The position numbers were made by a program, and so were the translations under genes. Shown one piece after another: positions 1 to 64,000 of a stretch of 64,000 nucleotides of DNA. This stretch comes from Dyella japonica A8. Lineage in GTDB: Bacteria > Pseudomonadota > Gammaproteobacteria > Xanthomonadales > Rhodanobacteraceae. Under the pieces are notes generated by a model, which did no database searches, had not been told where the DNA came from, and was given only the letters and a program-made list of their open reading frames with translations. The stretch is taken from positions 2,232,001 through 2,296,000 of the forward strand of contig NZ_CP008884.1 in assembly GCF_000725385.1 (NCBI RefSeq), given 5' to 3'. Each line of letters begins with the position of its first letter. The stretch's first letter is position 1.

Positions 1-105
1 CGGATGGCGGCTGCGCAGCAGCGATGCAATGCGGTACTGCGCGCCGAAGTGCAGCAGGAAACAGGCGACGCCGGCCAGGAGAAGCGAGAGATAAAGCAGG
101 ATCAT
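1..105 (-). CDS. partial membrane protein, cut by left edge
   Basis: An ATG at 105 opens a frame that runs off the left edge after 35 codons. The residues seen start MILLYLSLLLAGVACFLLHF, so one N-terminal membrane segment at about residues 2-20 is followed by a basic stretch (YRIASLLRSR). The gene is on the same strand as, and 35 bp downstream of, the MalM-like gene. The family cannot be recognised from this fragment. Confidence 0.45.
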   Translation of the reverse strand, partial: MILLYLSLLLAGVACFLLHFGAQYRIASLLRSRHP

Positions 106-140
106 GCCGTGCCTGTCGTTGATGGCTCGCCGGGGCGTGC

Positions 141-1013
141 TCAGCCCTTGGCCGAGCCACCCGTTGCTTGCGTGGAATCGGTGTTGTTGGTGCCAGCCGG
201 CGGTGTCGCCGGCTTGGTCGTAGCGGGTTTGTCCGTGCTCATGCCGGGCAGGGGGATGGCATCGCGCAACGTGCTCAGTACGCCGTTGCCTTGTTCGGGC
301 TTGGCGCAGATCGCGTTGTTCACGGCGTCCTGGTAGGTCTTGTCCATCATGCCGACCCACACCGTACCGTCCGGCCCGTGCGGCACCTTGAACGTGCCGG
401 TGGCGGCCATCTTTACCGGGGCCTCGGCCGAGAACGCGGCGGGCGTCTGCTCCCAGTAGGTGTTGCCGGACTGCTGCTTGGCCGAGCTGTACAGCACCAG
501 GTAGCGCGCGCGCTCGTCGGTGATGTCCACGCTGCCGAACGCACCCGTGGTTTCATCCGTCCAGCCCATGTGTTCGCACAGGCTCAGGTCCTTGCTCGCG
601 ATGGGCTGGAAAGCGTCGTCCAGCACGACCACGGTGGGCGCGAACAGGTAACTGGCACGCAGCCAGCGGCCATTCAATTCGGACTTCAGTGCGATGCGGT
701 AGGGCACCTGCGACTCGCGCGGCAGGGCGAAGCTGAGGAAGTAGCTGCGGTCGCCATTGAGGTTGGCCACCATGCTGCCCGGGCCGAGTTCGAATTTCTT
801 CGGCTTCCAGGGCAGGGAGTCCTGGAAGGAGAAATCCGCGAAGGTGCTGCAGCAGGGCGTGGCCTGCTGCAATGCCTTTCGCGCCTGATCGAGGCTGGTG
901 TTGCTGTTCTCCGGCGGACGCAGGTTGGGCGGCACCAGCGATTTCACGCTGCAGCCGCCCGCCAGCGTGGCGGATGCGAGTAGGGCAGTGGCGACGATCA
1001 GTCGATGGCGCAT
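141..1013 (-). CDS. malM: MalM-like outer-membrane lipoprotein
   Basis: A 290-aa exported protein resembling the MalM family of the maltose operon, whose molecular role is unsettled. Seen: an N-terminal signal with a lipobox-like end (ATLAGGC, Cys21), a globular body of about residues 50-250, and a low-complexity Thr/Pro/Ala tail. The ATG at 1013 was chosen because the signal peptide begins there; the open frame continues upstream into the asnS 3' end without credible coding. It lies 10 bp downstream of asnS on the same strand, so it could be read through from it. No maltose transport genes are visible in the window. The family call is by overall resemblance only. Confidence 0.6.
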   Translation of the reverse strand: MRHRLIVATALLASATLAGGCSVKSLVPPNLRPPENSNTSLDQARKALQQATPCCSTFADFSFQDSLPWKPKKFELGPGSMVANLNGDRSYFLSFALPRESQVPYRIALKSELNGRWLRASYLFAPTVVVLDDAFQPIASKDLSLCEHMGWTDETTGAFGSVDITDERARYLVLYSSAKQQSGNTYWEQTPAAFSAEAPVKMAATGTFKVPHGPDGTVWVGMMDKTYQDAVNNAICAKPEQGNGVLSTLRDAIPLPGMSTDKPATTKPATPPAGTNNTDSTQATGGSAKG

Positions 1014-1023
1014 GGCTCGGTTA

Positions 1024-2424
1024 TCAGAATTCAGCCGTCCCCGCCGCACGCGGAAAGGGGATGGCATCACGGATGTTGGAAAGGCCGCACACGTACACCA
1101 GCAGACGCTCGAAGCCCAGGCCGAAGCCCGCGTGCGGCACGGTGCCGTAACGGCGCAGGTCACGGTACCAGCCATAAGTGGCAGGATCGAGGCCAAACTG
1201 AACCATGCGGCGGTCGAGGTAGTCCAGGCGTTCTTCGCGCTGCGCGCCACCGATGATCTCGCCGATGCCCGGGGCCAGCACGTCCATCGCGGCAACGGTC
1301 TTGCCGTCGTCGTTCAGGCGCATGTAGAAGGCCTTGATCTGCTCGGGGTAGTTCATCACCACCACCGGACGGCCGACGTGTTTCTCGGCGAGGTAGCGCT
1401 CGTGCTCGGTCTGCAGGTCGATGCCCCAGGCCACCGGGAATTCGAACTTCTGACCGCAGTTCTTGAGGATCTCGATGGCGTCGGTGTAATCGATGCGTTC
1501 GAACGGCTGGGCGATGAAGTTCTCCAGGCGCGTGATTGCATCGGGCGCCACGCGCTCGGCGAAGAACGCCATGTCGTCCGCGCGCTCTTCCAGCACGGCC
1601 TTGAAGATGGCCTTGAGGAAACCTTCGGCGCAGTCGGCGTTGTCGTTGAGGTCGGCGAAGGCGATTTCCGGCTCCACCATCCAGAACTCGGCCAGGTGGC
1701 GCGCCGTGTTGGAGTTCTCGGCGCGGAAGGTCGGGCCGAAGGTGTACACCTTGCTCATCGCCAGGCAGTACGCCTCGACGTTGAGCTGGCCGGACACGGT
1801 GAGGAACGCTTCGCGGCCGAAGAAATCCTTGCGGAAATCGATCTTGCCGTCCGGCGTGCGCGGCAGGTTGGCCAGGTCCAGCGTGGACAGGCGGAACATG
1901 TCGCCCGCGCCTTCGGCGTCGGACGTGGTGATGATCGGTGTGTTGATCCAGAAGAAGCCCTGCTCGGTGAGCCAGCGGTGGATTGCCGTCATCATGGTGT
2001 GGCGCACGCGGGTCACCGCGCCGAACAGGTTGGTGCGCGGACGCAGGTGCGCCACTTCGCGCAGGAACTCCATGGTGTGCGGCTTGGGCTGGATCGGATA
2101 GGTCAGCGGGTCTTCCACGAAGCCGGTGACCTCGACCGTATCGGCCTGGATCTCGAAGCGCTGGCCCTTGCCCTGCGAGGGCACCAGCGTGCCCGTCACG
2201 ATCAGGCCGGCACCGGTGGTCAGGTGCTTCACCTCGTTCTCGTCATTGGTCACCTTGTCAGTGACGACCGCCTGGATGGGGTCGAAGCAGGAGCCATCGG
2301 TCACATTCACGAAGGACAGGCCGCCCTTCGATTCACGGATCGTGCGCACCCAACCGCGCACCGTGACGACGCTACCGGCTTCGATGCTGCCGGAGAGAGC
2401 CTGCTTGACGCTTACCACCGCCAT
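1024..2424 (-). CDS. asnS: asparagine--tRNA ligase
   Basis: A 466-aa class II aminoacyl-tRNA synthetase that charges tRNA-Asn in the cytoplasm. Seen: an N-terminal OB-fold anticodon-binding domain (about 1-115, with [14 protein letters not shown]), then a catalytic core with class II motif 2 ([17 protein letters not shown]) and motif 3 ([13 protein letters not shown]) near the C terminus. Length is normal for the family. The start is ATG at 2424, preceded by AGGAG at suitable distance; the open frame extends further upstream but without a ribosome site. It is divergent from the Fe-S carrier gene, with about 150 bp between the starts. Confidence 0.96.
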
Positions 2425-2575
2425 GGATTGAAACTCCTGCTGGGCGCCGCATATCGGACGCGTAAGTCGAACTGGGCATGATGCCGAACCAAGCATGATA
2501 ATGTACGCGTCGTTCAGGTTCGACCCTCCACGTCCGATTTCGGACCATCGAGATCCCAAGTAGTTGCATCGCCCC

Positions 2576-2902
2576 ATGACCATCACCATCACCCCCGCTG
2601 CCAGCGAACGCATGCGCTCCTTCCTTGCCGGTACGCCCGGTGCCGCCGGCGTGCGCTTTGGCGTGAAGAAAACCGGCTGTTCCGGGTTCGGTTACGTGGT
2701 GGACCTGGCCCAGTCGCTGGGGGAGGGCGATGAGCTGATGACGGTGGACGGCGTGCCGCTGATCGTCGACGGCAAGAGCCTGCCCCTGATCGACGGCACG
2801 GTGATCGACTTCCAGCGCCAGGGCCTCAATGCCGCCTTCGTGTTCCACAACCCCAACGCCACCGGCGAGTGCGGTTGCGGCGAGAGTTTCACCGTCGGCT
2901 GA
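2576..2902 (+). CDS. A-type iron-sulfur cluster carrier (IscA/SufA/ErpA family)
   Basis: A 108-aa scaffold/carrier that delivers Fe-S clusters to apoproteins in the cytoplasm. The three invariant cysteines are visible: Cys35 in [10 protein letters not shown], and Cys99 and Cys101 in GECGCGESF at the C terminus. ATG 2576 is preferred over the in-frame TTG at 2564 because MTITITPAA is a usual family start. It stands alone, without iscU/iscS nearby; sufE is in the window at 30.5 kb on the other strand. ErpA, IscA and SufA cannot be separated with confidence here. Confidence 0.9.
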
Positions 2903-2936
2903 GACTGCCCGCTTGTCGGGGCGGGTTGTCATCCGC

Positions 2937-2966
2937 TTGCCCCAAACCGCTGAATTCCTTTACACT
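2937..2966 (+). promoter_or_regulatory. candidate sigma70 promoter of rpsF operon
   Basis: A -35-like TTGCCC (2937-2942) and a -10-like TACACT (2961-2966) are separated by 18 bp, about 110 bp upstream of rpsF. This is the only convincing pair between the Fe-S carrier and rpsF. Prediction by eye. Confidence 0.45.
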
Positions 2967-3002
2967 TCCGCTTCTGTCCACGCCCCAAAGGCGCGGATGG
3001 AA

Positions 3003-3049
3003 CCTTGCCTCACCGCATAGTGCGGGAGGCTGCCAGGCCGGAAACGGCC
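3003..3049 (+). promoter_or_regulatory. structured 5' leader of rpsF, possible S6:S18 autoregulatory site
   Basis: The untranslated leader folds into two clear hairpins. In the first, CCGCA (3013-3017) pairs with TGCGG (3021-3025), with GCCT/AGGC extending the stem. In the second, GGCCG and CGGCC close a GAAA loop (3036-3049). Leaders of rpsF operons in many bacteria bind the S6:S18 complex. The CACCG next to the first hairpin would fit that motif's unpaired CCG, but this is inference. Confidence 0.35.
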
Positions 3050-3073
3050 GCATCCACAAGGAGTTACCACACA

Positions 3074-3475
3074 ATGTCCCTGCGACATTACGAAGTTGTG
3101 TTCCTGGTCCACCCTGACCAGAGCGAGCAGGTCCCGGCCATGATCGAGCGCTACAAGGCGCTGATCGAAACCGACGGTGGCAAGATCCACCGCCTGGAAG
3201 ACTGGGGCCGCCGTCAGCTGGCGTATCCCATCGTGAACCTGGCCAAGGCTCACTACGTCATGCTCAACATCGAAGTCAGCCAGAACGCGCTGAACGAGCT
3301 GGAGTCGGGCTTCCGTTTCAACGACGCCGTGCTGCGCCACCTGGTCATCAAGCGTGACGAGGCTGACACCGAGCAGTCCTTCATCCTGAAGTCCAAGGAA
3401 AAGGATGACGCCAAGTCCTCGCGCCGCCGCGACGACGAAGCGCGTGACGACAACGATCGCGACAGCGACGACTGA
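3074..3475 (+). CDS. rpsF: 30S ribosomal protein S6
   Basis: A 133-aa S6 of the small-subunit platform, partner of S18. The start [20 protein letters not shown] and the core up to about residue 100 are typical. It ends in a highly charged tail (repeated Arg/Asp/Glu, ending RDSDD); acidic tails occur in S6 of other gammaproteobacteria, where RimK may add glutamates. ATG 3074 has AAGGAG upstream. First gene of rpsF-rpsR-rplI; no priB lies between rpsF and rpsR (14-bp gap). Confidence 0.97.
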
Positions 3476-3489
3476 TCAGGAGCACACCC

Positions 3490-3720
3490 ATGTCCAAGTT
3501 CTTCCGCCGCCGCAAGTTCTGCCGCTTCACGGCCGAAAAGGTCAAAGAGATCGACTACAAGGATCTCAACACCCTGCGCCAGTACGTGACCGAGAACGGC
3601 AAGATCGTTCCGTCGCGCATCACCGGCACCAAGGCTCGCTACCAGCGTCAGCTGGCGACCGCTATCAAGCGCGCTCGCTTCCTGGCTCTGCTGCCGTACA
3701 CCGACAACCACGACGTTTGA
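3490..3720 (+). CDS. rpsR: 30S ribosomal protein S18
   Basis: A 76-aa S18 that binds 16S rRNA together with S6. The N-terminal [10 protein letters not shown] and the conserved [17 protein letters not shown] core are present, with the normal bacterial length. It follows rpsF by 14 bp with AGGAG before the ATG and is co-transcribed with it. Confidence 0.97.
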
Positions 3721-3824
3721 TCGTGGCGCGCGCCGGGTGGCAACACCTGGCGCGCCGTCTAACTCTTCGGACAACCGTCCACGGCTGCGCCGGGCCCATC
3801 CGGTGCTAACGAAAAGGAACCATC

Positions 3825-4274
3825 ATGCAACTGATTCTTCTCGAAAAAGTCCGCAACCTCGGCAACCTTGGCGACAAGGTCAACGTCAAGCCCGGTTACG
3901 GCCGTAACTACCTGCTGCCGCAGGGCAAGGCCGTGCCGGTCAACGCCGCCAACCTCGAAGCCTTCGAGAAGCGCCGCGCTGAGTACGAAGCCAAGGCTGC
4001 TGCGCAGCTGTCCGGTGCTGAAGGCCGCAAGGCCAAGCTGGAAGGCGCTTCGGTGACCATCACCGTGAACGCCAGCCCGGAAGGCAAGCTGTACGGCTCG
4101 GTCGGTCCGCGCGAAATCGCCGAGGCCCTGCAGGCCGCCGGTTTCGACGTGCACAAGAACGAAGTGATCCAGGGCGAAGGTCCGATTCGCCACACCGGCG
4201 AGTTCGACGCCGTGGTCGCGCTGCACGCCGACGTGCAGACCCAGATCAAGGTGATCGTGGTCGGCGAGAAGTAA
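3825..4274 (+). CDS. rplI: 50S ribosomal protein L9
   Basis: A 149-aa L9. Seen: the N-terminal domain beginning [17 protein letters not shown] with the [13 protein letters not shown] rRNA-binding loop, a long connecting helix (about 40-75) and a C-terminal domain. There is a 104-bp gap after rpsR and AAAGGA precedes the ATG. A strong intrinsic terminator follows, closing the rpsF operon. Confidence 0.97.
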
Positions 4275-4300
4275 GTCGCCCCATCGCCAGCCATACCCAG

Positions 4301-4328
4301 ACGGGCGCCTCCGGGCGCCCGTTTGTTT
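4301..4328 (+). terminator. intrinsic terminator of rpsF-rpsR-rplI
   Basis: ACGGGCGC (4301-4308) pairs with GCGCCCGT (4315-4322) around a 6-nt loop and is followed by TTGTTTTT. Confidence 0.9.
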
Positions 4329-4344
4329 TTGGCCGGGCGTGGCG

Positions 4345-4386
4345 TTGTCCACCGCCTTATCCACAGATAAGCACAGCTTTTCCACA
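4345..4386 (+). promoter_or_regulatory. DnaA-box-like cluster upstream of dnaB
   Basis: TTATCCACA at 4357-4365 matches the strict DnaA box TTATNCACA. TTTTCCACA at 4378-4386 matches the relaxed TTWTNCACA, and TTGTCCACC at 4345-4353 is a weaker match. All lie on the plus strand; the two better sites are 21 bp apart start to start. They sit 100-140 bp before the dnaB start, a position suited to control by DnaA. Binding is inferred. Confidence 0.5.
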
Positions 4387-4483
4387 GAGTTATTGTCTCG
4401 AAGCCTGAGATGGCGCCGCGTATGCTCTGTGCTCACTGCCATGCCACCGGCGTCTCACCGCCGGTTCGCTCCGAGGAACCGTG

Positions 4484-5920
4484 ATGTCCTTCGTTTCCGA
4501 CCGCTCCGACGAACCCGGTGGCCGCCGCCGCCGCTCCGAGCGCGAGCGCAAGCCGTCTCCCAGCATCGACGCATTGCGCGTACCGCCGCACTCGATCGAC
4601 GCGGAGCAGGCCGTGCTGGGTGGCCTCATGCTTTCCCCGGACTCGCTGGACAAGGTGGCCGACCGCCTCAGCGAGCAGGACTTCTATCGCAAGGACCATC
4701 GCCTGATCTGGCGCGCCATCACCGAGCTGGCCGGCAAGGGCATGCCCTGCGATGCCGTGACCCTGGGTGACTGGTTCGAGGCCAATGGCCTGGCCGAGAT
4801 GGTCGGCGGCGCTGCCTACCTGATCGAACTGGCCAACACCACGCCCAGCGCGGCGAACATTGCCGCCTACGCGGAAATCGTGCGTGAGAAGTCGGTGCTG
4901 CGCCAGCTCATCGATGCCGGCGTGGGCATTACCGAGGACGGCTACCAGCCCGACGGCATGGGCGTACAGGAAGTGCTGGAACGCGCCGAGCAGGCCGTGT
5001 TCAAGATCGCCGAGTCGGGTGCGCGCGGCAAGAAAGACACGGTGTCCATGCGCGAAGCGGTGAAGGATGCGTTCCGCATTCTCTCCGAGCGCTTCGAGAA
5101 CAAGGGCCAGCTCACCGGCGTTTCCACCGGGTTTTCCGACCTGGACGAACTCACCTCGGGCCTGCAGCCCTCCGACCTGATCATCGTTGCGGCGCGCCCC
5201 TCGATGGGCAAGACCGCGTTCTCGGTGAACATGGCCGAAGCGGTGGCGATGCGCGGCAAGAAGGCGGTCGCGATCTTCTCGATGGAAATGTCGGCCTCGC
5301 AGCTGGCCTTCCGTATGATTTCCTCAGTGGGCCGCATCCATGCGCAGCATCTGCGCAATGGCGACCTGGCCGAAGAGGATTGGCCGCGCGTGACCAATGC
5401 CATCGCGTTGCTGTCCGAAGCCAAGATCTTCATCGACGATACGCCCGGCCTTTCGCCGGTGGAAATGCGTTCGCGCTCGCGTCGCCTGCATCGCGAGCAC
5501 GGCGGCCTCGGGCTCATCGTCATCGACTACCTGCAGCTGATGCAGGTGCCGGGCATGAAGGAAAACCGTGCGACTGAAATTTCCGAGATCTCCCGCTCGC
5601 TGAAGGGGCTCGCGAAGGAACTCAACTGTCCGGTGATTGCACTGTCGCAGTTGAACCGCTCGCTGGAACAGCGCGCCGACAAGCGTCCCATGATGTCCGA
5701 CCTGCGCGAATCGGGCGCTATCGAGCAGGACGCGGACGTGATCATGTTCATCTACCGCGACGAGTACTACAACAAGGAATCGCCGGACAAAGGCCTGGCC
5801 GAGATCATCATCGGCAAGCAGCGTAACGGCCCGACCGACACGGTGAAGCTGACCTTCCTCGGCCACTACACCAAGTTCGAGAACTACGCGCCCGACTCCT
5901 TCGTCGGCGCATTCGAATAA
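4484..5920 (+). CDS. dnaB: replicative DNA helicase DnaB
   Basis: A 478-aa hexameric 5'-3' helicase that unwinds DNA at the replication fork. Seen: an N-terminal DnaB domain (about 30-135; PPHSIDAEQAVLGGLML), a linker, and a RecA-like motor with Walker A ARPSMGKTAF, Walker B LIVIDYLQLM, and the SQLNRSLEQR and SGAIEQDADVIMF motifs. A GTG at 4481 abuts the ATG at 4484; ATG is preferred because GAGGA then sits 7 bp upstream. The N-terminal 25 residues are Arg-rich and probably disordered. No intein is seen. Confidence 0.97.
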   Translation: MSFVSDRSDEPGGRRRRSERERKPSPSIDALRVPPHSIDAEQAVLGGLMLSPDSLDKVADRLSEQDFYRKDHRLIWRAITELAGKGMPCDAVTLGDWFEANGLAEMVGGAAYLIELANTTPSAANIAAYAEIVREKSVLRQLIDAGVGITEDGYQPDGMGVQEVLERAEQAVFKIAESGARGKKDTVSMREAVKDAFRILSERFENKGQLTGVSTGFSDLDELTSGLQPSDLIIVAARPSMGKTAFSVNMAEAVAMRGKKAVAIFSMEMSASQLAFRMISSVGRIHAQHLRNGDLAEEDWPRVTNAIALLSEAKIFIDDTPGLSPVEMRSRSRRLHREHGGLGLIVIDYLQLMQVPGMKENRATEISEISRSLKGLAKELNCPVIALSQLNRSLEQRADKRPMMSDLRESGAIEQDADVIMFIYRDEYYNKESPDKGLAEIIIGKQRNGPTDTVKLTFLGHYTKFENYAPDSFVGAFE

Positions 5921-5932
5921 GCAGCATCCCGG

Positions 5933-5972
5933 CATACAGGCGCCATTCCGTTACAGGAACGGCGCCTGTATG
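5933..5972. repeat. 12-bp perfect inverted repeat after dnaB
   Basis: CATACAGGCGCC (5933-5944) and GGCGCCTGTATG (5961-5972) form a perfect stem, with a smaller TTCC/GGAA pairing inside. No T-run follows, so it is at best a weak or factor-assisted terminator. Confidence 0.55.
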
Positions 5973-6129
5973 GCATGCGATCCATGCGTGATCCACGCGT
6001 AAATCGCGGGCGGGAGTTCACCTGAGTTGGCGCACTCTCGTAAGCGGTTTCCCGCACGGGGCGCACCAGCCTTCGGCCTCCTGGTCGTGTCACCCGTGCA
6101 GGCGTCATCTGACCCAGCGAGGTGCCGCG

Positions 6130-6348
6130 ATGACCCAAGCCATGATGATTGCCTCTGCCATGTTCGGCCTCAGCCTGGCCTTGGCCGGCTGCGGTCACAC
6201 GACGCGCGTGGTGCAGAACAGCGACACCTGCGGCAAGCAGATGACCGACCTTCAGGACGCGCTCGCTTCCGGCGCGATGAGCCAGCACGAATACAACAAG
6301 GCGCGTCGCGTCGCCGTTGAACGTTGCGAGTCCCGCGACAATCGCTAA
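6130..6348 (+). CDS. small hypothetical lipoprotein
   Basis: A 72-aa protein with a signal sequence ending LALAGC, so Cys20 should be lipidated, leaving a mature part of about 53 residues. The mature part is polar and helical-looking (QMTDLQDALASGAMSQHEYNKARR) with two further cysteines. The pattern 'DLQDALASGAMSQHEY' recalls the short helical hairpin (SHOCT-like) motif in small bacterial proteins, but this is only a resemblance. It stands alone between dnaB and alr. Confidence 0.6.
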   Translation: MTQAMMIASAMFGLSLALAGCGHTTRVVQNSDTCGKQMTDLQDALASGAMSQHEYNKARRVAVERCESRDNR

Positions 6349-6546
6349 GTGGGGTTGGCCACTGGTGAGGGTGGCCTTGCCCGGGAAACGCCACGGGGGC
6401 GCCCCGGGAGCGTCGGACCGTCAGGTTAGGTTGGGCGCGTCAGGCCGGATGGCTGCGGACAAGGCTGGTAAGCTTCCAGCATCGTCCGGGGCCAGCCGGC
6501 CATCTTTTCCGCCCTTCCCACTGCGCCCCACGGGCGCCAGGCACGC

Positions 6547-7635
6547 ATGAGCCGTACAACCGTCGCCACCATCCATCTGGGCGCGTTGCGCCATAACCTT
6601 GCCCGTATCAAGCAGCTGGCGGCACCGGCGAAAGTGATGGCCGTGGTCAAGGCAGACGCTTATGGACATGGCCTGGAGCGCGTGGCGCGTGCCCTGGATG
6701 GTGATGCGGACGCGTTCGCGGTGGCGGCCTTGGGCGATGGGTTGCGCCTGCGCGCCGCGGGGCATCGCCAGCGCATCGTCGTGCTGTCAGGCCCGGATCG
6801 CGCCAGCGATATCGCTGAAATGCAGCGCCTGAACCTCGACGCTGCCATCCATCACGAAGAGCAATTGCACTGGCTTAAAGACGCTTCGCCGTCACGCGGG
6901 CAGTTGCGCGTGTGGCTCAAGGTCGATAGCGGCATGCATCGCCTGGGTTTTGCGCCGGAAGCCGTGGCTTTCGTACATGCGCAGCTGGCGGCCATGCCGG
7001 GCATTGATCCGGAGATTGGCCTGTTGACGCATTTCGCCGAATCCGAAGTGTTCGGCGGAGCGGAGACGCTGGCGCAGATCGGCCGTTTTACCGAGGCAAC
7101 GCGTGGACTGCGCGGTCCGCGTTCGCTGTCCAACTCCGCGGCAGTGCTCGGCTGGGCAGAGGCGCGCGGTGACTGGGTGCGCACGGGCGGCCTGCTGTAC
7201 GGCCTTTCGGTGGTCGATGGCAAGACGGGCGCCGACTTTGGCTTCCGTCCCGCGATGACCCTCGGTACGCGGCTGATCGCCGTCAATCGCATCGGCGAGG
7301 GCGAACGTATCGGTTACAACGGCACGTGGACGTGCCCCGAAGACATGTCGGTGGGCGTCGCCGCCGTCGGTTACGGCGATGGCTATCCGCGCAGCGCGGT
7401 GGCCGGTACGCCGGTGCTCGTGGGCGATCGCCAGGTGCCATTGATCGGCCGCGTGTCGATGGATCTGATCACGCTGGACCTGCGTGGCGCGCCCGAGGCA
7501 AAGGTGGGCGACCCGGTGACCCTGTGGGGGCCGGAGCTGCCCGTTGAAATCATTGCGGAGCGGGCGGGTACGATCTCCTACGACCTGACCTGCGGCATGA
7601 CCCGGCGCGTGTTGTTCGTCGAGGACGAGGACTGA
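6547..7635 (+). CDS. alr: alanine racemase
   Basis: A 362-aa PLP enzyme interconverting L- and D-alanine for peptidoglycan. Lys35 in VVKADAYGHG is the PLP lysine, and Tyr257 in RIGYNGTW is the second catalytic base. The TIM-barrel (1-235) and C-terminal beta domain (with VGYGDGYPR) are both complete. ATG 6547 agrees with the usual N terminus. The 200 bp upstream hold no recognisable element. Confidence 0.95.
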   Translation: MSRTTVATIHLGALRHNLARIKQLAAPAKVMAVVKADAYGHGLERVARALDGDADAFAVAALGDGLRLRAAGHRQRIVVLSGPDRASDIAEMQRLNLDAAIHHEEQLHWLKDASPSRGQLRVWLKVDSGMHRLGFAPEAVAFVHAQLAAMPGIDPEIGLLTHFAESEVFGGAETLAQIGRFTEATRGLRGPRSLSNSAAVLGWAEARGDWVRTGGLLYGLSVVDGKTGADFGFRPAMTLGTRLIAVNRIGEGERIGYNGTWTCPEDMSVGVAAVGYGDGYPRSAVAGTPVLVGDRQVPLIGRVSMDLITLDLRGAPEAKVGDPVTLWGPELPVEIIAERAGTISYDLTCGMTRRVLFVEDED

Positions 7636-7650
7636 ACGGCCTGGCGTCGC

Positions 7651-7872
7651 TCAGGGTGATGGCTTGCCGGCGCGCGCCCTGGCCCTCGCCACTTCCTCCG
7701 GATCGAAGCCCCAGTCGCCCTGGTCAAGCCAGTCGTCGCCAAGCACCTCGATGGGGTGTGGCGTGCGGCCCGACCCATTGCCGCAGCTCAGGGCATCGGC
7801 GGCACAGTACTTGTCGCAGCCCCAGCAGATGCGTTCGGGGTGCCTGGGGAACAGAGCGATTTTCTTGGCCAT
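7651..7872 (-). CDS. DUF3079 family protein
   Basis: A 73-aa protein of unknown function. The start MAKKIALFPRHPERICWGCD, two Cys pairs (CWGCDKYC) plus a further Cys, and the TPHPIEVLGDDW segment are hallmarks of the DUF3079 family; the cysteines suggest metal binding (inference). ATG 7872 is chosen over the longer frame from 7923 because homologues begin MAKK. It is convergent with alr (15 bp between stops) and divergent from radA. Confidence 0.75.
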   Translation of the reverse strand: MAKKIALFPRHPERICWGCDKYCAADALSCGNGSGRTPHPIEVLGDDWLDQGDWGFDPEEVARARARAGKPSP

Positions 7873-8034
7873 GTTCGAAGCCACCGGGAATGCGCCGAGC
7901 GGCAACGCTAGCAAGGCCTGCATGATTCGCGAGTGATCCAGGTCAGCCCGACCTGGCCGCGCCGGTGTCTCGCCGATTGCGATGGCGCCCCGCTAAGCTT
8001 GGTGCTCTTCGCGCGGCTTCCAGGAAAACGACGC

Positions 8035-9417
8035 ATGGCCAAAGCCAAAACCGCCTATGTATGCACCGACTGCGGGGCGGAGCACTCCAAGTGGCAGGGC
8101 CAATGCGTGGACTGCGGCGCATGGAACACCCTCAGTGAAATCGTGGTGCAGCCCGCGGTGAAGTCGGCGGGCGCGGCACGCAGCACCACCGGTTACGCCG
8201 GCGCAGCCGCCGGCTCGCCGAAGGTGACGCCGCTGACGGCCGTGGCGCTCAACGCGGAAACGCGCACGCTCACAGGCATCGGCGAGCTGGATCGTGTGCT
8301 GGGCGGCGGCCTGGTGGATGGTTCGGTGGTACTGATCGGCGGCGACCCCGGCATTGGTAAATCGACGCTGTTGCTGCAGATGCTCGGCACACTGGGTGCA
8401 CAGCTGCCCAGCGTCTATGTCACCGGCGAAGAATCGCTGGCGCAGGTGGCCTCGCGCGCGCAGCGCCTGGATCTGCCGCTGGCGCCACTGCATGCGCTGG
8501 CCGAGACCTGCATCGAACGCATCATCGAGCAGGCGCTCAGCAGCCGTCCGCGGGTGCTGGTGATCGACTCCATCCAGACCATCTGGACGGAGCTGCTCAC
8601 CGCGGCGCCGGGTTCGGTCAGCCAGGTGCGCGAATCCGCCGCCAAGCTCACGCGCTTCGCCAAGGAAACCGGTACGTCGGTGTTCCTGGTGGGGCATGTC
8701 ACGAAAGAGGGCGGCATTGCCGGCCCACGTGTGCTGGAGCACATGGTGGACGCGGTGCTGTACTTCGAGGGTGAGTCGGGCAGCCGCTTCCGCGTGTTGC
8801 GCGCCTTCAAGAACCGTTTTGGCGCGGTGAATGAACTGGGCGTGTTCGCCATGTCCGAAAAGGGGCTGCGTGAAGTGCCCAATCCGTCGGCAATCTTCCT
8901 GTCGGCGCACAGCGGGCCGACCTCCGGCAGTGCCGTGATGGTGACGCGCGAAGGCACGCGCCCCCTGCTGGTGGAGGTACAGGCGCTGGTGGACCAGTCG
9001 TCGCTGGGCAATCCGCGTCGTGTCGCGCTGGGCCTGGAGCAGAACCGCCTCGCCATGCTGCTGGCCGTGCTGCATCGGCACGGCGGCGTGGCGGCCTATG
9101 ATCAGGACGTGTTCGTCAACGTGGTGGGCGGCATCCGCGTGCAGGAAACCGCGGCGGACCTTCCGGTGCTGCTGTCCGTGCTTTCATCGCTGCGCGACCG
9201 GCCCTTGCCAGAAAAGACCATCGCCTTCGGCGAGGTCGGGTTGTCCGGAGAAATCCGGCCGGTGCCCAATGGCGAGGAGCGCCTGAAAGAAGCGGCGCAT
9301 CATGGGTTCCAGAAGGCCATCGTGCCCAAGGCGAATGCGCCGAAGAAGGCGAAGGTGGGGGAGATGGAGATTGTCGCGGTGGAGCGCCTGTCGCAGGCGA
9401 TTGATGCTTGTCGCTGA
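8035..9417 (+). CDS. radA: DNA repair protein RadA
   Basis: A 460-aa RecA-like helicase that aids branch migration and recombination. The N-terminal C4 zinc finger is complete (Cys10, Cys13, Cys24, Cys27). Walker A GGDPGIGKST lies at about 102-111, the RadA-specific KNRFG motif is present (FKNRFGAVNELG), and the last ~170 residues are the Lon-protease-like domain. ATG 8035 gives the family start MAKAKTAYVC. Length is normal. Confidence 0.96.
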   Translation: MAKAKTAYVCTDCGAEHSKWQGQCVDCGAWNTLSEIVVQPAVKSAGAARSTTGYAGAAAGSPKVTPLTAVALNAETRTLTGIGELDRVLGGGLVDGSVVLIGGDPGIGKSTLLLQMLGTLGAQLPSVYVTGEESLAQVASRAQRLDLPLAPLHALAETCIERIIEQALSSRPRVLVIDSIQTIWTELLTAAPGSVSQVRESAAKLTRFAKETGTSVFLVGHVTKEGGIAGPRVLEHMVDAVLYFEGESGSRFRVLRAFKNRFGAVNELGVFAMSEKGLREVPNPSAIFLSAHSGPTSGSAVMVTREGTRPLLVEVQALVDQSSLGNPRRVALGLEQNRLAMLLAVLHRHGGVAAYDQDVFVNVVGGIRVQETAADLPVLLSVLSSLRDRPLPEKTIAFGEVGLSGEIRPVPNGEERLKEAAHHGFQKAIVPKANAPKKAKVGEMEIVAVERLSQAIDACR

Positions 9418-9439
9418 GCCTTGCTACCTCTTCCCTTCG

Positions 9440-9950
9440 GGATATGTGGGGGGGGCAGCCATGGATGGCTGCGGCTTTGAGGGGCGAAGAGAGGGTTGAG
9501 CCGAGGTGCAAACTGGCCTCACCGTTTCATTCTTTAGTCGTCATCCCGGCGCAGGCCGGGATCCAGTGACTTTGCGTTTGGTCTTCGCCTCGTACGCTTC
9601 CGCGATCGGGCCGCTTACGCAGCGGGCGTTTCGACCTTCTGCCGAAGGCCGAGTCACTTTTCTTTTGCTGGCCCAAAAGAAAAGTAACCCAAAGAAAATG
9701 GCCTTAAGAGCTCCGGTAGTGTCGTGTGGAATACAAGCCTTGAAGGCCTTGGTATTCGGCACAGCGCGATCTCCTTATTGAGCGGCACGGCTACACCGCA
9801 ATGCTGTTGTGGTGAGGCGCTCTGCATAGCGTGGAACACATGCCCTGAAGGTTCCGGAGCCCGGATAGCGACAGGCGTCTCGCCTACACACAGCGGCTAC
9901 ACCGCAACGCGCCGTGGCCAAGAGGGCTCAATGCGTCACTCGTGCCACGG
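9440..9950 (+). repeat. composite intergenic repeat block (modules E-A-C-D), copy 1
   Basis: Fills the gene-free stretch between radA and the GST gene. Four modules can be told apart: E (GCCATGGATGGCTGCGGCTT, about 9459-9490), A (REP hairpin, 9540-9570), C (about 9613-9705, ending in an AT-rich hairpin CTTTTCTTTTG/CAAAAGAAAAG) and D (about 9711-9945, two tandem ~100-bp halves that each contain ACAAGCC or ACATGCC followed by TGAAGG and end near GGCTACACCGCAA). The same order recurs at 31.0-31.6 kb. No credible gene lies inside. Confidence 0.75.
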
Positions 9951-9973
9951 AGAACTAGCCGACTCGCATTGCT

Positions 9974-10582
9974 TTACGTCGCCGGCAACGCCGCAAAATC
10001 CGGATGCTTCTCGGCACGCTCCGCAAACGCCTGCACGGTCGGATAAGCCGCCGCATCCACCACATCCGCCACCACGAGCTGCGAGAACCCCCACGCCACG
10101 GCGATGGAGATATCAGCCTGTCCTGGCGTGTTGCCGAACAGCCAGCCGTCGACTCCGGCAAGTTCACGTTCCAGTTTTTCGTAGGCCGCGCGCAGCTGCC
10201 CCTTCACGCGCGCCATCCATCCTTCATCGCGCTTGTCGGGATCACGCTTGTGCTCATAGACGATCTGCACGCTCTTTTCGCTGGCGGCCAGCGCGATGCC
10301 GACCAGGCGCAGGGCACGGGTGTAGTCCGCGCGATCCGTGGGCATCAGCGCACGGCGGCTGCTGTTGGTCTGCGCCCAGTCGATGATCAGGCCCGACTCG
10401 GTGAGCAGGCTGCCGTCATCCAGTACCAGCGTGGGAGCCTTGACGAGCGGATTGATGCGCTGGAATTCGTCGAAGTTGCGAAACACCGAGATCGAGCGGT
10501 GCTTGAAGGGGATGCCCAGCAACCGCAGCGAAATTGCCGCGCGGCGCACATAGGGCGAGTCGAGCATGCCGATCAGTTCCAC
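9974..10582 (-). CDS. glutathione S-transferase family protein
   Basis: A 202-aa cytosolic GST-fold protein. Seen: a thioredoxin-like N-terminal domain (MLDSPYVRRAAISLRLLGIPF, with Ser9 as the likely glutathione-activating position; APTLV with the cis-Pro; LTESGLI as the SNAIL/TRL-like motif) and an all-helical C-terminal domain with the conserved PGQADI turn. The start is taken as GTG 10582 because GGAGG lies 5 bp upstream; ATG 10568 has no site. Substrate unknown. It lies 11 bp after purU on the same strand. Confidence 0.85.
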   Translation of the reverse strand: MELIGMLDSPYVRRAAISLRLLGIPFKHRSISVFRNFDEFQRINPLVKAPTLVLDDGSLLTESGLIIDWAQTNSSRRALMPTDRADYTRALRLVGIALAASEKSVQIVYEHKRDPDKRDEGWMARVKGQLRAAYEKLERELAGVDGWLFGNTPGQADISIAVAWGFSQLVVADVVDAAAYPTVQAFAERAEKHPDFAALPAT

Positions 10583-10593
10583 GAGAACCTCCG

Positions 10594-11454
10594 TCAGGAA
10601 TGGAAGACCACCGTCTTTGCGCCGTTGAGCAGCACGCGGTCGTCGAGATACAGGCGCAGTGTGCGGGCCAGTACGCGCCGTTCGATGTCGCGGCCGATAC
10701 GGATCAGGTCTTCCGGCGTATCGGCATGGGTCACGCGTTCGATGTCCTGCTCGATGATCGGGCCTTCGTCCAGTTCGGCGGTGACGAAGTGCGCCGTTGC
10801 ACCGATCAGCTTCACACCACGGCGGTGCGCCTGATGATACGGCCGCGCACCCTTGAAGCCGGGCAGGAAGGAATGGTGGATGTTGATGCAGCGCCCGGCC
10901 AGCTTTCGCGCCAGCTCGTTGGACAGGATCTGCATGTAGCGCGCGAGCACGACGAGGTCCGTGCCGGATTCGTCGATCAGCCGCGTAAGTGCCGCTTCCT
11001 GGTCGGTGCGGCTGCGGTGGTCCACCGGCAGGTGGTGGAAGGGAATGCCGTCCAGGTCGAGGTGGCGATAGGTCTCGCGCGGATGGTTGGCCACCACGCC
11101 GGCAATGTCCATCGGCAGCTCGCCGATGCGCCAGCGATAGAGGATGTCCGCCAGGCAATGATCGAACTTCGACACCAGCAGCATCACGCGACGGCGCTGC
11201 CCGCGATCGCGCAGCGTCCACTGCATGGCGAACTGTTTGGCAAACGCGTCGAAACCTGCCTCTAGCGCGGCGAGGTCACGCTCGGTGTCCTCGAACACCA
11301 GGCGCATGAAGAACCGACCGGTTTCCGCGTCGCCGAACTGCTGGGCCTCGAGAATGTTGCCGCCTTGTCCCGCCAGGTGGTTGGACACCGCCGCCACGAT
11401 GCCGGCACGGTCGGGACAGGAGAGTGTCAGAACGAACTGGCCGGTCGCGGTCAT
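10594..11454 (-). CDS. purU: formyltetrahydrofolate deformylase
   Basis: A 286-aa enzyme hydrolysing 10-formyl-THF to THF and formate, which balances one-carbon pools and feeds PurT. Seen: an N-terminal ACT domain (about 7-85, beginning [16 protein letters not shown]) and a formyl-transferase domain with the catalytic [14 protein letters not shown] segment and [17 protein letters not shown]. Its ATG overlaps the stop of the upstream membrane-protein gene (ATGA at 11451-11454), indicating translational coupling. Confidence 0.93.
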
Positions 11455-12251
11455 GGCGTGCGGTGGAGTATCAGTTCCAGCACGGCCTTGGTGCCGAAGA
11501 AGGCGAGCAGCAACACGCCCATGCCCACCAGCGTAAGGTTCACGGCGCTGCGTCCGCGCCAGCCATGCCGCCAGCGGCCGTAAAGCAGAGTGCCGAATAC
11601 CACCCACGCGATGATCGACAGCACGGTCTTGTGCATCAGATGCTGGCCGAACAGGTTGTCCACGAAGAGCACGCCGGTGAGCAGCGTGAGCGTGAGCAGC
11701 AGGAAACCCGCGCCGATGAGCCGGAACAACAGTGTCTCCGTCAACGTCAGCGGCGGCAGCGCGCGCAGCCATGGCCCGAACTGGCGATGGCGCAGGGCGC
11801 GTTCCTGCACGGCGAGCAGGATGGCCAGCGCAGCCGCAATGGACAGCACGCTGAAGGCGAACAACGCCACCGTGACGTGCAGCTTGATCTGCCATTCCAG
11901 CGCCAGGGGCGTGGTGACCGGTGCCGCGAACGTATCCAGCGCGAGCAGCAGCGCGGTGAGCGGGAAGACGATGACGCCTAGCGCCGCCACCGGGCGCCAG
12001 ATGTTCACCACCAACGTCAGCGCGGACACCACGCAGGCCACCAGCGATAGCGCGGAAAAGAAGTGCAGGTCCAGCGAGCCGCGATGCACGCTCAGCAGCG
12101 TACCCGCGTGGATCGCCACGGCCGTGCCCGCCAGCAGCAGGGCCGAGCGGTTCAACGGCTGCCCGCCGCTCAACAGCGGCCGGGCCAGGGCCGTCGCTGC
12201 GGTGAGGTAGAGCACGATGGCGAGCAGGGCGAAGAAGACGAGGGCGGCCAT
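11451..12251 (-). CDS. CcsA/YpjD-family inner membrane protein
   Basis: A 266-aa polytopic membrane protein with about eight hydrophobic helices, resembling the cytochrome c assembly (CcsA/CcmC-like) superfamily and the YpjD members found next to ffh in proteobacteria. Conserved-looking histidines sit in [16 protein letters not shown] and in [13 protein letters not shown], but no WWD haem-handling motif is seen, so a role in haem delivery is unproven. ATG 12251 ([10 protein letters not shown]) is preferred; ATG 12269 is possible. Divergent from ffh. Confidence 0.8.
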
Positions 12252-12423
12252 AGCGGGCGAGTGTGGCATAGCCCCCGAACCGGCGGGAGGGGTGAAGCGA
12301 CGCGCTGTCGGCGCCGTCACAGCAGGGTTGGGTGGCCCTGGCGCGCCCTGGATGTTGAGGGCCTCACGACCCGGCCCCATTCCCCGGTTATAATCAGCCC
12401 TTTTCCGCCCATCGGCCCGGTCC

Positions 12424-13806
12424 ATGTTCGAGTCCCTCAGCCAACGCCTCTCCGCCACCGTCAACCGCCTGCGCGGCCGTGGTCGCCTGACCGAGGAAAA
12501 CATTCGCGAATCGCTGCGTGAAGTGCGCATCGCCCTGCTGGAGGCCGACGTGGCCCTGCCGGTGGTGCAGGCGCTCATCGAGCGGGTGAAAGTGCGCGCG
12601 GTCGGCCAGGAGGTGCTCAAGAGCCTCTCGCCGGGCCAGGCTCTGGTGAAGGTGGTCAGCGACGAGCTGACGGCCGTCATGGGCACCGCCAACAGCGAGC
12701 TCAACCTTGCCCAGCAGCCGCCGGCCGTCGTGCTGATGGCGGGCCTGCAGGGTGCCGGCAAGACCACTACCGTTGCCAAGCTGGCGCGCTTCCTCACGGA
12801 GCGCAAGAAGAAAAAGGTGATGGTGGTGAGCTGCGACGTCTATCGTCCGGCCGCCATCGAACAGCTGCGCACGCTGGCCGAGCAGGTAGGCGTGAAGTTT
12901 TTCCCGTCCGAAGCGGGGCAGAACCCGGTCGATATCGCCAAGAACGCCATCGCCGCCGCGCGCCGCGAAGTGGTCGACGTGCTGTTGGTCGACACCGCCG
13001 GCCGCCTGCACGTGGACGAGGCGATGATGGCGGAGATCAAGGCGCTGCACGCCGCGATCACGCCGGTCGAAACGCTTTTCGTGGTCGACTCCATGACCGG
13101 CCAGGACGCGGCCAACACCGCCAAGGCCTTCGCCGAAGCGCTGCCGCTCACCGGCGTCGTGCTGACCAAGACCGACGGTGATGCGCGTGGCGGTGCCGCG
13201 CTCTCGGTGCGCTATGTCACCGGCCGTCCGATCAAGTTCCTCGGCGCGGGCGAGAAGACCGACGCGCTCGAGCCGTTCCACCCGGATCGCGTCGCGCAGC
13301 GCATCCTCGGCATGGGCGACGTGCTGTCGCTGGTGGAGGAGGTGGAGCGCAAGGTCGACCACGAGAAGGCGCAGAAGCTGGCCGAGAAGGTCATCAAGGG
13401 CAAGCGCTTCGATCTCAACGACATGCGCGACCAGCTCGAGCAGATGACCAACATGGGCGGCCTGGCCGGCCTGATGGACAAGCTGCCCGGCGTGTCGGCA
13501 CTGCCGGATAACGTGAAATCCAAGGTCAACGACGGTGAGATCAAGCGCATGGTCGCGATCATCCAGTCGATGACCAAAAAGGAACGCCGTCACCCGGATC
13601 TGCTCAATGGCTCGCGCCGCGCCCGTGTGGCACGCGGTTCGGGCGTGCAGCCGGCTGACGTCAACCGCCTCCTGAAGCAGTACATGCAGATGGAGAAAAT
13701 GATGTCCAAGCTGTCCAAGGGCGGCAGCAAGGGCCTGCTGCGCCAGATGCGCGGTGCCATGAAGGGCATGGGCGGCATGGGCGGTGGTTTCCCGCCGATG
13801 CGCTGA
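12424..13806 (+). CDS. ffh: signal recognition particle protein Ffh
   Basis: A 460-aa SRP54 GTPase that binds 4.5S RNA and signal peptides and docks with FtsY. Seen: the N-domain (1-90), the G-domain with P-loop GLQGAGKTTT, DTAGRLH and TKTDGDARGGAAL, and a Met-rich M-domain (about 300-460) ending MKGMGGMGGGFPPMR. Length is normal. The rpsP-rimM-trmD-rplS operon follows, a common proteobacterial order. Confidence 0.97.
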   Translation: MFESLSQRLSATVNRLRGRGRLTEENIRESLREVRIALLEADVALPVVQALIERVKVRAVGQEVLKSLSPGQALVKVVSDELTAVMGTANSELNLAQQPPAVVLMAGLQGAGKTTTVAKLARFLTERKKKKVMVVSCDVYRPAAIEQLRTLAEQVGVKFFPSEAGQNPVDIAKNAIAAARREVVDVLLVDTAGRLHVDEAMMAEIKALHAAITPVETLFVVDSMTGQDAANTAKAFAEALPLTGVVLTKTDGDARGGAALSVRYVTGRPIKFLGAGEKTDALEPFHPDRVAQRILGMGDVLSLVEEVERKVDHEKAQKLAEKVIKGKRFDLNDMRDQLEQMTNMGGLAGLMDKLPGVSALPDNVKSKVNDGEIKRMVAIIQSMTKKERRHPDLLNGSRRARVARGSGVQPADVNRLLKQYMQMEKMMSKLSKGGSKGLLRQMRGAMKGMGGMGGGFPPMR

Positions 13807-13876
13807 GACTGAACGGGCCGGCCGCCGATTTTGGCCGGATCTGTTTGTCAGCTCTTCCTTTTTCCCCAAAATTCAT

Positions 13877-13882
13877 TAAAAT
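13877..13882 (+). promoter_or_regulatory. candidate -10 element of rpsP operon
   Basis: TAAAAT at 13877-13882 matches the -10 consensus at five of six positions, in a locally AT-rich patch of a GC-rich genome. No good -35 lies at 17 bp (TTGTCA at 13845 is too far). The leader before rpsP also contains the hairpin TGCCGG-catt-CCGGCA at about 13915-13930. Confidence 0.35.
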
Positions 13883-13948
13883 GTCGCGTTCACCGCGCAC
13901 CGCAGTGTGCGTGCTGCCGGCATTCCGGCAACTCTGGAGCTTTTACTT

Positions 13949-14203
13949 ATGGTCAAGATTCGTCTTTCGCGCGGCGGCGCCAAGGGCCGTCCGTTCTACC
14001 ACATCGTCGTCACCGACCAGCGCAACAAGCGCGATGGCCGCAACATCGAGAACGTGGGCTTCTACAACCCGGTCGCTTCGGGCAAGGACAAGCGCCTTGA
14101 GCTGAACGTCGTCCGCGTGCAGGAGTGGATCGGCAAGGGTGCGCAGATGAGCGACAAGGTCGCCGCCCTCGTCAAGGAAGCCGGCAAGCAGCAGGCTGCC
14201 TGA
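13949..14203 (+). CDS. rpsP: 30S ribosomal protein S16
   Basis: An 84-aa S16, an assembly protein of the 30S body. [20 protein letters not shown] and the following [14 protein letters not shown] are diagnostic. ATG 13949 has TGGAG about 10 bp upstream. The first gene of rpsP-rimM-trmD-rplS; rimM starts 3 bp after the stop. Confidence 0.97.
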
Positions 14204-14205
14204 GC

Positions 14206-14721
14206 ATGACGGCAGCCGGCCGGCGCGTCCTGGTGGGACGCATCGTCGGGCTGTACGGCGTGCAGGGCTGGGTCAAGCTTGAATCCTGGACCGAGCCCCG
14301 CACGCGGATCTTCACCTACCAACCCTGGCTGCTGACTTCGGCGCCGGGTGTGGAGACGGAGGTCACGGGAATAAAGGGTCGTCCGCAGGGCAAAGGGCTG
14401 GTCGCCCAGCTGCCTGGCGTGGATGACCGGGATGCAGCCATGGCGTTGGTGGGACAAGACATTTACGTCTCCCGCGACCTGCTGCCGCCCCCCGGCAAGG
14501 ATGAGTACTACTGGGTCGATCTCGAAGGTCTCGAGGTCGTCACCACGGAAGGCGTGGCACTGGGTCGGGTCAGTCACCTGTTCGCGACCGGAGCCAACGA
14601 CGTCGTGGTGGTAAAGGACGGTACGCGCGAGCGGCTGATTCCTTTCATCCAGGGATCTTTCGTGCGTTCGGTGGACTTGTCCGGTGGGCGCATGGTGGTG
14701 GACTGGGATCCTGAATTCTGA
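14206..14721 (+). CDS. rimM: ribosome maturation factor RimM
   Basis: A 171-aa 16S processing factor that binds S19 during 30S head assembly. Seen: the N-terminal RimM domain (VLVGRIVGLYGVQGWVKL) and the C-terminal PRC-barrel (YYWVDLEGLEV...GRVSHLFATGANDVVVV, ERLIPFI). ATG 14206 lies just after the rpsP stop, so the two are probably coupled. Confidence 0.95.
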   Translation: MTAAGRRVLVGRIVGLYGVQGWVKLESWTEPRTRIFTYQPWLLTSAPGVETEVTGIKGRPQGKGLVAQLPGVDDRDAAMALVGQDIYVSRDLLPPPGKDEYYWVDLEGLEVVTTEGVALGRVSHLFATGANDVVVVKDGTRERLIPFIQGSFVRSVDLSGGRMVVDWDPEF

Positions 14722-14756
14722 GCGCGACCAGCGCTGCCAAACAGGTTTGAGGATCT

Positions 14757-15524
14757 ATGCGCATTGATGTCGTCACGCTGTTTCCCGACTTCATGCGCCA
14801 GTGTGCTTCGGTCGGCGTGGTCGGGCGGGCGCAGCAGCGGGAACTGCTTCAGGTGGAAACCTGGAACCCGCGTGATTTCGCCACCGACAATTACCGTACT
14901 GTGGACGGCCGCACCTGCGGCGGCGGGCCCGGGATGGTGATGCTGATTCAGCCTTTGCGTGATGCCCTCAAGGCAGTGCGCGAGGCGGCACCGGAACCGG
15001 TGCATGTGATTTACCTCAGCCCGCAAGGAGCGAGGCTGACGCAGGGCAGGGTGGAAGCGCTGGCGAAGCTGCCGCGCATCGCCTTGCTCTGTGGGCGTTA
15101 CGAAGGTGTGGACGAGCGTCTGCTGGCGCACGAGGTCGACGAGGAGCTCTCCATCGGCGATTATGTGCTGTCCGGCGGTGAGCTGGGTGCGGCAGTGATC
15201 ATCGATGCCGTGGGCCGCTTGCAGGACGGTGCGTTGAATGACGCGGCGTCGGCGCAGCAGGATTCGTTTTCGGACGGACTGCTCGATTGCCCGCACTATG
15301 CGAAACCGGTGCATGACGCACTGGGCGACGTGCCGGACGTATTGCTCTCCGGTGACCATGCGGCCATTCGCCGTTGGCGCCTGAAGCAATCACTGGGACG
15401 GACCTGGTTGCGGCGTCCCGACCTTTTGGCGCAGCGCGCGCTGGATGCAGAATCCCGTGCGCTGTTGGATGAATTCCGCCGCGAGCATGCTCAGCAGACG
15501 CGGCACGACGATATGGCCCATTAA
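14757..15524 (+). CDS. trmD: tRNA (guanine(37)-N1)-methyltransferase
   Basis: A 255-aa SPOUT methyltransferase making m1G37, which prevents +1 frameshifting. The start [20 protein letters not shown], the knot segment [13 protein letters not shown], and [14 protein letters not shown] are all present. Third gene of the rpsP operon, 35 bp after rimM. Length is typical. Confidence 0.97.
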
Positions 15525-15551
15525 GGGCACAGTGAACAGACAGGTGTTGCC

Positions 15552-15941
15552 ATGAACAAGATCATCGAACAGTTCGAAGCCGAGCAGATCACCCGCCAGC
15601 TGCCGGAATTCGGCCCTGGTGACACCGTGGTGGTCAACGTGAAGGTGAAGGAAGGTAACCGCGAGCGCGTCCAGGCGTTCGAGGGTGTCGTCATCGCCAA
15701 GCGTAGCCGCGGCCTGCATTCGGCCTTCACCGTGCGCAAGATTTCGCACGGCACCGGCGTGGAGCGCGTGTTCCAGGCTCACAGCCCGGCCATCGACTCG
15801 CTGGAAGTGAAGCGCAAGGGCAAGGTGCGTGGCGCCAAGCTGTACTACCTGCGCAACCTGGAAGGCAAGGCTGCCCGCATCAAGGAAGACGTCGCTGCCG
15901 TCTCCGCTGCCAAGGCTGCCAAGAAGGCTGCCGCCGAGTAA
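15552..15941 (+). CDS. rplS: 50S ribosomal protein L19
   Basis: A 129-aa L19 at the subunit interface. [12 protein letters not shown] at the start, [19 protein letters not shown] and [10 protein letters not shown] are typical. The C terminus is extended by an Ala/Lys-rich tail ([11 protein letters not shown]) beyond the usual end. Last gene of the operon, followed by a strong terminator. Confidence 0.97.
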
Positions 15942-15967
15942 TTCGGGCGCCTTTTATCGGTTTGATG

Positions 15968-16002
15968 AAAACCCCGCGGAGCGATCCGCGGGGTTTTCTT
16001 TT
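15968..16002 (+). terminator. intrinsic terminator of rpsP-rimM-trmD-rplS
   Basis: AAAACCCCGCGGA (15968-15980) and TCCGCGGGGTTTT (15985-15997) form a perfect 13-bp stem with a GCGA loop, and the 3' side ends in a T-rich run. Confidence 0.93.
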
Positions 16003-16039
16003 GTGGCTTGGTGTTGGCTTTGGCTCTCTCTTGGCCCGT

Positions 16040-16300
16040 GGGGCGTGCGGGGAGTAGCCATGGATGGATGCGGTTTTAGAGCGGCAAGAGAGGGAGGGGA
16101 TAACCTATCCTCACCGGTTCACACACACCGTCATCCCCGCGAAAGCGGGGATCCAGTGACTTTGCTCTCGGCCTTCGGTTGCTGTGATACGGCGACCTGG
16201 CTCGCCTACGCGGCGGGCGTTCCGGCCTCCTGCCGGAGGCCGGGTCACTTTTCTTTGCTTGCCCAAAGAAAAGTAACCCAAAGAAAGGGCCCCCCGGATG
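16040..16300 (+). repeat. composite intergenic repeat block, copy 2 (modules E-A-C)
   Basis: Module E (GCCATGGATGGATGCGG, about 16058-16095), a REP hairpin A (16130-16160) and a diverged module C (about 16199-16290) occur in the same order as at 9.4 kb. It is part of a stretch from 15942 to 17215 in which I see no gene. Confidence 0.7.
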
Positions 16301-16305
16301 AGGCG

Positions 16306-16402
16306 CCTATCGGGCTACGCCCGATAGGTACGCGGTCGGGTTCCGGGCTTTTCGACGGGGCATCCTGCCCCGACGAAAAGTGCCTGGCATCCTTGCCAGG
16401 CA
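16306..16402. repeat. three consecutive stem-loops
   Basis: CCTATCGGG/CCCGATAGG (16306-16328), CTTTTCGACGGGGCA with TGCCCCGACGAAAAG (16348-16380, one mismatch) and TGCCTGGCA/TGCCAGGCA (16381-16402) follow each other closely. No T-run and no gene are present; function unknown. Confidence 0.6.
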
Positions 16403-16546
16403 CCCCTGCGGGGCCTGATCTCCACCCTCCCGCCGCCTCATACGGGGCCCGGGAAGATCAAGAGCCAAGGCTGACGGCTCGTGCCGCTGCGCGGCACGTC
16501 GCGGCGTGGCGCATGGCGGTCCGTTCGACGTGGCGGACGCCTCCTT

Positions 16547-16627
16547 GCGGGAGCGCACCCTGTGCGCGACAGCGGCGTCTCGTGGTTACCGCTCCGTTAG
16601 GTTGTCGCGCACAGGGTGCGCTCCCAC
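16547..16627. repeat. inverted REP pair, family B, copy 1
   Basis: Two 24-nt arms face each other. The left arm (16547-16570) contains GGGAGCGCACCCTGTGCGCG and the right arm (16604-16627) is its reverse complement apart from one base. The same pair occurs at 49410 and 54281. Confidence 0.85.
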
Positions 16628-16689
16628 AGAAAAGCGCGCGGTCGTGCGGGTCCCGTCTACGCCAAAGCGAAGCGAGGCTCCGCTTTAAG

Positions 16690-17031
16690 TCCTCATCGCC
16701 ATGGCGCGTTGCGAAGCGCTTGGAAGTACCCGCTGTGTAGAGGCGGAGGTGACCAAGCAACAACTTGCCTCAGGTGCTCGGGCTTATCCCCACAGAATGC
16801 TGCCAGCCTTGGCTCTAGAGGCCATTTTCTTTGGGTTACTTTTCTTTTGGGCCAGCAAACGAAAAGTGACTCGGCCTTCGGCAGAAGGTCGAAACGCCCG
16901 CTGCGTAAGCGGCCCGGTCGCGGCAACGTCCGAGGCGACAACCAAACGTGGCCGCTACTGGATGACCAGCCATGCGGCTGTTGAAAAGCGCCTCCGGCCC
17001 TTGCCCCCTTTTCGGGGTGCGCCGGGATGAC
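16690..17031 (-). repeat. composite intergenic repeat block, copy 3 (A-C-D), minus strand
   Basis: Read on the minus strand: a REP hairpin A carrying two extra segments (17031 down to about 16957), module C (about 16918-16820) and a diverged module D ending near CGCAACGCGCCATGGCGATG (about 16690). Its orientation is opposite to the other copies. The remaining bases up to the fimX stop (17032-17215) hold nothing I recognise. Confidence 0.65.
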
Positions 17032-17215
17032 GGTGCCTATGAGGCGGTGGGGCCATATTGGAAAAGCCGCTCTGCGGGGCGTTCAGCGACGCAAGCCTAG
17101 CGATGCGAAACGCGCTTCGCGCTTACCCGATCCGCCCCTTTTCGAGGCGCACAAAAATGCCAAGCCGCATGAAGCCAAAAGGCGACGTTGCTCCCCCGTA
17201 GGGCAGCGCGCCCTA

Positions 17216-19258
17216 TCACGTCAACCGCTGCGGCTCCTGCAGGAAATTGCCCTGCACGAAATCCACGCCACAAGCGAACAGCAGCGACGTGCTCGCCGCA
17301 TCCTCCACCCACTCGGCAATCGTCTGTTTCTTCAGTTCGCGCGACTGGCGGCAGATCTCCGCCACCCTCCTCTGGCTCTCCTGCTGCTGGGGCAGGTCGG
17401 CCATGTAGCTGCGATCGATCTTCAGATAGTCCGCGCTGATGTGGTTGAGCAACTGGAAGGAGTTCAGGCCTGAGCCGAACTGCTCCAGCGCGAACTGGCC
17501 GCCGAGTTTCTGCCACGCCTGCACGAATTCCTGTGCGGGGCGCAGTGAGGTAACCACCTTGCTCTCGGTCATTTCCAGCACCAGCTGGCCGTGCTTGAGC
17601 GCAGCCTGGCGAAGGCGCTCGCCCAGCCAGGGCAGCAGTTCCTTGTCCTCCAGCGAGCCGGCGGTCAGCTTGACGAAGAACGTGGTCGGCGAGCCCATGC
17701 GGTCGCGCGCGCGCAGATGTTCGATGGTCTGGTTCAGCACCCAGCGGTCGATGGCTGGCGTCAGGTTGTGCTTTTCTGCGATGGGCATGAAGAAGCCCGG
17801 CAGCACCTCGCCCTGCGGGCCATTGAGGCGCAGCAGGATCTCGGAGAACTCGCCGTCGGCATCCTGCAGGCTGATGGTCTGCTGGTGATAGAGGACGAAG
17901 TCGTTCTGGGTGAGCGCCTGTTTGATCACGCTCAGCCAGTAACGCTCGCGTTCCTCGTCGGCCTTCTCGCGCGCAGCGGGGTCGTGCAGGTCGTTGCGGT
18001 TGCCGCCCTGGCTTTGCGCGTTGCGCAGCGCCTGGCTGGCCTGGTTGAGCAGCAGCTCGGTGTTGGCGTTGCGCTCGCCGAGCAGGCTGCCGCCGATGCT
18101 GGTGGTGATGGTGATGGAGCGCGAGCCGAGGTCGAAGATGCCCCCGGCGATAGCCTGCTGCAGGCCGGCGATCCACTGCTTGATGCCGTCGTCGTTGCGG
18201 GTGTGCAGCAGCACGCCCACGGTGTGCTCCGCCAGCAGGCCGGCGGTGTCGTGGGCGGTGAGTTGCCCCTCCACGCGATTGGCGAAGGCGGCCAGCAGCT
18301 CGTCAGCCTTGGACAGGCCGACGCCGGCCACGATGCTTTGCCAGTTGTCCGGCTCGATCAGCAGCAAGGCCTGGCCCTTGGTGCCCTGCGAGGCCGCGGC
18401 GACGGCTTCGTCGATGCATTCCAGCATGCGTGCGCGGTTGAACAGGCCGGTGACGGCGTCGCGCTGCAGCTGCTCGATGACGCCGGTGTCCACCTTCTGC
18501 CGGCGGAACACCACCTGCAGGCAGGGTTCGCCTTCGAACATGGCGTGGGCGAACTCAACGCCCGCCTTGAACGTGGTGGCGTCGGCCCGGCGCGCCTGCA
18601 GCTCGATCACGCCCGTGGGCTTCTCGCCCTTGGATAGTCCCTTGAGCGTGTTCTTGAATTCGTCGGCGTCGTTGGGGCCGATCATGTCAAGCACGGGCAG
18701 GCCAAGCAGGTCGTCGAAATCGGCATAGCCGAAGGTGTCGAGATAGGCCTGGTTGGCGCGCACGTGCATGCCTTCGTGCACATAGGCGATGGCGTCGGTG
18801 GACGAGTCCAGCAGCGCATCGCAGCGACGCTCCGACTCGCGCAGCGCCGCTTCCAGCCGGCGCACCTGGCGGCGCATGTTGAGCGAATCGAATTCCCGCT
18901 GGATCACCGCCATCAGCTGCTTGGGTTGCGGACGCAGCGCCACGCTGCGCGCGCCGTTGACGAACAGCTCGGTGATGGTCGCATTGTCCGCCTGGCTGAC
19001 CAGCGCGATGAGCGCCAGGTCGCGGCCATGCGCGTCAAGCATGCGCGACACTTCGCGCAGTTCGAGCGTGCCGACGGAGGGGTCGAACAGGACGATGTCG
19101 GGGCCCAGTTCGTCGAGGGCGGCGGTGATCTGTTCGGCGCTGGTGGCGCGTGCCGGCCGGACGGCTATGCCGCTGTTGCGCAGCAGGCTGATGATCTGTT
19201 CCGCGTCTTCGACTGACTTCTCGATGAAAAGGATCTTGATGACCTGGTCAGTTTTCAT
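17216..19258 (-). CDS. fimX: FimX-like protein: REC-PAS-degenerate GGDEF-EAL
   Basis: A 680-aa regulator with an N-terminal receiver-like domain (about 8-125; IVLFDPSVG), a PAS domain (about 145-260; DSSTDAIAYV), a GGDEF-type domain (about 270-420) whose signature is replaced by LAEHTVGVLL, and an EAL-type domain (about 435-675) with EILLRL in place of EVLLR/EALLR and EQFGSGLNSFQLL in place of the DDFGTG loop. Both enzyme domains therefore look inactive. Order and length fit FimX of Pseudomonas and Xanthomonas, a polar c-di-GMP receptor acting with PilZ and PilB on type IV pili. No pil genes are adjacent. It could instead be another degenerate GGDEF/EAL protein. Confidence 0.75.
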   Translation of the reverse strand: MKTDQVIKILFIEKSVEDAEQIISLLRNSGIAVRPARATSAEQITAALDELGPDIVLFDPSVGTLELREVSRMLDAHGRDLALIALVSQADNATITELFVNGARSVALRPQPKQLMAVIQREFDSLNMRRQVRRLEAALRESERRCDALLDSSTDAIAYVHEGMHVRANQAYLDTFGYADFDDLLGLPVLDMIGPNDADEFKNTLKGLSKGEKPTGVIELQARRADATTFKAGVEFAHAMFEGEPCLQVVFRRQKVDTGVIEQLQRDAVTGLFNRARMLECIDEAVAAASQGTKGQALLLIEPDNWQSIVAGVGLSKADELLAAFANRVEGQLTAHDTAGLLAEHTVGVLLHTRNDDGIKQWIAGLQQAIAGGIFDLGSRSITITTSIGGSLLGERNANTELLLNQASQALRNAQSQGGNRNDLHDPAAREKADEERERYWLSVIKQALTQNDFVLYHQQTISLQDADGEFSEILLRLNGPQGEVLPGFFMPIAEKHNLTPAIDRWVLNQTIEHLRARDRMGSPTTFFVKLTAGSLEDKELLPWLGERLRQAALKHGQLVLEMTESKVVTSLRPAQEFVQAWQKLGGQFALEQFGSGLNSFQLLNHISADYLKIDRSYMADLPQQQESQRRVAEICRQSRELKKQTIAEWVEDAASTSLLFACGVDFVQGNFLQEPQRLT

Positions 19259-19404
19259 GGGCTCGCTGGACTATCCGTGGTGCGCCGCTGCTGAACCTGA
19301 GATGACAGGAGGCGGGCCATCCGTGGTTTTTAGCGGATTCCGCCGGCGGCTGCCAGCAGAAATGTTCCGGGAGTGACGGAGCCCACAACTGTACCGTGGC
19401 TCTG

Positions 19405-20415
19405 TTACACCGGTCGCTTCGAGGGTTCGCCGCCGACTTCGCGGACCAGTCTGGGTACGAGGTAGCCGGGCAGGCGGTGCCGGACGGCTTCCACCAACGC
19501 CTGGGCGCGGGCGTCGTCGACCTCGAAATGCGCCGCGCCTTGCACGCGATCCAGCTGGTGCAGGTAGTAGGGCAGCACGCCAGCGGCGAACAGGCGCTCG
19601 GACAGGGCGGCCAACACGCCGGCATCGTCATTGATGCCGCGCAGGAGCACCGACTGGTTGAGCAGGGTGGCGCCGGCATCGCGCAGGCGGGCGCAGGCGG
19701 CATCCACGCTGGCATCGAACTCGTTGGCGTGGTTGGCGTGCAGCACCACCACCTTCTGCAGCGGCAGGGCGTCGAGCCAGCGGACGAAGGCGTCGTCGAT
19801 GCGCTCGGGCAGCACCACCGGCAGGCGCGTATGGATGCGCAGGCGGGTGACGTGGGGAATGTCGCCCAGGCCCTGGGTGAGCTCCTCCAGCTTGGCGGTG
19901 GTCAGCGAGAGCGGGTCGCCACCGGACAGGATCAGCTCGCGGATGGAGCTGTCCTGGCGCACGTGCTCCAGCGCCTTGCGCCACTGGCCCGCGGCGGCCA
20001 TTTCCTCGCCATAGGGAAAATGGCGGCGGAAGCAGTAACGGCAATTGATCGCGCAGCTGCCGCTGGCGATCAGCAGGGCCCGGCCCTCGTACTTGTGCAG
20101 CACGCCTTGGGCGGGGCGGGCCGCCAGGTCGCCCACCGCGTCCAGGCCGAAGCCCGGCACCACATCCTCTTCAGCCAGCTGGGGCAGGGCCTGCAGGAGC
20201 AGGGGATCCTGCGGGTCACCCTGGCGCATGCGCGCCACGAAGCCCCGCGGCACGCGCACGGCGAAACCGGCATCCCCCGGGGGAAGGCGGTCGGCCAGGT
20301 GCTCCAGCCCCACCAGGGCCAGCAGCTCGCACGGGTCCGTCACGGCCTCGCGCCAGAGCGCGCGCCAGTCGGGACCTGGCGGAGATAGGCGGGCGGCGTG
20401 GCTTGCGGTTATCAT
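19405..20415 (-). CDS. epmB: EF-P beta-lysylation protein EpmB (lysine 2,3-aminomutase family)
   Basis: A 336-aa radical-SAM enzyme that converts (S)-alpha-lysine to (R)-beta-lysine for attachment to EF-P. The CxxxCxxC cluster motif is clear (SCAINCRYCFRRHFPY), followed by LILSGGDPL for SAM and by PLP-binding parts; the short C terminus distinguishes EpmB from clostridial aminomutases. It is transcribed divergently from efp, 84 bp apart, whose product carries the target Lys34. The ligase gene epmA is not in the window. Confidence 0.93.
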   Translation of the reverse strand: MITASHAARLSPPGPDWRALWREAVTDPCELLALVGLEHLADRLPPGDAGFAVRVPRGFVARMRQGDPQDPLLLQALPQLAEEDVVPGFGLDAVGDLAARPAQGVLHKYEGRALLIASGSCAINCRYCFRRHFPYGEEMAAAGQWRKALEHVRQDSSIRELILSGGDPLSLTTAKLEELTQGLGDIPHVTRLRIHTRLPVVLPERIDDAFVRWLDALPLQKVVVLHANHANEFDASVDAACARLRDAGATLLNQSVLLRGINDDAGVLAALSERLFAAGVLPYYLHQLDRVQGAAHFEVDDARAQALVEAVRHRLPGYLVPRLVREVGGEPSKRPV

Positions 20416-20499
20416 AGTGGGTCTTGAATCGGGCCCTGGGGCCCGGTGAAAACCCTATTCTAGCCGCCTCCCCGCGGCATCACACCTGGAGTGCAGCAC

Positions 20500-21069
20500 A
20501 TGGCCACCGCCGGTCTCAACGACGTCAAGAAGGGTATGAAGATCCTTCACAACAATGACCCGTGGGTCATTACCGACGCCGACTTCATCAAGCCCGGCAA
20601 GGGTCAGGCGTTCACCCGCATCTTCATCCGCAACCTGAAGAACGGCCGCACCACCGAGCAGACCATGAAGTCCAGCGACTCCTTCGAGGTCGCCGACGTC
20701 GTCGATACCGATATGCAGTACCTGTACTCCGACGGCGAGTTCTGGCACTTCATGCACCAGGAAAGCTTCGAACAGCACCAGGCCAGCAAGGCCGGCATGG
20801 GTGATGCCGTGAAGTGGCTGAAGGGCGAGGAAGAGTGCGTGGTCACGCTGTTCAACGGCGAGATCATCACGGTGCAGGCGCCGAACTTCGTCGAACTGAA
20901 GATCACCGAAACCGATCCGGGCCTGCGTGGCGACACCTCGGGCGGCGGCGGCAAGCCGGCCACGCTGGAAACGGGCGCGGTGGTGCGCGTGCCGCTGTTC
21001 GTCAGCACCGACGAAGTGATCAAGGTCGACACCCGCACGGGCGAATACGTCAGCCGCGTCGGCAAGTGA
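20500..21069 (+). CDS. efp: elongation factor P
   Basis: A 189-aa three-domain translation factor that relieves stalling at polyproline. In [10 protein letters not shown] the modifiable residue falls exactly at Lys34, matching the E. coli beta-lysylation site, and epmB lies next door. ATG 20500 has GGAG 8 bp upstream; the GTG at 20491 overlaps that site and is rejected. A second, unmodified EF-P relative is encoded at 52.7 kb. Confidence 0.96.
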
Positions 21070-21070
21070 C

Positions 21071-21107
21071 GCATTGGCCCGCGCGCTTGCGCGCGGCTTG
21101 CCAATGC
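21071..21107 (+). terminator. hairpin after efp
   Basis: A GCATTGGC/GCCAATGC outer stem with a GCGCGC/GCGCGC inner stem starts 2 bp after the efp stop. No T-run follows. Probably an efp 3' end structure. Confidence 0.5.
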
Positions 21108-21218
21108 GTCATCCCGGCGAAGGCCGGGATCCAGTGAAATATGTTGTGCGAAGCACGCGAATTCTTCTTCGCACAACCCGATGCAAAGTCACTGGATTCC
21201 CGCCTCCGCCGGAATGAC
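21108..21218. repeat. REP family A inverted pair with nested palindrome
   Basis: The left REP (GTCATCCCGGCGAAGGCCGG, from 21108) and an inverted right REP (ending CGCCGGAATGAC at 21218) enclose an inner perfect palindrome GTTGTGCGAAG/CTTCGCACAAC (21143-21177). Confidence 0.85.
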
Positions 21219-21317
21219 GATCTAAAAATCGTCACGCCAGCAGGCAACCATGGGGCGGCCACCGCAAGGTGATCCGCCCCATGTCGTATCCAACACAAGA
21301 AAAAAGCGAGCCAACGG

Positions 21318-22658
21318 ATGAGCCAGAACGCCCCGCAAACCATCGACCTCCTGATCGAAGCGCGCTGGATCGTGCCGGTGGAGCCGCACGGTATCGTGCT
21401 TGAGCACCATGCTGTGGCCGTCGACAAGGGCGCCATCGTGGCGCTGCTGCCCCAGGCCGACGCGCGTGCCGCCTACGCGCCGCGTGAGCGCGTGGCGTTG
21501 GGCGAGCATGTGCTGATCCCCGGCCTCGTCAACACGCACACGCACAACCCGATGACCCTGCTGCGCGGCCTTGCCGACGATCTGCCGCTGATGGTGTGGC
21601 TGCAGAAGCACATCTGGCCGGTGGAGGGTCAGGTGATCGGGCCGGAGTTCGTGCGCGATGGCGTGGAGCTGGCGGTGGCCGAGATGATCCGCGGCGGCAC
21701 CACCTGCGCCAACGAGAACTACTTCTTCCCCGATGTCATTGGCGCCACCTATCGCCGCATGGGGTTCCGCGCCGTGGTTGGCCTGCCGGTGATCGAGTTC
21801 CCTACCGCCTGGGCGAAGACGCAGGACGAATATTTCGACCGTGCCATCGAAGTGCACGACAGCTTTCTCGGCGATGCACTGGTGAGCACCTCGTTCGCGC
21901 CGCATGCGCCGTACACCGTGTCGGACCAGAGCTTCGAGCGCATCCGCGTGCTGGCCGACCAGCTCGACATCCAGGTGCACCTGCACACACACGAAACCGC
22001 GCATGAAGTGGAAGAAGAGAAGGCCAAATCCGGCCTGCGTCCGTTCCAGCGCCTGCAGAAGCTGGGCCTGGTCAACGACCGCCTGATCGCCGTGCACATG
22101 ACCCAGCTCACCGATGCGGAAATCGAGGCCTGCGCGGAAGCCGGCGTTTCGGTGGTGCATTGCCCCGAGTCCAACCTCAAGCTGGCCTCGGGCTTCTGCC
22201 CGGCCGAAAAGCTGCGCAAGGCCGGCGTGAACGTCGCCATCGGTACCGACGGTTGCGCATCCAACAACGACCTGGACATGTTCGGCGAAATGCGCACCGC
22301 GGCGCTGCTGGCGAAGGCGGTGGCCGGCGATGCCGCTGCGTTCGACGCGGCTTACGCGCTGCGCGCGGCCACGCTCAACGGTGCGCGTGCCATGGGTCTG
22401 GAAGACCGCATCGGCTCCATCGAGGCGGGCAAGCAGGCCGACCTTGCCGCCGTGCGCCTGTCCGATCTGGAAACGCAGCCGCTGTTCCACATCGCGTCGC
22501 AGCTGGCGTATGCCACGGGTCGCCATCAGGTCACCGATGTGTGGATCAACGGCGTGCGCAAGCTGACCGGTCGCGTGCTGACCGATATCGACACCGATGC
22601 CGTGCTGGCCAAGACACACGCTTGGCGCGAGCGCATCGCGGCGATCGACGCGGGCTGA
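21318..22658 (+). CDS. mtaD: 5'-methylthioadenosine/S-adenosylhomocysteine deaminase-like amidohydrolase
   Basis: A 446-aa TRZ/ATZ-family metallo-deaminase. The metal motif HTH is at His74-His76 (LVNTHTHNPM), with a further His in QVHLHTHETAHE, the catalytic/metal HMTQL segment, and GTDGCASNNDLDMFGEM for the last aspartate. The family acts on MTA, SAH or related aminopurines; the exact substrate cannot be fixed from sequence. It heads a run mtaD-yciI-ubiG-gph-phytoene synthase-like, an arrangement that places SAM by-product removal beside a SAM-dependent methyltransferase. Confidence 0.85.
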   Translation: MSQNAPQTIDLLIEARWIVPVEPHGIVLEHHAVAVDKGAIVALLPQADARAAYAPRERVALGEHVLIPGLVNTHTHNPMTLLRGLADDLPLMVWLQKHIWPVEGQVIGPEFVRDGVELAVAEMIRGGTTCANENYFFPDVIGATYRRMGFRAVVGLPVIEFPTAWAKTQDEYFDRAIEVHDSFLGDALVSTSFAPHAPYTVSDQSFERIRVLADQLDIQVHLHTHETAHEVEEEKAKSGLRPFQRLQKLGLVNDRLIAVHMTQLTDAEIEACAEAGVSVVHCPESNLKLASGFCPAEKLRKAGVNVAIGTDGCASNNDLDMFGEMRTAALLAKAVAGDAAAFDAAYALRAATLNGARAMGLEDRIGSIEAGKQADLAAVRLSDLETQPLFHIASQLAYATGRHQVTDVWINGVRKLTGRVLTDIDTDAVLAKTHAWRERIAAIDAG

Positions 22659-22668
22659 GGACACCGAC

Positions 22669-22923
22669 ATGAACCGTTATCTCGTCATGGCCATGCGCCG
22701 CCCGGGCTTCGATCCGGCCGTCGTGCAGCCGCACAAGGATTTCCTGCAAGGCCTACGAGCGGGAGGCCGGCTGGAAATGTCCGGGGGCTTCAGTGACCAG
22801 TCCGGCGGTGCCTACCTCATGCTGGCTGCCGACATGAGCGAGGCGCTGTCCATCGCACACCAGGACCCGGCCCACATTAGTGGCGGCTGGGATATCACGG
22901 TCTACGAATGGAACGCGCGCTAA
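22669..22923 (+). CDS. YciI-like family protein
   Basis: An 84-aa ferredoxin-like alpha/beta protein (MNRYLVMAMRRPGFDP...PHKDFLQGLRAGGRLEMSGGF...GGAYLMLAADMSEALSI) of the YciI-like type. A conserved His (PHKDF) resembles the catalytic-looking His of that family; the function is unknown. It begins 10 bp after mtaD and ends 30 bp before ubiG, within the same run. Confidence 0.75.
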   Translation: MNRYLVMAMRRPGFDPAVVQPHKDFLQGLRAGGRLEMSGGFSDQSGGAYLMLAADMSEALSIAHQDPAHISGGWDITVYEWNAR

Positions 22924-22953
22924 GCTGCGCCCACGTTCCGAAGGATGCTTTCG

Positions 22954-23676
22954 ATGCAAGCCGCAACCAATGTCAGTCCCGAGGAAATCGCACGCTTCGG
23001 CAAGCTTGCCGCGCGCTGGTGGGATCCGGATGGCGAGTCCCGCCCGCTGCATGATCTCAATCCGGTCCGCGCTTCGTATGTGGCCGATCGCGTGAACCTG
23101 CGCGACGCGCGCGTGGCCGACGTCGGCTGCGGCGGCGGCCTGCTCAGCGAGGCGCTGGCCAAGGCGGGCGCACACGTGACCGGCATCGACCTGGGCGAGA
23201 AGGTGATCGAAATCGCACGCCTGCACATGCACGAGTCGCGACTGGAAAACCCGAGCCTCGATATCGACTACCGCGTGCAGTCGTCCGCCGAGCTGGCTGC
23301 CGCCGAACCGGAAAGCTTCGACGCCGTGTGCTGCATGGAGCTGATCGAGCACGTGCCCGATCCGGCCGCCCTGGTGGGCGATCTCGTCCGCATGGTGAAG
23401 CCGGGCGGCCTGGTGGTGATGTCCACGCTCAACCGCACGCCGGCAGCGTTCGGTGCCGCCATTCTTGGCGCCGAATACATCATGCGCATGCTGCCGCGTG
23501 GCACGCATCACTACGCGCAGTTCCTCAAGCCGTCGGAGCTGGGGCGCCTGATGCGCCACGCCGGGCTGGAAGTCGACGACGTCTCCGGTCTTGGCTACAA
23601 CCCGCTCAACCGCAAGGCGTGGCTGAGCCGCGTCACCGCCGTGAACTATCTGATCAGCGCACGAAAGCCCGCATGA
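22954..23676 (+). CDS. ubiG: ubiquinone biosynthesis O-methyltransferase UbiG
   Basis: A 240-aa SAM-dependent enzyme performing both O-methylations in ubiquinone synthesis. FGKLAARWWDPDGESRPLHDLNP is the UbiG N-terminal signature (quoted in part: ARWWDPDGE). Motif I is VADVGCGGGLLSEALA, and the HHYAQFLKPSEL and WLSRVTAVNYLI segments follow. Of two ATGs (22945, 22954) the second is chosen because GAAGGA then lies at correct spacing. Its stop overlaps the gph ATG. Confidence 0.94.
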   Translation: MQAATNVSPEEIARFGKLAARWWDPDGESRPLHDLNPVRASYVADRVNLRDARVADVGCGGGLLSEALAKAGAHVTGIDLGEKVIEIARLHMHESRLENPSLDIDYRVQSSAELAAAEPESFDAVCCMELIEHVPDPAALVGDLVRMVKPGGLVVMSTLNRTPAAFGAAILGAEYIMRMLPRGTHHYAQFLKPSELGRLMRHAGLEVDDVSGLGYNPLNRKAWLSRVTAVNYLISARKPA

Positions 23677-24344
23677 AGTCCTTTCCACAGAACGTCCAGG
23701 GCGTGCTGTTCGATCTTGACGGCACCTTGCTCGACAGTGCCCCCGATCTCTACGCCGCGTTGAAAACGCAGTGCGAGGAAATGCAGGTAGCGGTGCCGTC
23801 GTATGCGATGGTGCGCGAGGTGGTGTCGCGCGGTTCACGGGCCATCCTGCGTTGCGCTTTTCCCGATCTCGATGACGAGGCGCTGATGGAATACGTGCCG
23901 CGCTATCTGGAGCTTTACCAGGCCGTCATGGCCGAGCACACGCGCCCCTTCGATGGCATTGACGAGCTGCTTTCGTCGCTCGAAGCGCAGGGCATCGCCT
24001 GGGGCGTGGTCACCAACAAGCCCGGCTTTCTCACCGACGAACTGCTGGTGCGCATCGGCTGGATGTCACGTGCCGTCGCCGTCGTGTCGGGCGATACCCT
24101 GCCGGTGAAGAAGCCCGATCCGGCGCCGGTGTTGCTGGCGTGCGAGCGCGCCGGCCTCGATCCGTCGCGTTGCCTGTTCGTGGGTGACGACCGTCGTGAC
24201 GTGATGGCCGGTGCGGCCGCCGGCATGTACACCGTCGCCGTGCGTTGGGGTTACCTCGATGGCGGCGATCCGCACCAGTGGGGCGCGGACCTGGTGGTGG
24301 ATCACCCGGCCGATCTCACCAGCCGCCTGAAGGTGGCGGCATGA
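23673..24344 (+). CDS. gph: phosphoglycolate phosphatase (HAD family)
   Basis: A 223-aa HAD hydrolase that removes 2-phosphoglycolate or similar phosphates. Motif I is VLFDLDGTLLDSAPDL, motif II VVTNKPG, the conserved Lys lies in VKKPDPAPV, and motif IV is FVGDDRRDV. The position after ubiG is common in gammaproteobacteria, where the gene is often labelled gph or mupP-like; MupP (N-acetylmuramate-6-P phosphatase) is an alternative. It overlaps ubiG and the next gene by ATGA, so translation is coupled. Confidence 0.85.
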   Translation: MKSFPQNVQGVLFDLDGTLLDSAPDLYAALKTQCEEMQVAVPSYAMVREVVSRGSRAILRCAFPDLDDEALMEYVPRYLELYQAVMAEHTRPFDGIDELLSSLEAQGIAWGVVTNKPGFLTDELLVRIGWMSRAVAVVSGDTLPVKKPDPAPVLLACERAGLDPSRCLFVGDDRRDVMAGAAAGMYTVAVRWGYLDGGDPHQWGADLVVDHPADLTSRLKVAA

Positions 24345-25180
24345 GCGGCACGGCGCTGCAGAGCTATATCGACAAGTGGCTGGCCGTGCAGCCGCAGCAG
24401 CGCATCGCCCTGGCGTTCGTTGACCAGAACGCCTATCCCGGCCATATCGCGCTGGCAGCGCTTGAGCAGGAACTGCTCGGCGCGGCCTACGGCATCCGCG
24501 AGCCGCACGTGGCGGCCACCAAGCTCAACTGGTGGGCGGAAGAGTTGTCCGGCGCGGCGGCCAGTGGCGGTCGCCACCCGCTGACGCAGGTCCTGTTTGA
24601 CGACGATCGCGCCCATGCGATCCCGGCCGAGCACTGGGTCGCCCCGGTGCTGGCCGCCATGGGGCAGCTGGAAGAGGGCACGGCGGCCGACTTCCCGGCT
24701 CAACTCGCCGCCGGTTCGCTGCTGCATGGCGCCATCGCCGACCTGGAAACCACCTGGTGGTTTGGCGACAAGGCATCCAGCGAGCGCGCGACGCGCGTGG
24801 CGACCTTGTCTCACCTGTTGTATTCGCTGCTGCGACTGGAAGAAGACGCCGACCGCGACCGGCTGGCGCTGCCGATGTCGCGCCTGGCCAAGTTCGGGGT
24901 GAGCCGCAATGCATTACGCGAGGCGAGCGCCGCACGTAACGACGCCATCCGCGCCCAGCTGGACGACCTGCATCAGGCCTGGCGCGAGGCCGACAAACTG
25001 CCGGGGCCGTTGAGCGCCTTCCGTGGGCTGGAATCCCGGTTGGGCAAGGCCTTGGTGGCCAAGGCGCGCAAGGCTGCGGACCCGCTCGACGTGCTGCGCA
25101 AGGGGCAGGGGCGGCAGGGGCCTGGCGTGGCCTGGCAGGCCTGGCAGGCTGCCCGCGCTTGGCGCAGCAAGCTTGATTGA
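24341..25180 (+). CDS. squalene/phytoene synthase-like protein
   Basis: A 279-aa all-helical protein of the trans-isoprenyl diphosphate synthase class. The segment LLRLEEDADRDRLALPM aligns with the second Asp-rich motif (NxxRDxxED...GRxYLP). The N-terminal region (AYGIREPHVAATKLNWWAEEL) keeps the KLxWW-like part but has no first DxxxD motif, so catalysis is doubtful; NDUFAF6-type members show the same loss. It starts inside the gph stop (ATGA). Confidence 0.75.
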   Translation: MSGTALQSYIDKWLAVQPQQRIALAFVDQNAYPGHIALAALEQELLGAAYGIREPHVAATKLNWWAEELSGAAASGGRHPLTQVLFDDDRAHAIPAEHWVAPVLAAMGQLEEGTAADFPAQLAAGSLLHGAIADLETTWWFGDKASSERATRVATLSHLLYSLLRLEEDADRDRLALPMSRLAKFGVSRNALREASAARNDAIRAQLDDLHQAWREADKLPGPLSAFRGLESRLGKALVAKARKAADPLDVLRKGQGRQGPGVAWQAWQAARAWRSKLD

Positions 25181-25294
25181 ACGAGGCCGGGACGCAGCGT
25201 TTCCCCCACGCCACTATTGCGAGGCACCCCGGCTGCCCCAAGATTGAGGTCTCCCGCGCGCCCATGGCGCCAGCCGGATTCACAGGATTCACCC

Positions 25295-26248
25295 ATGTAC
25301 ACCGAGGAAAACACCGCCCGCCTGCTTCCTGACGTGGCAGTCCATGCCCAGCCGCACCTGGTTGGCGAACTGGATTGGGTCGGCATGGACGGCATCGAAG
25401 TGCCCGTCCGTTTCGACGCCGGCGATGGCGACGTGCAGCGTGCCAGTGCGCGCGTCGGCGCCTTCGTCAACCTGCGCCGTCCCGACAAGCGCGGCATCCA
25501 CATGTCGCGCCTGTACCTGCAGGTGGAGCAGGCGCTGAGTACGCAGACCTTGAGCACGGCAACCTTGCGCGACCTGCTGCGCGGTTTCCTGGACTCGCAC
25601 AAGGATCTCTCCGATCGCGCCTGCCTCAGCATCCGCTTTGAGCACCTGGTGCGCCGTCCCGCGCTGCGCAGCGCCAACAGCGGCTGGCGCTCGTACCCGG
25701 TGACCATCGAAGCGAGCATGATCGGCGAGGAGCTGCTGTTGGAGTTCGGCACGGAGATCGTCTATTCCTCCACCTGTCCCGCCTCCGCCGCGCTGTCGCG
25801 CCAGCTGATCCAGGACCAGTTCGCGAAGGACTTCGATGCTGGCAAAGCGGTCGAGCACGCTGCCGTGCTGGCCTGGCTGGGCAGCGAGAAGGGCATTGTG
25901 GCCACGCCGCATGCACAGCGCAGTGTCGCTCGTCTGCGCGTGCGTCCGGCGGAAGGCGCGGCGTTCAACCTCATCGACCTAATCGACGTCACCGAGCAGG
26001 CGCTGGGTACGCCGGTGCAGACTGCGGTGAAGCGCGAGGACGAACAGGCATTCGCGCTCGCCAATGGCGGCAACCTGATGTTCTGCGAGGATGCGGCCCG
26101 CCGCATCCAGAAGGCCCTGGACGCCGATAAGGCACTGAGCGATTTCCACATCCGCGTGGAGCACCAGGAAAGCCTGCACCCGCACGATGCCGTCGCGTAC
26201 GCCAGCAAGGGCGTCGAGGGCGGCTACGCAGGCAAGGGCTGCGCCTGA
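25295..26248 (+). CDS. folE2: GTP cyclohydrolase FolE2 (type IB)
   Basis: A 317-aa enzyme making dihydroneopterin triphosphate from GTP for folate. The family marks are KRGIHMSRLY, the catalytic/metal Cys in YSSTCPASAALSR, the ATPHAQRS segment, and the C-terminal IRVEHQESLHPHDAVAY. ATG 25295 gives a complete N terminus. FolE2 is the zinc-sparing form and is often Zur-regulated, but I see no Zur-like palindrome in the 114 bp upstream. Confidence 0.93.
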   Translation: MYTEENTARLLPDVAVHAQPHLVGELDWVGMDGIEVPVRFDAGDGDVQRASARVGAFVNLRRPDKRGIHMSRLYLQVEQALSTQTLSTATLRDLLRGFLDSHKDLSDRACLSIRFEHLVRRPALRSANSGWRSYPVTIEASMIGEELLLEFGTEIVYSSTCPASAALSRQLIQDQFAKDFDAGKAVEHAAVLAWLGSEKGIVATPHAQRSVARLRVRPAEGAAFNLIDLIDVTEQALGTPVQTAVKREDEQAFALANGGNLMFCEDAARRIQKALDADKALSDFHIRVEHQESLHPHDAVAYASKGVEGGYAGKGCA

Positions 26249-26277
26249 GCCCGTCCCCTATCGCCGCCTGCTAGCAT

Positions 26278-26305
26278 GATGAAAGCCCGTGACCGGGCTT
26301 TCATC
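26278..26305 (+). terminator. perfect 12-bp hairpin after folE2
   Basis: GATGAAAGCCCG (26278-26289) and CGGGCTTTCATC (26294-26305) pair around TGAC. No T-run follows, and the next gene starts 15 bp downstream. Confidence 0.6.
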
Positions 26306-26319
26306 GTCTGGAGATCCGC

Positions 26320-26781
26320 ATGTCGTTCCGTCTTCCCTTGCTGGCCGTCGCCACCGTGTTCGCGTTGTCCGCGTGCTCGATGTTCCACCACCACAAGGAA
26401 GAAGCTCCCCAGCCGCCGGTCGCAGCCGCCGCACCCGTGCACCAGGCCCTGATGAAGACGTTGGTGGGCGACGTGCGCTATGACCTGCCGCAGGCGGTGC
26501 CGGCCGATGCCGTGCTGATCGTGACGCTGGCGGACGTGAGCCGCCAGGATGTGGCCGCGCGCACCATCGCGGAAGAACGCATCCAGCCGGTGGGCGCCTC
26601 GCCGGTGGATTTCATGCTGAGCTACGACCCGGCCGAACTGCGCGACGGCGTGGATTTCGCCATTGGCGTGCGTTTGCAGCAGGGCGACAAGCTGCTTGCC
26701 ATCAACGACACGCGCACCAGCGTGCTGGGCCGTTCCGGCGAGAACGGCCCGGTGAGCATCACCCTCAAGGCCGTGCCGTAA
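26320..26781 (+). CDS. YbaY/YscW-type lipoprotein
   Basis: A 153-aa lipoprotein: signal sequence with lipobox LSAC (Cys19), a His/Lys/Pro/Ala linker (HHHKEEAPQPPVAAAA), then a single beta-sandwich domain (about 45-153; LVGDVRYDLPQAVPADAVLIVTLADVS) typical of the YbaY/YscW family. Family role: YscW pilots secretins; YbaY's function is unclear. Convergent with the M23 peptidase gene (18 bp between stops). Confidence 0.75.
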   Translation: MSFRLPLLAVATVFALSACSMFHHHKEEAPQPPVAAAAPVHQALMKTLVGDVRYDLPQAVPADAVLIVTLADVSRQDVAARTIAEERIQPVGASPVDFMLSYDPAELRDGVDFAIGVRLQQGDKLLAINDTRTSVLGRSGENGPVSITLKAVP

Positions 26782-26799
26782 CGGCGCTCACCAGCCTGC

Positions 26800-27624
26800 T
26801 CAATGCGGGCTGGTGCCTACGATGCCGGGCAGCAGCATCGGATCCAGTCGCACCTCGAACCAGTTGAAGCCCCAGTGCACATGCGGCCCGGTGGCGCGAC
26901 CGGTCATGCCCGCCGCGCCGATCACCTCGCCTTGATGCACGGCCTGCCCAACCGTCACGTCGATCCGTGACAGGTGCAGGAAGTTCGAACTCAGCCCGAA
27001 GCCGTGGTCGATGAGCACGGTGCCGCCGGTGAGGTAGAGGTCGGGCTTGGCAAACGTGATCACGCCGTCGGCGGGCGCCTTCACCGGCGTGCCTTGGGGC
27101 ACGGCGATATCCATGCCCGGGTGCGGTGATTTGGGCGTGCCGTTGAAGACGCGCTGGCTGCCGAAGCGTCCGCTGATGCGCCCCACCACGGGCCAGATAA
27201 AGCCCTGCGCGAAACCCTCGCGATCGTCGTCGCGCTTGCGCGCGGCGGCGACCTCGGCCTGTTCGCGCTGGATGCGCGTGGCGATATCGGGTGGCGGGTT
27301 CACCGTCTTGGGCGGCACGCCGTTGACGCGTTCCATCGGCCATGCGCGCGGTGTCACGGCGACGCGCGTGGTTTCGCGGCGTCCGTCAGGCAGGGTGAGT
27401 ACGACCGTGATCGGCCCCTGCTCATCGCGGCTGGCGCCGAACACCAGCATGCCGTCCGAACCAACGCGGACCGGTTTGCCGTTCACCGTGGCGGTGGCGC
27501 CTGCCGGCACCGTCGCCGTTACCAGCCCACCTTGGGACATGCTTGGTGGCAGGTCGGCCGCCATGGCGGGCAGGGCGGCCATGCCGAGGGCGAGCCAAAG
27601 GCCCGCCCTCCGCGTGAACGTCAT
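26800..27624 (-). CDS. secreted M23 (LytM) metallopeptidase
   Basis: A 274-aa exported protein: a signal peptide ending AMAAD, an N-terminal beta domain (about 30-115), a charged linker, then an M23 domain (about 150-265) with the zinc motif HPGMDIA and the second motif HVHWG, both complete. It probably cleaves peptidoglycan cross-links or binds amidases. ATG 27624 overlaps the pyrC stop by ATGA, so the two are translated together. Confidence 0.88.
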   Translation of the reverse strand: MTFTRRAGLWLALGMAALPAMAADLPPSMSQGGLVTATVPAGATATVNGKPVRVGSDGMLVFGASRDEQGPITVVLTLPDGRRETTRVAVTPRAWPMERVNGVPPKTVNPPPDIATRIQREQAEVAAARKRDDDREGFAQGFIWPVVGRISGRFGSQRVFNGTPKSPHPGMDIAVPQGTPVKAPADGVITFAKPDLYLTGGTVLIDHGFGLSSNFLHLSRIDVTVGQAVHQGEVIGAAGMTGRATGPHVHWGFNWFEVRLDPMLLPGIVGTSPH

Positions 27625-28958
27625 CGGGCGAAGGCCAGGCGCTGGCCGCGCACGCCCTGATCCACGTTCTGGCCGTCCCACACGCGCTGGCCGTTGACGA
27701 AGGTGGCCGCGATGGAGCTGTTGAAGGTGTATCCCTCGAACGGCGACCAGGCGCACTTGGACAGCACTTCCTCGCGACGCACGGTGTGCGGCTTGTTGGG
27801 GTCCACCAGTACCAGATCGGCGGCGTAGCCTTCACGCAGGAAGCCGCGTTCCTTCACGTCGAACAGCGTGGCCGGCGCATGCGTCACGGCTTCCACCACG
27901 CGCTCCAGCGTCAGTTGGCCTTCGAACACGCGCTGCAGGGCGGCCTGCAGGGCGAACTGCACCAGCGGCAGACCACCGGGCGCCTTGTCGTACAGCTGGC
28001 CCTTCTCTTCGAGGAGATGCGGCGCGTGGTCGGTGGCGAGCACGTCCAGGCGGCCTTCGGCCAGCGCCTTGATGATGGCCTCGCGGTCGGCGGCCGTCTT
28101 GATCGCCGGGTTGCACTTGATCAGGAAGCCCAGGCGTTCGTAGTCGCGGTCGTCGAAGTGCAGGAAATGCACGCAGGTTTCCGCGGTGATGCGCTTGCCC
28201 TTGACCGGGCCCGGCTCGAACAGCGCCAGCTCGTCCGCGGTGGAGATGTGCAGCACGTGAAGGCGGCTGTTGTGGCGCTTGGCCAGTTCGATGGCCAGGC
28301 GGGTGGACTTGATGCAGGCCTCGCGCGAGCGGATCAGCGGATGTTCGCGGGGCGGGATGGCGTCGCCGTATTTCTCGTGCGCCTTGGCGAGATTCACGTC
28401 GATCATCGGCGTGTCTTCGCAGTGCGTGATGATGGGCGTGGGGGCGTCGCGGAAAATGCCGTTCAGCACGTCCGGGTTGTCCACCAGCATGTTGCCGGTG
28501 GACGCGCCCATGAACACCTTGATGCCGGGGGCGGCGAGCGGATCGAGGCGGCGAATGGCCTCCAGGTTGTCGTTGCTGGCGCCCATATAGAACGCGTAGT
28601 TGACGGCGGAGACCTCCGCCGCGCGGGCGTACTTGGCCTCCAGCGTCTCGCGGTCCAGCGCGGGCGGCTTGGTGTTGGGCATCTCCATGTAGCTGGTGAT
28701 GCCGCCGGCGGCGCAGGCGCGCGATTCGTGGGCGATATCGGCCTTCTGCGTCAGGCCGGGTTCACGGAAATGCACCTGGTCGTCGATCATGCCGGGGAAC
28801 AGCCACAGGCCGCTGGCATCCACCACCTGCTCGCCGGGGCGGGCGTTCAGGTCGCCGGCGATGGCATCGATGCGCCCGTTCTTCACGCGCAGGTCGGCGT
28901 GGAAGCGGCGGCCTTCGTTGACCAGTTCGGCGTTCTTGATCAGCCAGTCAGTGGACAT
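27621..28958 (-). CDS. pyrC: dihydroorotase (type I-like)
   Basis: A 445-aa amidohydrolase for the third step of pyrimidine synthesis. Seen: [13 protein letters not shown] at the metal site, where the usual HxH is Gln61-Val-His63; the lysine-carboxylation region ([13 protein letters not shown]); [17 protein letters not shown]; and [12 protein letters not shown]. The DQVHFREPG variant is shared with a Bacteroidetes-like dihydroorotase subfamily, so it is likely active. ATG 28958 has AGGAG upstream. It overlaps yidD and the M23 gene, forming a three-gene run. Confidence 0.9.
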
Positions 28959-29205
28959 GGGGTTCTCCTGGGGTGCAGCGGCGGAAAGTGAAGTGTTCGG
29001 GGACGGGGTCGTGGCCACCCTCGCACAGCGGCTGGCAGCGCAGCAGGCGCCAGCCGGCGAGTGCGCCACCCTTGACCGGTCCGAAGCGCACAATGGCAAT
29101 CCGTGCATAATCGGAGCAGCTGGGATGGAAGCGGCAGCGCTGACCCAGCAGGGGGCTTAGCCAGCGCTTGTAGAAGCCGAGCAGTAGAAGTATCAGTCGG
29201 GTCAC
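28948..29205 (-). CDS. yidD: membrane protein insertion efficiency factor YidD
   Basis: An 85-aa protein that helps YidC-dependent insertion. The diagnostic segment [26 protein letters not shown] is recognised (core: [11 protein letters not shown]), with an amphipathic N-terminal helix. The start is GTG 29205, from which the family N terminus VTRLILLLL begins. It overlaps the pyrC start by 11 bp. In many bacteria yidD sits between rnpA and yidC; here it has moved to pyrC. Confidence 0.92.
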
Positions 29206-29330
29206 GACGGTTTGACGCTGCCGAAACAGTTTGCGGCATGTAGTGTCGCAAGTATTCCAGAAGCGAGGTTGCCGGTGTAAGCCGCTTGGGCTATAACACC
29301 CGGCCGCCAAGGCCAAAATGGTGAAGGGAT

Positions 29331-30431
29331 ATGGCGAAAACGACGCGTAGTGCGACAGCCACCAAGCCGCAGAAGGGAAAGCCTGCCGGCAAGGTGAAAG
29401 ACGTCAAGGCAGCCAAGAAGGCCGCTGCCGGGCGTAGTGCGGCCCCGGCCAAGGCCGCTGCTGCAAAGAAACCGGCTGCCAAGAAGGCGCCGGTGAAGAA
29501 GGTTGCCGCCGCCAAGAAGCCTGCCGCCAAGAAGGTCGTCGCCAAGGCCCCGGCCAAGAGCGTCGCCAAGAAGGCGGCTCCCAAGCCCGTGGCCAAGAAG
29601 GCGGTGCCGGCGAAAAAGCCGGTCGTCGCCAAGAAGATCGAAAAGCCGGTCGCCAAGAAGGTTGCGGCGCCCGCCAAGAAACAACCGCCCAAGTCGGTGA
29701 CCAAGCCGGTGAAGCCGGCTCCCGCACCGGTAAAGGCGGAGACCAAGGCCGCCCCCGCCAAGGCAGCCAGCGCCGCTCCCGCCAAGCAGCCCGCAGCTGC
29801 GCGGCAGGCGGCACCGGCCCCGGTCAAGGCAGCCCCGGTTTCCCCCGCGGCGCCGGCCAAGCCGGCCGCTTCGCCCCTCATGGGCAAGGTGGCCAGTGCG
29901 ACCGCGCGACATACCCCCATTAAAACTCAGAAAGCCCAGCAGTCCTCGATGAACAAATCTGCAACTCTCGACAATGGCATCACCCGCGAAGACGGCCGTT
30001 ACGCGCTGCCTTCTACCACGCTGATCGATCTGCCCAAGGGTTATCGCCCCTCGAACGACGAGGAGTACATGAACCCCAAGCATCTCGCCTACTTCCGCAA
30101 CAAGTTGCGCGAATGGCGTGAACAGCTGGTGGAAGAGTCGCGCCAGACCATGGAGAACCTGCGTGACGAGGTGCGTGACGTGGGCGACGAAGCCGAGCGC
30201 GCCACCCGCGAGACCGAAAACTCGCTGGAACTGCGCACGCGCGATCGTTACCGCAAGCTGATCTCCAAGATCGACAAGGCACTGCGCCGCATCGAGGAAG
30301 GTCGCTACGGCTACTGCGAGGAAACCGACGAGGAAATCGGCCTGGAGCGTCTCGACGCCCGTCCGATCGCCACCCTGTCGCTGGATGCGCAGGAGCGTCG
30401 CGAGCATCTGCAGAAGCAGATGGGCGACTGA
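29331..30431 (+). CDS. dksA: RNA polymerase-binding protein DksA with Lys/Ala-rich N-terminal tail
   Basis: A 366-aa protein. Residues 1-200 are a histone H1-like array of AAKK/PAKK repeats, and the last ~150 are DksA. The coiled-coil tip carries DVGDEA, matching DxxDxA needed for polymerase action with ppGpp. Of the four zinc-finger cysteines only Cys329 remains; the others are Thr332, Ser350 and Ala353 (CEETDEEIG...LSLDAQ), a pattern also known from alphaproteobacterial DksA. The start at ATG 29331 includes the tail; an internal ATG at 29949 ([10 protein letters not shown]) could give a tail-free form. Divergent from yidD. Confidence 0.92.
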
Positions 30432-30462
30432 ACGGTCGTCTCCTTGCCGCTTGCCGCATGAA

Positions 30463-30496
30463 ACAAAGCCCCGCCATGAGCGGGGCTTTGTTTGTT
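30463..30496. terminator. bidirectional terminator between dksA and sufE
   Basis: ACAAAGCCCCGC (30463-30474) and GCGGGGCTTTGT (30480-30491) form a 12-bp stem followed by TTGTT. The A-rich 5' flank would serve the opposite strand. Confidence 0.85.
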
Positions 30497-30528
30497 GGCG
30501 CCGGATGCCGGCTAACCGCCGCCCGGGA

Positions 30529-30963
30529 TCAGGCCCGCAGCGCCGCCGCCGCGTACGCCTTGATCTTCGCCAGCATGGCGGCCAGGCCGTTGGAGCGGGT
30601 GGGCGAAAGATGCTTCGCCAGGCCGATCGCTTCGATGAAGCGCGGCTCGGTGGCGATGATGTCGCGGGCTGAGCGGTCGGAGTACACGCGCAGCACCAGG
30701 GCGATCAGGCCCGACACGATGGCGGAGTCGCTGGTGGCCTGGAAGTGGAGCTTGTCGGCGTTGCCGCTGGGCACCAGCCACACCATCGACTGGCAGCCGT
30801 GGACGCGGTAGTCCTCGATCTTCAGGTCTTCGGGGAATTCAGGCAGTTGTTTGCCCAGGTCGATCAGGTACTGGTAGCGCTCGGTCCAGTCACCAAAGAA
30901 GGCAAATTCGTCGACGATGTCTTGCTGCGCCTGGTCGGCGTTGGGAGTGGCGATGGCATTCAT
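30529..30963 (-). CDS. sufE: cysteine desulfuration protein SufE
   Basis: A 144-aa sulfur acceptor that takes persulfide from SufS or a related desulfurase. The active Cys57 lies in DYRVHGCQSMVWL, and SGLIALVLRVYS and LAKHLSPTRSNGLAAML are family segments. It stands alone, convergent with dksA. Without sufBCDS in the window, it may be the stand-alone CsdE-type paralogue. Confidence 0.92.
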   Translation of the reverse strand: MNAIATPNADQAQQDIVDEFAFFGDWTERYQYLIDLGKQLPEFPEDLKIEDYRVHGCQSMVWLVPSGNADKLHFQATSDSAIVSGLIALVLRVYSDRSARDIIATEPRFIEAIGLAKHLSPTRSNGLAAMLAKIKAYAAAALRA

Positions 30964-31019
30964 GGGGGCATTATCGCGCGTTTGGCTGTGTGACGCTTTT
31001 GCCTAGCCTCCGCTGGGGG

Positions 31020-31560
31020 GGGAGAGGGGGCGTCATGGATGGCTGCGGCTTTCAGGGGCGAGGGCAGGATTGGGGGGGCAATCTAGCCTTATCGCATCAT
31101 AAGCGCCGTCATCCCTGCGAAGGCAGGAGGCGCTTTTCAACAGCCGAAGGGCTGGTCACCCAGTGACTTTGCTCTTGGCCTTCGGAGTCGGCGTTTCCGC
31201 GACCGGGCCGCTTACGCAGCGGGCGTTTCGACCTTCTGCCGAAGGCCGAGTCACTTTTCTTTTGCTGGCCCAAAAGATCCCACGGGGACTAGCTTCGCGT
31301 CGAAAGTAACCCAAAGAAAATGGCCTCTAGAGCTCCGGTAGCACCGTGTTGAATACAAGCCCTGAGGGCCTCGGTATTTGGCACCTCACGATCCATCCGA
31401 CACACGGTACGGCTACACCGCAACGCACCGATACGCAGAGGGGCTCTGCATGGCGCGGGATACAAGCCCTGAAGGTTCCGAAGCCCGGATGGCGACAGGC
31501 GCAACGCCTACGCACAGCGGCTACCCCGCAACGCGCCGTCGCCAAGAGGGCTTAAGGCAG
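31020..31560 (+). repeat. composite intergenic repeat block (E-A-C-D), copy 4, with interruptions
   Basis: Occupies most of the 30964-31676 gap. Module E is at about 31030-31065. REP A begins at 31108 but is split by a 30-nt segment (31128-31157). Module C (about 31212-31327) is split by 25 nt (31278-31302), and module D lies at about 31334-31560. It has the same order and orientation as the block at 9.4 kb. No gene is seen. Confidence 0.75.
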
Positions 31561-31676
31561 GGAGGCGCTTGGGCAGGCCACAGAGGCCATCGCTTCCGCC
31601 GCGCCCCTTTTGGGGAGGGGCGGGGCGAAGGAGGGTGAAGGGGGTGGCTTGATAAGCAGACTGAGCTTTGTATAGC

Positions 31677-33053
31677 TCAACCCTTGACCACACTCCATCG
31701 CGTGCCCTGGGCGCCATCCTCAATGGCGATACCCATCGCCGTCAGTTCCTCGCGAATGGCGTCGGCACGCTTGAAGTCCTTCGCCGCACGCGCAGCGCGG
31801 CGCTCTTCCAGCAAAGCCTCGATGCGTGCCTCGTCCACTTCGTTCGCGCCACCGGCCTGCTTGAACCAGCTCTCGGGATCCTGCTGCAGCAGCCCGAGCA
31901 CTGCGCCTGCGCCAAGCAGGGCGGCCTTGGCTGCCGGGCTGCCGGACTGGCGCGCTTCATCGGCCAGTTGGGACAGCTCTGCAAGCGCCTGCGGCGTATT
32001 GAGGTCGTCGCACAATGCGGCCTCAACGGTGGCGGGAATGGGCAGGTGGGTCGTGTCGACGTCGACATCGGCCAGGTCGCGGAGCACGCGGTACCAGCCA
32101 TCGAGCGTGCTGATCGACTGCGTGATGGCGCCTTCGGACCAGTCCAGCGGCTGGCGGTAGTGGCCGCGCAGCAGCAGCAGGCGCAGGGCTTCGGGCGGAT
32201 GCTCCTTGAGCAGCTCGTGCACGAGCATCACGTTGCCCAGTGACTTGGACATCTTGCGGCCGCTGAAGGTCAGCATGCCGTTGTGCAGCCAGAAGCGCGC
32301 AAAGACCTTGCCGCCGTGGGCGCAGGTGGACTGGGCGATCTCGTTTTCGTGGTGCGGGAACTGCAGGTCGACGCCGCCGGCGTGGATGTCGATGGTATCG
32401 CCCAGGTGGGCTTCGCTCATGGCGGAGCACTCGATGTGCCAGCCGGGTCGGCCGCGACCCCAGGGGCTGTCCCAGCCGGGCAGGTCGGGCGTGGAGGGCT
32501 TCCACAGCACGAAATCGCCGGGGCTCTTCTTGTACGGGGCCACCTCGACGCGGGCGCCAGCCAGCAGTTCCTCGGGGTCTCGGCCCGAAAGCGCGCCATA
32601 GGCCGGGAACGACTCCACCTCGAACAGCACGTGGCCTTCGGCGGCGTAGGCGTGGCCGCTGGCGATCAGGCGCTCGATCATGGTGATGATCTGCGGGATA
32701 TGCGCCGTGGCGTACGGTTCCACGTCCGGTGGGGCAATGCCCAGCTTCGCCATGTCCTCGCGGTACGCCTGGGCGTAGCGGGTGGTAATGCTCTCGATGC
32801 CCACGCCCAGCTGTTGGGCGGCGGCATTGATCTTGTCATCGACGTCGGTGATGTTGCGGGCGTAAACCACGTTGGGATAGTGGCGCCGCAGCAGTTTGGC
32901 CAGCACGTCGAACACCACCGGGCCGCGCGCGTTGCCGATGTGCACGTAGTTGTAGACGGTCGGCCCGCACAGGTACATGGTGACCCGGTTGGGGTCGAGC
33001 GGGGCGAACGTTTCCACGCGGCGCGTCAGGTTGTTGTGCAGCGAAATCGGCAT
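31677..33053 (-). CDS. cysS: cysteine--tRNA ligase
   Basis: A 458-aa class I synthetase. Seen: zinc ligand Cys29 in [15 protein letters not shown] at 38-41, further zinc ligands in [15 protein letters not shown] and the HHENEIAQS segment, KMSKSLGN at about 270, and a helical anticodon-binding end. The start is ATG 33053. A complete gene of normal length, followed by the repeat block. Confidence 0.96.
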
Positions 33054-33316
33054 CGGTCAGGTGGTCCGGACGGTGGGGCCTGCGCCGGGCGGCGCAAGCC
33101 AGTCGCGCATCTTAACAAGCCGCGGGGGCAGCCGCAGGCGGCCCGGACTCTCCGAAGCGGCCCGCATGCCGGCCAGAACAGTGCCAAAAGGGGGAGGGGA
33201 AGGCCGTTGTCTGCCCGCCTCAGGAATATCTCTAAGCGTTGATTCAGTGTGAATTTGCTGGAATGGATGCTAGAGGCGCAGAGATGCGTCCTCAGTTGCT
33301 CCTTGCGGAGGTCGTA

Positions 33317-33853
33317 ATGACCAAGTGGTTGTTCCCCGCGCTGGTGCTGTCCCTGGTGACCACCGGCGTATTTGCGCAGGACGCGCGGTACCAGAATCAA
33401 AACGACGACAACACCCACTATGGATGGGCGGATGTGTTGCGCGTCGACCCGGTGTATGGCGTGGCACGTACCGAAGTGCCGCGGCAGGAATGTTATGACC
33501 AGCAGGTGGTGCGCCAGACGCCCAGCCAGGGTTCGGCCGCGGGCACCATTCTTGGTGCGGTGGTGGGCGGCGTGCTGGGCAGCACGGTGGGCAAAGGCAA
33601 TGGCCGTACCGCGGCCACCGTGGGCGGCGCGGTCGTCGGCGGTGCGGTGGGCAACGGCGTCACCCAGTCGGGTGGCGGCGAATACGAGACCACCGAGACC
33701 CATTGCCGCCAGGTGAGCGCGGTGAGCGAGCAGCGCCGCATCATGGGTTACGACGTGGAATACCGTTACCGGGGCGAGGTATACCTGTCCCGCCTCAACT
33801 ACGACCCCGGCGAGCGCCTGCGCGTGAGGGTGAGCGTTTCTCCCGCCGACTGA
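33317..33853 (+). CDS. glycine-zipper 2TM-domain outer-envelope protein
   Basis: A 178-aa exported protein: a cleavable signal (ending GVFAQ), then after residue 70 a glycine-zipper stretch (GTILGAVVGGVLGSTVGKG...VGGAVVGGAVGN) typical of Rickettsia 17-kDa antigen/SlyB-like proteins, then a C-terminal beta part (YRYRGEVYLSRLNYDPGERL). ATG 33317 has GGAG upstream. No lipobox Cys is seen. The role is probably envelope integrity; unproven. Confidence 0.8.
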   Translation: MTKWLFPALVLSLVTTGVFAQDARYQNQNDDNTHYGWADVLRVDPVYGVARTEVPRQECYDQQVVRQTPSQGSAAGTILGAVVGGVLGSTVGKGNGRTAATVGGAVVGGAVGNGVTQSGGGEYETTETHCRQVSAVSEQRRIMGYDVEYRYRGEVYLSRLNYDPGERLRVRVSVSPAD

Positions 33854-33863
33854 GATTCCGGCC

Positions 33864-33885
33864 ATCGCCGCCTTCCGGCGGCGAT
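33864..33885 (+). terminator. hairpin after glycine-zipper gene
   Basis: ATCGCCGCC (33864-33872) and GGCGGCGAT (33877-33885) pair around TTCC. No T-run follows. Likely the 3' end structure of the preceding gene. Confidence 0.5.
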
Positions 33886-33920
33886 CTGCCGTCCGGGCTT
33901 GCCTTTTGCGTCGCTCCTTG

Positions 33921-33949
33921 TTGCATGGCAGCGAAATTCCCGTCATGAT
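33921..33949 (+). promoter_or_regulatory. candidate promoter of arg leader/argF'
   Basis: TTGCAT (33921-33926) and CATGAT (33944-33949) are 17 bp apart, placing transcription start near 33956, about 20 nt before the leader ORF. Matches to consensus are modest. An 11-bp palindrome TTGAA-G-TTCAA (33949-33959) overlaps the expected start; it is too short to be called an operator. Confidence 0.35.
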
Positions 33950-33974
33950 TGAAGTTCAACCACCCGGAACTTTC

Positions 33975-34079
33975 ATGTCCGCAGCCGTCTATACCGCCAC
34001 TGTCCTCACTAGCGCCCGCATGGCCGCTGGGATGACGTCGCGTGCTCGCCGACCGCTGCTCCGCCAATTGGCCGGGTAG
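33975..34079 (+). CDS. putative arginine leader peptide
   Basis: An unannotated 34-codon ORF ending 99 bp before argF'. It has Arg at codons 15, 23, 25, 26 and 30, with the cluster SRARRPLLR near the end, and stops at TAG 34077-34079. GGAA lies 5 nt before the ATG. Its last codons (34071-34077) can pair with the 5' arm of the terminator that follows. This is the layout of ribosome-stalling attenuation leaders. GC-rich DNA yields Arg codons readily, so the peptide alone is not proof. Confidence 0.45.
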   Translation: MSAAVYTATVLTSARMAAGMTSRARRPLLRQLAG

Positions 34080-34121
34080 GCTGTCGCACGCGTTTAACGT
34101 GCATCGACGACAAAACCCGGC
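34071..34121 (+). promoter_or_regulatory. candidate antiterminator of the arg attenuator
   Basis: GCCGGGT (34071-34077, the end of the leader ORF) is complementary to ACCCGGC (34115-34121), which is the 5' arm of the terminator. Between them GTCGCACG (34083-34090) pairs with CGTG-cat-CGAC (34098-34108). A ribosome stalled at Arg codons 23-26 would leave 34071 onward free and allow this fold; one reaching the stop codon would cover it. Confidence 0.45.
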
Positions 34122-34139
34122 TTACAGCCGGGTTTTTTT
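34112..34139 (+). terminator. intrinsic terminator upstream of argF' (attenuator)
   Basis: AAAACCCGGC (34112-34121) and GCCGGGTTTT (34127-34136) pair around TTACA and the T-run continues to seven T's. It lies between the leader ORF and argF', not after any annotated gene, so it should govern read-through into argF'. Confidence 0.8.
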
Positions 34140-34178
34140 GTTTCCGGGATTCGACATTCGACAAGGGCAACTTCCACC

Positions 34179-35186
34179 ATGACGCTCCGCCACTTTCTGA
34201 CCACCCAGGATTACAGCCGCGCCGAGATCGACGCGTTGCTCGATGAAGCCGCGGCCTTCAAGCGCTCCCCCCGCGGCCAGCAGCTGGCCGGCAAGTCGGT
34301 AGCGCTGATGTTCTTCAACCCGTCGATGCGCACCCGCACCAGCTTCGAGCTGGGTGCGTTCCATCTGGGCGGCCACGCCATCGTGCTGGCGCCGGGCAAG
34401 GATGCATGGCCGATCGAGTTCGAGGTCGGCACCGTGATGGACGGCGATACCGAGGAGCACATCGCGGAAGTCGCCCGCGTGCTGTCGCGCTACGTGGACC
34501 TGATCGCCGTGCGCGCCTTCCCCAAATTCCAGGACTGGAAGGTGGATCGCGAGGACAACGTCATCAAGGCGTTCGCCAAGTACGCCACGGTGCCGGTGAT
34601 CAACATGGAAACCATCACCCACCCCTGTCAGGAGCTGGCGCACGCACTGGCGCTGAAGGAGCACCTGGGCAACCTGCAGAACAAGAAGTACGTGCTCACC
34701 TGGACGTACCACCCCAAGCCGCTCAACACGGCCGTCGCCAACTCCGCGCTGCTGATCGCCACCAAGATGGGCATGGACGTGACCCTGCTGTGCCCCACGC
34801 CGGACTACGTGCTCGACGAGCGCTACATGGCCTTCGGCTATCAGAACGCGAAGGAAAACGGCGGTTCGCTCAAGGTGAGCCACGACATCGAGGACGCCTA
34901 TCGCGGCGCCGACGTCGTCTACGCCAAGAGCTGGGGCGCATTGCCGTTCTTCGGCCAGTGGGACAAGGAAAAGCCCATCCGCGACGCCAACAAGCACTTC
35001 ATCGTGGACGAGGCAAAGATGGCGCTGACCAACAACGGCCTCTTCAGCCACTGCCTGCCGCTGCGCCGCAACGTCAAGGCCACGGACGCGGTGATGGATT
35101 CGCCTGCCTGCATCGCCGTCGATGAAGCAGAGAACCGCCTGCACGTGCAGAAGGCGGTGATGGCCTCGCTGATCGGCCAGCGCTGA
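34179..35186 (+). CDS. argF': N-acetylornithine carbamoyltransferase
   Basis: A 335-aa transcarbamylase using N-acetyl-L-ornithine instead of ornithine, as in Xanthomonas. It shows carbamoyl-phosphate motif FFNPSMRTRTSFELGAF, the acetylornithine-type loops FEVGTVMDGDTEEHIAEVARVL (core MDGDTEEHIAE) and FPKFQDWKVDRED, HPCQELAHAL, and HCLPLRRNVKATDAV, whose Lys is the residue carboxylated in the Xanthomonas enzyme. It heads the arginine cluster behind the putative attenuator; paiB follows after 2 bp. Confidence 0.95.
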   Translation: MTLRHFLTTQDYSRAEIDALLDEAAAFKRSPRGQQLAGKSVALMFFNPSMRTRTSFELGAFHLGGHAIVLAPGKDAWPIEFEVGTVMDGDTEEHIAEVARVLSRYVDLIAVRAFPKFQDWKVDREDNVIKAFAKYATVPVINMETITHPCQELAHALALKEHLGNLQNKKYVLTWTYHPKPLNTAVANSALLIATKMGMDVTLLCPTPDYVLDERYMAFGYQNAKENGGSLKVSHDIEDAYRGADVVYAKSWGALPFFGQWDKEKPIRDANKHFIVDEAKMALTNNGLFSHCLPLRRNVKATDAVMDSPACIAVDEAENRLHVQKAVMASLIGQR

Positions 35187-35188
35187 TC

Positions 35189-35812
35189 ATGTACCAGCCC
35201 GCGCATTTCAAGGTGGCCGACAGCGATCAGCTGCACGCGCTGATGCGCGCGTACCCGTTCGCCACCGTGGTGACGAACGGGGAAGGCGGCCTGGCTGCCA
35301 ACCACCTTCCGCTTGAGCTGGTCGACGGCAAGCTCCACGGCCACGTGGCACGCGGCAACGAACTGTCGGGCATAGATGGCGTCGAGGTGTTGGTGATCTT
35401 CCGCGGTCCGGACGGTTACGTGAGTCCGAACTGGTACCCGAGCAAGCGGGAAACCCATCGCGAAGTGCCGACGTGGAACTACGCCGTCGTGCACGTGCAT
35501 GGCCGCCTGCGTACGGTCAGCGACGCTGCGTGGTTGCGCCAACTGCTGGAGCGCCTGACGGATCGCCATGAAGCGGGCCAGCCGGAGCCGTGGCGTGTCT
35601 CCGATGCACCGGAAGACCACATTGAAAAGATGCTGCGCGCCATCGTCGGGCTGGAGATTTCCATCGACCGCATCGAAGGCAAGTTCAAGCTCAGCCAGAA
35701 CCATCCCGCCGCCAATCGGGCGGGTGTGCTCGCAGGGCTGGGCGAGCGGGCCGGCCGTGGCGATGCGGAGTTGGCGGCTCTCATGTCTCAACAGGAAGAG
35801 GTGCGCCGGTGA
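35189..35812 (+). CDS. FMN-binding negative transcriptional regulator, PaiB family
   Basis: A 207-aa split-barrel flavin-fold protein. MYQPAHFKVAD at the start, AYPFATVVTNGEGGLAANHLPL, the VSPNWYPSK segment and VPTWNYAVVHVHG are hallmarks of the PaiB family (Bacillus PaiB represses sporulation and protease genes). No DNA-binding motif is evident, so regulation is inferred from the family name only. Tightly packed between argF' and osmC. Confidence 0.88.
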   Translation: MYQPAHFKVADSDQLHALMRAYPFATVVTNGEGGLAANHLPLELVDGKLHGHVARGNELSGIDGVEVLVIFRGPDGYVSPNWYPSKRETHREVPTWNYAVVHVHGRLRTVSDAAWLRQLLERLTDRHEAGQPEPWRVSDAPEDHIEKMLRAIVGLEISIDRIEGKFKLSQNHPAANRAGVLAGLGERAGRGDAELAALMSQQEEVRR

Positions 35813-36288
35813 GCCATACGCATCAGCACCAGTACAAGGTCGACGTGACCTGGACGGGCAACCAGGGTGCCGGTACCCGGACGTACCAGAGCTATGGCCG
35901 GGACCATGAGATCCGCATCGCCGGCAAGCCCGCGCTGGAAGGCTCGGCCGACCCGATGTTCCGCGGCGACGCCAGCAGGCACAACCCCGAGGACATGCTG
36001 GTGACGGCCCTGTCCACCTGCCACATGCTGTCGTACCTGCACCAGGCGGTGCTGGCGGGCGTGGTGGTTACGGCCTATACGGACAGCGCCGAAGGCACGA
36101 TGGAAACGGACGTCCATGGCGGCCACTTCACCGAAGTGGTGCTGCACCCCGTGGTCACCATCACGGCCGACAGTGACCCGGTCAAGGCCGTGGACGCACA
36201 TGACGGTGCCCACCACGGATGCTTCATTGCCAGTTCCGTGAACTTCCCGGTGCGCGTCGAGCCCCGCATCGTGGTTGAATCTGTTTAA
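35809..36288 (+). CDS. OsmC-family peroxiredoxin-like protein
   Basis: A 159-aa OsmC/Ohr-fold protein. The two redox cysteines are present in [14 protein letters not shown] and [10 protein letters not shown], at the usual OsmC spacing. Family function is reduction of organic hydroperoxides; the substrate is unknown here. The start is GTG 35809, overlapping the paiB stop as GTGA, with GGAAGAGG upstream. It is embedded in the arginine cluster between paiB and argG. Confidence 0.87.
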
Positions 36289-36329
36289 CTATTTATCCGT
36301 TTAGCCATCTATTTCAGGATCCGCAAGTC

Positions 36330-37520
36330 ATGAGCAAAGACATCGTTCTCGCCTTCTCCGGTGGCCTCGACACCAGCTTCTGCGTTCCCTACCTCAAGGA
36401 GCGCGGCTGGGCCGTCCATACCGTTTTCGCCGACACGGGCGGCGTGGACGCCGAGGAGCGCGCCTATATCGAGCAGCGCGCCAAGGAGCTGGGCGTGGCC
36501 AGCCATGTCACCGTCGACGGCGGCCCGGCGATCTGGAACGGCTTCGTGAAGCCGTTCGTGCAGGCCGGTGAGGCCTATCAGGGCCAGTACCCGCTGCTGG
36601 TGTCCGATCGCTACTTGATCGTGGATGCGGCCATTGCCCGCGCCAAAGAGCTGAGCACCAAGGCCATCGCGCACGGCTGCACCGGCATGGGCAACGACCA
36701 GGTGCGTTTCGACCTGGCCGTGAAGGCGCTGGGCGACTACGAGATCGTGGCGCCCATCCGCGAGATCCAGAAGGAGCACACCCAGACGCGCGCTTATGAG
36801 CAGGCCTATCTGGAAGAGCGCGGCTTCGACGTGCGTGCCAAGCAGAAGAGCTACACCATCAACGAGAACCTGCTGGGCGTGACCCTGTCTGGCGGCGAGA
36901 TCGATCATTGGAAGACCCCGGGCGAGGGTGCCCGTGGCTGGTGCAAGCCGCGCTCCGAATGGCCGTCCGACAAGCTGTCGGTCACCCTCGGCTTCGAGAA
37001 GGGCGAGGCCGTGTCGCTCAACGGCGAGAAGCTGCCGGGCGCCAAGTTGCTGGCCAAGCTCAACGAGCTGTTTGCCCCCTACGGCGTCGGCCGCGGCATG
37101 TATACCGGCGACACCACCATCGGCCTCAAGGGCCGCATCGTGTATGAGGCGCCGGGGCTGATCTCCCTGCTGGCCGCGCACCGCGCGCTGGAAGAGGCCG
37201 TGCTGACCAAGCAGCAGAACCGCTTCAAGCCGGAAGTGGCGCGCAAGTGGGTGGAGGTGGTGTACGAAGGCTTCTTCCACGACCCGATCAAGACGGATCT
37301 GGAGGCGTACCTGGCCTCCAGCCAGAGCCAGGTCACCGGCGAGGTGGTGCTGGAAACCTCCGGTGCGCAGGTGACGGCGGTGGAAGTGCGCTCGCCGCAC
37401 ATCCTCAATGCCAAGGGCGCGACCTACGCCCAGTCGGCCGACTGGGGCGTGGCGGAGGCCGAAGGCTTCATCAAATTGTTCGGCATGAGCAGCACGCTGT
37501 GGGCCGAGATCAATCGCTGA
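36330..37520 (+). CDS. argG: argininosuccinate synthase
   Basis: A 396-aa enzyme joining citrulline and aspartate with ATP. The PP-loop [18 protein letters not shown] is at the N terminus, and [28 protein letters not shown] and the C-terminal multimerisation part follow. In this pathway citrulline comes from deacetylation of acetylcitrulline by the next gene. A 41-bp AT-richer gap precedes it. A REP pair follows within the operon. Confidence 0.94.
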
Positions 37521-37531
37521 TTTCCTTGCTC

Positions 37532-37613
37532 GTCATTCCTGCGAAAGCAGGAATCCAGCGCCTTTCTGGCGTAACGGCGTAAGTCACTGGATCCCCGCCT
37601 TCGCGGGGATGAC
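37532..37613. repeat. REP family A inverted pair between argG and argE'
   Basis: GTCATTCCTGCGAAAGCAGG (from 37532) and an inverted copy ending TCGCGGGGATGAC (37613) flank about 27 nt. It is located inside the arginine gene run, where it could act as an mRNA stabiliser or partial terminator. Confidence 0.85.
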
Positions 37614-37655
37614 GGCTCAGGAAGTCCTGAGGCAACCCTTCACCATTCGGATCGC

Positions 37656-38792
37656 ATGAGCGCATTACTGGACGACACCCTTCGACATCTTCGCGCGCTG
37701 GTCAGTTACGACACGCGCAATCCGCCGCGCGAGATCGGTACCGGCGGCATCTTCGATTACCTGCGGGACAACCTGCCGGGTTTCGACGTCACCGTGACCG
37801 ATTACGGCGCCGGCGCCGTGACGCTTTACGCCGTGCGTGGCAAGCCGAAAGTGCTCTTCAATGTGCACCTGGACACCGTGCCCGATTCCCCGCATTGGAC
37901 GGCCAGCCCGCATGAGCTGCGCGTCACGGAAGACCGCGCCATCGGCCTGGGCGCCTGCGACATCAAGGGCGCGGCCGCTGCACTGGTGGCCGTGGCGAAT
38001 GTCACCAAGGGTGACATGGCGCTGCTGCTGTCCACCGACGAGGAAGCGAACGATCCGCGTTGCATCGCCGGCTTCCTCAAGGACAAGCCGGCCTATGACG
38101 CCATCATCGTCGCCGAGCCGACCAAGGGCGAGGCGGTGCTGGCGCATCGTGGCATCCATTCCGTGCAGATGCGCTTCAAGGGCAGTGCCGGCCATGCCTC
38201 GGGCGAGCAGAAGCCCAGCGACAGCGCCGTGCATCAGGCGGTGCGCTGGGGCGCGGCGGCGCTCGACTACGTGGAGAAGCAGGCGCACGAACGCTTTGGC
38301 GGCTTGACCGGCTTGCGCTTCAACATCGGTCGCGTGGATGGCGGCATCAAGGCGAACATGATCGCGCCCTCGGCCGACGTGCGCTTTGGCTTCCGTCCGC
38401 TGCCGACCATGGCTCCGGCCGAGCTGCTGCACACCTTCCGCACGCTGGTCGAACCCCATCCGGTGTCGTTCGAGGAGCTGTTCCACGGTGATTCGTTGCC
38501 GGCGGGCGACACCGCCACGGCGGAAGCGCGCCGCCTGGCTGCGCGCGACCTTGCGGACGAGCTGAACATTCCCATCGGCAACGCCGTGGACTTCTGGACG
38601 GAGGCGGCGCTGTTCTCCGCGGCCGGTTACATCAGCTTCGTCTACGGCCCCGGCGACATCGCCCAGGCGCATACCGCCGACGAATGGGTCTCGCTGGATC
38701 AGCTTGGGCACTACGCCGACACCATCTACCGCATCATCAGTGATAAGTCTGGTCAGGGACGGCCAGTTTTTGATTCTCGCGCTCATGGATGA
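37656..38792 (+). CDS. argE': N-acetylcitrulline deacetylase
   Basis: A 378-aa M20 metallo-hydrolase releasing citrulline from N-acetylcitrulline. The metal and catalytic sites are visible: VLFNVHLDTVPDSPHW, GLGACDIKGA, and STDEEANDPRC; the dimerisation domain begins near HRGIHSVQMRFKG, and HTADEW provides the last ligand. Overall similarity to the Xanthomonas acetylcitrulline deacetylase, together with argF', makes this substrate preferred over acetylornithine or succinyl-diaminopimelate. Confidence 0.92.
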   Translation: MSALLDDTLRHLRALVSYDTRNPPREIGTGGIFDYLRDNLPGFDVTVTDYGAGAVTLYAVRGKPKVLFNVHLDTVPDSPHWTASPHELRVTEDRAIGLGACDIKGAAAALVAVANVTKGDMALLLSTDEEANDPRCIAGFLKDKPAYDAIIVAEPTKGEAVLAHRGIHSVQMRFKGSAGHASGEQKPSDSAVHQAVRWGAAALDYVEKQAHERFGGLTGLRFNIGRVDGGIKANMIAPSADVRFGFRPLPTMAPAELLHTFRTLVEPHPVSFEELFHGDSLPAGDTATAEARRLAARDLADELNIPIGNAVDFWTEAALFSAAGYISFVYGPGDIAQAHTADEWVSLDQLGHYADTIYRIISDKSGQGRPVFDSRAHG

Positions 38793-38807
38793 GCGCAAAG
38801 GATGATT

Positions 38808-40124
38808 ATGGAAGCCCACAAGCACACCCGGAAAACCATCGTCCGCCTGCTTTCGAGCATGGGCAGCGCGAAGGAGATCCAGCAATACCTCAAGCGCTTC
38901 TCGCAGCTCGACGCCAAGCGCTTCGCCGTGGTGAAGGTCGGTGGCGCGGTGCTGCGCGACGATCTGCCGGCGCTGACGTCCTCGCTGACCTTCCTGCAGC
39001 AGGTGGGCCTGACGCCCATCGTGCTGCATGGCGCGGGCCCGCAGCTCGACGAAGAGCTGTCGGCCGCCGGTATCGAGAAACACACGGTGAACGGCCTGCG
39101 CGTGACCACGCCCAAGGCGCTGGCCATCGTGCGCAAGGTGTTCCAGGACCAGAACCTGCGCCTGGTCGAGGCGTTGCAGACCATGGACACCCGCGCCACC
39201 TCGGTGCTGTCGGGCGTGTTTACGGCAAGCTATCTGGATCGCGACACCTACGGTCTCGTGGGCAAGGTCAGCAGCATCAACCTGGCGCCGATCGAGGCCA
39301 GCTTGCGCGCCGGTTCCATCCCGGTGATCGCCAGCCTGGGCGAGACGGAGGAGGGCCAGATCCTCAACGTCAACGCCGACTTCGCCGCCAATGAACTGGT
39401 GCGGGTGCTGCAGCCGTACAAGATCGTGTTCCTTACCGGCACGGGCGGGCTGCTGGACGACAAGGGCAACATCATCGACTCGATCAACCTCAGCACCGAG
39501 TTCGAACACCTGATGTCGCAGCCGTGGATCAACGGCGGCATGCGCCTGAAGATCGAGCAGATCGCCGACCTGCTGAACGACCTGCCGCTGACCTCGTCGG
39601 TGTCCATCACCAAGCCGTCCGAGCTGGCCAAGGAGCTGTTCACCCACAAGGGTTCCGGCACCCTGGTGCGGCGCGGCGAAAAGGTGAAGCGCTTCGAGTC
39701 ATGGGAGGGCATCGACCTGGCGCGCATGCGTGAGCTGATCGAGTCCAGCTTCGGCCGCGCGCTGGTGCCGGATTATTTCGAACGCACCACGCCGTTCCGC
39801 GTCTATGTGAGCGAAAACTATCGCACCGCGATGATCCTCACCCTGGAAGACGGCCTGCCGTACCTCGACAAGTTCGCCGTGCTCGACGATGCGCAAGGCG
39901 AGGGTCTGGGGCGTGCCGTGTGGCAGGTGATGCGCGAAGAGAACCCGCAGCTGTTCTGGCGCTCGCGCCACGGCAACGCCGTCAACCATTTCTACTACGC
40001 CGAATCGGATGGCTGCCTCAAGCAGCCGCGCTGGAAGGTGTTCTGGTATGGCATCGAAGCTTTCGACACGATCGCCCGTTGCGTCGCGCATTGCGCGCAG
40101 CGGCAGCCGACCCTGGTGGACTGA
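38808..40124 (+). CDS. argAB: bifunctional N-acetylglutamate synthase/kinase
   Basis: A 438-aa fusion giving the first two steps of arginine synthesis. Residues ~30-285 are an amino-acid kinase domain ([38 protein letters not shown]), and ~290-438 a GNAT-type acetyltransferase ([28 protein letters not shown] in part; [14 protein letters not shown]). This matches the Xanthomonas NAGS/K enzyme. ATG 38808 (MEAHKH) is preferred over 38802 because AAAGG would otherwise touch the start codon. argC follows after 3 bp. Confidence 0.94.
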
Positions 40125-40127
40125 GAC

Positions 40128-41084
40128 ATGAGCACGACCAAACATCGCATCGGCATCGTGGGTGCCCGTGGCCATACTGGCGCCGAGCTGATCCGCCTCG
40201 TCGCCGCGCATCCCGCGCTGGAGCTGGCTTTCGTATCCTCGCGCGAGCTGGACGGTCAGCGCGTGGCCGACCACGTGGACGGCTTCACCGGCGACCTGCG
40301 CTACGCCAGCCTCGATGCCGAGGCCGTGGCGGCGCAGGGCGCGGACGTGGTGGTGCTGGCCTTGCCCAACGGCAAGGCAGCCCCGTATGTCGAGGCCATC
40401 GACAAGGTGAAGCCCGATACGCTGATCGTTGACCTGTCGGCCGATTACCGCTTCAACGAGAAGTGGTACTACGGCCTGCCGGAATTGACCCGCGGGCGTT
40501 GGCGCGGCGAGAAGCGCATCAGCAATCCTGGTTGCTATGCGACGGCGATCCAGCTGTCGATCGCGCCGCTGAAGGACCTGCTGGCGGCACCGCCGGTGAG
40601 CTTCGGTGTGTCGGGCTACTCGGGCGCCGGCACCACGCCATCGGACAAGAACGACCCGGAAAAGCTGCGCGACAACCTGATGCCGTACTCGCTCACCGGT
40701 CATATGCACGAGAAGGAGGCGAGCCGCCACCTCAACGTGCCGGTGGAGTTCATGCCGCATGTGGCCCCCCATTTTCGTGGCCTCACCGTTACCACCAACC
40801 TGTACCTGGCTCGCCAGGTGAAGCGCGAGGACATCGTTAGCCGCTTCAACGCCGCCTACGAAGGCGAGAAGCTGGTGCACGTGGTGGACGAGGCGCCGTG
40901 GGTCAGCCAGATCGCGCACAAGCACCACGTGGATATCGGCGGCTTCGCCGTGTCCAACGACGGCAAGCGCGTGGTGGTGGTGGCGACCCTGGACAACCTG
41001 TTGAAGGGCGCGGCGACCCAGGCCATGCAGAACATCAACCGCGCCATCGGCGTGGACGAGTACACGGCTATACCGATGGTTTGA
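40128..41084 (+). CDS. argC: N-acetyl-gamma-glutamyl-phosphate reductase
   Basis: A 318-aa NADPH-dependent reductase for the third step. The Rossmann start [17 protein letters not shown], the catalytic Cys in [12 protein letters not shown], and [11 protein letters not shown] and [12 protein letters not shown] are all in place. It starts 3 bp after argAB and is followed by a REP pair before argH. Confidence 0.95.
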
Positions 41085-41086
41085 TC

Positions 41087-41182
41087 GTCATCCCTGCGAA
41101 AGCAGGGATCCAGTGCCTTTGCTCCAGAGCCAGCTAACTCGCAAAGCGAAAGTCGCTGAATCCCTGCCTTCGCAGGGATGAC
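41087..41182. repeat. REP family A inverted pair between argC and argH
   Basis: GTCATCCCTGCGAAAGCAGG (from 41087) and its inverted partner CTGCCTTCGCAGGGATGAC (ending 41182) flank about 45 nt. The second operon-internal REP pair of the arginine cluster. Confidence 0.85.
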
Positions 41183-41224
41183 GGGCAAAAGATTGGTGCC
41201 TTAGATTCCTAGCAGGATACCCAT

Positions 41225-42520
41225 ATGACCCAACCCCTCTGGCAAAAATCCAACATCAAGATCGACGCCCGCATCATGACGTTCCTCGCGGGCGATGACG
41301 TGGTGCTGGATCGCGAGTTCTTCCTGCATGACATCACCGCCAGCAAGGCCCACGTGGAAGGGCTGGCCAACATCGGCGTGGTGAGCACGGATGAAGCGGC
41401 GGCGCTCAAGCGCGAGCTGGACGTGCTGGCGGACGATTTCCGGGCCGGGCATTTCGTGCTGGACGAACGCTACGAGGACGGCCACTCGGCCATCGAGGCG
41501 CGCCTGACGGAGCGTTTGGGCGATGCCGGGCGCCGCGTCCACACGGGCCGCAGCCGCAATGACCAGATCCTGGTCGCCACGCGTTTGTGGCTGAAGGAGA
41601 AGCTTGCCGCTCTGGAGCACCATTGCCGTGCCGTTGCCGCGGTCTGTCTCGATCGTGCCGCGCAGCCGGCCATTCCGTTGCCGGGCTATACGCACCTGCA
41701 GCGTGCGGTGGTGTCCTCCACGGGCATGTGGTTTGCGGGCTTCGCCGAAGGCTTCATCGATAATGCGCTGCGCGCGCAGCAGACGGCCCTGTTGATCGAT
41801 GCCAATCCGCTGGGCACCGCGGCGGGCTACGGGGTGAACCTCAAGCTGGATCGCGAGCACACCACACAGGCACTGGGTTTCGCCCGCATGCAGGTGTCGC
41901 CGATCTATGCGCAGCTGTCGCGCGGCAAGTTCGAGATGGCCGTGCTCGAGGCCATCGCGGGGGCGCTGCTGGATGTGCGTCGCCTGGCCTGGGATCTGTC
42001 GCTGTTCACCACGGCGGAATTCAACTTCGTGAAGCTGCCGAGCGAGTACACCACTGGCAGCTCGATCATGCCGAACAAGCGCAACCCGGACGTGGTGGAA
42101 CTGCTGCGCGCCAGTTATGCCAGCGTGGCGGCGGCCCGCACCGAGATCGAGCAGCTGCTGTCGCTGCCCTCCGGCTACCAGCGCGACCTGCAGTTCTCCA
42201 AGGGCTCGCTGTTCCATGGCGTCCGCCATGGCCTGGCCGCGCTGGAGTTGGTGCCGGACCTGCTGGCCCGCATGGAGTGGAACGAGCCGGCCATGCGCGC
42301 GGCGATCGAGCCGGCCATGTACGCCACCGACGTGGCCATCGAGCAGGCGGCGGCGGGCGTGCCGTTCCGCGACGCCTACCGCGCGGCGGCCGACGCCGCG
42401 GCCTCGGCGGGCGAGGGGCGCACCCCCGAGGCGAGCCTCGCGGCCCGCGTGTCGCCCGGTTCCGGCCATGACCTGCGCCTGGATGCATTGCGCGATAGAC
42501 TCAGCCGTCTGGACGGCTAA
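41225..42520 (+). CDS. argH: argininosuccinate lyase
   Basis: A 431-aa fumarase/aspartase-superfamily lyase releasing arginine and fumarate. Seen: [30 protein letters not shown], and the signature loop [17 protein letters not shown] with the catalytic Ser; [14 protein letters not shown] follows. The C-terminal part is shorter than in E. coli but like Xanthomonas forms. AGGA lies 8 bp before the ATG. Confidence 0.94.
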
Positions 42521-42532
42521 ACGGAGATCGGC

Positions 42533-42892
42533 ATGGGGACCGTCAGTACGGGGAATGCCGAGCACTACACATGGGGGCAGGGTTGTGACGGCTGGCATCT
42601 GCTGGCCGGTGACGACCTGAGCGTCATCGAGGAGCGCATGCCGGCGGGCGCGCAGGAAGTGCGCCACCGGCATGAGCGATCCCGCCAGTTCTTCTATGTG
42701 CTGGAGGGCGAGCTGACGCTGGAGCTGGACGGGACGGTTCACCGGCTTCCCGCAGGGCACGGCCTGCATGTGCCTCCCGGCGTGGCCCACCAGGCGCGCA
42801 ACGAAGGCAGGGCCGACGTGCGCATGCTGGTCGTCTCATCGCCCCGCAGCCATGGGGACCGCATGGCTGCGCCCCTGGAGGGCCGCTCATGA
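42533..42892 (+). CDS. cupin-domain protein
   Basis: A 119-aa single cupin barrel. Motif 1 is [22 protein letters not shown] (His-rich metal end RHRHE...) and motif 2 is [19 protein letters not shown], so a 3-His/1-Glu metal site is plausible. Substrate unknown. It sits between argH (12 bp) and proB (ATGA overlap), so it is translated with the arginine/proline genes. Confidence 0.85.
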
Positions 42893-44065
42893 ACGATATG
42901 CAGCACGGGTCCGGCATCCCCTCGCAGGCATTGCCCTCATGGCGCCGCGCCGTCCTGAAGGTCGGCAGCAACCTGCTTGCGGCTGATGGTGGCGGCCTGA
43001 CGACGCAGTACGCTTCCGCGCTGGCCGATTTCATCCAGGCCAGTCGTGCCGCAGGCAGGGAGGTGGTGCTGGTGTCATCCGGCGCGGTAGCGGCGGGTCG
43101 CGCACAATTGCGCGAGCATGCGCCCAGCGGTGCTGGCCTCGCGGCTAGGCAGGCGCTGGCCGCGCTGGGGCAGGCGCCGATGATCGCCCTGTGGCAGTCG
43201 CTCAGTCCCCGCCCGGTAGCGCAGGTACTGCTGACGCATGATGACCTGCGCAATCGCAGGCGCTACCTCAACGCGCGCGCCACCCTGCGCGAGTTGCTGG
43301 CATGCGACGTACTGCCGGTGGTGAACGAGAACGATACCGTTGCCGTCGACGAGCTGAAGCTGGGCGACAACGACAATCTTGCTGCCATCGTGGCGGCACT
43401 GGTAGATGCCGACCTGTTGCTGATCGCTTCGGACATCGACGCGTTGTATACCGCCGACCCGCGACGCGATCCCTCGGCGGTGCCCCTGGGGCGGGTGGAT
43501 GCGTTGACGCCCGAGGTACTGGCCATGGCCGGCGGCAGCGGCAGCGCGGTAGGCACCGGCGGCATGCGCACCAAGCTGGAGGCGGCTTCGAAAGCCGGCG
43601 CGGCAGGCGTTCCCACGGCGCTGTTCAGTGGCAGGAACGCGGCGGCGGTCACTGCGCTTGCCCACGGCGAGCTGCACGGCACTTTCTTTGCGGCAGGCCG
43701 CAGCCGCATGCAGGCCCGCAAGTACTGGCTGCACCATGCGCCCGCGGCGCCAGGGCGCATCCACGTCGATGCCGGCGCCGTACGGGCGCTGGCGGGTGGC
43801 CGGGCGTCGCTGTTGCCGGGCGGCGTGCTTGAGGTGGCCGGGGAATTTCGATCGCGGCGACCTCGTGGAGATCGTCGACGCCGACGGGCGGCCGGTGGCG
43901 CGTGGGCTCAGCCAGTACGGCGCGGGCGAAGTGAAGCGGCTCGCTGGCCGCCACAGCCGCGATATCGAATCATTGCTTGGCTACAGCTATGGCACGGAGG
44001 TCGTGCATCGCGACGACCTCGCCTCGCTGGCCGAGATCGAGACTATCGGAGACAACCACGCATGA
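42889..44065 (+). pseudogene. proB: glutamate 5-kinase ProB, frameshifted in the PUA domain
   Basis: Phosphorylates glutamate for proline synthesis. The amino-acid kinase domain (1-260) is intact: [59 protein letters not shown]. The PUA domain starts near 285 but the frame changes after GGVLEVAG: the expected [16 protein letters not shown] continues in the next frame to the stop at 44065, which overlaps proA by ATGA. Removing one G from the GGGG at 43840-43843 restores a normal 391-aa protein. As written, the frame reads on into proA without a stop. Either a real indel or a sequence error. Confidence 0.88.
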
Positions 44066-45327
44066 GCGAGATCCGTTCCCTGGCGCTGGCCTGCCGCGAT
44101 GCGGCGCCGCTGCTCGCCGTGCTGGACACGCCGGCCAAGCAGGCGTTGCTGATCGGTATGGCCGATGCGCTGAGGCACCGCACGGCCGACGTCCTTGCCG
44201 CGAACGCGAAGGACATGCAGCAGGCGGCGGATAAGGGCGTGCAGGGCGCGATGCTCGATCGCCTGCGCCTGGATGAGGCACGTGTCGCGGCCATCGCCCA
44301 GGCCTTGCGCGATGTTGCCGCCTTGCCCGATCCGGTGGGCGTGGTCACGCGCCGCGACACCCTCGCCAATGGCGTGCAGGTGGAACGCGTGCGTATTCCC
44401 CTTGGTGTGGTGGCGATGATCTACGAGGCGCGCCCCAACGTGACGGCCGACGCGGCGGCGCTATGCCTGATGGCCGGCAATGCGGTGATCCTGCGCGGCG
44501 GTTCCGAGGCCCTGCATTCCAATCGCGCGATTGCCGCGGCATTGCATGAGGCCCTGCAGGCGCACGGCCTACCGGCCGCCGCCGTGACGCTGGTGGAGGA
44601 TCTCCGACGCGAGACCATGGTCGAGCTGCTGCAGCTGAGCGACATCGTCGATCTCGCCATTCCCCGTGGCGGCGAAGGGTTGATCCGTTTTGTCACCGAG
44701 CATGCGCGCGTACCCGTGATCAAGCACTACAAGGGCGTGTGCCACCTGTACGTGGACCGCGCCGCCGACCTGCCGCTGGCGCTCAACCTGCTGATCGATG
44801 GAAAGACGTCCAGGCCTGGCGTATGCAATGCACTGGAAACCCTGCTGGTCCATCGCGACATTGCCCAGGAGTTCCTGCCCCGCGCCGCTGCCGCGCTGCT
44901 CACGCGTGGCGTGTCGCTTCGGGGCGACGAGGCCACGCGTGCGCTCGTGTCGCAGGCAAGCGCAGCCACGGAGGAGGATTACGCCGCGGAGTTCCTCGAC
45001 CTCATCATCGCCGTGCGCGTGGTGGACAGTTTCGACGACGCCATTGCCCATATCCGCCGCCACGGTTCGGACCATACCGAGGTCATCGTCACGACGGATG
45101 AATCAGCGGCACAGAAGTTCGTGCAGGCGCTGCGTTCGGCGGTGGTGATGGTCAACGCGTCATCGCGGTTTTCCGACGGCGGACAGCTGGGCCTGGGCGC
45201 GGAGATCGGTATATCGACCACGCGCCTGCATGCCTACGGGCCGATGGGGGCGGAGTCGTTGACCATCGAGCGATTCGTGGTGCGGGGGGAAGGGCAGGTT
45301 CGGCATCCGGAGAGTCGCGTTTTTTAG
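44062..45327 (+). CDS. proA: glutamate-5-semialdehyde dehydrogenase (gamma-glutamyl phosphate reductase)
   Basis: A 421-aa reductase making glutamate semialdehyde. The NADPH fold ([26 protein letters not shown], core YEARPNVT), the catalytic Cys in [15 protein letters not shown], and the C-terminal [21 protein letters not shown] segment are typical. ATG 44062 ([16 protein letters not shown]) overlaps the proB stop. Because of the proB indel, the same frame is open upstream to 42889, giving a predicted 812-residue ProB-ProA fusion. Confidence 0.94.
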
Positions 45328-45484
45328 CGCTTTTCCGATTCCGGCCCCTGGGTGTCGTGCCGAGGACGCCGCGTCCGCGGTTTGGAGCGTTCCGAGCTGC
45401 GTCGATCTTCCGATCCCGCGCTGCCTCAAGTCCAAGCGCCTTCAGTCGATATCACCAGCATCGCTGACGATGCGGGAGGGCATC

Positions 45485-45895
45485 ATGAACATCGATAGGT
45501 TCAAGCGCGAGCACGTGGATCTGATGGTGGCGGTGGGGGCGTTGCGCGAGCTGGTGCAGGCCGGCGTGCGGGAACATGCGGACAGCATTGTCCAGCAGCT
45601 GGTTTCGATGAGCGGCGCCATTCGCTTGCATCTGGCTGCCGAGGATCGCGTGCTGTATCCGGCGCTGGTCGCTTCCTCCGATCCGCTCATCGCGCAGACC
45701 GGCCGTGTGTTTCAGGAGGAAATGGGCGGTCTGGCGGCGACCTATATGGCGTTCGTCTCGCGCTGGAACATCGCCTCTGCCATTGCCGACGACCCGCAGG
45801 GATTTCGCGATGAGGCCAATGTGGTGTTCAAGGCGCTGCACCATCGGGTGCAGCGCGAGAACCAGGAGCTTTATCCACTCGCCGATCGCGTCTGA
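45485..45895 (+). CDS. hemerythrin HHE-domain protein
   Basis: A 136-aa four-helix protein with the HHE pattern: FKREHVDLM, IRLHLAAEDRVLYPAL, and HHRVQRENQELYPLAD. Family members bind a di-iron site and respond to O2 or NO or store iron. ATG 45485 has GGGAGG upstream; the longer frame from 45470 has none. Monocistronic; convergent with kynU. Confidence 0.82.
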   Translation: MNIDRFKREHVDLMVAVGALRELVQAGVREHADSIVQQLVSMSGAIRLHLAAEDRVLYPALVASSDPLIAQTGRVFQEEMGGLAATYMAFVSRWNIASAIADDPQGFRDEANVVFKALHHRVQRENQELYPLADRV

Positions 45896-45922
45896 GCGCG
45901 CGGCGGACTGGCGCCCTGGCGC

Positions 45923-47203
45923 TCAGCCGCCGCGATGCCATGCCCTGACCGCCTCGACGAATGCCACGCAATCGGCAAAGCGGTTGTACAACGGCGTGGG
46001 CGAAATGCGGATCACGTCCGGTTCGCGCCAGTCGCCGACGATGCCGTGTCCCATCAGGTACTCGAACAGCGCGCGGCCACGCGCACGGCCGCCCTGTACG
46101 CGAAGGGACAGCTGCGATCCGCGGCGTGCGGGGTCGCTGGGGGTTACGACTTCCAGCACGTCGTTGAGCTGCGTCTGCACCAGCCATTCCAGATAGCCGG
46201 TGAGGCGCAGCGACTTTTCGCGTAGGTTCGACATGCCCGCGCGCACGAAGATCTCCAGCGATACACGTAGCGGCGCCAACGCGAGGATCGGTGGATTGCT
46301 CAGCTGCCAGCCATCCGCGCCATAGGTGGGCACGAACTCCGGTCCCATCTGGAAACGCGTGGTCTTGTCGTGTCCCCACCAGCCGGCGAAGCGCGGCAAG
46401 GTGGTGCGCGCGTGGCGCTCATGCACGAAGGCGCCGCCGACGGCACCGGGGCCGCTGTTGAGGTACTTGTAGCTGCACCAGATGGCGAAGTCGGCGCCGA
46501 TGTCGTGCAACCGCAAGGGCAGGTTGCCCACGGCGTGCGCGAGATCGAAACCCACCATGCAACCATGGCGCTGCGCGAGGCGGGTGATCGCGGCGAGATC
46601 GAAGGCCTGGCCCGTGCGGTATTGGATGCCCGGCAGCATCACCAGCGCGATGCGCGAGCCGTGTTCGGCCAGCACACGTTCGATGGCTTCCATCGAAATG
46701 GTGCCGTTCGCCTCGTCACCCTGCAGTTCGATCAACGATGTGGCCGGATCGTAACCGTGGAAGCGCACCTGCGATTCCACCGCATAGCGATCCGTGGGGA
46801 ACGAGCCCGCCTCGATCAGGATGGCGTGGCGCTCCGGCGTGGGGCGGTAGAAGCTCACCATCATCAGGTGCAGGTTCACGCCCAGGGTATTCATCGCCAC
46901 CACTTCGGACGGCTGTGCGCCGACCACGGTGGCCAGGTCGTCGCGCACGAACTCGTGGTAATCCATCCACGGCAGGCGGCCCTTGAAGTGGCCCTCCACC
47001 GCCAGTGCGGCCCAATCGTCCAGTTCCGCCTGCAGTGCCGCGCGCACGGCGCGTGGCTGCAGGCCCAGCGAATTGCCACAGAAGTAGTGGCTGTCGCGCC
47101 CCTCGTGCGGAGGGATCAGGAACTCGTCGCGGAAACCGCGCAGCGGGTCGGCGGCATCCTGGGCCTGCGCCCAGGCGAGGGTGGCTTCGTACGGAGCAGA
47201 CAT
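45923..47203 (-). CDS. kynU: kynureninase
   Basis: A 426-aa PLP fold-type I enzyme cleaving kynurenine or 3-hydroxykynurenine to (hydroxy)anthranilate and alanine. Seen: YFCGNSLGLQPRAV at the substrate site, VGFDLAHAVGNLPL, the PLP lysine in WCSYKYLNSGPGAVG, and FAGWWGHDKTTRFQMG. It lies downstream of ACMSD and an unknown secreted protein on the same strand, consistent with a tryptophan-to-quinolinate or degradation branch. Other kyn genes are not in the window. Confidence 0.95.
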   Translation of the reverse strand: MSAPYEATLAWAQAQDAADPLRGFRDEFLIPPHEGRDSHYFCGNSLGLQPRAVRAALQAELDDWAALAVEGHFKGRLPWMDYHEFVRDDLATVVGAQPSEVVAMNTLGVNLHLMMVSFYRPTPERHAILIEAGSFPTDRYAVESQVRFHGYDPATSLIELQGDEANGTISMEAIERVLAEHGSRIALVMLPGIQYRTGQAFDLAAITRLAQRHGCMVGFDLAHAVGNLPLRLHDIGADFAIWCSYKYLNSGPGAVGGAFVHERHARTTLPRFAGWWGHDKTTRFQMGPEFVPTYGADGWQLSNPPILALAPLRVSLEIFVRAGMSNLREKSLRLTGYLEWLVQTQLNDVLEVVTPSDPARRGSQLSLRVQGGRARGRALFEYLMGHGIVGDWREPDVIRISPTPLYNRFADCVAFVEAVRAWHRGG

Positions 47204-47260
47204 CGGGGAGTCTCTTGCAGAAGCGCCGTGCCGACGGTGGCACGGCGCGTGTGAGGCGGC

Positions 47261-47761
47261 TTACTTCAGGCGTGCGGCGATCGCATCGCAGCCCTTGTCA
47301 AAGGCGGTGCGCCACGATGCTCCAGCGGAACTCTGCGCGGGGCGCAGGCAGCGCAGCTGGATGGCGTGGCCACCCTTGAACCAGTAACGCTCGCTGTAGC
47401 TGTACTGCGCACCATTTTCCTGCGCGGTGTAGACGAAGTTGTCGGGCGCGCCGCCGCTGGCGGCCTGGTAGCCGGTGAGGGCCTTGGCCTTGCCCATCGC
47501 GCCAGCGACGTATTGCTGGAACTCCTCGGCGTTGCCCACCTGCTTCACCGTCACCGACACGCGGGCGAGGGTGTTGTTGGACGTGGGGTCGGTGACCTGG
47601 AATACCCGCGCTTCCGGGTCGCCCTCGGTTTCCATGATGACGTTCCACTGGTCGGGCGTGCTGAAGGTCACACTGCCACCAGCCATGCTGATGTCGCCAG
47701 CATGCGTGGCGCCGGCGAAAACCAGCGCGCCGGCTAAAGCTAAGTTGCGGAAGAAGCTCAT
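47261..47761 (-). CDS. hypothetical exported protein
   Basis: A 166-aa protein with a signal peptide (MSFFRNLALAGALVFAGATHA) and a mature beta-rich domain (GGSVTFSTPDQWNVIMETEGD...RVFQVTDPTSNNTLARVSVTV), with two Cys near the end (RCLRPAQ, KGCDAIAARL) that could form a disulfide. Family not recognised. Its ATG overlaps the ACMSD stop (ATGA), and kynU starts 58 bp downstream, so it is translationally tied to the kynurenine genes. Confidence 0.75.
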   Translation of the reverse strand: MSFFRNLALAGALVFAGATHAGDISMAGGSVTFSTPDQWNVIMETEGDPEARVFQVTDPTSNNTLARVSVTVKQVGNAEEFQQYVAGAMGKAKALTGYQAASGGAPDNFVYTAQENGAQYSYSERYWFKGGHAIQLRCLRPAQSSAGASWRTAFDKGCDAIAARLK

Positions 47762-48792
47762 GCCTTTTCCTGTGAGAGGGTGTGAGGTTCGAAACGATGC
47801 AGCGGCAGCCCCAGCCATTCCAGGGCGGTGCCGTGGAAGAGTCGCGCGCGGGCGTCGTGGTCGAGTCCGAGTGACTCGATGCCGCTGCCCGGATGCTGTT
47901 CCCCCAGCGGGAAAGGATAATCGGTCCCCAGCATGACGCGGTCGACCCCTGTCACATCCAGGAGATAGCGCAGGGCGTGGGGGTCGTGCACGCAGGAGTC
48001 GAAATAAAGGCGCTGCAGGTACTCGCGCGGGTTGCGCGGGTTGTCCGTGGCCACCAGGTCGGGCCGCATGCGGTAGCCATGCTCGATGCGGCCGATGGTC
48101 CACGGAAAACTGCCGCCGCCGTGGGCCAGCATCACGCGCAGCTTCGGCAGGCGCTCCAGCACGCCGCCGAACACCAGGCAGCAGGCCGCACGCGATTGCT
48201 CGGCCGGCATGCCCACCAGCCAGGGCAGCCAGTACTTGGGCATGCTGGCGGTGCCCATCATGTCCCAGGGGTGCACCATGATGGCGGCGCCCAGGTCCGC
48301 GGCGGCCTCGAAGAACGGGAACAGCTCCGGTGCGTCCAGGTTCCAGTCGTTGCAGTGCGAGCCGACCTGCACGCCCTGCAGGCCCAGCTCGTCGATGCAG
48401 CGCTCCAGCTCGCGTATCGCCAGATCGGGCGATTGCAGCGGCACGGTGCCAATGCCGGCGTAGTGGCGGGGGTAGTCGTTGCAGATCTGCGCCATCTGGT
48501 CGTTCAGGTGGCGATGCAGCTCCAGGGCCTGATAGCCCGGCGCCCAGTAGGAGAACAGTACCGGCACGGTAGACACCACCTGCACGCCGACGCCGAAGCG
48601 GGCGTAGTCATCGATGCGCTGCTGCGGATCGAAGGCGGATTCCCAGACCTCGCGGAAGAACTTGCCATCTTTGTAGATGCGATGGCGCCCGTCGTTGTGG
48701 TTCATCACCGGGAACCGGTCGTCGCCGAACTTGGCGGCAAGGTTCGGCCAGTCACGGGGCAGGATGTGGGCGTGAGTGTCGATTTTGAGCAT
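47758..48792 (-). CDS. 2-amino-3-carboxymuconate-6-semialdehyde decarboxylase
   Basis: A 344-aa amidohydrolase-family decarboxylase (ACMSD) diverting the product of 3-hydroxyanthranilate dioxygenase away from quinolinate. Metal motif LKIDTHAHILPRDWPNL, and WESAFDPQQRIDDYARFGVGVQVVS (core DPQQRIDDY), MVHPWDM, LAHGGGSFPW and MLGTDYPFPLGE are family marks. ATG 48792 is chosen because the domain begins at once there. First gene of the ACMSD-unknown-kynU run. Confidence 0.88.
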   Translation of the reverse strand: MLKIDTHAHILPRDWPNLAAKFGDDRFPVMNHNDGRHRIYKDGKFFREVWESAFDPQQRIDDYARFGVGVQVVSTVPVLFSYWAPGYQALELHRHLNDQMAQICNDYPRHYAGIGTVPLQSPDLAIRELERCIDELGLQGVQVGSHCNDWNLDAPELFPFFEAAADLGAAIMVHPWDMMGTASMPKYWLPWLVGMPAEQSRAACCLVFGGVLERLPKLRVMLAHGGGSFPWTIGRIEHGYRMRPDLVATDNPRNPREYLQRLYFDSCVHDPHALRYLLDVTGVDRVMLGTDYPFPLGEQHPGSGIESLGLDHDARARLFHGTALEWLGLPLHRFEPHTLSQEKA

Positions 48793-49014
48793 GCACCCGA
48801 GTGTATGCCACGGCCGGGGTGCCGTCTCGGCGCGGTGCAGCGTAAGTGGCGGCCACGGGCGCCCGCTCAGGGGTTGGCGAGATTCCGACAGCACTGACGG
48901 AAAGGCCGGGCGCATGGCTGGCGGGTGAACTGCCGCCCATCGTGGGATGCAAACCGCAAGGATTTGTCGTCATCATGTCGGGTGCAACCGCGCTCGCTTG
49001 CCATGGGAGGCAAC

Positions 49015-49389
49015 ATGAAGTTCCTGGTCATGATCTATAACGACGACACCCTGCTCGACGCGCTGCCGGCTGGCGAGGTCGACACCATGCTGCGTGGCTG
49101 TTTCACACATGCCGACGAGCTGCGCGACCAGGGCTACCTGCTCGATTCCGTGCAGCTGGAGTCCCCCGCGCAGATCAAGTCACTGCGTATGCGCGGGGAC
49201 AAGATGAGCGTAATGGACGGCCCGTTCGCCGAGGCCAAGGAATACCTGGGCGGCTTCAACGTGATCGAAGCGGCGGACATGGCCGAAGCCCTGCGCATCG
49301 CGGCGGAATTTCCCTGGGCGCGCACCGGGCGCATCGACGTGTGGCCCATGCGGGACATTGATGCGGTACGGCGGCGCGTCGGGGCCTGA
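49015..49389 (+). CDS. YCII-related (DGPF-domain) protein
   Basis: A 124-aa dimeric alpha/beta protein of the DGPF/YCII-related family: MKFLVMIYNDD at the start, a central MSVMDGPFAEAKEYLGGF, and the C-terminal WPMRDI. Such proteins often accompany ECF sigma factors, but none is adjacent. ATG 49015 has a near-perfect GGGAGG 5 bp upstream. Divergent from ACMSD. Confidence 0.8.
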   Translation: MKFLVMIYNDDTLLDALPAGEVDTMLRGCFTHADELRDQGYLLDSVQLESPAQIKSLRMRGDKMSVMDGPFAEAKEYLGGFNVIEAADMAEALRIAAEFPWARTGRIDVWPMRDIDAVRRRVGA

Positions 49390-49409
49390 GGCGACGTTCC
49401 ATGATTTTT

Positions 49410-49477
49410 GTGGGAGCGCACCCTGTGCGCGACTCGGCGCTTGCGAAAGCCCCGTCGCGCACAGGGTGCGCTCCCAC
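49410..49477. repeat. inverted REP pair, family B, copy 2
   Basis: GTGGGAGCGCACCCTGTGCG... (24 nt, 49410-49433) and its exact reverse complement (49454-49477) enclose a 20-nt loop. Confidence 0.9.
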
Positions 49478-49492
49478 AAGGGCCGGGTGCTG

Positions 49493-51577
49493 TTACACCG
49501 TCGCCGCGGACTTGCTATGACTGCGCCCGGTGATATGCGCGAGCGTGTTCACGTTGTCCACCAGCCGGTCGCTGATGCGCATGAGCAACTCGGCGGCCTG
49601 GCGGTCTTCGGCCATGTTGAGCAGCGTTGCCAACGTGCGCTGCAGGCCACGCAGGTCGGGCAGGCGATCGGGGGCGCGCTGTGCGCGCAAGGCGGTGGCG
49701 ATATCGTGCAGCGCGGTGGCGGCGTGGTCGACGAAGGCGCACATCTCCACTGTCTCCGGCAGGTCATGGTGATCTTCGATCAGCGCTTCCAGCGTCATCG
49801 CGGTACGCGCCAGGCGGTTGCCGTTGGCGAACAGGGCATTGGCCAGTTCCAGCAGCTGCGCGGGGGTGCCTGGCTCGGCACGCATGCGATCCAGCGAGGC
49901 CTGTGCGTTGCTGCGCGCCGTGCGTGCCGCCGTGCGCGCTTCGCGGCGACCGTCCCGGCGGTCCGGGTGGGCGAGTGCGCCGAGGTAGTCGGCGTAGGCA
50001 TCGAGCATGTCCGACAGAGCGGCACGCGCGCGCCCGCGTTCCCAGGTCGGCCATAGCACGTAGGCCAGCAGTGCCATGCCGCTGCCCAGCGCGGTGTTGA
50101 TCACGCGGTCCATCACCGCGTCGCTGGAATTCACGCCCTCGAACGACAGCAGGATGACCACGGTGCCGGTCAGCGCCGCCACCGCCACGCCGTAATGCGC
50201 AGTGGCCAGATAGCGGAAGCCCATGCACAGCACCGCCATCAGCGCGAGATGCGCCCATGCGTCGTGCGGCGTGATGTGCAGCAGCGCGGTGGTGAGCACC
50301 AGGCCGAGCACCGTGCCGACCACGCGCAGCAGGCCGAAGTTGAAGGTGGCGGCGAAATCCGGGCGCAGCACGATGGCGGCGGTCATCGGCAGCCAGTAGC
50401 CATGCGGCAGGCCGAGTTCGCGGGAGACGAACAGCGTGGCCGACAGTGTGATGGCGCTGCGCACGGCATGGCGGAACGCCACCGAGTGCGGTGTCAGGTT
50501 GGCGCGCAGCGTGGCGCGTGCCGAGCTGCTGCGCAGTGCCGCGGGCAGCGGGGTTTCCGCGGCGGCGGCACGCAGCTCGCCACGGCTGCCGGCCCAGTTA
50601 GCGTTACGCACCGCCGCCGCGAGCTGGCCCGACAGCGCATGGATATGCGTGGCCAGGCCGTCGGCATTGCCGCCATCGCCGAGCAGGGCGTTCTCGCTGG
50701 CCTGCAGGGTCTGCAGGGCGCGCTCCGCCTGTTGTGGCGAGTCGCCCACTTCCAACGCATCCGCAATGGCCCCCAGTACGCGCGCCGCGTCGCCACGGAA
50801 CATGGCGTGGATGGTGGGGTTGGCGCGCAGCTCTGCCATCGCGACGAGTTCGAGGCGGATGCGTTCGGCCAGTTCCAGCAACACACCAAACGCCTCCATC
50901 GCGCGGCCGCGCGCGTGGTGGCGGCCGAGCAAGGTGTGCTGCAGCGTGGTCATGGCGTCGGTAAGCGCGGGAACATCGGCATCGTCGTGCTCCTGCTGGC
51001 GCGCCAGCATGGAGAGGCCGCGATACACATCGGCCAGCGCATGCCGTTCGGGGCGGTAGCGCTGCAGGGGCCACGCCGCCACGGAGAACAGGGTGAGCAG
51101 CAGGCCGCCGGCGAAGATCAGCGCGGAGGCGCCCAGGGCTTCGTTGAGCGGTCGTGGCGTGGCCGCGGTGACCACCAGCAGGATCATGCTGGTCATGCCC
51201 ACACGCGTCATGTCGGTGCCGAATACCACCAGCAGGCCGCCGAAGAATCCGAATGCGGCGGTGGCGATCAGGATGGGAATCAACTGGTCGCCGGTCAGGA
51301 AACCGATCAACGCGGCCAGGCCGGCGGCGAGCGAGGCGAGCAGCAGGCGCGTCATGCGCTGCCGGTACGGACCGGGCTGGTCCGAGAACATGGTGTCCAG
51401 TGCGCCGGCGCCGATCCCCAGGCCAATGCCCGGGTGACCGGCGAGGATGCCGATCGCCAGCGGCAAGATCACGGCGGCGGTATTGCGCACGACCACGCGC
51501 ACCGGCACGTCCGGCCGTTTGGCGGTGAGCAGGCTGTCGACGACCGTGGCGCGCAGCGAATAACCCGTCGAAGACAT
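49493..51577 (-). CDS. FUSC-family inner membrane transporter
   Basis: A 694-aa protein built of two similar halves, each with a cluster of membrane helices (about 30-180 and 380-530) followed by a long soluble helical part. The second half contains the FUSC signature region (GYWLPMTAAIVLRPDFAATFNFG). This is the YccS/AaeB-like architecture, linked to efflux of aromatic carboxylic acids; the substrate here is unknown. ATG 51577 has AAGGAG about 12 bp upstream. No membrane-fusion partner gene is adjacent. Confidence 0.82.
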   Translation of the reverse strand: MSSTGYSLRATVVDSLLTAKRPDVPVRVVVRNTAAVILPLAIGILAGHPGIGLGIGAGALDTMFSDQPGPYRQRMTRLLLASLAAGLAALIGFLTGDQLIPILIATAAFGFFGGLLVVFGTDMTRVGMTSMILLVVTAATPRPLNEALGASALIFAGGLLLTLFSVAAWPLQRYRPERHALADVYRGLSMLARQQEHDDADVPALTDAMTTLQHTLLGRHHARGRAMEAFGVLLELAERIRLELVAMAELRANPTIHAMFRGDAARVLGAIADALEVGDSPQQAERALQTLQASENALLGDGGNADGLATHIHALSGQLAAAVRNANWAGSRGELRAAAAETPLPAALRSSSARATLRANLTPHSVAFRHAVRSAITLSATLFVSRELGLPHGYWLPMTAAIVLRPDFAATFNFGLLRVVGTVLGLVLTTALLHITPHDAWAHLALMAVLCMGFRYLATAHYGVAVAALTGTVVILLSFEGVNSSDAVMDRVINTALGSGMALLAYVLWPTWERGRARAALSDMLDAYADYLGALAHPDRRDGRREARTAARTARSNAQASLDRMRAEPGTPAQLLELANALFANGNRLARTAMTLEALIEDHHDLPETVEMCAFVDHAATALHDIATALRAQRAPDRLPDLRGLQRTLATLLNMAEDRQAAELLMRISDRLVDNVNTLAHITGRSHSKSAATV

Positions 51578-51653
51578 GACGCGGCGAAGCTCCTTGGCTA
51601 TGGGGTGATTTTGCCTGATTCCGCCTGAAGCAAACGCGACGAATCGACGCCCG

Positions 51654-52454
51654 TCAGCCGGCCGGTGCGGGTGACGCGCCGCCGCCCGCGCCCAGCTGGC
51701 GCGACAACGCATAGAGGATGCGCAGGTCCTGGTCGTCCAGCGTATCGCCGTCCATGCCACGGAAGTGGTGATGGAACGAACGCACCGTGGCGGCGCGGTT
51801 GTCCAGCGGATAGCCGATCAGGCCCAGTGCCGACCACGGGTCGAAAGCTGCCGGCGGATCGACCAGCGGCCCTTGTGGCCACAGGCCGAACCCGGCCTGC
51901 GCCAGTTGCGCCCACGGAAAGCGCGGGCCGGGATCGTCCTTGCGCCCGGGTGCGAGATCCTCGTGGCCGATGATCTGCGTATGCGGGATGCGCAGGCGGT
52001 CGGTGAGGTCGGCCAGCAGCCGCAGCAGGTTGTCGATCTGCACCTGGGTGAAGGGCGAGTCGCCGTCGTTGTCCAGCTCGATGCCGATGGACGCCGAGTT
52101 CACGTCGGTGATGCTGCCCCAGCGGCCTGCGCCGGCGTGCCATGCGCGCTCGCTGTCAGGTACGAGCTGGTAGATGCGGCCGTCGTCGCCGACAAGATAA
52201 TGCGAGCTCACCGGGCCGCCGCTGTTCGCGGTGCGCAGCGTGTGCAGCGCCTGCGCGGCGGAATGCTCGTTGGTGAAGTGGATGACAATCAGCACCGGGC
52301 GGCGCGCGTCGTAGTTAGGCGAGGGTACCCACTGCGCGATGGGGTTGCGCACCGGCGCGGGCGCACAGGCGCAAAGAGCAGTCGCCAGGCATAGCGGCAT
52401 CAGCAGGCGATGAATGCGCCACCGGCGTGCATGCAGGGCGTGGGGACGCGACAT
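51654..52454 (-). CDS. N-acetylmuramoyl-L-alanine amidase (AmiD-like lipoprotein)
   Basis: A 266-aa outer-membrane lipoprotein: signal with lipobox ALCAC (Cys28 or Cys30), then an amidase_2 domain (about 45-185) with VLIVIHFTNE, SSHYLVGDDGRIYQLV, the zinc ligands in ERAWHAGAG and in IIGHEDLAPGRKDDPGPRF, and a C-terminal peptidoglycan-binding-like helical part. Cleaves the stem peptide from MurNAc during wall recycling. Located 76 bp upstream of the FUSC gene on the same strand. Confidence 0.88.
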   Translation of the reverse strand: MSRPHALHARRWRIHRLLMPLCLATALCACAPAPVRNPIAQWVPSPNYDARRPVLIVIHFTNEHSAAQALHTLRTANSGGPVSSHYLVGDDGRIYQLVPDSERAWHAGAGRWGSITDVNSASIGIELDNDGDSPFTQVQIDNLLRLLADLTDRLRIPHTQIIGHEDLAPGRKDDPGPRFPWAQLAQAGFGLWPQGPLVDPPAAFDPWSALGLIGYPLDNRAATVRSFHHHFRGMDGDTLDDQDLRILYALSRQLGAGGGASPAPAG

Positions 52455-52522
52455 GACCGTCCTTTCCTTGTCCTTGGCAGAAAAGTGAACGTGCTCCAGC
52501 TGCCGGGTGGCGTCAAGCCAAC

Positions 52523-52550
52523 AAAAAAAGCGCCGGGTTGCCCCGGCGCT
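52523..52550 (-). terminator. intrinsic terminator of yeiP
   Basis: On the minus strand AGCGCCGGG and CCCGGCGCT pair around GCAA and are followed by seven T's (the A-run at 52523-52529). It lies 160 bp after the yeiP stop, beyond a REP hairpin. Confidence 0.85.
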
Positions 52551-52590
52551 CTCAGCGCTTGTTCAAAATCTTGCCGCAGCGCGGATTTCC

Positions 52591-52648
52591 CCTCACCGTC
52601 ATTCCCGCTCTTGCCCTCTTTGCGGGGTTCGCGGGAATGACGGTGAGG
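52591..52648. repeat. REP family A hairpin with enlarged loop
   Basis: CCTCACCGTCATTCCCGC (52591-52608) and GCGGGAATGACGGTGAGG (52631-52648) form an 18-bp perfect stem. The loop holds an 18-nt segment (52610-52627) that also occurs in the REPs at 17000 and 61667. Confidence 0.85.
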
Positions 52649-52709
52649 AAAGGCCGGGGCTTGAGGGAGACATTGAACAGGCTCCCAGGTGCGGCATCAA
52701 CGGCGGCGA

Positions 52710-53273
52710 TCAGGCGCGGCCGGCGAACTCGCCCGTCAGCGTGTTCACCCACACCTTTTCTTCGTTGGTGATGTATTCGGGCACCTGGATTTCGATGCCG
52801 GTGTTGAGCTTGGCCGGCTTGGTGCGCTTGGTGGCGCTGGCGCCCTTCAGTTCCGGGGCGGTGTCCACCACGGTCAGCGTCACGCTGGTCGGCACCTGCA
52901 GGCCCACCGGCGCATCGTCGATGAGCTGCACGTAGTAGCCCTCGACCTCCTCGACGATGTAGCCCGCGTTGTCGCCCACCAGTTCCGGCGAGAGCAGGTA
53001 CTGGGTGTAGTCCTCCTTGTCCATGAACACGAAGACTTCGCCGTCCATGTAGGAGAAGTTTGCCTCGCGGCGGACCAGGTCCATTTCCTTGAGGTCGTCG
53101 TCGGCGCGCAGGCTCAGGTCGAACTTGCGGCCACCGGGAATCGAATACATGGTGAAGCGGAAGGTGACGTTGCCGCCACGCGCGGTCGGCGAACTGCGCT
53201 CGATATCGCGCACCTGGTAGACGGTGCCTTCGTGTTCGACCACGTTGCCTTTCTTGACGTCGGAAGCTTTCAT
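52710..53273 (-). CDS. yeiP: elongation factor P-like protein YeiP (EfpL)
   Basis: A 187-aa EF-P paralogue with three domains. The loop that carries Lys34 in EF-P reads SSPTARGGN here, with Arg32 at the tip and no modifiable lysine, as in the EfpL subfamily that needs no modification. [16 protein letters not shown] and the C-terminal [17 protein letters not shown] are typical. Single gene with its own terminator. Works alongside efp/epmB at 20 kb. Confidence 0.93.
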
Positions 53274-53305
53274 GGATTTTGACCGGATGGTTGATGTTCT
53301 TGATC

Positions 53306-53428
53306 GTCATTCCAGCGCAGGCCGGAATCCAGTGGCGTGATACACGGTTGTCGCCCGAGCCCGCTCATGGCGCCACTCGCGACAATCCGACGATGCCGTG
53401 GCTGGATTCCGGCCTGCGCCGGAATGAC
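53306..53428. repeat. REP family A inverted pair
   Basis: GTCATTCCAGCGCAGGCCGG (from 53306) and its inverted partner GGCCTGCGCCGGAATGAC (ending 53428) are separated by about 60 nt that hold further small inverted repeats. Located between yeiP and the SDR gene. Confidence 0.85.
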
Positions 53429-53438
53429 GGTGGAAGGT

Positions 53439-54200
53439 TTACTTCGGCTGCAGGCGCACCGCGCCATCGAGGCGGATAGTTTCGCCGTTGATGTAGCGGT
53501 TGCCGAGGATGAAGCCCACCGTGTTGGCGTACTCGTCCGGCTTGCCCAGGCGCGAGGGGAACGGAATGGAGGCCGACAAGGACTCCTGCACCTGCGGTGG
53601 CATGCCGTCCACCATCGGAGTCCAGAAGATGCCCGGGGCGATGGTGGCCACGCGGATGCCGAAGCGCGACAGCTCACGCGCCATCGGCAGCGTCATGCCG
53701 ACCACGCCACCCTTGGAGGCGGAGTAGGCGGCCTGGCCGATCTGACCTTCGAAGGCGGCCACGGAGGCGGTGTTGATGATCACGCCGCGCTCGCCGTCTT
53801 CACCGGCTTCGTTGTTCTGCATCAGCGAGGCGCCGGCCTTGGCGACGTTGAAGCTGCCCACCAGGTTCACCATCACGGTGGTGGCGAAAGTGTTCAGCGG
53901 CATCGGGCCTTCCTTGCCGAGCATGCGGCCCGCGCCCAGGATGCCGGCGCAGTTCACCACCACGTTCAGGCCGCCCATGGCCGCGCTGGCGGCGGCGACA
54001 TTGGCCGAGACGCTTTCCTCGGAGGTGACGTCGGTGCGGAAGAAATGCCCGTTCAGCGCCTTGGCGGCTTCCTGGCCCTTCGCCTCGTTCACGTCGAACA
54101 GGGCCACCTTGCCGCCGCTGGCGACCAGGTACTGCGCCACCGCGTGGCCGAGACCGGAGGCGCCGCCGGTGATGATCGCCTTGACCTGATTGAGCTGCAT
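53439..54200 (-). CDS. short-chain dehydrogenase (3-hydroxyacyl-CoA dehydrogenase type 2-like)
   Basis: A 253-aa SDR. The cofactor motif TGGASGLG, NCAGILG, the catalytic Ser in NTASVAAFEGQIGQAAYSASKGG and YSASK are complete. The inserted region AGEDGERGVIINTASVAAF and the ending GETIRLDGAVRLQPK resemble human HSD17B10 and bacterial 3-hydroxyacyl-CoA dehydrogenases used in branched-chain acyl-CoA oxidation, which would suit hmgL/mccA nearby (inference). ATG 54200 has GAGGA 7 bp upstream. Confidence 0.85.
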   Translation of the reverse strand: MQLNQVKAIITGGASGLGHAVAQYLVASGGKVALFDVNEAKGQEAAKALNGHFFRTDVTSEESVSANVAAASAAMGGLNVVVNCAGILGAGRMLGKEGPMPLNTFATTVMVNLVGSFNVAKAGASLMQNNEAGEDGERGVIINTASVAAFEGQIGQAAYSASKGGVVGMTLPMARELSRFGIRVATIAPGIFWTPMVDGMPPQVQESLSASIPFPSRLGKPDEYANTVGFILGNRYINGETIRLDGAVRLQPK

Positions 54201-54280
54201 GGAACGTCCTCGGGAATGCCAAAAAGCCAATGGTAGCCGAGGAGGGGCCGTGGCCGCGCGGGCGAGGGGAGCACAGTCAT

Positions 54281-54360
54281 GTGGGAGCGCACCCTGTGCG
54301 CGACCGCGGCGATGGGCGGTACCTCGAGGCACGGCCGTCGCGCACAGGGTGCGCTCCCAC
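54281..54360. repeat. inverted REP pair, family B, copy 3
   Basis: The same 24-nt arms as at 49410 (54281-54304 and 54337-54360) are exact reverse complements around a 32-nt spacer, between the SDR and GNAT genes. Confidence 0.9.
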
Positions 54361-54373
54361 GGATACCGGTCTG

Positions 54374-54949
54374 TCAGGCGTTGGCGCGCTGCAGCAAGGC
54401 GTTCCAGCCCTGCGTCTCACGCAACTGCGCGAACGACACCACCGGCCGGGGCGGGTTTTCCGGCGGCTGCAGTTCCAGCTGCCATACGCCCACGTCCCAC
54501 CAGGCGTCGAGCTTGTAGCCCGAGCTGCGCCACACACCGGCGGGAGAGAACCCCATGGCCTCGTGCATGGTGACGCTGCTCTTGCCGGGCAGGGTGATCA
54601 CGCCAACGGCCTGGTTGATGCCCTGCAGCCGCATGGCATCGAGCAGTGCGCCATAGAGGCGGCGGGCAATGCCGCGGCGGCGCGCGTCGGCGTGCACATA
54701 GATGGATGTTTCGGCGATCCAGTCGTAGGCCGCGCGTTCGCGGAACCGGCTGGCGTAGGCGTAGGCCAGCACCCGCCCGGCTTCCTCCCACACGATCCAC
54801 GGATACTGGCGCAGCCGCGCGGTGATGCGTTCGCGCATCGCCTCGACGCCAGGCAGTTCCGTCTCGAAGGTCTCCACGCCGTGCAGCACCGAGGGCGTGT
54901 AGATGTCGTGGACGGCGGCAGCGTCGTCGGCGCGGGCGATGCGGATCAT
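54374..54949 (-). CDS. GNAT acetyltransferase, phosphinothricin acetyltransferase-like
   Basis: A 191-aa GNAT protein. IYTPSVLHGVETFETE near the start, the acetyl-CoA loop ADARRRGIARRLYGALL, and INQAVGVITLPGKSSVTMHEAMGF with WDVGVWQLEL resemble the Pat/MddA group that acetylates phosphinothricin or methionine sulfone. The C-terminal ~25 residues go beyond that family. It overlaps the next GNAT by ATGA. Confidence 0.82.
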   Translation of the reverse strand: MIRIARADDAAAVHDIYTPSVLHGVETFETELPGVEAMRERITARLRQYPWIVWEEAGRVLAYAYASRFRERAAYDWIAETSIYVHADARRRGIARRLYGALLDAMRLQGINQAVGVITLPGKSSVTMHEAMGFSPAGVWRSSGYKLDAWWDVGVWQLELQPPENPPRPVVSFAQLRETQGWNALLQRANA

Positions 54950-55413
54950 GCGAGGGCTTTCTCCATGCAGATGCTGTTGGGGTTAGCCCGATGTTCGCCG
55001 AAAGGCGGGCAGCGGCGGTAGCCCGCGCGCTCGTAGAGTTCCAGCGCCTCGGCCTGCGCCGTGCCGGTTTCGAGACGGACGAGCCTGCCACCGGTGCGGG
55101 CGATGCCCGCCTCGAGGGCATCCAGCAGCTGCTTGCCCAGGCCGAGGCCGCGACAGGCGGGCAGCACGTACATGCGCTTCACTTCCACGTAGTCCTCCTG
55201 CCGCACGAAGGCGCCACACGCCACGGGCGTGCCATCCACGCGCGCGGTCAGGAAGGTCACGTTGGATTGCTTCAGTTCCTCGGCGGGCACCGGGCGGATA
55301 TTGCCGGTGGGGTAGAGCTCGGCGAGATAGCCGTCCAGTTCGTGGATCAGCGGCGCGACGTCGGGCGCGGCCGGATCGTCGATGTCGAAGTGAAGGGCCG
55401 GTGCCTTCAGCAT
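54946..55413 (-). CDS. GNAT family N-acetyltransferase
   Basis: A 155-aa GNAT: VACGAFVRQEDYVEVKRMYVLPACRGLGLGKQLLDALE contains the core strand and CoA loop (CRGLGLGKQLL), and LETGTAQAEALELYERAGYRRCPPFGEH is the usual C-terminal part. Substrate unknown. Middle gene of a three-gene overlapping run (YdeI-like, this, Pat-like). Confidence 0.85.
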   Translation of the reverse strand: MLKAPALHFDIDDPAAPDVAPLIHELDGYLAELYPTGNIRPVPAEELKQSNVTFLTARVDGTPVACGAFVRQEDYVEVKRMYVLPACRGLGLGKQLLDALEAGIARTGGRLVRLETGTAQAEALELYERAGYRRCPPFGEHRANPNSICMEKALA

Positions 55414-56006
55414 GATTCGTACTTCCAGTTGCGCCGCTTACCTTCCGCCAGCCATTCCAGCGCGTCGGTGATGCGTTTCTGCCGGGTCGCCGCCGTCTTG
55501 GCCTCGCTGATCCAGTCCACGTATTCGCGTTGCGCGCCGGGCGGCAAGGACTCGTAGGTCTTGCGCGCGGCGACGTGCTGCTTCATGGCGAGCAGGGTCG
55601 CGACATCGTCGGGCAGCACGGGTGCGGGCTTCGCGGCGGCCCTGGCGCGCTTCGCCCTTACCGCCGATTCGTTCAGCGCCATCGCCTTGCGGATGTATGC
55701 CGCGAGGGTTTCGCCCGGCGGCAAGTCCCTGAGCGACGTCAGCTTGCCGAACTGCCCCATGCCATTCTCCAGCTTGCCGCCGACGATGTCCTTGTAGCGC
55801 CAGAAACCGAACGAGCAGTGTTGCTTGAACGCCGCCATCGAGCAGATGGGCGTGCCCTTGTAGCAGAAGAAGGGCATGCTCCACTTGATGTCCTCCTCCA
55901 CCTCCGGACAGACCTCGTGCACGAGGTCCCGCAGGTGTTCGAGGATGGGCTGGGCATATGGCGGCGCATCGTTGATGTAAGTGCCAATGCGATGGTCACG
56001 GGCCAT
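55407..56006 (-). CDS. YdeI/OmpD-associated family protein (DUF1801)
   Basis: A 199-aa protein with an N-terminal DUF1801/YdhG-like domain (about 10-115; DLVHEVCPEVEEDIKWSMPFFCYKGTPI, core EEDIKWSMPFF) and a C-terminal OmdA-like helical part (PDDVATLLAMKQHVAARKTYESLPPGAQREYVDWI in part, ending RRNWKYES). Function unknown. It overlaps the downstream GNAT start by 7 bp. The 252 bp upstream, to the next GNAT, hold no feature I can support. Confidence 0.83.
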   Translation of the reverse strand: MARDHRIGTYINDAPPYAQPILEHLRDLVHEVCPEVEEDIKWSMPFFCYKGTPICSMAAFKQHCSFGFWRYKDIVGGKLENGMGQFGKLTSLRDLPPGETLAAYIRKAMALNESAVRAKRARAAAKPAPVLPDDVATLLAMKQHVAARKTYESLPPGAQREYVDWISEAKTAATRQKRITDALEWLAEGKRRNWKYESC

Positions 56007-56258
56007 GTTCGTTTCCTTGAGGTACCGGTCTGTTCAACACCGGGGCGCCCTTTCCATTGACGCGCCGGTGCTTGTTGCACTGGCGACGGCATCGCGCGGA
56101 GCAGGATGCGAGCGAAAACGGCCCTTCGTTGATCGTCCGTGGCCCCGGGGCCGCGATGTGCGGCCTGCCCGAAGAACCCTCGTGTACGGCGCCAGACCTC
56201 ACACCCTACGAGCTTGCGCGGGATCATTCCACCCCCGGCCGCAGGGATCAGGGCATTC

Positions 56259-56744
56259 CTAAAGATCGCGGATATAGAACTGGTCGCAGCTGAAGTGGCC
56301 GGTGCCTCCCAATGGCCCGCAGATGGCCTGGAAACCATGGCGCCGATAGAGCGCCTGCGCCGCATCCATGCCGGTGAGTGTTTCCAGGTAACAGCGTTGG
56401 AAGCCATGGCTGCGCGCGGCCTCGAGGCAGCGCAGCATCATCGCGCTGCCGGCGCCGATGCCGCGCGCCTCGGGCAGGAAGTACATCTTGCGCAGCTCGC
56501 ACACGCCCGCGTCGCCGCCCTCCAGCGGCGCCACGCCACCGCCACCGATCACCTTGCCGTCGCGCTCCACCACGAAATAGGCGCTGCGTGGACGCGCATA
56601 GGCCTCGGACATGGCATCGACTTCCGCGTCGTGGATGGCGAAGCCCGGGCCATCGGCGCCAAATTCCGGCATGACCGTTCGGATGATGTCTGCGACGGCG
56701 GCGTTGTCGCGCGCCTCGATCGGGCGGATCTGGATGTCGGTCAT
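56259..56744 (-). CDS. GNAT family N-acetyltransferase
   Basis: A 161-aa GNAT with VFVVERDGKV-like core (YFVVERDGKVIGGGGVAPL), ELRKMYFLPEARGIGAGSAMMLRCLE for the CoA loop, and YRRHGFQAI near the end. Substrate unknown. Its ATG overlaps the stop of the upstream amidohydrolase gene. Confidence 0.83.
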   Translation of the reverse strand: MTDIQIRPIEARDNAAVADIIRTVMPEFGADGPGFAIHDAEVDAMSEAYARPRSAYFVVERDGKVIGGGGVAPLEGGDAGVCELRKMYFLPEARGIGAGSAMMLRCLEAARSHGFQRCYLETLTGMDAAQALYRRHGFQAICGPLGGTGHFSCDQFYIRDL

Positions 56745-58060
56745 GGCGTGGCTGGCGGGGTGCGGTAGACGGTGCCGTCCTTCATCACGAAGACGGGGTG
56801 CTGGAGATCGTCGATCTGCGTGCTGGGATCGCCGTTGAACGCGGCCAGGTCGGCGCGCAGGCCCGGCGCGATGCGGCCGAAGGTTTCCTGTTGCCGCAGG
56901 ATGCGCGCAGCAACGTTGGTGGCGGCATGCAGTGCCTGCGGTGGCGTCATGCCGTCGCGCACCATGTTGGCTGGCTCGCGCCAGTTGTCGCCATGGGTGA
57001 ATACACCCACGTCGCTGCCGTTGCCAATGGTGACGCCGAGCTTGAGCGCAGTGCGGAACGCGCGTTCGGCTTCCTTCATGCGCGCGGTGGGTTCGCTCTG
57101 TCCCGGCACATAGTGCTCGAAGTACTGCGCGGTGGATTCCACGGCGGTGAGCGTCGGCTCATAAGCCGTGCCGTGCTGCCTGAGCAGGCGGAACGTCGCC
57201 TCGCTCGCGCCGTAGCCATGTTCGATGCTGTCCACGCCGGCTTCCACCGCGAGGCGCACACCTTCGTCGCTGGCGGCATGCGCTGCCACCGGGCGGCCGG
57301 ACAGGTGTGCGGTGTCCACGATGGCCTTCATCTCGGCCAGCGACAGCGTGGGCTGCGTGCTGCCGTCTGCGCCGACGCGATAGTCGGCGTAGAGCTTGAT
57401 CCAGTCCGCGCCGTGACCGGCCTGTTCGCGCGTGGCACGGATAGCCTCGTCCACGCCGCTAACCTCCTGCGCGCCACCGGGAAGGTCGATGTCCGGGCGG
57501 AAGCCGCGCGGGCCCGGCCCATAGCTGGCCGTCGCCACGATAGCGCGGGTCGCAATGAACATGCGCGGGCCGGGAATCATGCCTTCGTCGATGGCGCGCT
57601 TGATCGACACATCGGCGAAACCCGCGCCTTCCGTGCCCAGATCGCGCAGCGTGGTGAACCCGGCGAGCAGGGTGGCGCGCGCATGGGCGGCGGCTTCCAG
57701 CGTGCGATAGTCCTGCGGCTCCTTCAGCACCTGGTCGTTCCACAGCGTTTCGTTGTACGGATGCAGGAACACGTGCGAGTGCAGGTCAACCAGGCCCGGC
57801 ATGAGGGTGGCGCCGGGCAGGGCGATGCGCTTCGCCTCGGCGGGCGCCTTCACAGTATCGACGGGCCCCACCGCGGCGATGGCACCGTCGTGCACCAGCA
57901 CGGCCCAGCCGGTGTGCGCGGCATCGCCGTCGGCCGTCCATACGCGGTCGGGCACCAGCAGGATGTCGCCCTTGGGCGGCGCGGCAGTGGTTGCCGTGGC
58001 ACTGGTGACCGCGAAGATCGCCAGCAGCACCAGCCAGGCTTGTCGTCGTCTCGGCCCCAT
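56741..58060 (-). CDS. exported amidohydrolase (imidazolonepropionase/prolidase-like)
   Basis: A 439-aa protein with a signal peptide (LLAIFAVTSATATTAAP) and an amidohydrolase fold. Metal motif LVDLHSHVFLHP, a Lys in DWIKLYADYR that could be carboxylated, the metal His in PVAAHAASDEG and SIEHGYGAS, and the catalytic Asp in TIGNGSDVGVFTHGDN. Periplasmic members cleave dipeptides or lactones; the substrate is not deducible. Overlaps the GNAT gene downstream. Confidence 0.83.
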   Translation of the reverse strand: MGPRRRQAWLVLLAIFAVTSATATTAAPPKGDILLVPDRVWTADGDAAHTGWAVLVHDGAIAAVGPVDTVKAPAEAKRIALPGATLMPGLVDLHSHVFLHPYNETLWNDQVLKEPQDYRTLEAAAHARATLLAGFTTLRDLGTEGAGFADVSIKRAIDEGMIPGPRMFIATRAIVATASYGPGPRGFRPDIDLPGGAQEVSGVDEAIRATREQAGHGADWIKLYADYRVGADGSTQPTLSLAEMKAIVDTAHLSGRPVAAHAASDEGVRLAVEAGVDSIEHGYGASEATFRLLRQHGTAYEPTLTAVESTAQYFEHYVPGQSEPTARMKEAERAFRTALKLGVTIGNGSDVGVFTHGDNWREPANMVRDGMTPPQALHAATNVAARILRQQETFGRIAPGLRADLAAFNGDPSTQIDDLQHPVFVMKDGTVYRTPPATP

Positions 58061-58102
58061 CGTGCACTCCCCGCCATGGATGTGCCCGATTGTAGGGCGG
58101 CT

Positions 58103-58477
58103 TCAGGGAGTGGGGCGAGCGGCGCCGGCCAGTTGCTGCGCGCAGGCGCCGCTGGCGGCCGGTGCCGGGGTGGCGCAGCTGGCGAAATCCTCGGGCAGGC
58201 GCGTCAACAGCAGGCTATCGCCCTGGCGCATGGTGAACACGGTGATCGGCGGCTCGCAGTTCACGCGACGGGTACCGCATGAACCGGGCAGCACGGTGAA
58301 GTGGCACAGGCCGCTTTGGCTGCGCAGGCAGCGGAACGTGGCGAGTTCGCCAGTGATCTGGATCTTGCTGTAGATCACGTCGACACCGTTGACGATCTCG
58401 TGCGTGACGACGGAGCGGCTCGGCTCGCAGCCGGTCAGCGACAACAGCAGGTAGAACAGAAGAATCAGCTTTTCCAT
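58103..58477 (-). CDS. hypothetical lipoprotein
   Basis: A 124-aa protein with a lipoprotein signal (MEKLILLFYLLLSLTGCEPS, lipobox LTGC, Cys17). The mature part has further Cys residues (TFRCLRSQSGLCHFTV, SCGTRRVNCEPP, SCATPAP) that could form disulfides, then an Ala/Pro tail. Family not recognised. Located between the amidohydrolase and the LytTR regulator on the same strand. Confidence 0.65.
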   Translation of the reverse strand: MEKLILLFYLLLSLTGCEPSRSVVTHEIVNGVDVIYSKIQITGELATFRCLRSQSGLCHFTVLPGSCGTRRVNCEPPITVFTMRQGDSLLLTRLPEDFASCATPAPAASGACAQQLAGAARPTP

Positions 58478-58515
58478 GGGGGCCTCTCGCGATTCTTTGC
58501 AGTGGACGCGTTCGT

Positions 58516-59280
58516 TTACATGTTCCGGAACAGCGTCATGAAGGGCTGGCTTACGACCAGGGTTTCGGGCCGTTGCTTCAGGCGCAGCGTGCCCTTGCCG
58601 GTGTCGTCGCGGACGATGGATGCGACCGCGCGCAGGTTGACAATGGTGGAACGGTGGATCTGCTTGAACACGGTGGGATCGAGCATGGCCGCGAGTTCGC
58701 GGATGGGCTTGCGCAGCAGGGCCTCGCCTTCGGCGGTCATGGCCACGGTGTATTTGCTGTCGGCGCGGAAGTAGGCCACGTCGTCCACCATGATCAGGCG
58801 CGTCTCGCGGCCGCTGCTGGCGGTGATCCAGGTGAGCGGCTCGGCACGCGTGCCGGGGTGCAGCATCACGTCGCGCAGCAACTGGGACAGCGCAGCGGCA
58901 TCGGTGGCGCGGGGCGTGGCGCGTGACTGCAGGCGCTGCATGGTCGCCGTGAGCCTGGCTTCGGTAATGGGCTTGAGCAGGTAGTCCACCGCGCCCCGCT
59001 CAAACGCATCGATGGCGTACTGGTCGTAGGCTGTGGTGAACACGACCTGCGTATCCGGGCTCGCTTCCGCCGTGGCGGCGGCGACTTCCAGTCCGCTGAG
59101 GCCGGGCATGCGGATGTCGAGGAAAGCGACATCCGGGCGATGGTCACTGATGGCTTCCAGCGCACTGGCGCCGTCTTCGCACTCGGCCACCACGTGCAGT
59201 TCCGGCCAGACGCGTGCGAGCAGGTCGCGCAGGGCGGTGCGCAGCAGGGCTTCGTCTTCGGCGAGGATCGCGGTGGTCAC
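58516..59280 (-). CDS. LytTR-family response regulator
   Basis: A 254-aa regulator: receiver domain (1-120) with acidic pocket AEDE, phospho-acceptor Asp55 in FLDIRMPG, and the TTAYDQYAIDAF and LLKPI switch residues; LytTR DNA-binding domain (about 150-252) with VAYFRADSKYTVAMT and IHRSTIVNLRAV. Its ATG overlaps the kinase stop (ATGA), so the two form a coupled two-component pair. The target operon is not evident; no lrgAB-like genes are adjacent. Confidence 0.92.
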   Translation of the reverse strand: MTTAILAEDEALLRTALRDLLARVWPELHVVAECEDGASALEAISDHRPDVAFLDIRMPGLSGLEVAAATAEASPDTQVVFTTAYDQYAIDAFERGAVDYLLKPITEARLTATMQRLQSRATPRATDAAALSQLLRDVMLHPGTRAEPLTWITASSGRETRLIMVDDVAYFRADSKYTVAMTAEGEALLRKPIRELAAMLDPTVFKQIHRSTIVNLRAVASIVRDDTGKGTLRLKQRPETLVVSQPFMTLFRNM

Positions 59281-60533
59281 GATACGGTTTCCGTGGTGGT
59301 GCTGCGCGGGGGCAGGGTGATGGTGGCGGCCACGCCTTCAGGCGCGTTGCTGACCACCGAGAGCGATGCCTCGGCGCCGTAGATCAGGCGCAGCCGTTCG
59401 CGCACGTTCTTCAGGCCGATGCCGGTGCCGCCGCCTGCCTCGTTGAAGCCCCGGCCGTCGTCGGCCACGGTGATGGCGATGGCGCCATCGTCCTGGCGGG
59501 CGAGGATCCACACCGTGCCGCCGCCGGGCTTGGGTTCCAGGCCATGCTTGATCGCGTTCTCCACCAGCGTCTGCAGCATCATCGGCGGGATGGCGAAGGC
59601 ACGCAGCGTGTCCGGCACGTCGATCTGCAGGGCCAGGCGCGGCCCCATGCGCAGGCGCATGATCTCCAGATAGGCGCTCGTGCGCTCCAGTTCGTCGCCC
59701 AGCGTGGAGAGGGCGTCGTCGCGCTGCGGGAGGGAGTGGCGCAGGTAGTGGATCAGGTGCCCCAGCATGTGGTCCGCCTGTTGCGGATCGGTGCGCGTGA
59801 GGTACTGCGCACTGGCCAGCGTGTTGTAGAGAAAGTGCGGTTCCACCTGTGCATGCAGCAGATTGAGGCGGGCCACGGTGCGTTCCTTCTCGGTTTCCGT
59901 CTGGCGGGCGCGCATTTGTTCGTTGCGGCGCTTCTCCGCGATGCGGCGCGTGATGGCCCGGGTGATGGCTTCGGCGTTCTCCAGGTTGGTGCCGTCGTCC
60001 ACGCGAAACCAGTCGCTCCATGCGCCGGCTTCGGGCTCGCAGATCAGCGTGACGCTGCCGGTGCCGTCGCCGGGCGTCACCGTGGCGAAGATCTGGTTGC
60101 GCAGGTGGCCGAACCAGCGGGATGGGTCCAGCCTTCCCAGCGGGTGATGCCCGTAGGGCTTGGGTCGCTGCACCTTGGCGCGTACCTGCAGGCTGTCGCG
60201 CGCGCTCTCCACGTCTTCCGAGCGTGGCAGCTCGCGGATGGCGGCATCGAGCAGGTCGAACGCTTCGCCGGCCTCGAACGGGATCTCGATCTGCCGGCGC
60301 TGGCGATTGCCCATGGTGCTGTCGTCGAGGTGGCCGGCGATCAGGCGGACGCGACGCAGGTGCGAGACGGCGCCGGTCACCACCAGCATCAGGGCGATGA
60401 AGATCAGCAGGATGAATGTCGGTGCCGCGTCGTGGTGGCGGAACGGCGCCGTGTTGGCAAGCATCAGCGCCACGAACAGCAGTACGAAGAACCAGAACAC
60501 GACAAGGCGGAACACGAAGAAAAAGCTCTTCAT
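59277..60533 (-). CDS. LytS-type sensor histidine kinase (His_kinase family)
   Basis: A 418-aa membrane kinase: two N-terminal membrane helices (about 4-27 and 38-60) with almost no periplasmic part, a cytoplasmic domain of about 150 residues, then the LytS-type phospho-acceptor in LHAQVEPHFLYNTLASAQ and an ATPase domain (LVENAIKHGLEP for the N box, DDGRGF for G1, GIGLKNVRERL for G2). ATG 60533 follows a GTG at 60536; ATG is preferred. It signals to the adjacent LytTR regulator. The stimulus is unknown. Confidence 0.9.
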   Translation of the reverse strand: MKSFFFVFRLVVFWFFVLLFVALMLANTAPFRHHDAAPTFILLIFIALMLVVTGAVSHLRRVRLIAGHLDDSTMGNRQRRQIEIPFEAGEAFDLLDAAIRELPRSEDVESARDSLQVRAKVQRPKPYGHHPLGRLDPSRWFGHLRNQIFATVTPGDGTGSVTLICEPEAGAWSDWFRVDDGTNLENAEAITRAITRRIAEKRRNEQMRARQTETEKERTVARLNLLHAQVEPHFLYNTLASAQYLTRTDPQQADHMLGHLIHYLRHSLPQRDDALSTLGDELERTSAYLEIMRLRMGPRLALQIDVPDTLRAFAIPPMMLQTLVENAIKHGLEPKPGGGTVWILARQDDGAIAITVADDGRGFNEAGGGTGIGLKNVRERLRLIYGAEASLSVVSNAPEGVAATITLPPRSTTTETVS

Positions 60534-60684
60534 CACGGCGGCATCCCTGGCTTGGATCGGATGCCCCGGAGAATAACCAGCCCGCCCGCGGTCGGCGCGC
60601 GCTTTTCGACGAAACCGCCTGCGGGGCGACGAAGCGGCCCCGGGCGGGAGCGAATCCGGGCGCCGCAGGCCGGCGCCGGGGGGA

Positions 60685-61581
60685 TCAGGCGGCGGTGAGC
60701 GCCCGCGTCACGCGGCTGGCGGTTTCCTTGTGCAGCTGGCCGGCCAGCCAGGCGCCGGTGGCCACCAGGATGTCCAGGTCGATGCCGGTTTCCATGCCCA
60801 GCCCGTGCAGCATGTAGACCACGTCCTCGCTGGCGACGTTGCCGGTGGCGCCCTTGGCGTAGGGGCAGCCGCCCGTGCCGGAGACCGCGCTGTCGACCAC
60901 GCGCACGCCTTCTTCCAGGCAGGCGAGGATATTGGCCAGTGCCTGTCCGTAGGTGTCGTGGAAGTGCACGGCCAGCGCCGGCATGGGCACCTCCTGCGCG
61001 ACCGCCTTGAGCATGGCGCGCGCCTTGGCGGGCGTGCCGACGCCGATGGTGTCGCCGAGCGAGATTTCGTAGCAGCCGACTTCGTGCAGGCGACGGGCCA
61101 CGCGCACCACGTCGCTCACCGGCACCTCGCCCTGGTAGGGGCAGCCCAGCACGGTGGAAACGTAGCCGCGCACCTTCACGCCGTCTTCCTTCGCGCGCTT
61201 CATCACCGGGATGAAGCGTTCGATGGATTCGTCGATCGACGCGTTGATGTTCTTGCGGTTGAAGGCCTCGGACGCCGCCGTGAACACGGCGATCTCCGTG
61301 ACACCCACGGCGCGCGCGCGTTCATAACCCTGTTCGTTGGGCACCAGCACGGGATAGCTCACGCCGGGCAGCTTGCGGATGTGCTGGAACACCTCGGCGG
61401 CGTCGGCCAGTTGCGGCACCCACTTGGGGCTGACGAAGCTGGTCGCTTCGATGGTTTTCAGGCCGGTGCTGGAGAGGCGATCGATCAACGCGATCTTCAC
61501 GTCGGCGGGCAGCAGGGTCTTCTCATTCTGCAGGCCGTCGCGCGCGCCGACTTCGACGATGCGGACATGGTTTGTGCTCAT
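60685..61581 (-). CDS. hmgL: hydroxymethylglutaryl-CoA lyase
   Basis: A 298-aa TIM-barrel lyase splitting HMG-CoA to acetyl-CoA and acetoacetate, the last step of leucine breakdown. VEVGARDGLQNE, ATSFVSPKWVPQLAD, LGDTIGVGTPAKA, HFHDTYGQALAN and the catalytic-loop Cys in SGTGGCPYAKGATGN are all intact. ATG 61581 is chosen from the family N terminus; no clear ribosome site. Downstream of mccA on the same strand, with a REP pair between. Confidence 0.94.
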   Translation of the reverse strand: MSTNHVRIVEVGARDGLQNEKTLLPADVKIALIDRLSSTGLKTIEATSFVSPKWVPQLADAAEVFQHIRKLPGVSYPVLVPNEQGYERARAVGVTEIAVFTAASEAFNRKNINASIDESIERFIPVMKRAKEDGVKVRGYVSTVLGCPYQGEVPVSDVVRVARRLHEVGCYEISLGDTIGVGTPAKARAMLKAVAQEVPMPALAVHFHDTYGQALANILACLEEGVRVVDSAVSGTGGCPYAKGATGNVASEDVVYMLHGLGMETGIDLDILVATGAWLAGQLHKETASRVTRALTAA

Positions 61582-61652
61582 GCCGGGGAGCATAGCGCGT
61601 TCGTGGTGTGGGGGTGAAAGTGATACCCGGGCAGCGTCGGTCCTCATCGCCC

Positions 61653-61791
61653 GTCATTCCGGCGCACCCCACAAAAGGGGGCGAGGGCCGGAATCCAGTG
61701 GCGAGTACATCCGGTTTTCGCGACTTGCTCCACACGTGCACGCGAAAACCCGGCACTGGCGCTACTGGATTCCGGCCTGCGCCGGAATGAC
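61653..61791. repeat. REP family A inverted pair with nested palindrome and loop segment
   Basis: The left REP (from 61653) carries a 19-nt extra loop segment (61667-61685). An inner perfect palindrome GGTTTTCGCG/CGCGAAAACC (61712-61750) follows, then the inverted right REP ending GCGCCGGAATGAC at 61791. It fills the hmgL-mccA gap of 329 bp, where I see no gene. Confidence 0.85.
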
Positions 61792-61910
61792 AGGTAGGAG
61801 AGGCTGCCGGGTTGCCTTTTGCTGCAGCAGGCCCAGGCGCATCCACTTCAGGCGGGGCGTGAAGCGTCGGCGGGCCGGTTGGCCCGCTTCTCGCCACGAG
61901 ATGGAAAGCC

Positions 61911-63899
<1,989 letters not shown>

Positions 63900-63973
63900 G
63901 CGGCTTCCGGGATGATGCGAAGCTGCCAAAATTAGCAGATCAGCGCGCCGCCGCCGATGCGCGGCGCAGCATT

Positions 63974-64000
63974 TCAAGGCGAGACCTGGCGGGCCATCCG
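63974..64000 (-). CDS. C-terminal end of a gene cut by right edge
   Basis: On the minus strand the frame entering at 64000 reads RMARQVSP and stops at 63974, 74 bp upstream of mccA. In such clusters this position often holds an enoyl-CoA hydratase gene, but eight codons cannot show that. Confidence 0.25.
   Translation of the reverse strand, partial: RMARQVSP

Follow-up and report, generated by a model that had tools for sequence, protein, structure and literature searches.

Ribosome-mediated attenuators are present in the his, trp, thr, leu, ilv and phe operons of Proteobacteria, and proteobacterial attenuators are said to have been studied comparatively by Vitreschak in 2004. The leader upstream of argF′, the N-acetylornithine carbamoyltransferase gene, in Dyella japonica A8 shares with these systems an open reading frame (ORF) carrying codons for the product of the pathway, an antiterminator strand at the end of that ORF and an intrinsic terminator in front of the first structural gene. 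Unlike them, it would be specific for arginine, and in the clade of this genome it contains only three conserved Arg codons, while about 24 residues of its peptide are frozen. Classical attenuator leaders conserve codons, not residues, and relative to these the freezing of the argF′ leader peptide is a surprise. A second group of described systems is that of the arrest peptides, which include SpeFL, TnaC, SecM, ApdA and the fungal arginine attenuator peptide. By its description, the argF′ leader resembles these in having a conserved nascent peptide at the presumed stall site, upstream of the regulated gene; it differs from them in that the argF′ leaders of more distant families have no conserved peptide. 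The motif at the presumed stall site is RARRP, and not the arrest-peptide motif RAGP or RAPP.

Arginine control in Proteobacteria is usually told through the repressor ArgR. A leader peptide also precedes carAB, which is common to the arginine and pyrimidine pathways, in Pseudomonas aeruginosa, where control by pyrimidine is attributed to possible attenuation and the effect of arginine to the transcriptional level (PMC4997734). This leader shares with ours a peptide and a suspected attenuation, and differs in the gene concerned and in that the possible attenuation is ascribed to pyrimidine and not to arginine. Our search of the open-access (PMC) literature found no published arginine attenuator in the order, the name Xoo5 lying outside the scope of that search. 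From comparative sequence evidence, we consider it very probable that the argF′ leader senses arginine through ribosome-mediated transcription attenuation and in this way controls the arg cluster from argF′ on.

The argF′ locus of Dyella japonica A8

The window analysed here is a stretch of 64,000 nucleotides (64 kb) from a genome of 4.83 Mb, and all of the features described below lie on its plus strand. The gene argF′ (34179–35186; Pfam OTCace_N and OTCace) is the first gene behind the proposed switch, and is followed by genes for an FMN-binding protein (35189–35812; Pfam), an OsmC-like protein (35809–36288; Pfam), an argG-like product (36330–37520; an ORF named by eye), an M20 deacetylase resembling argE′ (37656–38792; Pfam), a kinase-NAT fusion resembling argAB (38802–40124; Pfam) and an argC-like product (40128–41084; likewise an ORF named by eye). 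The two genes without an arginine connection, FMN-binding and OsmC-like (35189–36288), interrupt the arg cluster between argF′ and argG.

Upstream of argF′ lies an ORF of 34 codons (33975–34079), which ends in the TAG codon at 34077–34079 and encodes MSAAVYTATVLTSARMAAGMTSRARRPLLRQLAG, with Arg at codons 15, 23, 25, 26 and 30. It is followed by an intrinsic terminator (34112–34139), consisting of a stem of 11 pairs with a loop of 3 (34112–34136) and a U tract extending to 34139. A sequence-only reading of this DNA had proposed an arginine attenuator with precisely this ORF, these Arg codons and this terminator, all of which we found where it had placed them. It had also conceded that the Arg enrichment is modest, and this is true of the single peptide of the window. 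The assignment of the ORF rests on the conservation of its frame and on the frame test described below. Within it, codons 19–27 (34029–34055) form the core GMTSRARRP, and Arg23 (CGT), Arg25 (CGC) and Arg26 (CGA), at 34041–34052, are the presumed stall sites on the grounds of sequence and conservation. The peptide belongs to no known family in NCBIfam and to none above the Pfam cut-off.

Two features of the region count against the attenuator reading: the ribosome site of the leader ORF is weak, and a consensus promoter scan upstream of argF′ found no promoter. By eye, we recognized a possible promoter-like pair, TTGCAT and CATGAT separated by 17 nt (33921–33949), which is a weak match; this block is kept with small differences in 12 plus-strand loci of the genus.

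The 5′ strand of the putative antiterminator, GGCCGGGT (34070–34077), is supported by spacing, by the predicted fold and by RNAalifold. Its bases GCCGGGT (34071–34077) are complementary to ACCCGGC (34115–34121), so that the 5′ arm of the terminator doubles as the 3′ strand of the antiterminator. This complementarity had been pointed out in the sequence-only reading, which set all seven bases before the stop codon; the pairing stands, but T34077 is the first base of TAG. G34070 adds a G-U pair, giving an antiterminator helix of 8 pairs. An inner helix of the antiterminator hairpin (34082–34109), in which 34082–34086 pairs with 34105–34109, appears in the predicted fold of the nascent RNA and is absent from the RNAalifold consensus of both the f1 and the f2 sets (the sampled families of the order are numbered f1 to f12).

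The locus thus has, as in known attenuators, a coding ORF before the cognate operon, a cluster of cognate codons (Arg at three of codons 23–26) and a terminator between the two. The further property that had been claimed for it, a terminator and a ribosome-gated antiterminator that exclude each other, agrees with the sequence, the spacing and the predicted fold.

How often would such an arrangement arise by chance? A terminator-like site alone is unremarkable, as one was found in the 1-kb region against 1.1 expected from shuffled sequences. We used a detector that combines an ORF, an Arg cluster, an antiterminator strand and a terminator. In the 64-kb window, it responded in 5 of 2546 overlapping tiles, all at the argF′ leader, and in one of 232 upstream regions of mechanically called ORFs of at least 100 amino acids, again that of argF′. 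It was positive at all 80 named f1 relatives versus 93 of 116960 dinucleotide shuffles of the same set, at 58 of the 60 loci L160–219, and at 17 of the 29 loci L220–249 versus 48 of 119074 shuffles of that set; the 12 missed loci count against the reading, and because the rule was set after the sequences were known, the false-positive rates carry more weight than the hit rates.

Conservation of the leader peptide

We compared 100 close argF′ loci, made up of 20 genomes of the genus and 80 named loci (Dyella, Rhodanobacter, Frateuria, Luteibacter, Fulvimonas and MAGs), with some genomes present in both. The leader frame and the core are found at all 100, the start being replaced by adapter sequence in two, and the consensus is MSxAVYTAxVLTSAR[M/A]AAGMTSRARRPLxxxxAG. 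Arg15 and Arg30 vary among relatives, and Arg23, Arg25 and Arg26 are invariant both in these loci and in the more distant fetched loci described below. Two records in this material deserve comment. The contig of Dyella sp. ASV24 (L032:1-176; L005 near 2700) starts with about 100 C and an adapter-like stretch that truncates the leader ORF at its 5′ end, which is an assembly artefact. The record L072, titled Candidatus Eremiobacteraeota, has an argF′ 91% identical to that of the window and a leader of the Dyella type, and is probably a misassigned bin.

The frame was examined in 79 distinct f1 leaders, which were picked by a motif on the stop side and not by the core, making the test free of core-selection bias; L005 and L032 (adapter), L101 (diverged N-terminus) and 18 duplicate leaders were left out. 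The core GMTSRARRP is present in all 79. Over codons 4–27, there are 296 synonymous and 49 nonsynonymous changes, whereas the same test gives 2:350 and 50:339 for the other two frames, with a neutral expectation of 29% synonymous. Codons 28–32, with 27 synonymous and 140 nonsynonymous changes, are neutral-like, and codons 33–34, which form part of the antiterminator strand and also of the anchor motif, are fixed. Judged from these substitutions, strong amino-acid selection on the leader peptide reaches Pro27 and then ends, and the constraint on the peptide extends well past the Arg codons. A constraint that stops there is consistent with a nascent chain whose role falls at the decoding of Arg26 or Pro27.

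The choice of codon is also restricted. CGA occupies codon 26 in 79 of the 79 f1 leaders and in 165 of 168 distinct leaders, the latter having been chosen by the GMTSRARR pattern, so that their residues 19–26 are invariant by construction; in argF′ itself, CGA makes up 33 of 2518 Arg codons (1.3%) over 160 loci. A slow codon at a stall site may heighten sensitivity, and the near-fixation of CGA26 fits such a role. An alternative reason is provided by RNA structure, since RNAalifold of the leader ORF predicts a small 5-bp hairpin, UCGCG/CGnCGA, over codons 22–26 (34038–34052), and both TCG (codon 22) and CGA (codon 26) are nearly fixed in the window and its relatives. The predicted hairpin may account for these fixed codons as well as the use of a slow codon would.

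How far does this peptide extend? Of 299 genomes of the order, 161 contain the exact GMTSRARR pattern, with one copy per positive row and none for the reversed control pattern. The positives comprise 76 of 76 in f1, 3 of 3 in f3, 7 of 10 in f4 and, by subtraction, 75 in f2, where three rows are without it; the pattern is absent from all f5–f12 genomes searched. A peptide model matches 176 of the 299 genomes at E≤0.01, and its matches in f8–f12 are weak (E about 3e-4 to 0.01). Outside the order the peptide was not found, as the 3 of 274 genomes of the class that match at E≤1e-4 all belong to this order. In the 60 fetched loci (distant f1, f2, f3 and f4; those of f2 had been collected by the peptide model itself), argF′ follows the leader in every case, at a distance of 72–368 nt in the 59 that were read in the correct frame. 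No core was found in L217, which was omitted and whose genome is represented as L226. The sequence-only reading had suggested alignment across relatives as a check on the attenuator, and the frame, Arg23, Arg25 and Arg26 and the pairing of antiterminator with terminator are all kept in f1–f4.

The antiterminator and terminator

Both the antiterminator strand and the terminator hairpin were located by sequence in 167 of the 168 distinct leaders. Measured from the start of Arg25, the antiterminator strand begins at 24 nt in 151 of these and at 21–27 nt in all 167; it is retained even where the ORF stops early (L189, L192, L213 and L215). The usual form in f1 is GCCGGGT/ACCCGGC/GCCGGGT, against GCTGGGT/ACCCAGC/GCTGGGT in most of f2, a consistent change in all three strands. 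At the position that changes, the 159 leaders of standard form have 119 C:G pairs, 34 T:A pairs, 4 T:G wobbles, 1 C:A and 1 G:G mismatch, a count that omits eight of the 167 rows, with other antiterminator forms, and L225, whose terminator was unmatched. Tree-based analysis of covariation, using a poorly resolved tree of partial argF′ sequences, gave 6–7 changes, 2 starred independent pairs and a median p of 1 in the sign test; so small a number of independent events counts against the attenuator reading.

In RNAalifold predictions from 84 f1 and 38 f2 sequences, the sole helix is the pairing of the antiterminator with the terminator arm, comprising 7 pairs. An anti-antiterminator would allow termination without a ribosome; as a candidate for it, the antiterminator strand pairs with codons 14–18 in the alifold of the f1 leader, and no such pairing appears in f2. 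When a ribosome is stalled at Arg26, the antiterminator predicted for the nascent RNA has −24.4 kcal/mol, versus −16.9 kcal/mol for the terminator alone, and in the full-length RNA past the ribosome the predicted fold has the terminator formed. Because this full-length fold favours the terminator, the order of synthesis must matter, and classical attenuators depend on it in the same manner.

Leaders in more distant families

We hand-picked 30 genomes from f3–f12, of which 29 had readable upstream DNA, L234 being dropped because of a contig edge. Seven of the 29, in f3 and f4, have a leader of the GMTSRARR type, with the variant SMTSRARR in L222. In 18 others (f5 and f7–f11), we found unrelated short ORFs with runs of Arg, each followed by a terminator hairpin; examples are NPRRRRVLQSTAG, VVVRRRRPLRQ, LRRESSRRRRC and VVVRRNRRRI. 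These 18 leaders contain 106 Arg among 541 residues, against 26.0 expected from the composition of argF′. CGA accounts for 29 of the 106 leader Arg codons versus 34 of 590 in the argF′ genes of the 30 loci (Fisher p 6.5e-10). In 17 of the 18, the end of the nearest counted Arg codon lies 9–19 nt ahead of the antiterminator strand; the minimum of 9 was set by the script, which left uncounted any Arg codon ending closer, and for L231 none was found. For Arg26 of the window, this distance is 17 nt. Four of the Arg-run leaders (L241, L243, L246 and L247) lie in AT-rich DNA, with an upstream GC content of 0.30–0.37. Drift of the peptide with retention of the Arg codons and their spacing is as codon-based sensing of arginine predicts.

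No leader was seen upstream of argF′ in L229 (f6), in L242 and L248 (f10) or in L249 (f12), and the leaderless loci L229, L242 and L248 count against the attenuator reading. Of the 12 sampled families, 10 have at least one genome in which an arginine-codon leader was seen in front of argF′. In L238 (f8), the leader ORF is repeated before argF′, and we saw a terminator behind the second copy but none behind the first.

Distribution of ArgR

A profile search for ArgR (PF01316) gave no match in 291 of the order's 299 genomes, nor in that of D. japonica A8 itself; in the control for this search, it was found in 9 of 14 genomes. The eight genomes with a match (4 among the 244 of good quality) all belong to f12: G165, G174, G182, G189, G195, G201, G213 and G219. 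G195 is the genome of L249, the sole f12 locus examined, which has ArgR and no leader. argF′ was found at E≤1e-60 in 267 of the 299 genomes, and the ArgR-positive f12 genomes have weak argF′ matches (E about 1e-61 to 1e-75), with none for G201; these genomes may use an ordinary OTCase. Since the usual repressor mostly seems to be absent, the leader could be the control of the arginine pathway in this order. The proposal of an arginine attenuator, originally drawn from a single stretch of DNA, is thus supported by comparative genomics, and we regard this support as decisive, because the outgroup peptides are unrelated and yet keep their Arg codons and spacing, and because ArgR has no match in 291 of the 299 genomes.

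Relationship to sRNA Xoo5

Over its full length, the leader of the window matches the Rfam family RF02242, sRNA Xoo5, with 35.9 bits and an E-value of 4.6e-6 in a permissive search of 311 bases, which is below the gathering score of 50. This score was passed by five of the 15 loci given (L188, L191, L183, L182 and L161), all of them in f2, with 65.8–145.6 bits and a match at the position of the leader. We take these matches as evidence that the leader RNA in f2 is homologous to sRNA Xoo5. The argF′ orthologue of L183 closely matches structures of N-acetylornithine carbamoyltransferase, which presumably come from Xanthomonas campestris; together, the RF02242 matches and this structural match suggest that f2 corresponds to Xanthomonadaceae.

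In the source paper, sRNA-Xoo5 of X. oryzae is a transcript of 124 nt, with a 5′ end determined by RACE, located between PXO_00354 and PXO_00353; Northern blots gave bands at about 130 and 100 nt, with two transcripts early in growth and later only the short one (PMC3039613). The paper also identifies PXO_00353 as N-acetylornithine carbamoyltransferase and PXO_00352 as argininosuccinate synthase, and lists both among the proteins lowered in the sRNA-Xoo1 mutant (PMC3039613). The two genes are numbered consecutively, and counterparts of the FMN-binding and OsmC-like genes may be absent there. According to that text, Xoo5 is likely to be Hfq-independent, targets were sought by proteomics for Xoo1, 3 and 4 only, and the word “arginine” is absent from the main text (PMC3039613). 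Seven sRNA deletion mutants, including that of Xoo5, are reported there to have no phenotype in growth (rich or minimal medium) or virulence (PMC3039613). The absent growth phenotype counts against an attenuator, though derepression need not yield one.

RF02242 is filed as ‘Gene; sRNA’, and its model of 124 positions ends about 33 nt before the U tract. The predicted terminated leader in Xanthomonas-like loci, at 155–157 nt, is longer than the Xoo5 bands and the 124-nt clone, which counts against the attenuator reading; processing or rough sizing may explain the mismatch. In four of the five loci, position 1 of the model is 2 nt before the leader AUG, which implies that translation there would begin almost without a 5′ UTR. 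Leaderless translation is therefore possible in L188, L191, L183 and L182, where the Xoo5 model begins 2 nt before the ORF, and possibly also in L222, L237, L239 and L240, where by eye the ORF comes shortly after a TATA-like element.

Proposed mechanism and alternative explanations

How might the leader act? We propose that a ribosome would translate the 34-codon ORF as the leader emerges from RNA polymerase. If charged Arg-tRNA were scarce, the ribosome would stall at Arg23, Arg25 or Arg26, with its front edge near 34066, a position based on the standard ribosome footprint. The strand at 34070–34077 would then be left free to pair with 34115–34122, the antiterminator would form, and transcription would continue into argF′. 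If arginine were plentiful, the ribosome would reach the stop codon, which overlaps the antiterminator strand, and by covering this strand would allow the terminator to form. The stalling, which is the least supported step, the direction of the response and the effect on the whole operon are deduced from this arrangement, and stalling in the clade of the window is perhaps helped by the frozen nascent peptide.

This last point leads to the strongest rival, an arrest of the nascent chain in which the stall would be set mainly by GMTSRARRP in the exit tunnel together with a ligand, more than by the supply of Arg-tRNA; the ligand could be arginine, an intermediate such as N-acetylornithine, or none, with the same RNA switch as the readout. 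The constraint on non-Arg residues up to Pro27 and not beyond (296:49 versus 27:140) speaks for it, as does the presence of the core in all distinct f1 leaders and the extension of GMTSRARR to f2–f4. However, the peptides of the outgroups are unrelated and carry Arg runs at a similar spacing, and the rare codon CGA, near-fixed at Arg26 and enriched in the outgroups, suggests a readout at the level of codons. Moreover, a stall at RARRP would switch the operon on, and an arrest induced by arginine would therefore have the wrong sign for a biosynthetic operon. On balance, we hold this explanation to be unlikely but worth serious attention; it overlaps the attenuation reading and the two do not exclude each other.

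It is less probable by far that the leader senses general translation stress, such as slow decoding of CGA or the action of antibiotics, and not arginine. The frequency of CGA26 (165 of 168 distinct leaders, chosen by pattern as noted, against 1.3% of Arg codons in argF′) would fit such a sensor, but several kinds of Arg codon cluster in the outgroup leaders, the genes controlled are those of arginine biosynthesis, and no second leader of this type was seen by eye in the 600 nt before the organism's own carA. More improbable still is a small RNA acting in trans, with the ORF and switch merely incidental. Xoo5 has been described as an sRNA in X. oryzae and in Rfam RF02242, and its two bands change with growth phase, but the X. 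oryzae study judges it likely to be Hfq-independent (PMC3039613). The leader reading frame is under selection, and the RNA lies before argF′ at the loci examined and has the anatomy of an antiterminator and a terminator. The idea of an ordinary terminator of the upstream gene behind a chance ORF, to which GC-rich DNA that easily yields Arg-codon ORFs, terminator-like sites expected by chance and a detector rate above zero in shuffles (48 of 119074; 93 of 116960) lend some colour, has a negligible probability, being refuted by the conserved frame and switch and opposed by the Arg runs of leaders in AT-rich DNA. A T-box or riboswitch was rejected, as the window has no Rfam match at gathering level and none of these was among the 12 matches at E≤1.

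Beyond attenuation itself, we offer a tentative scenario, which we rate as somewhat less probable than its negation, for f1–f4, the Rhodanobacteraceae- and Xanthomonadaceae-like families. Here, an ancestral attenuator that counted Arg codons would have become a frozen arrest peptide, in which the nascent chain up to Arg26-Pro27 and the near-obligatory CGA sense arginine status in the ribosome; it would serve as the main regulator of the arg cluster, replacing ArgR, and the orphan ‘sRNA Xoo5’ would be its leader RNA. The likelihoods that we attach to the attenuator, to the arrest-peptide rival and to this scenario overlap, and are not meant to add up to certainty.

The leader RNA was already known in Xanthomonas, and what appears to be new is the role, the spread and the peptide. 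If the attenuator reading is true, arginine joins the amino acids sensed by ribosome-mediated attenuation, and the orphan Rfam sRNA Xoo5 gains a function. The series of leaders within this order, from plain Arg runs in the outgroups to the frozen peptide, would make sensing by codons and sensing by the nascent chain separable by experiment.
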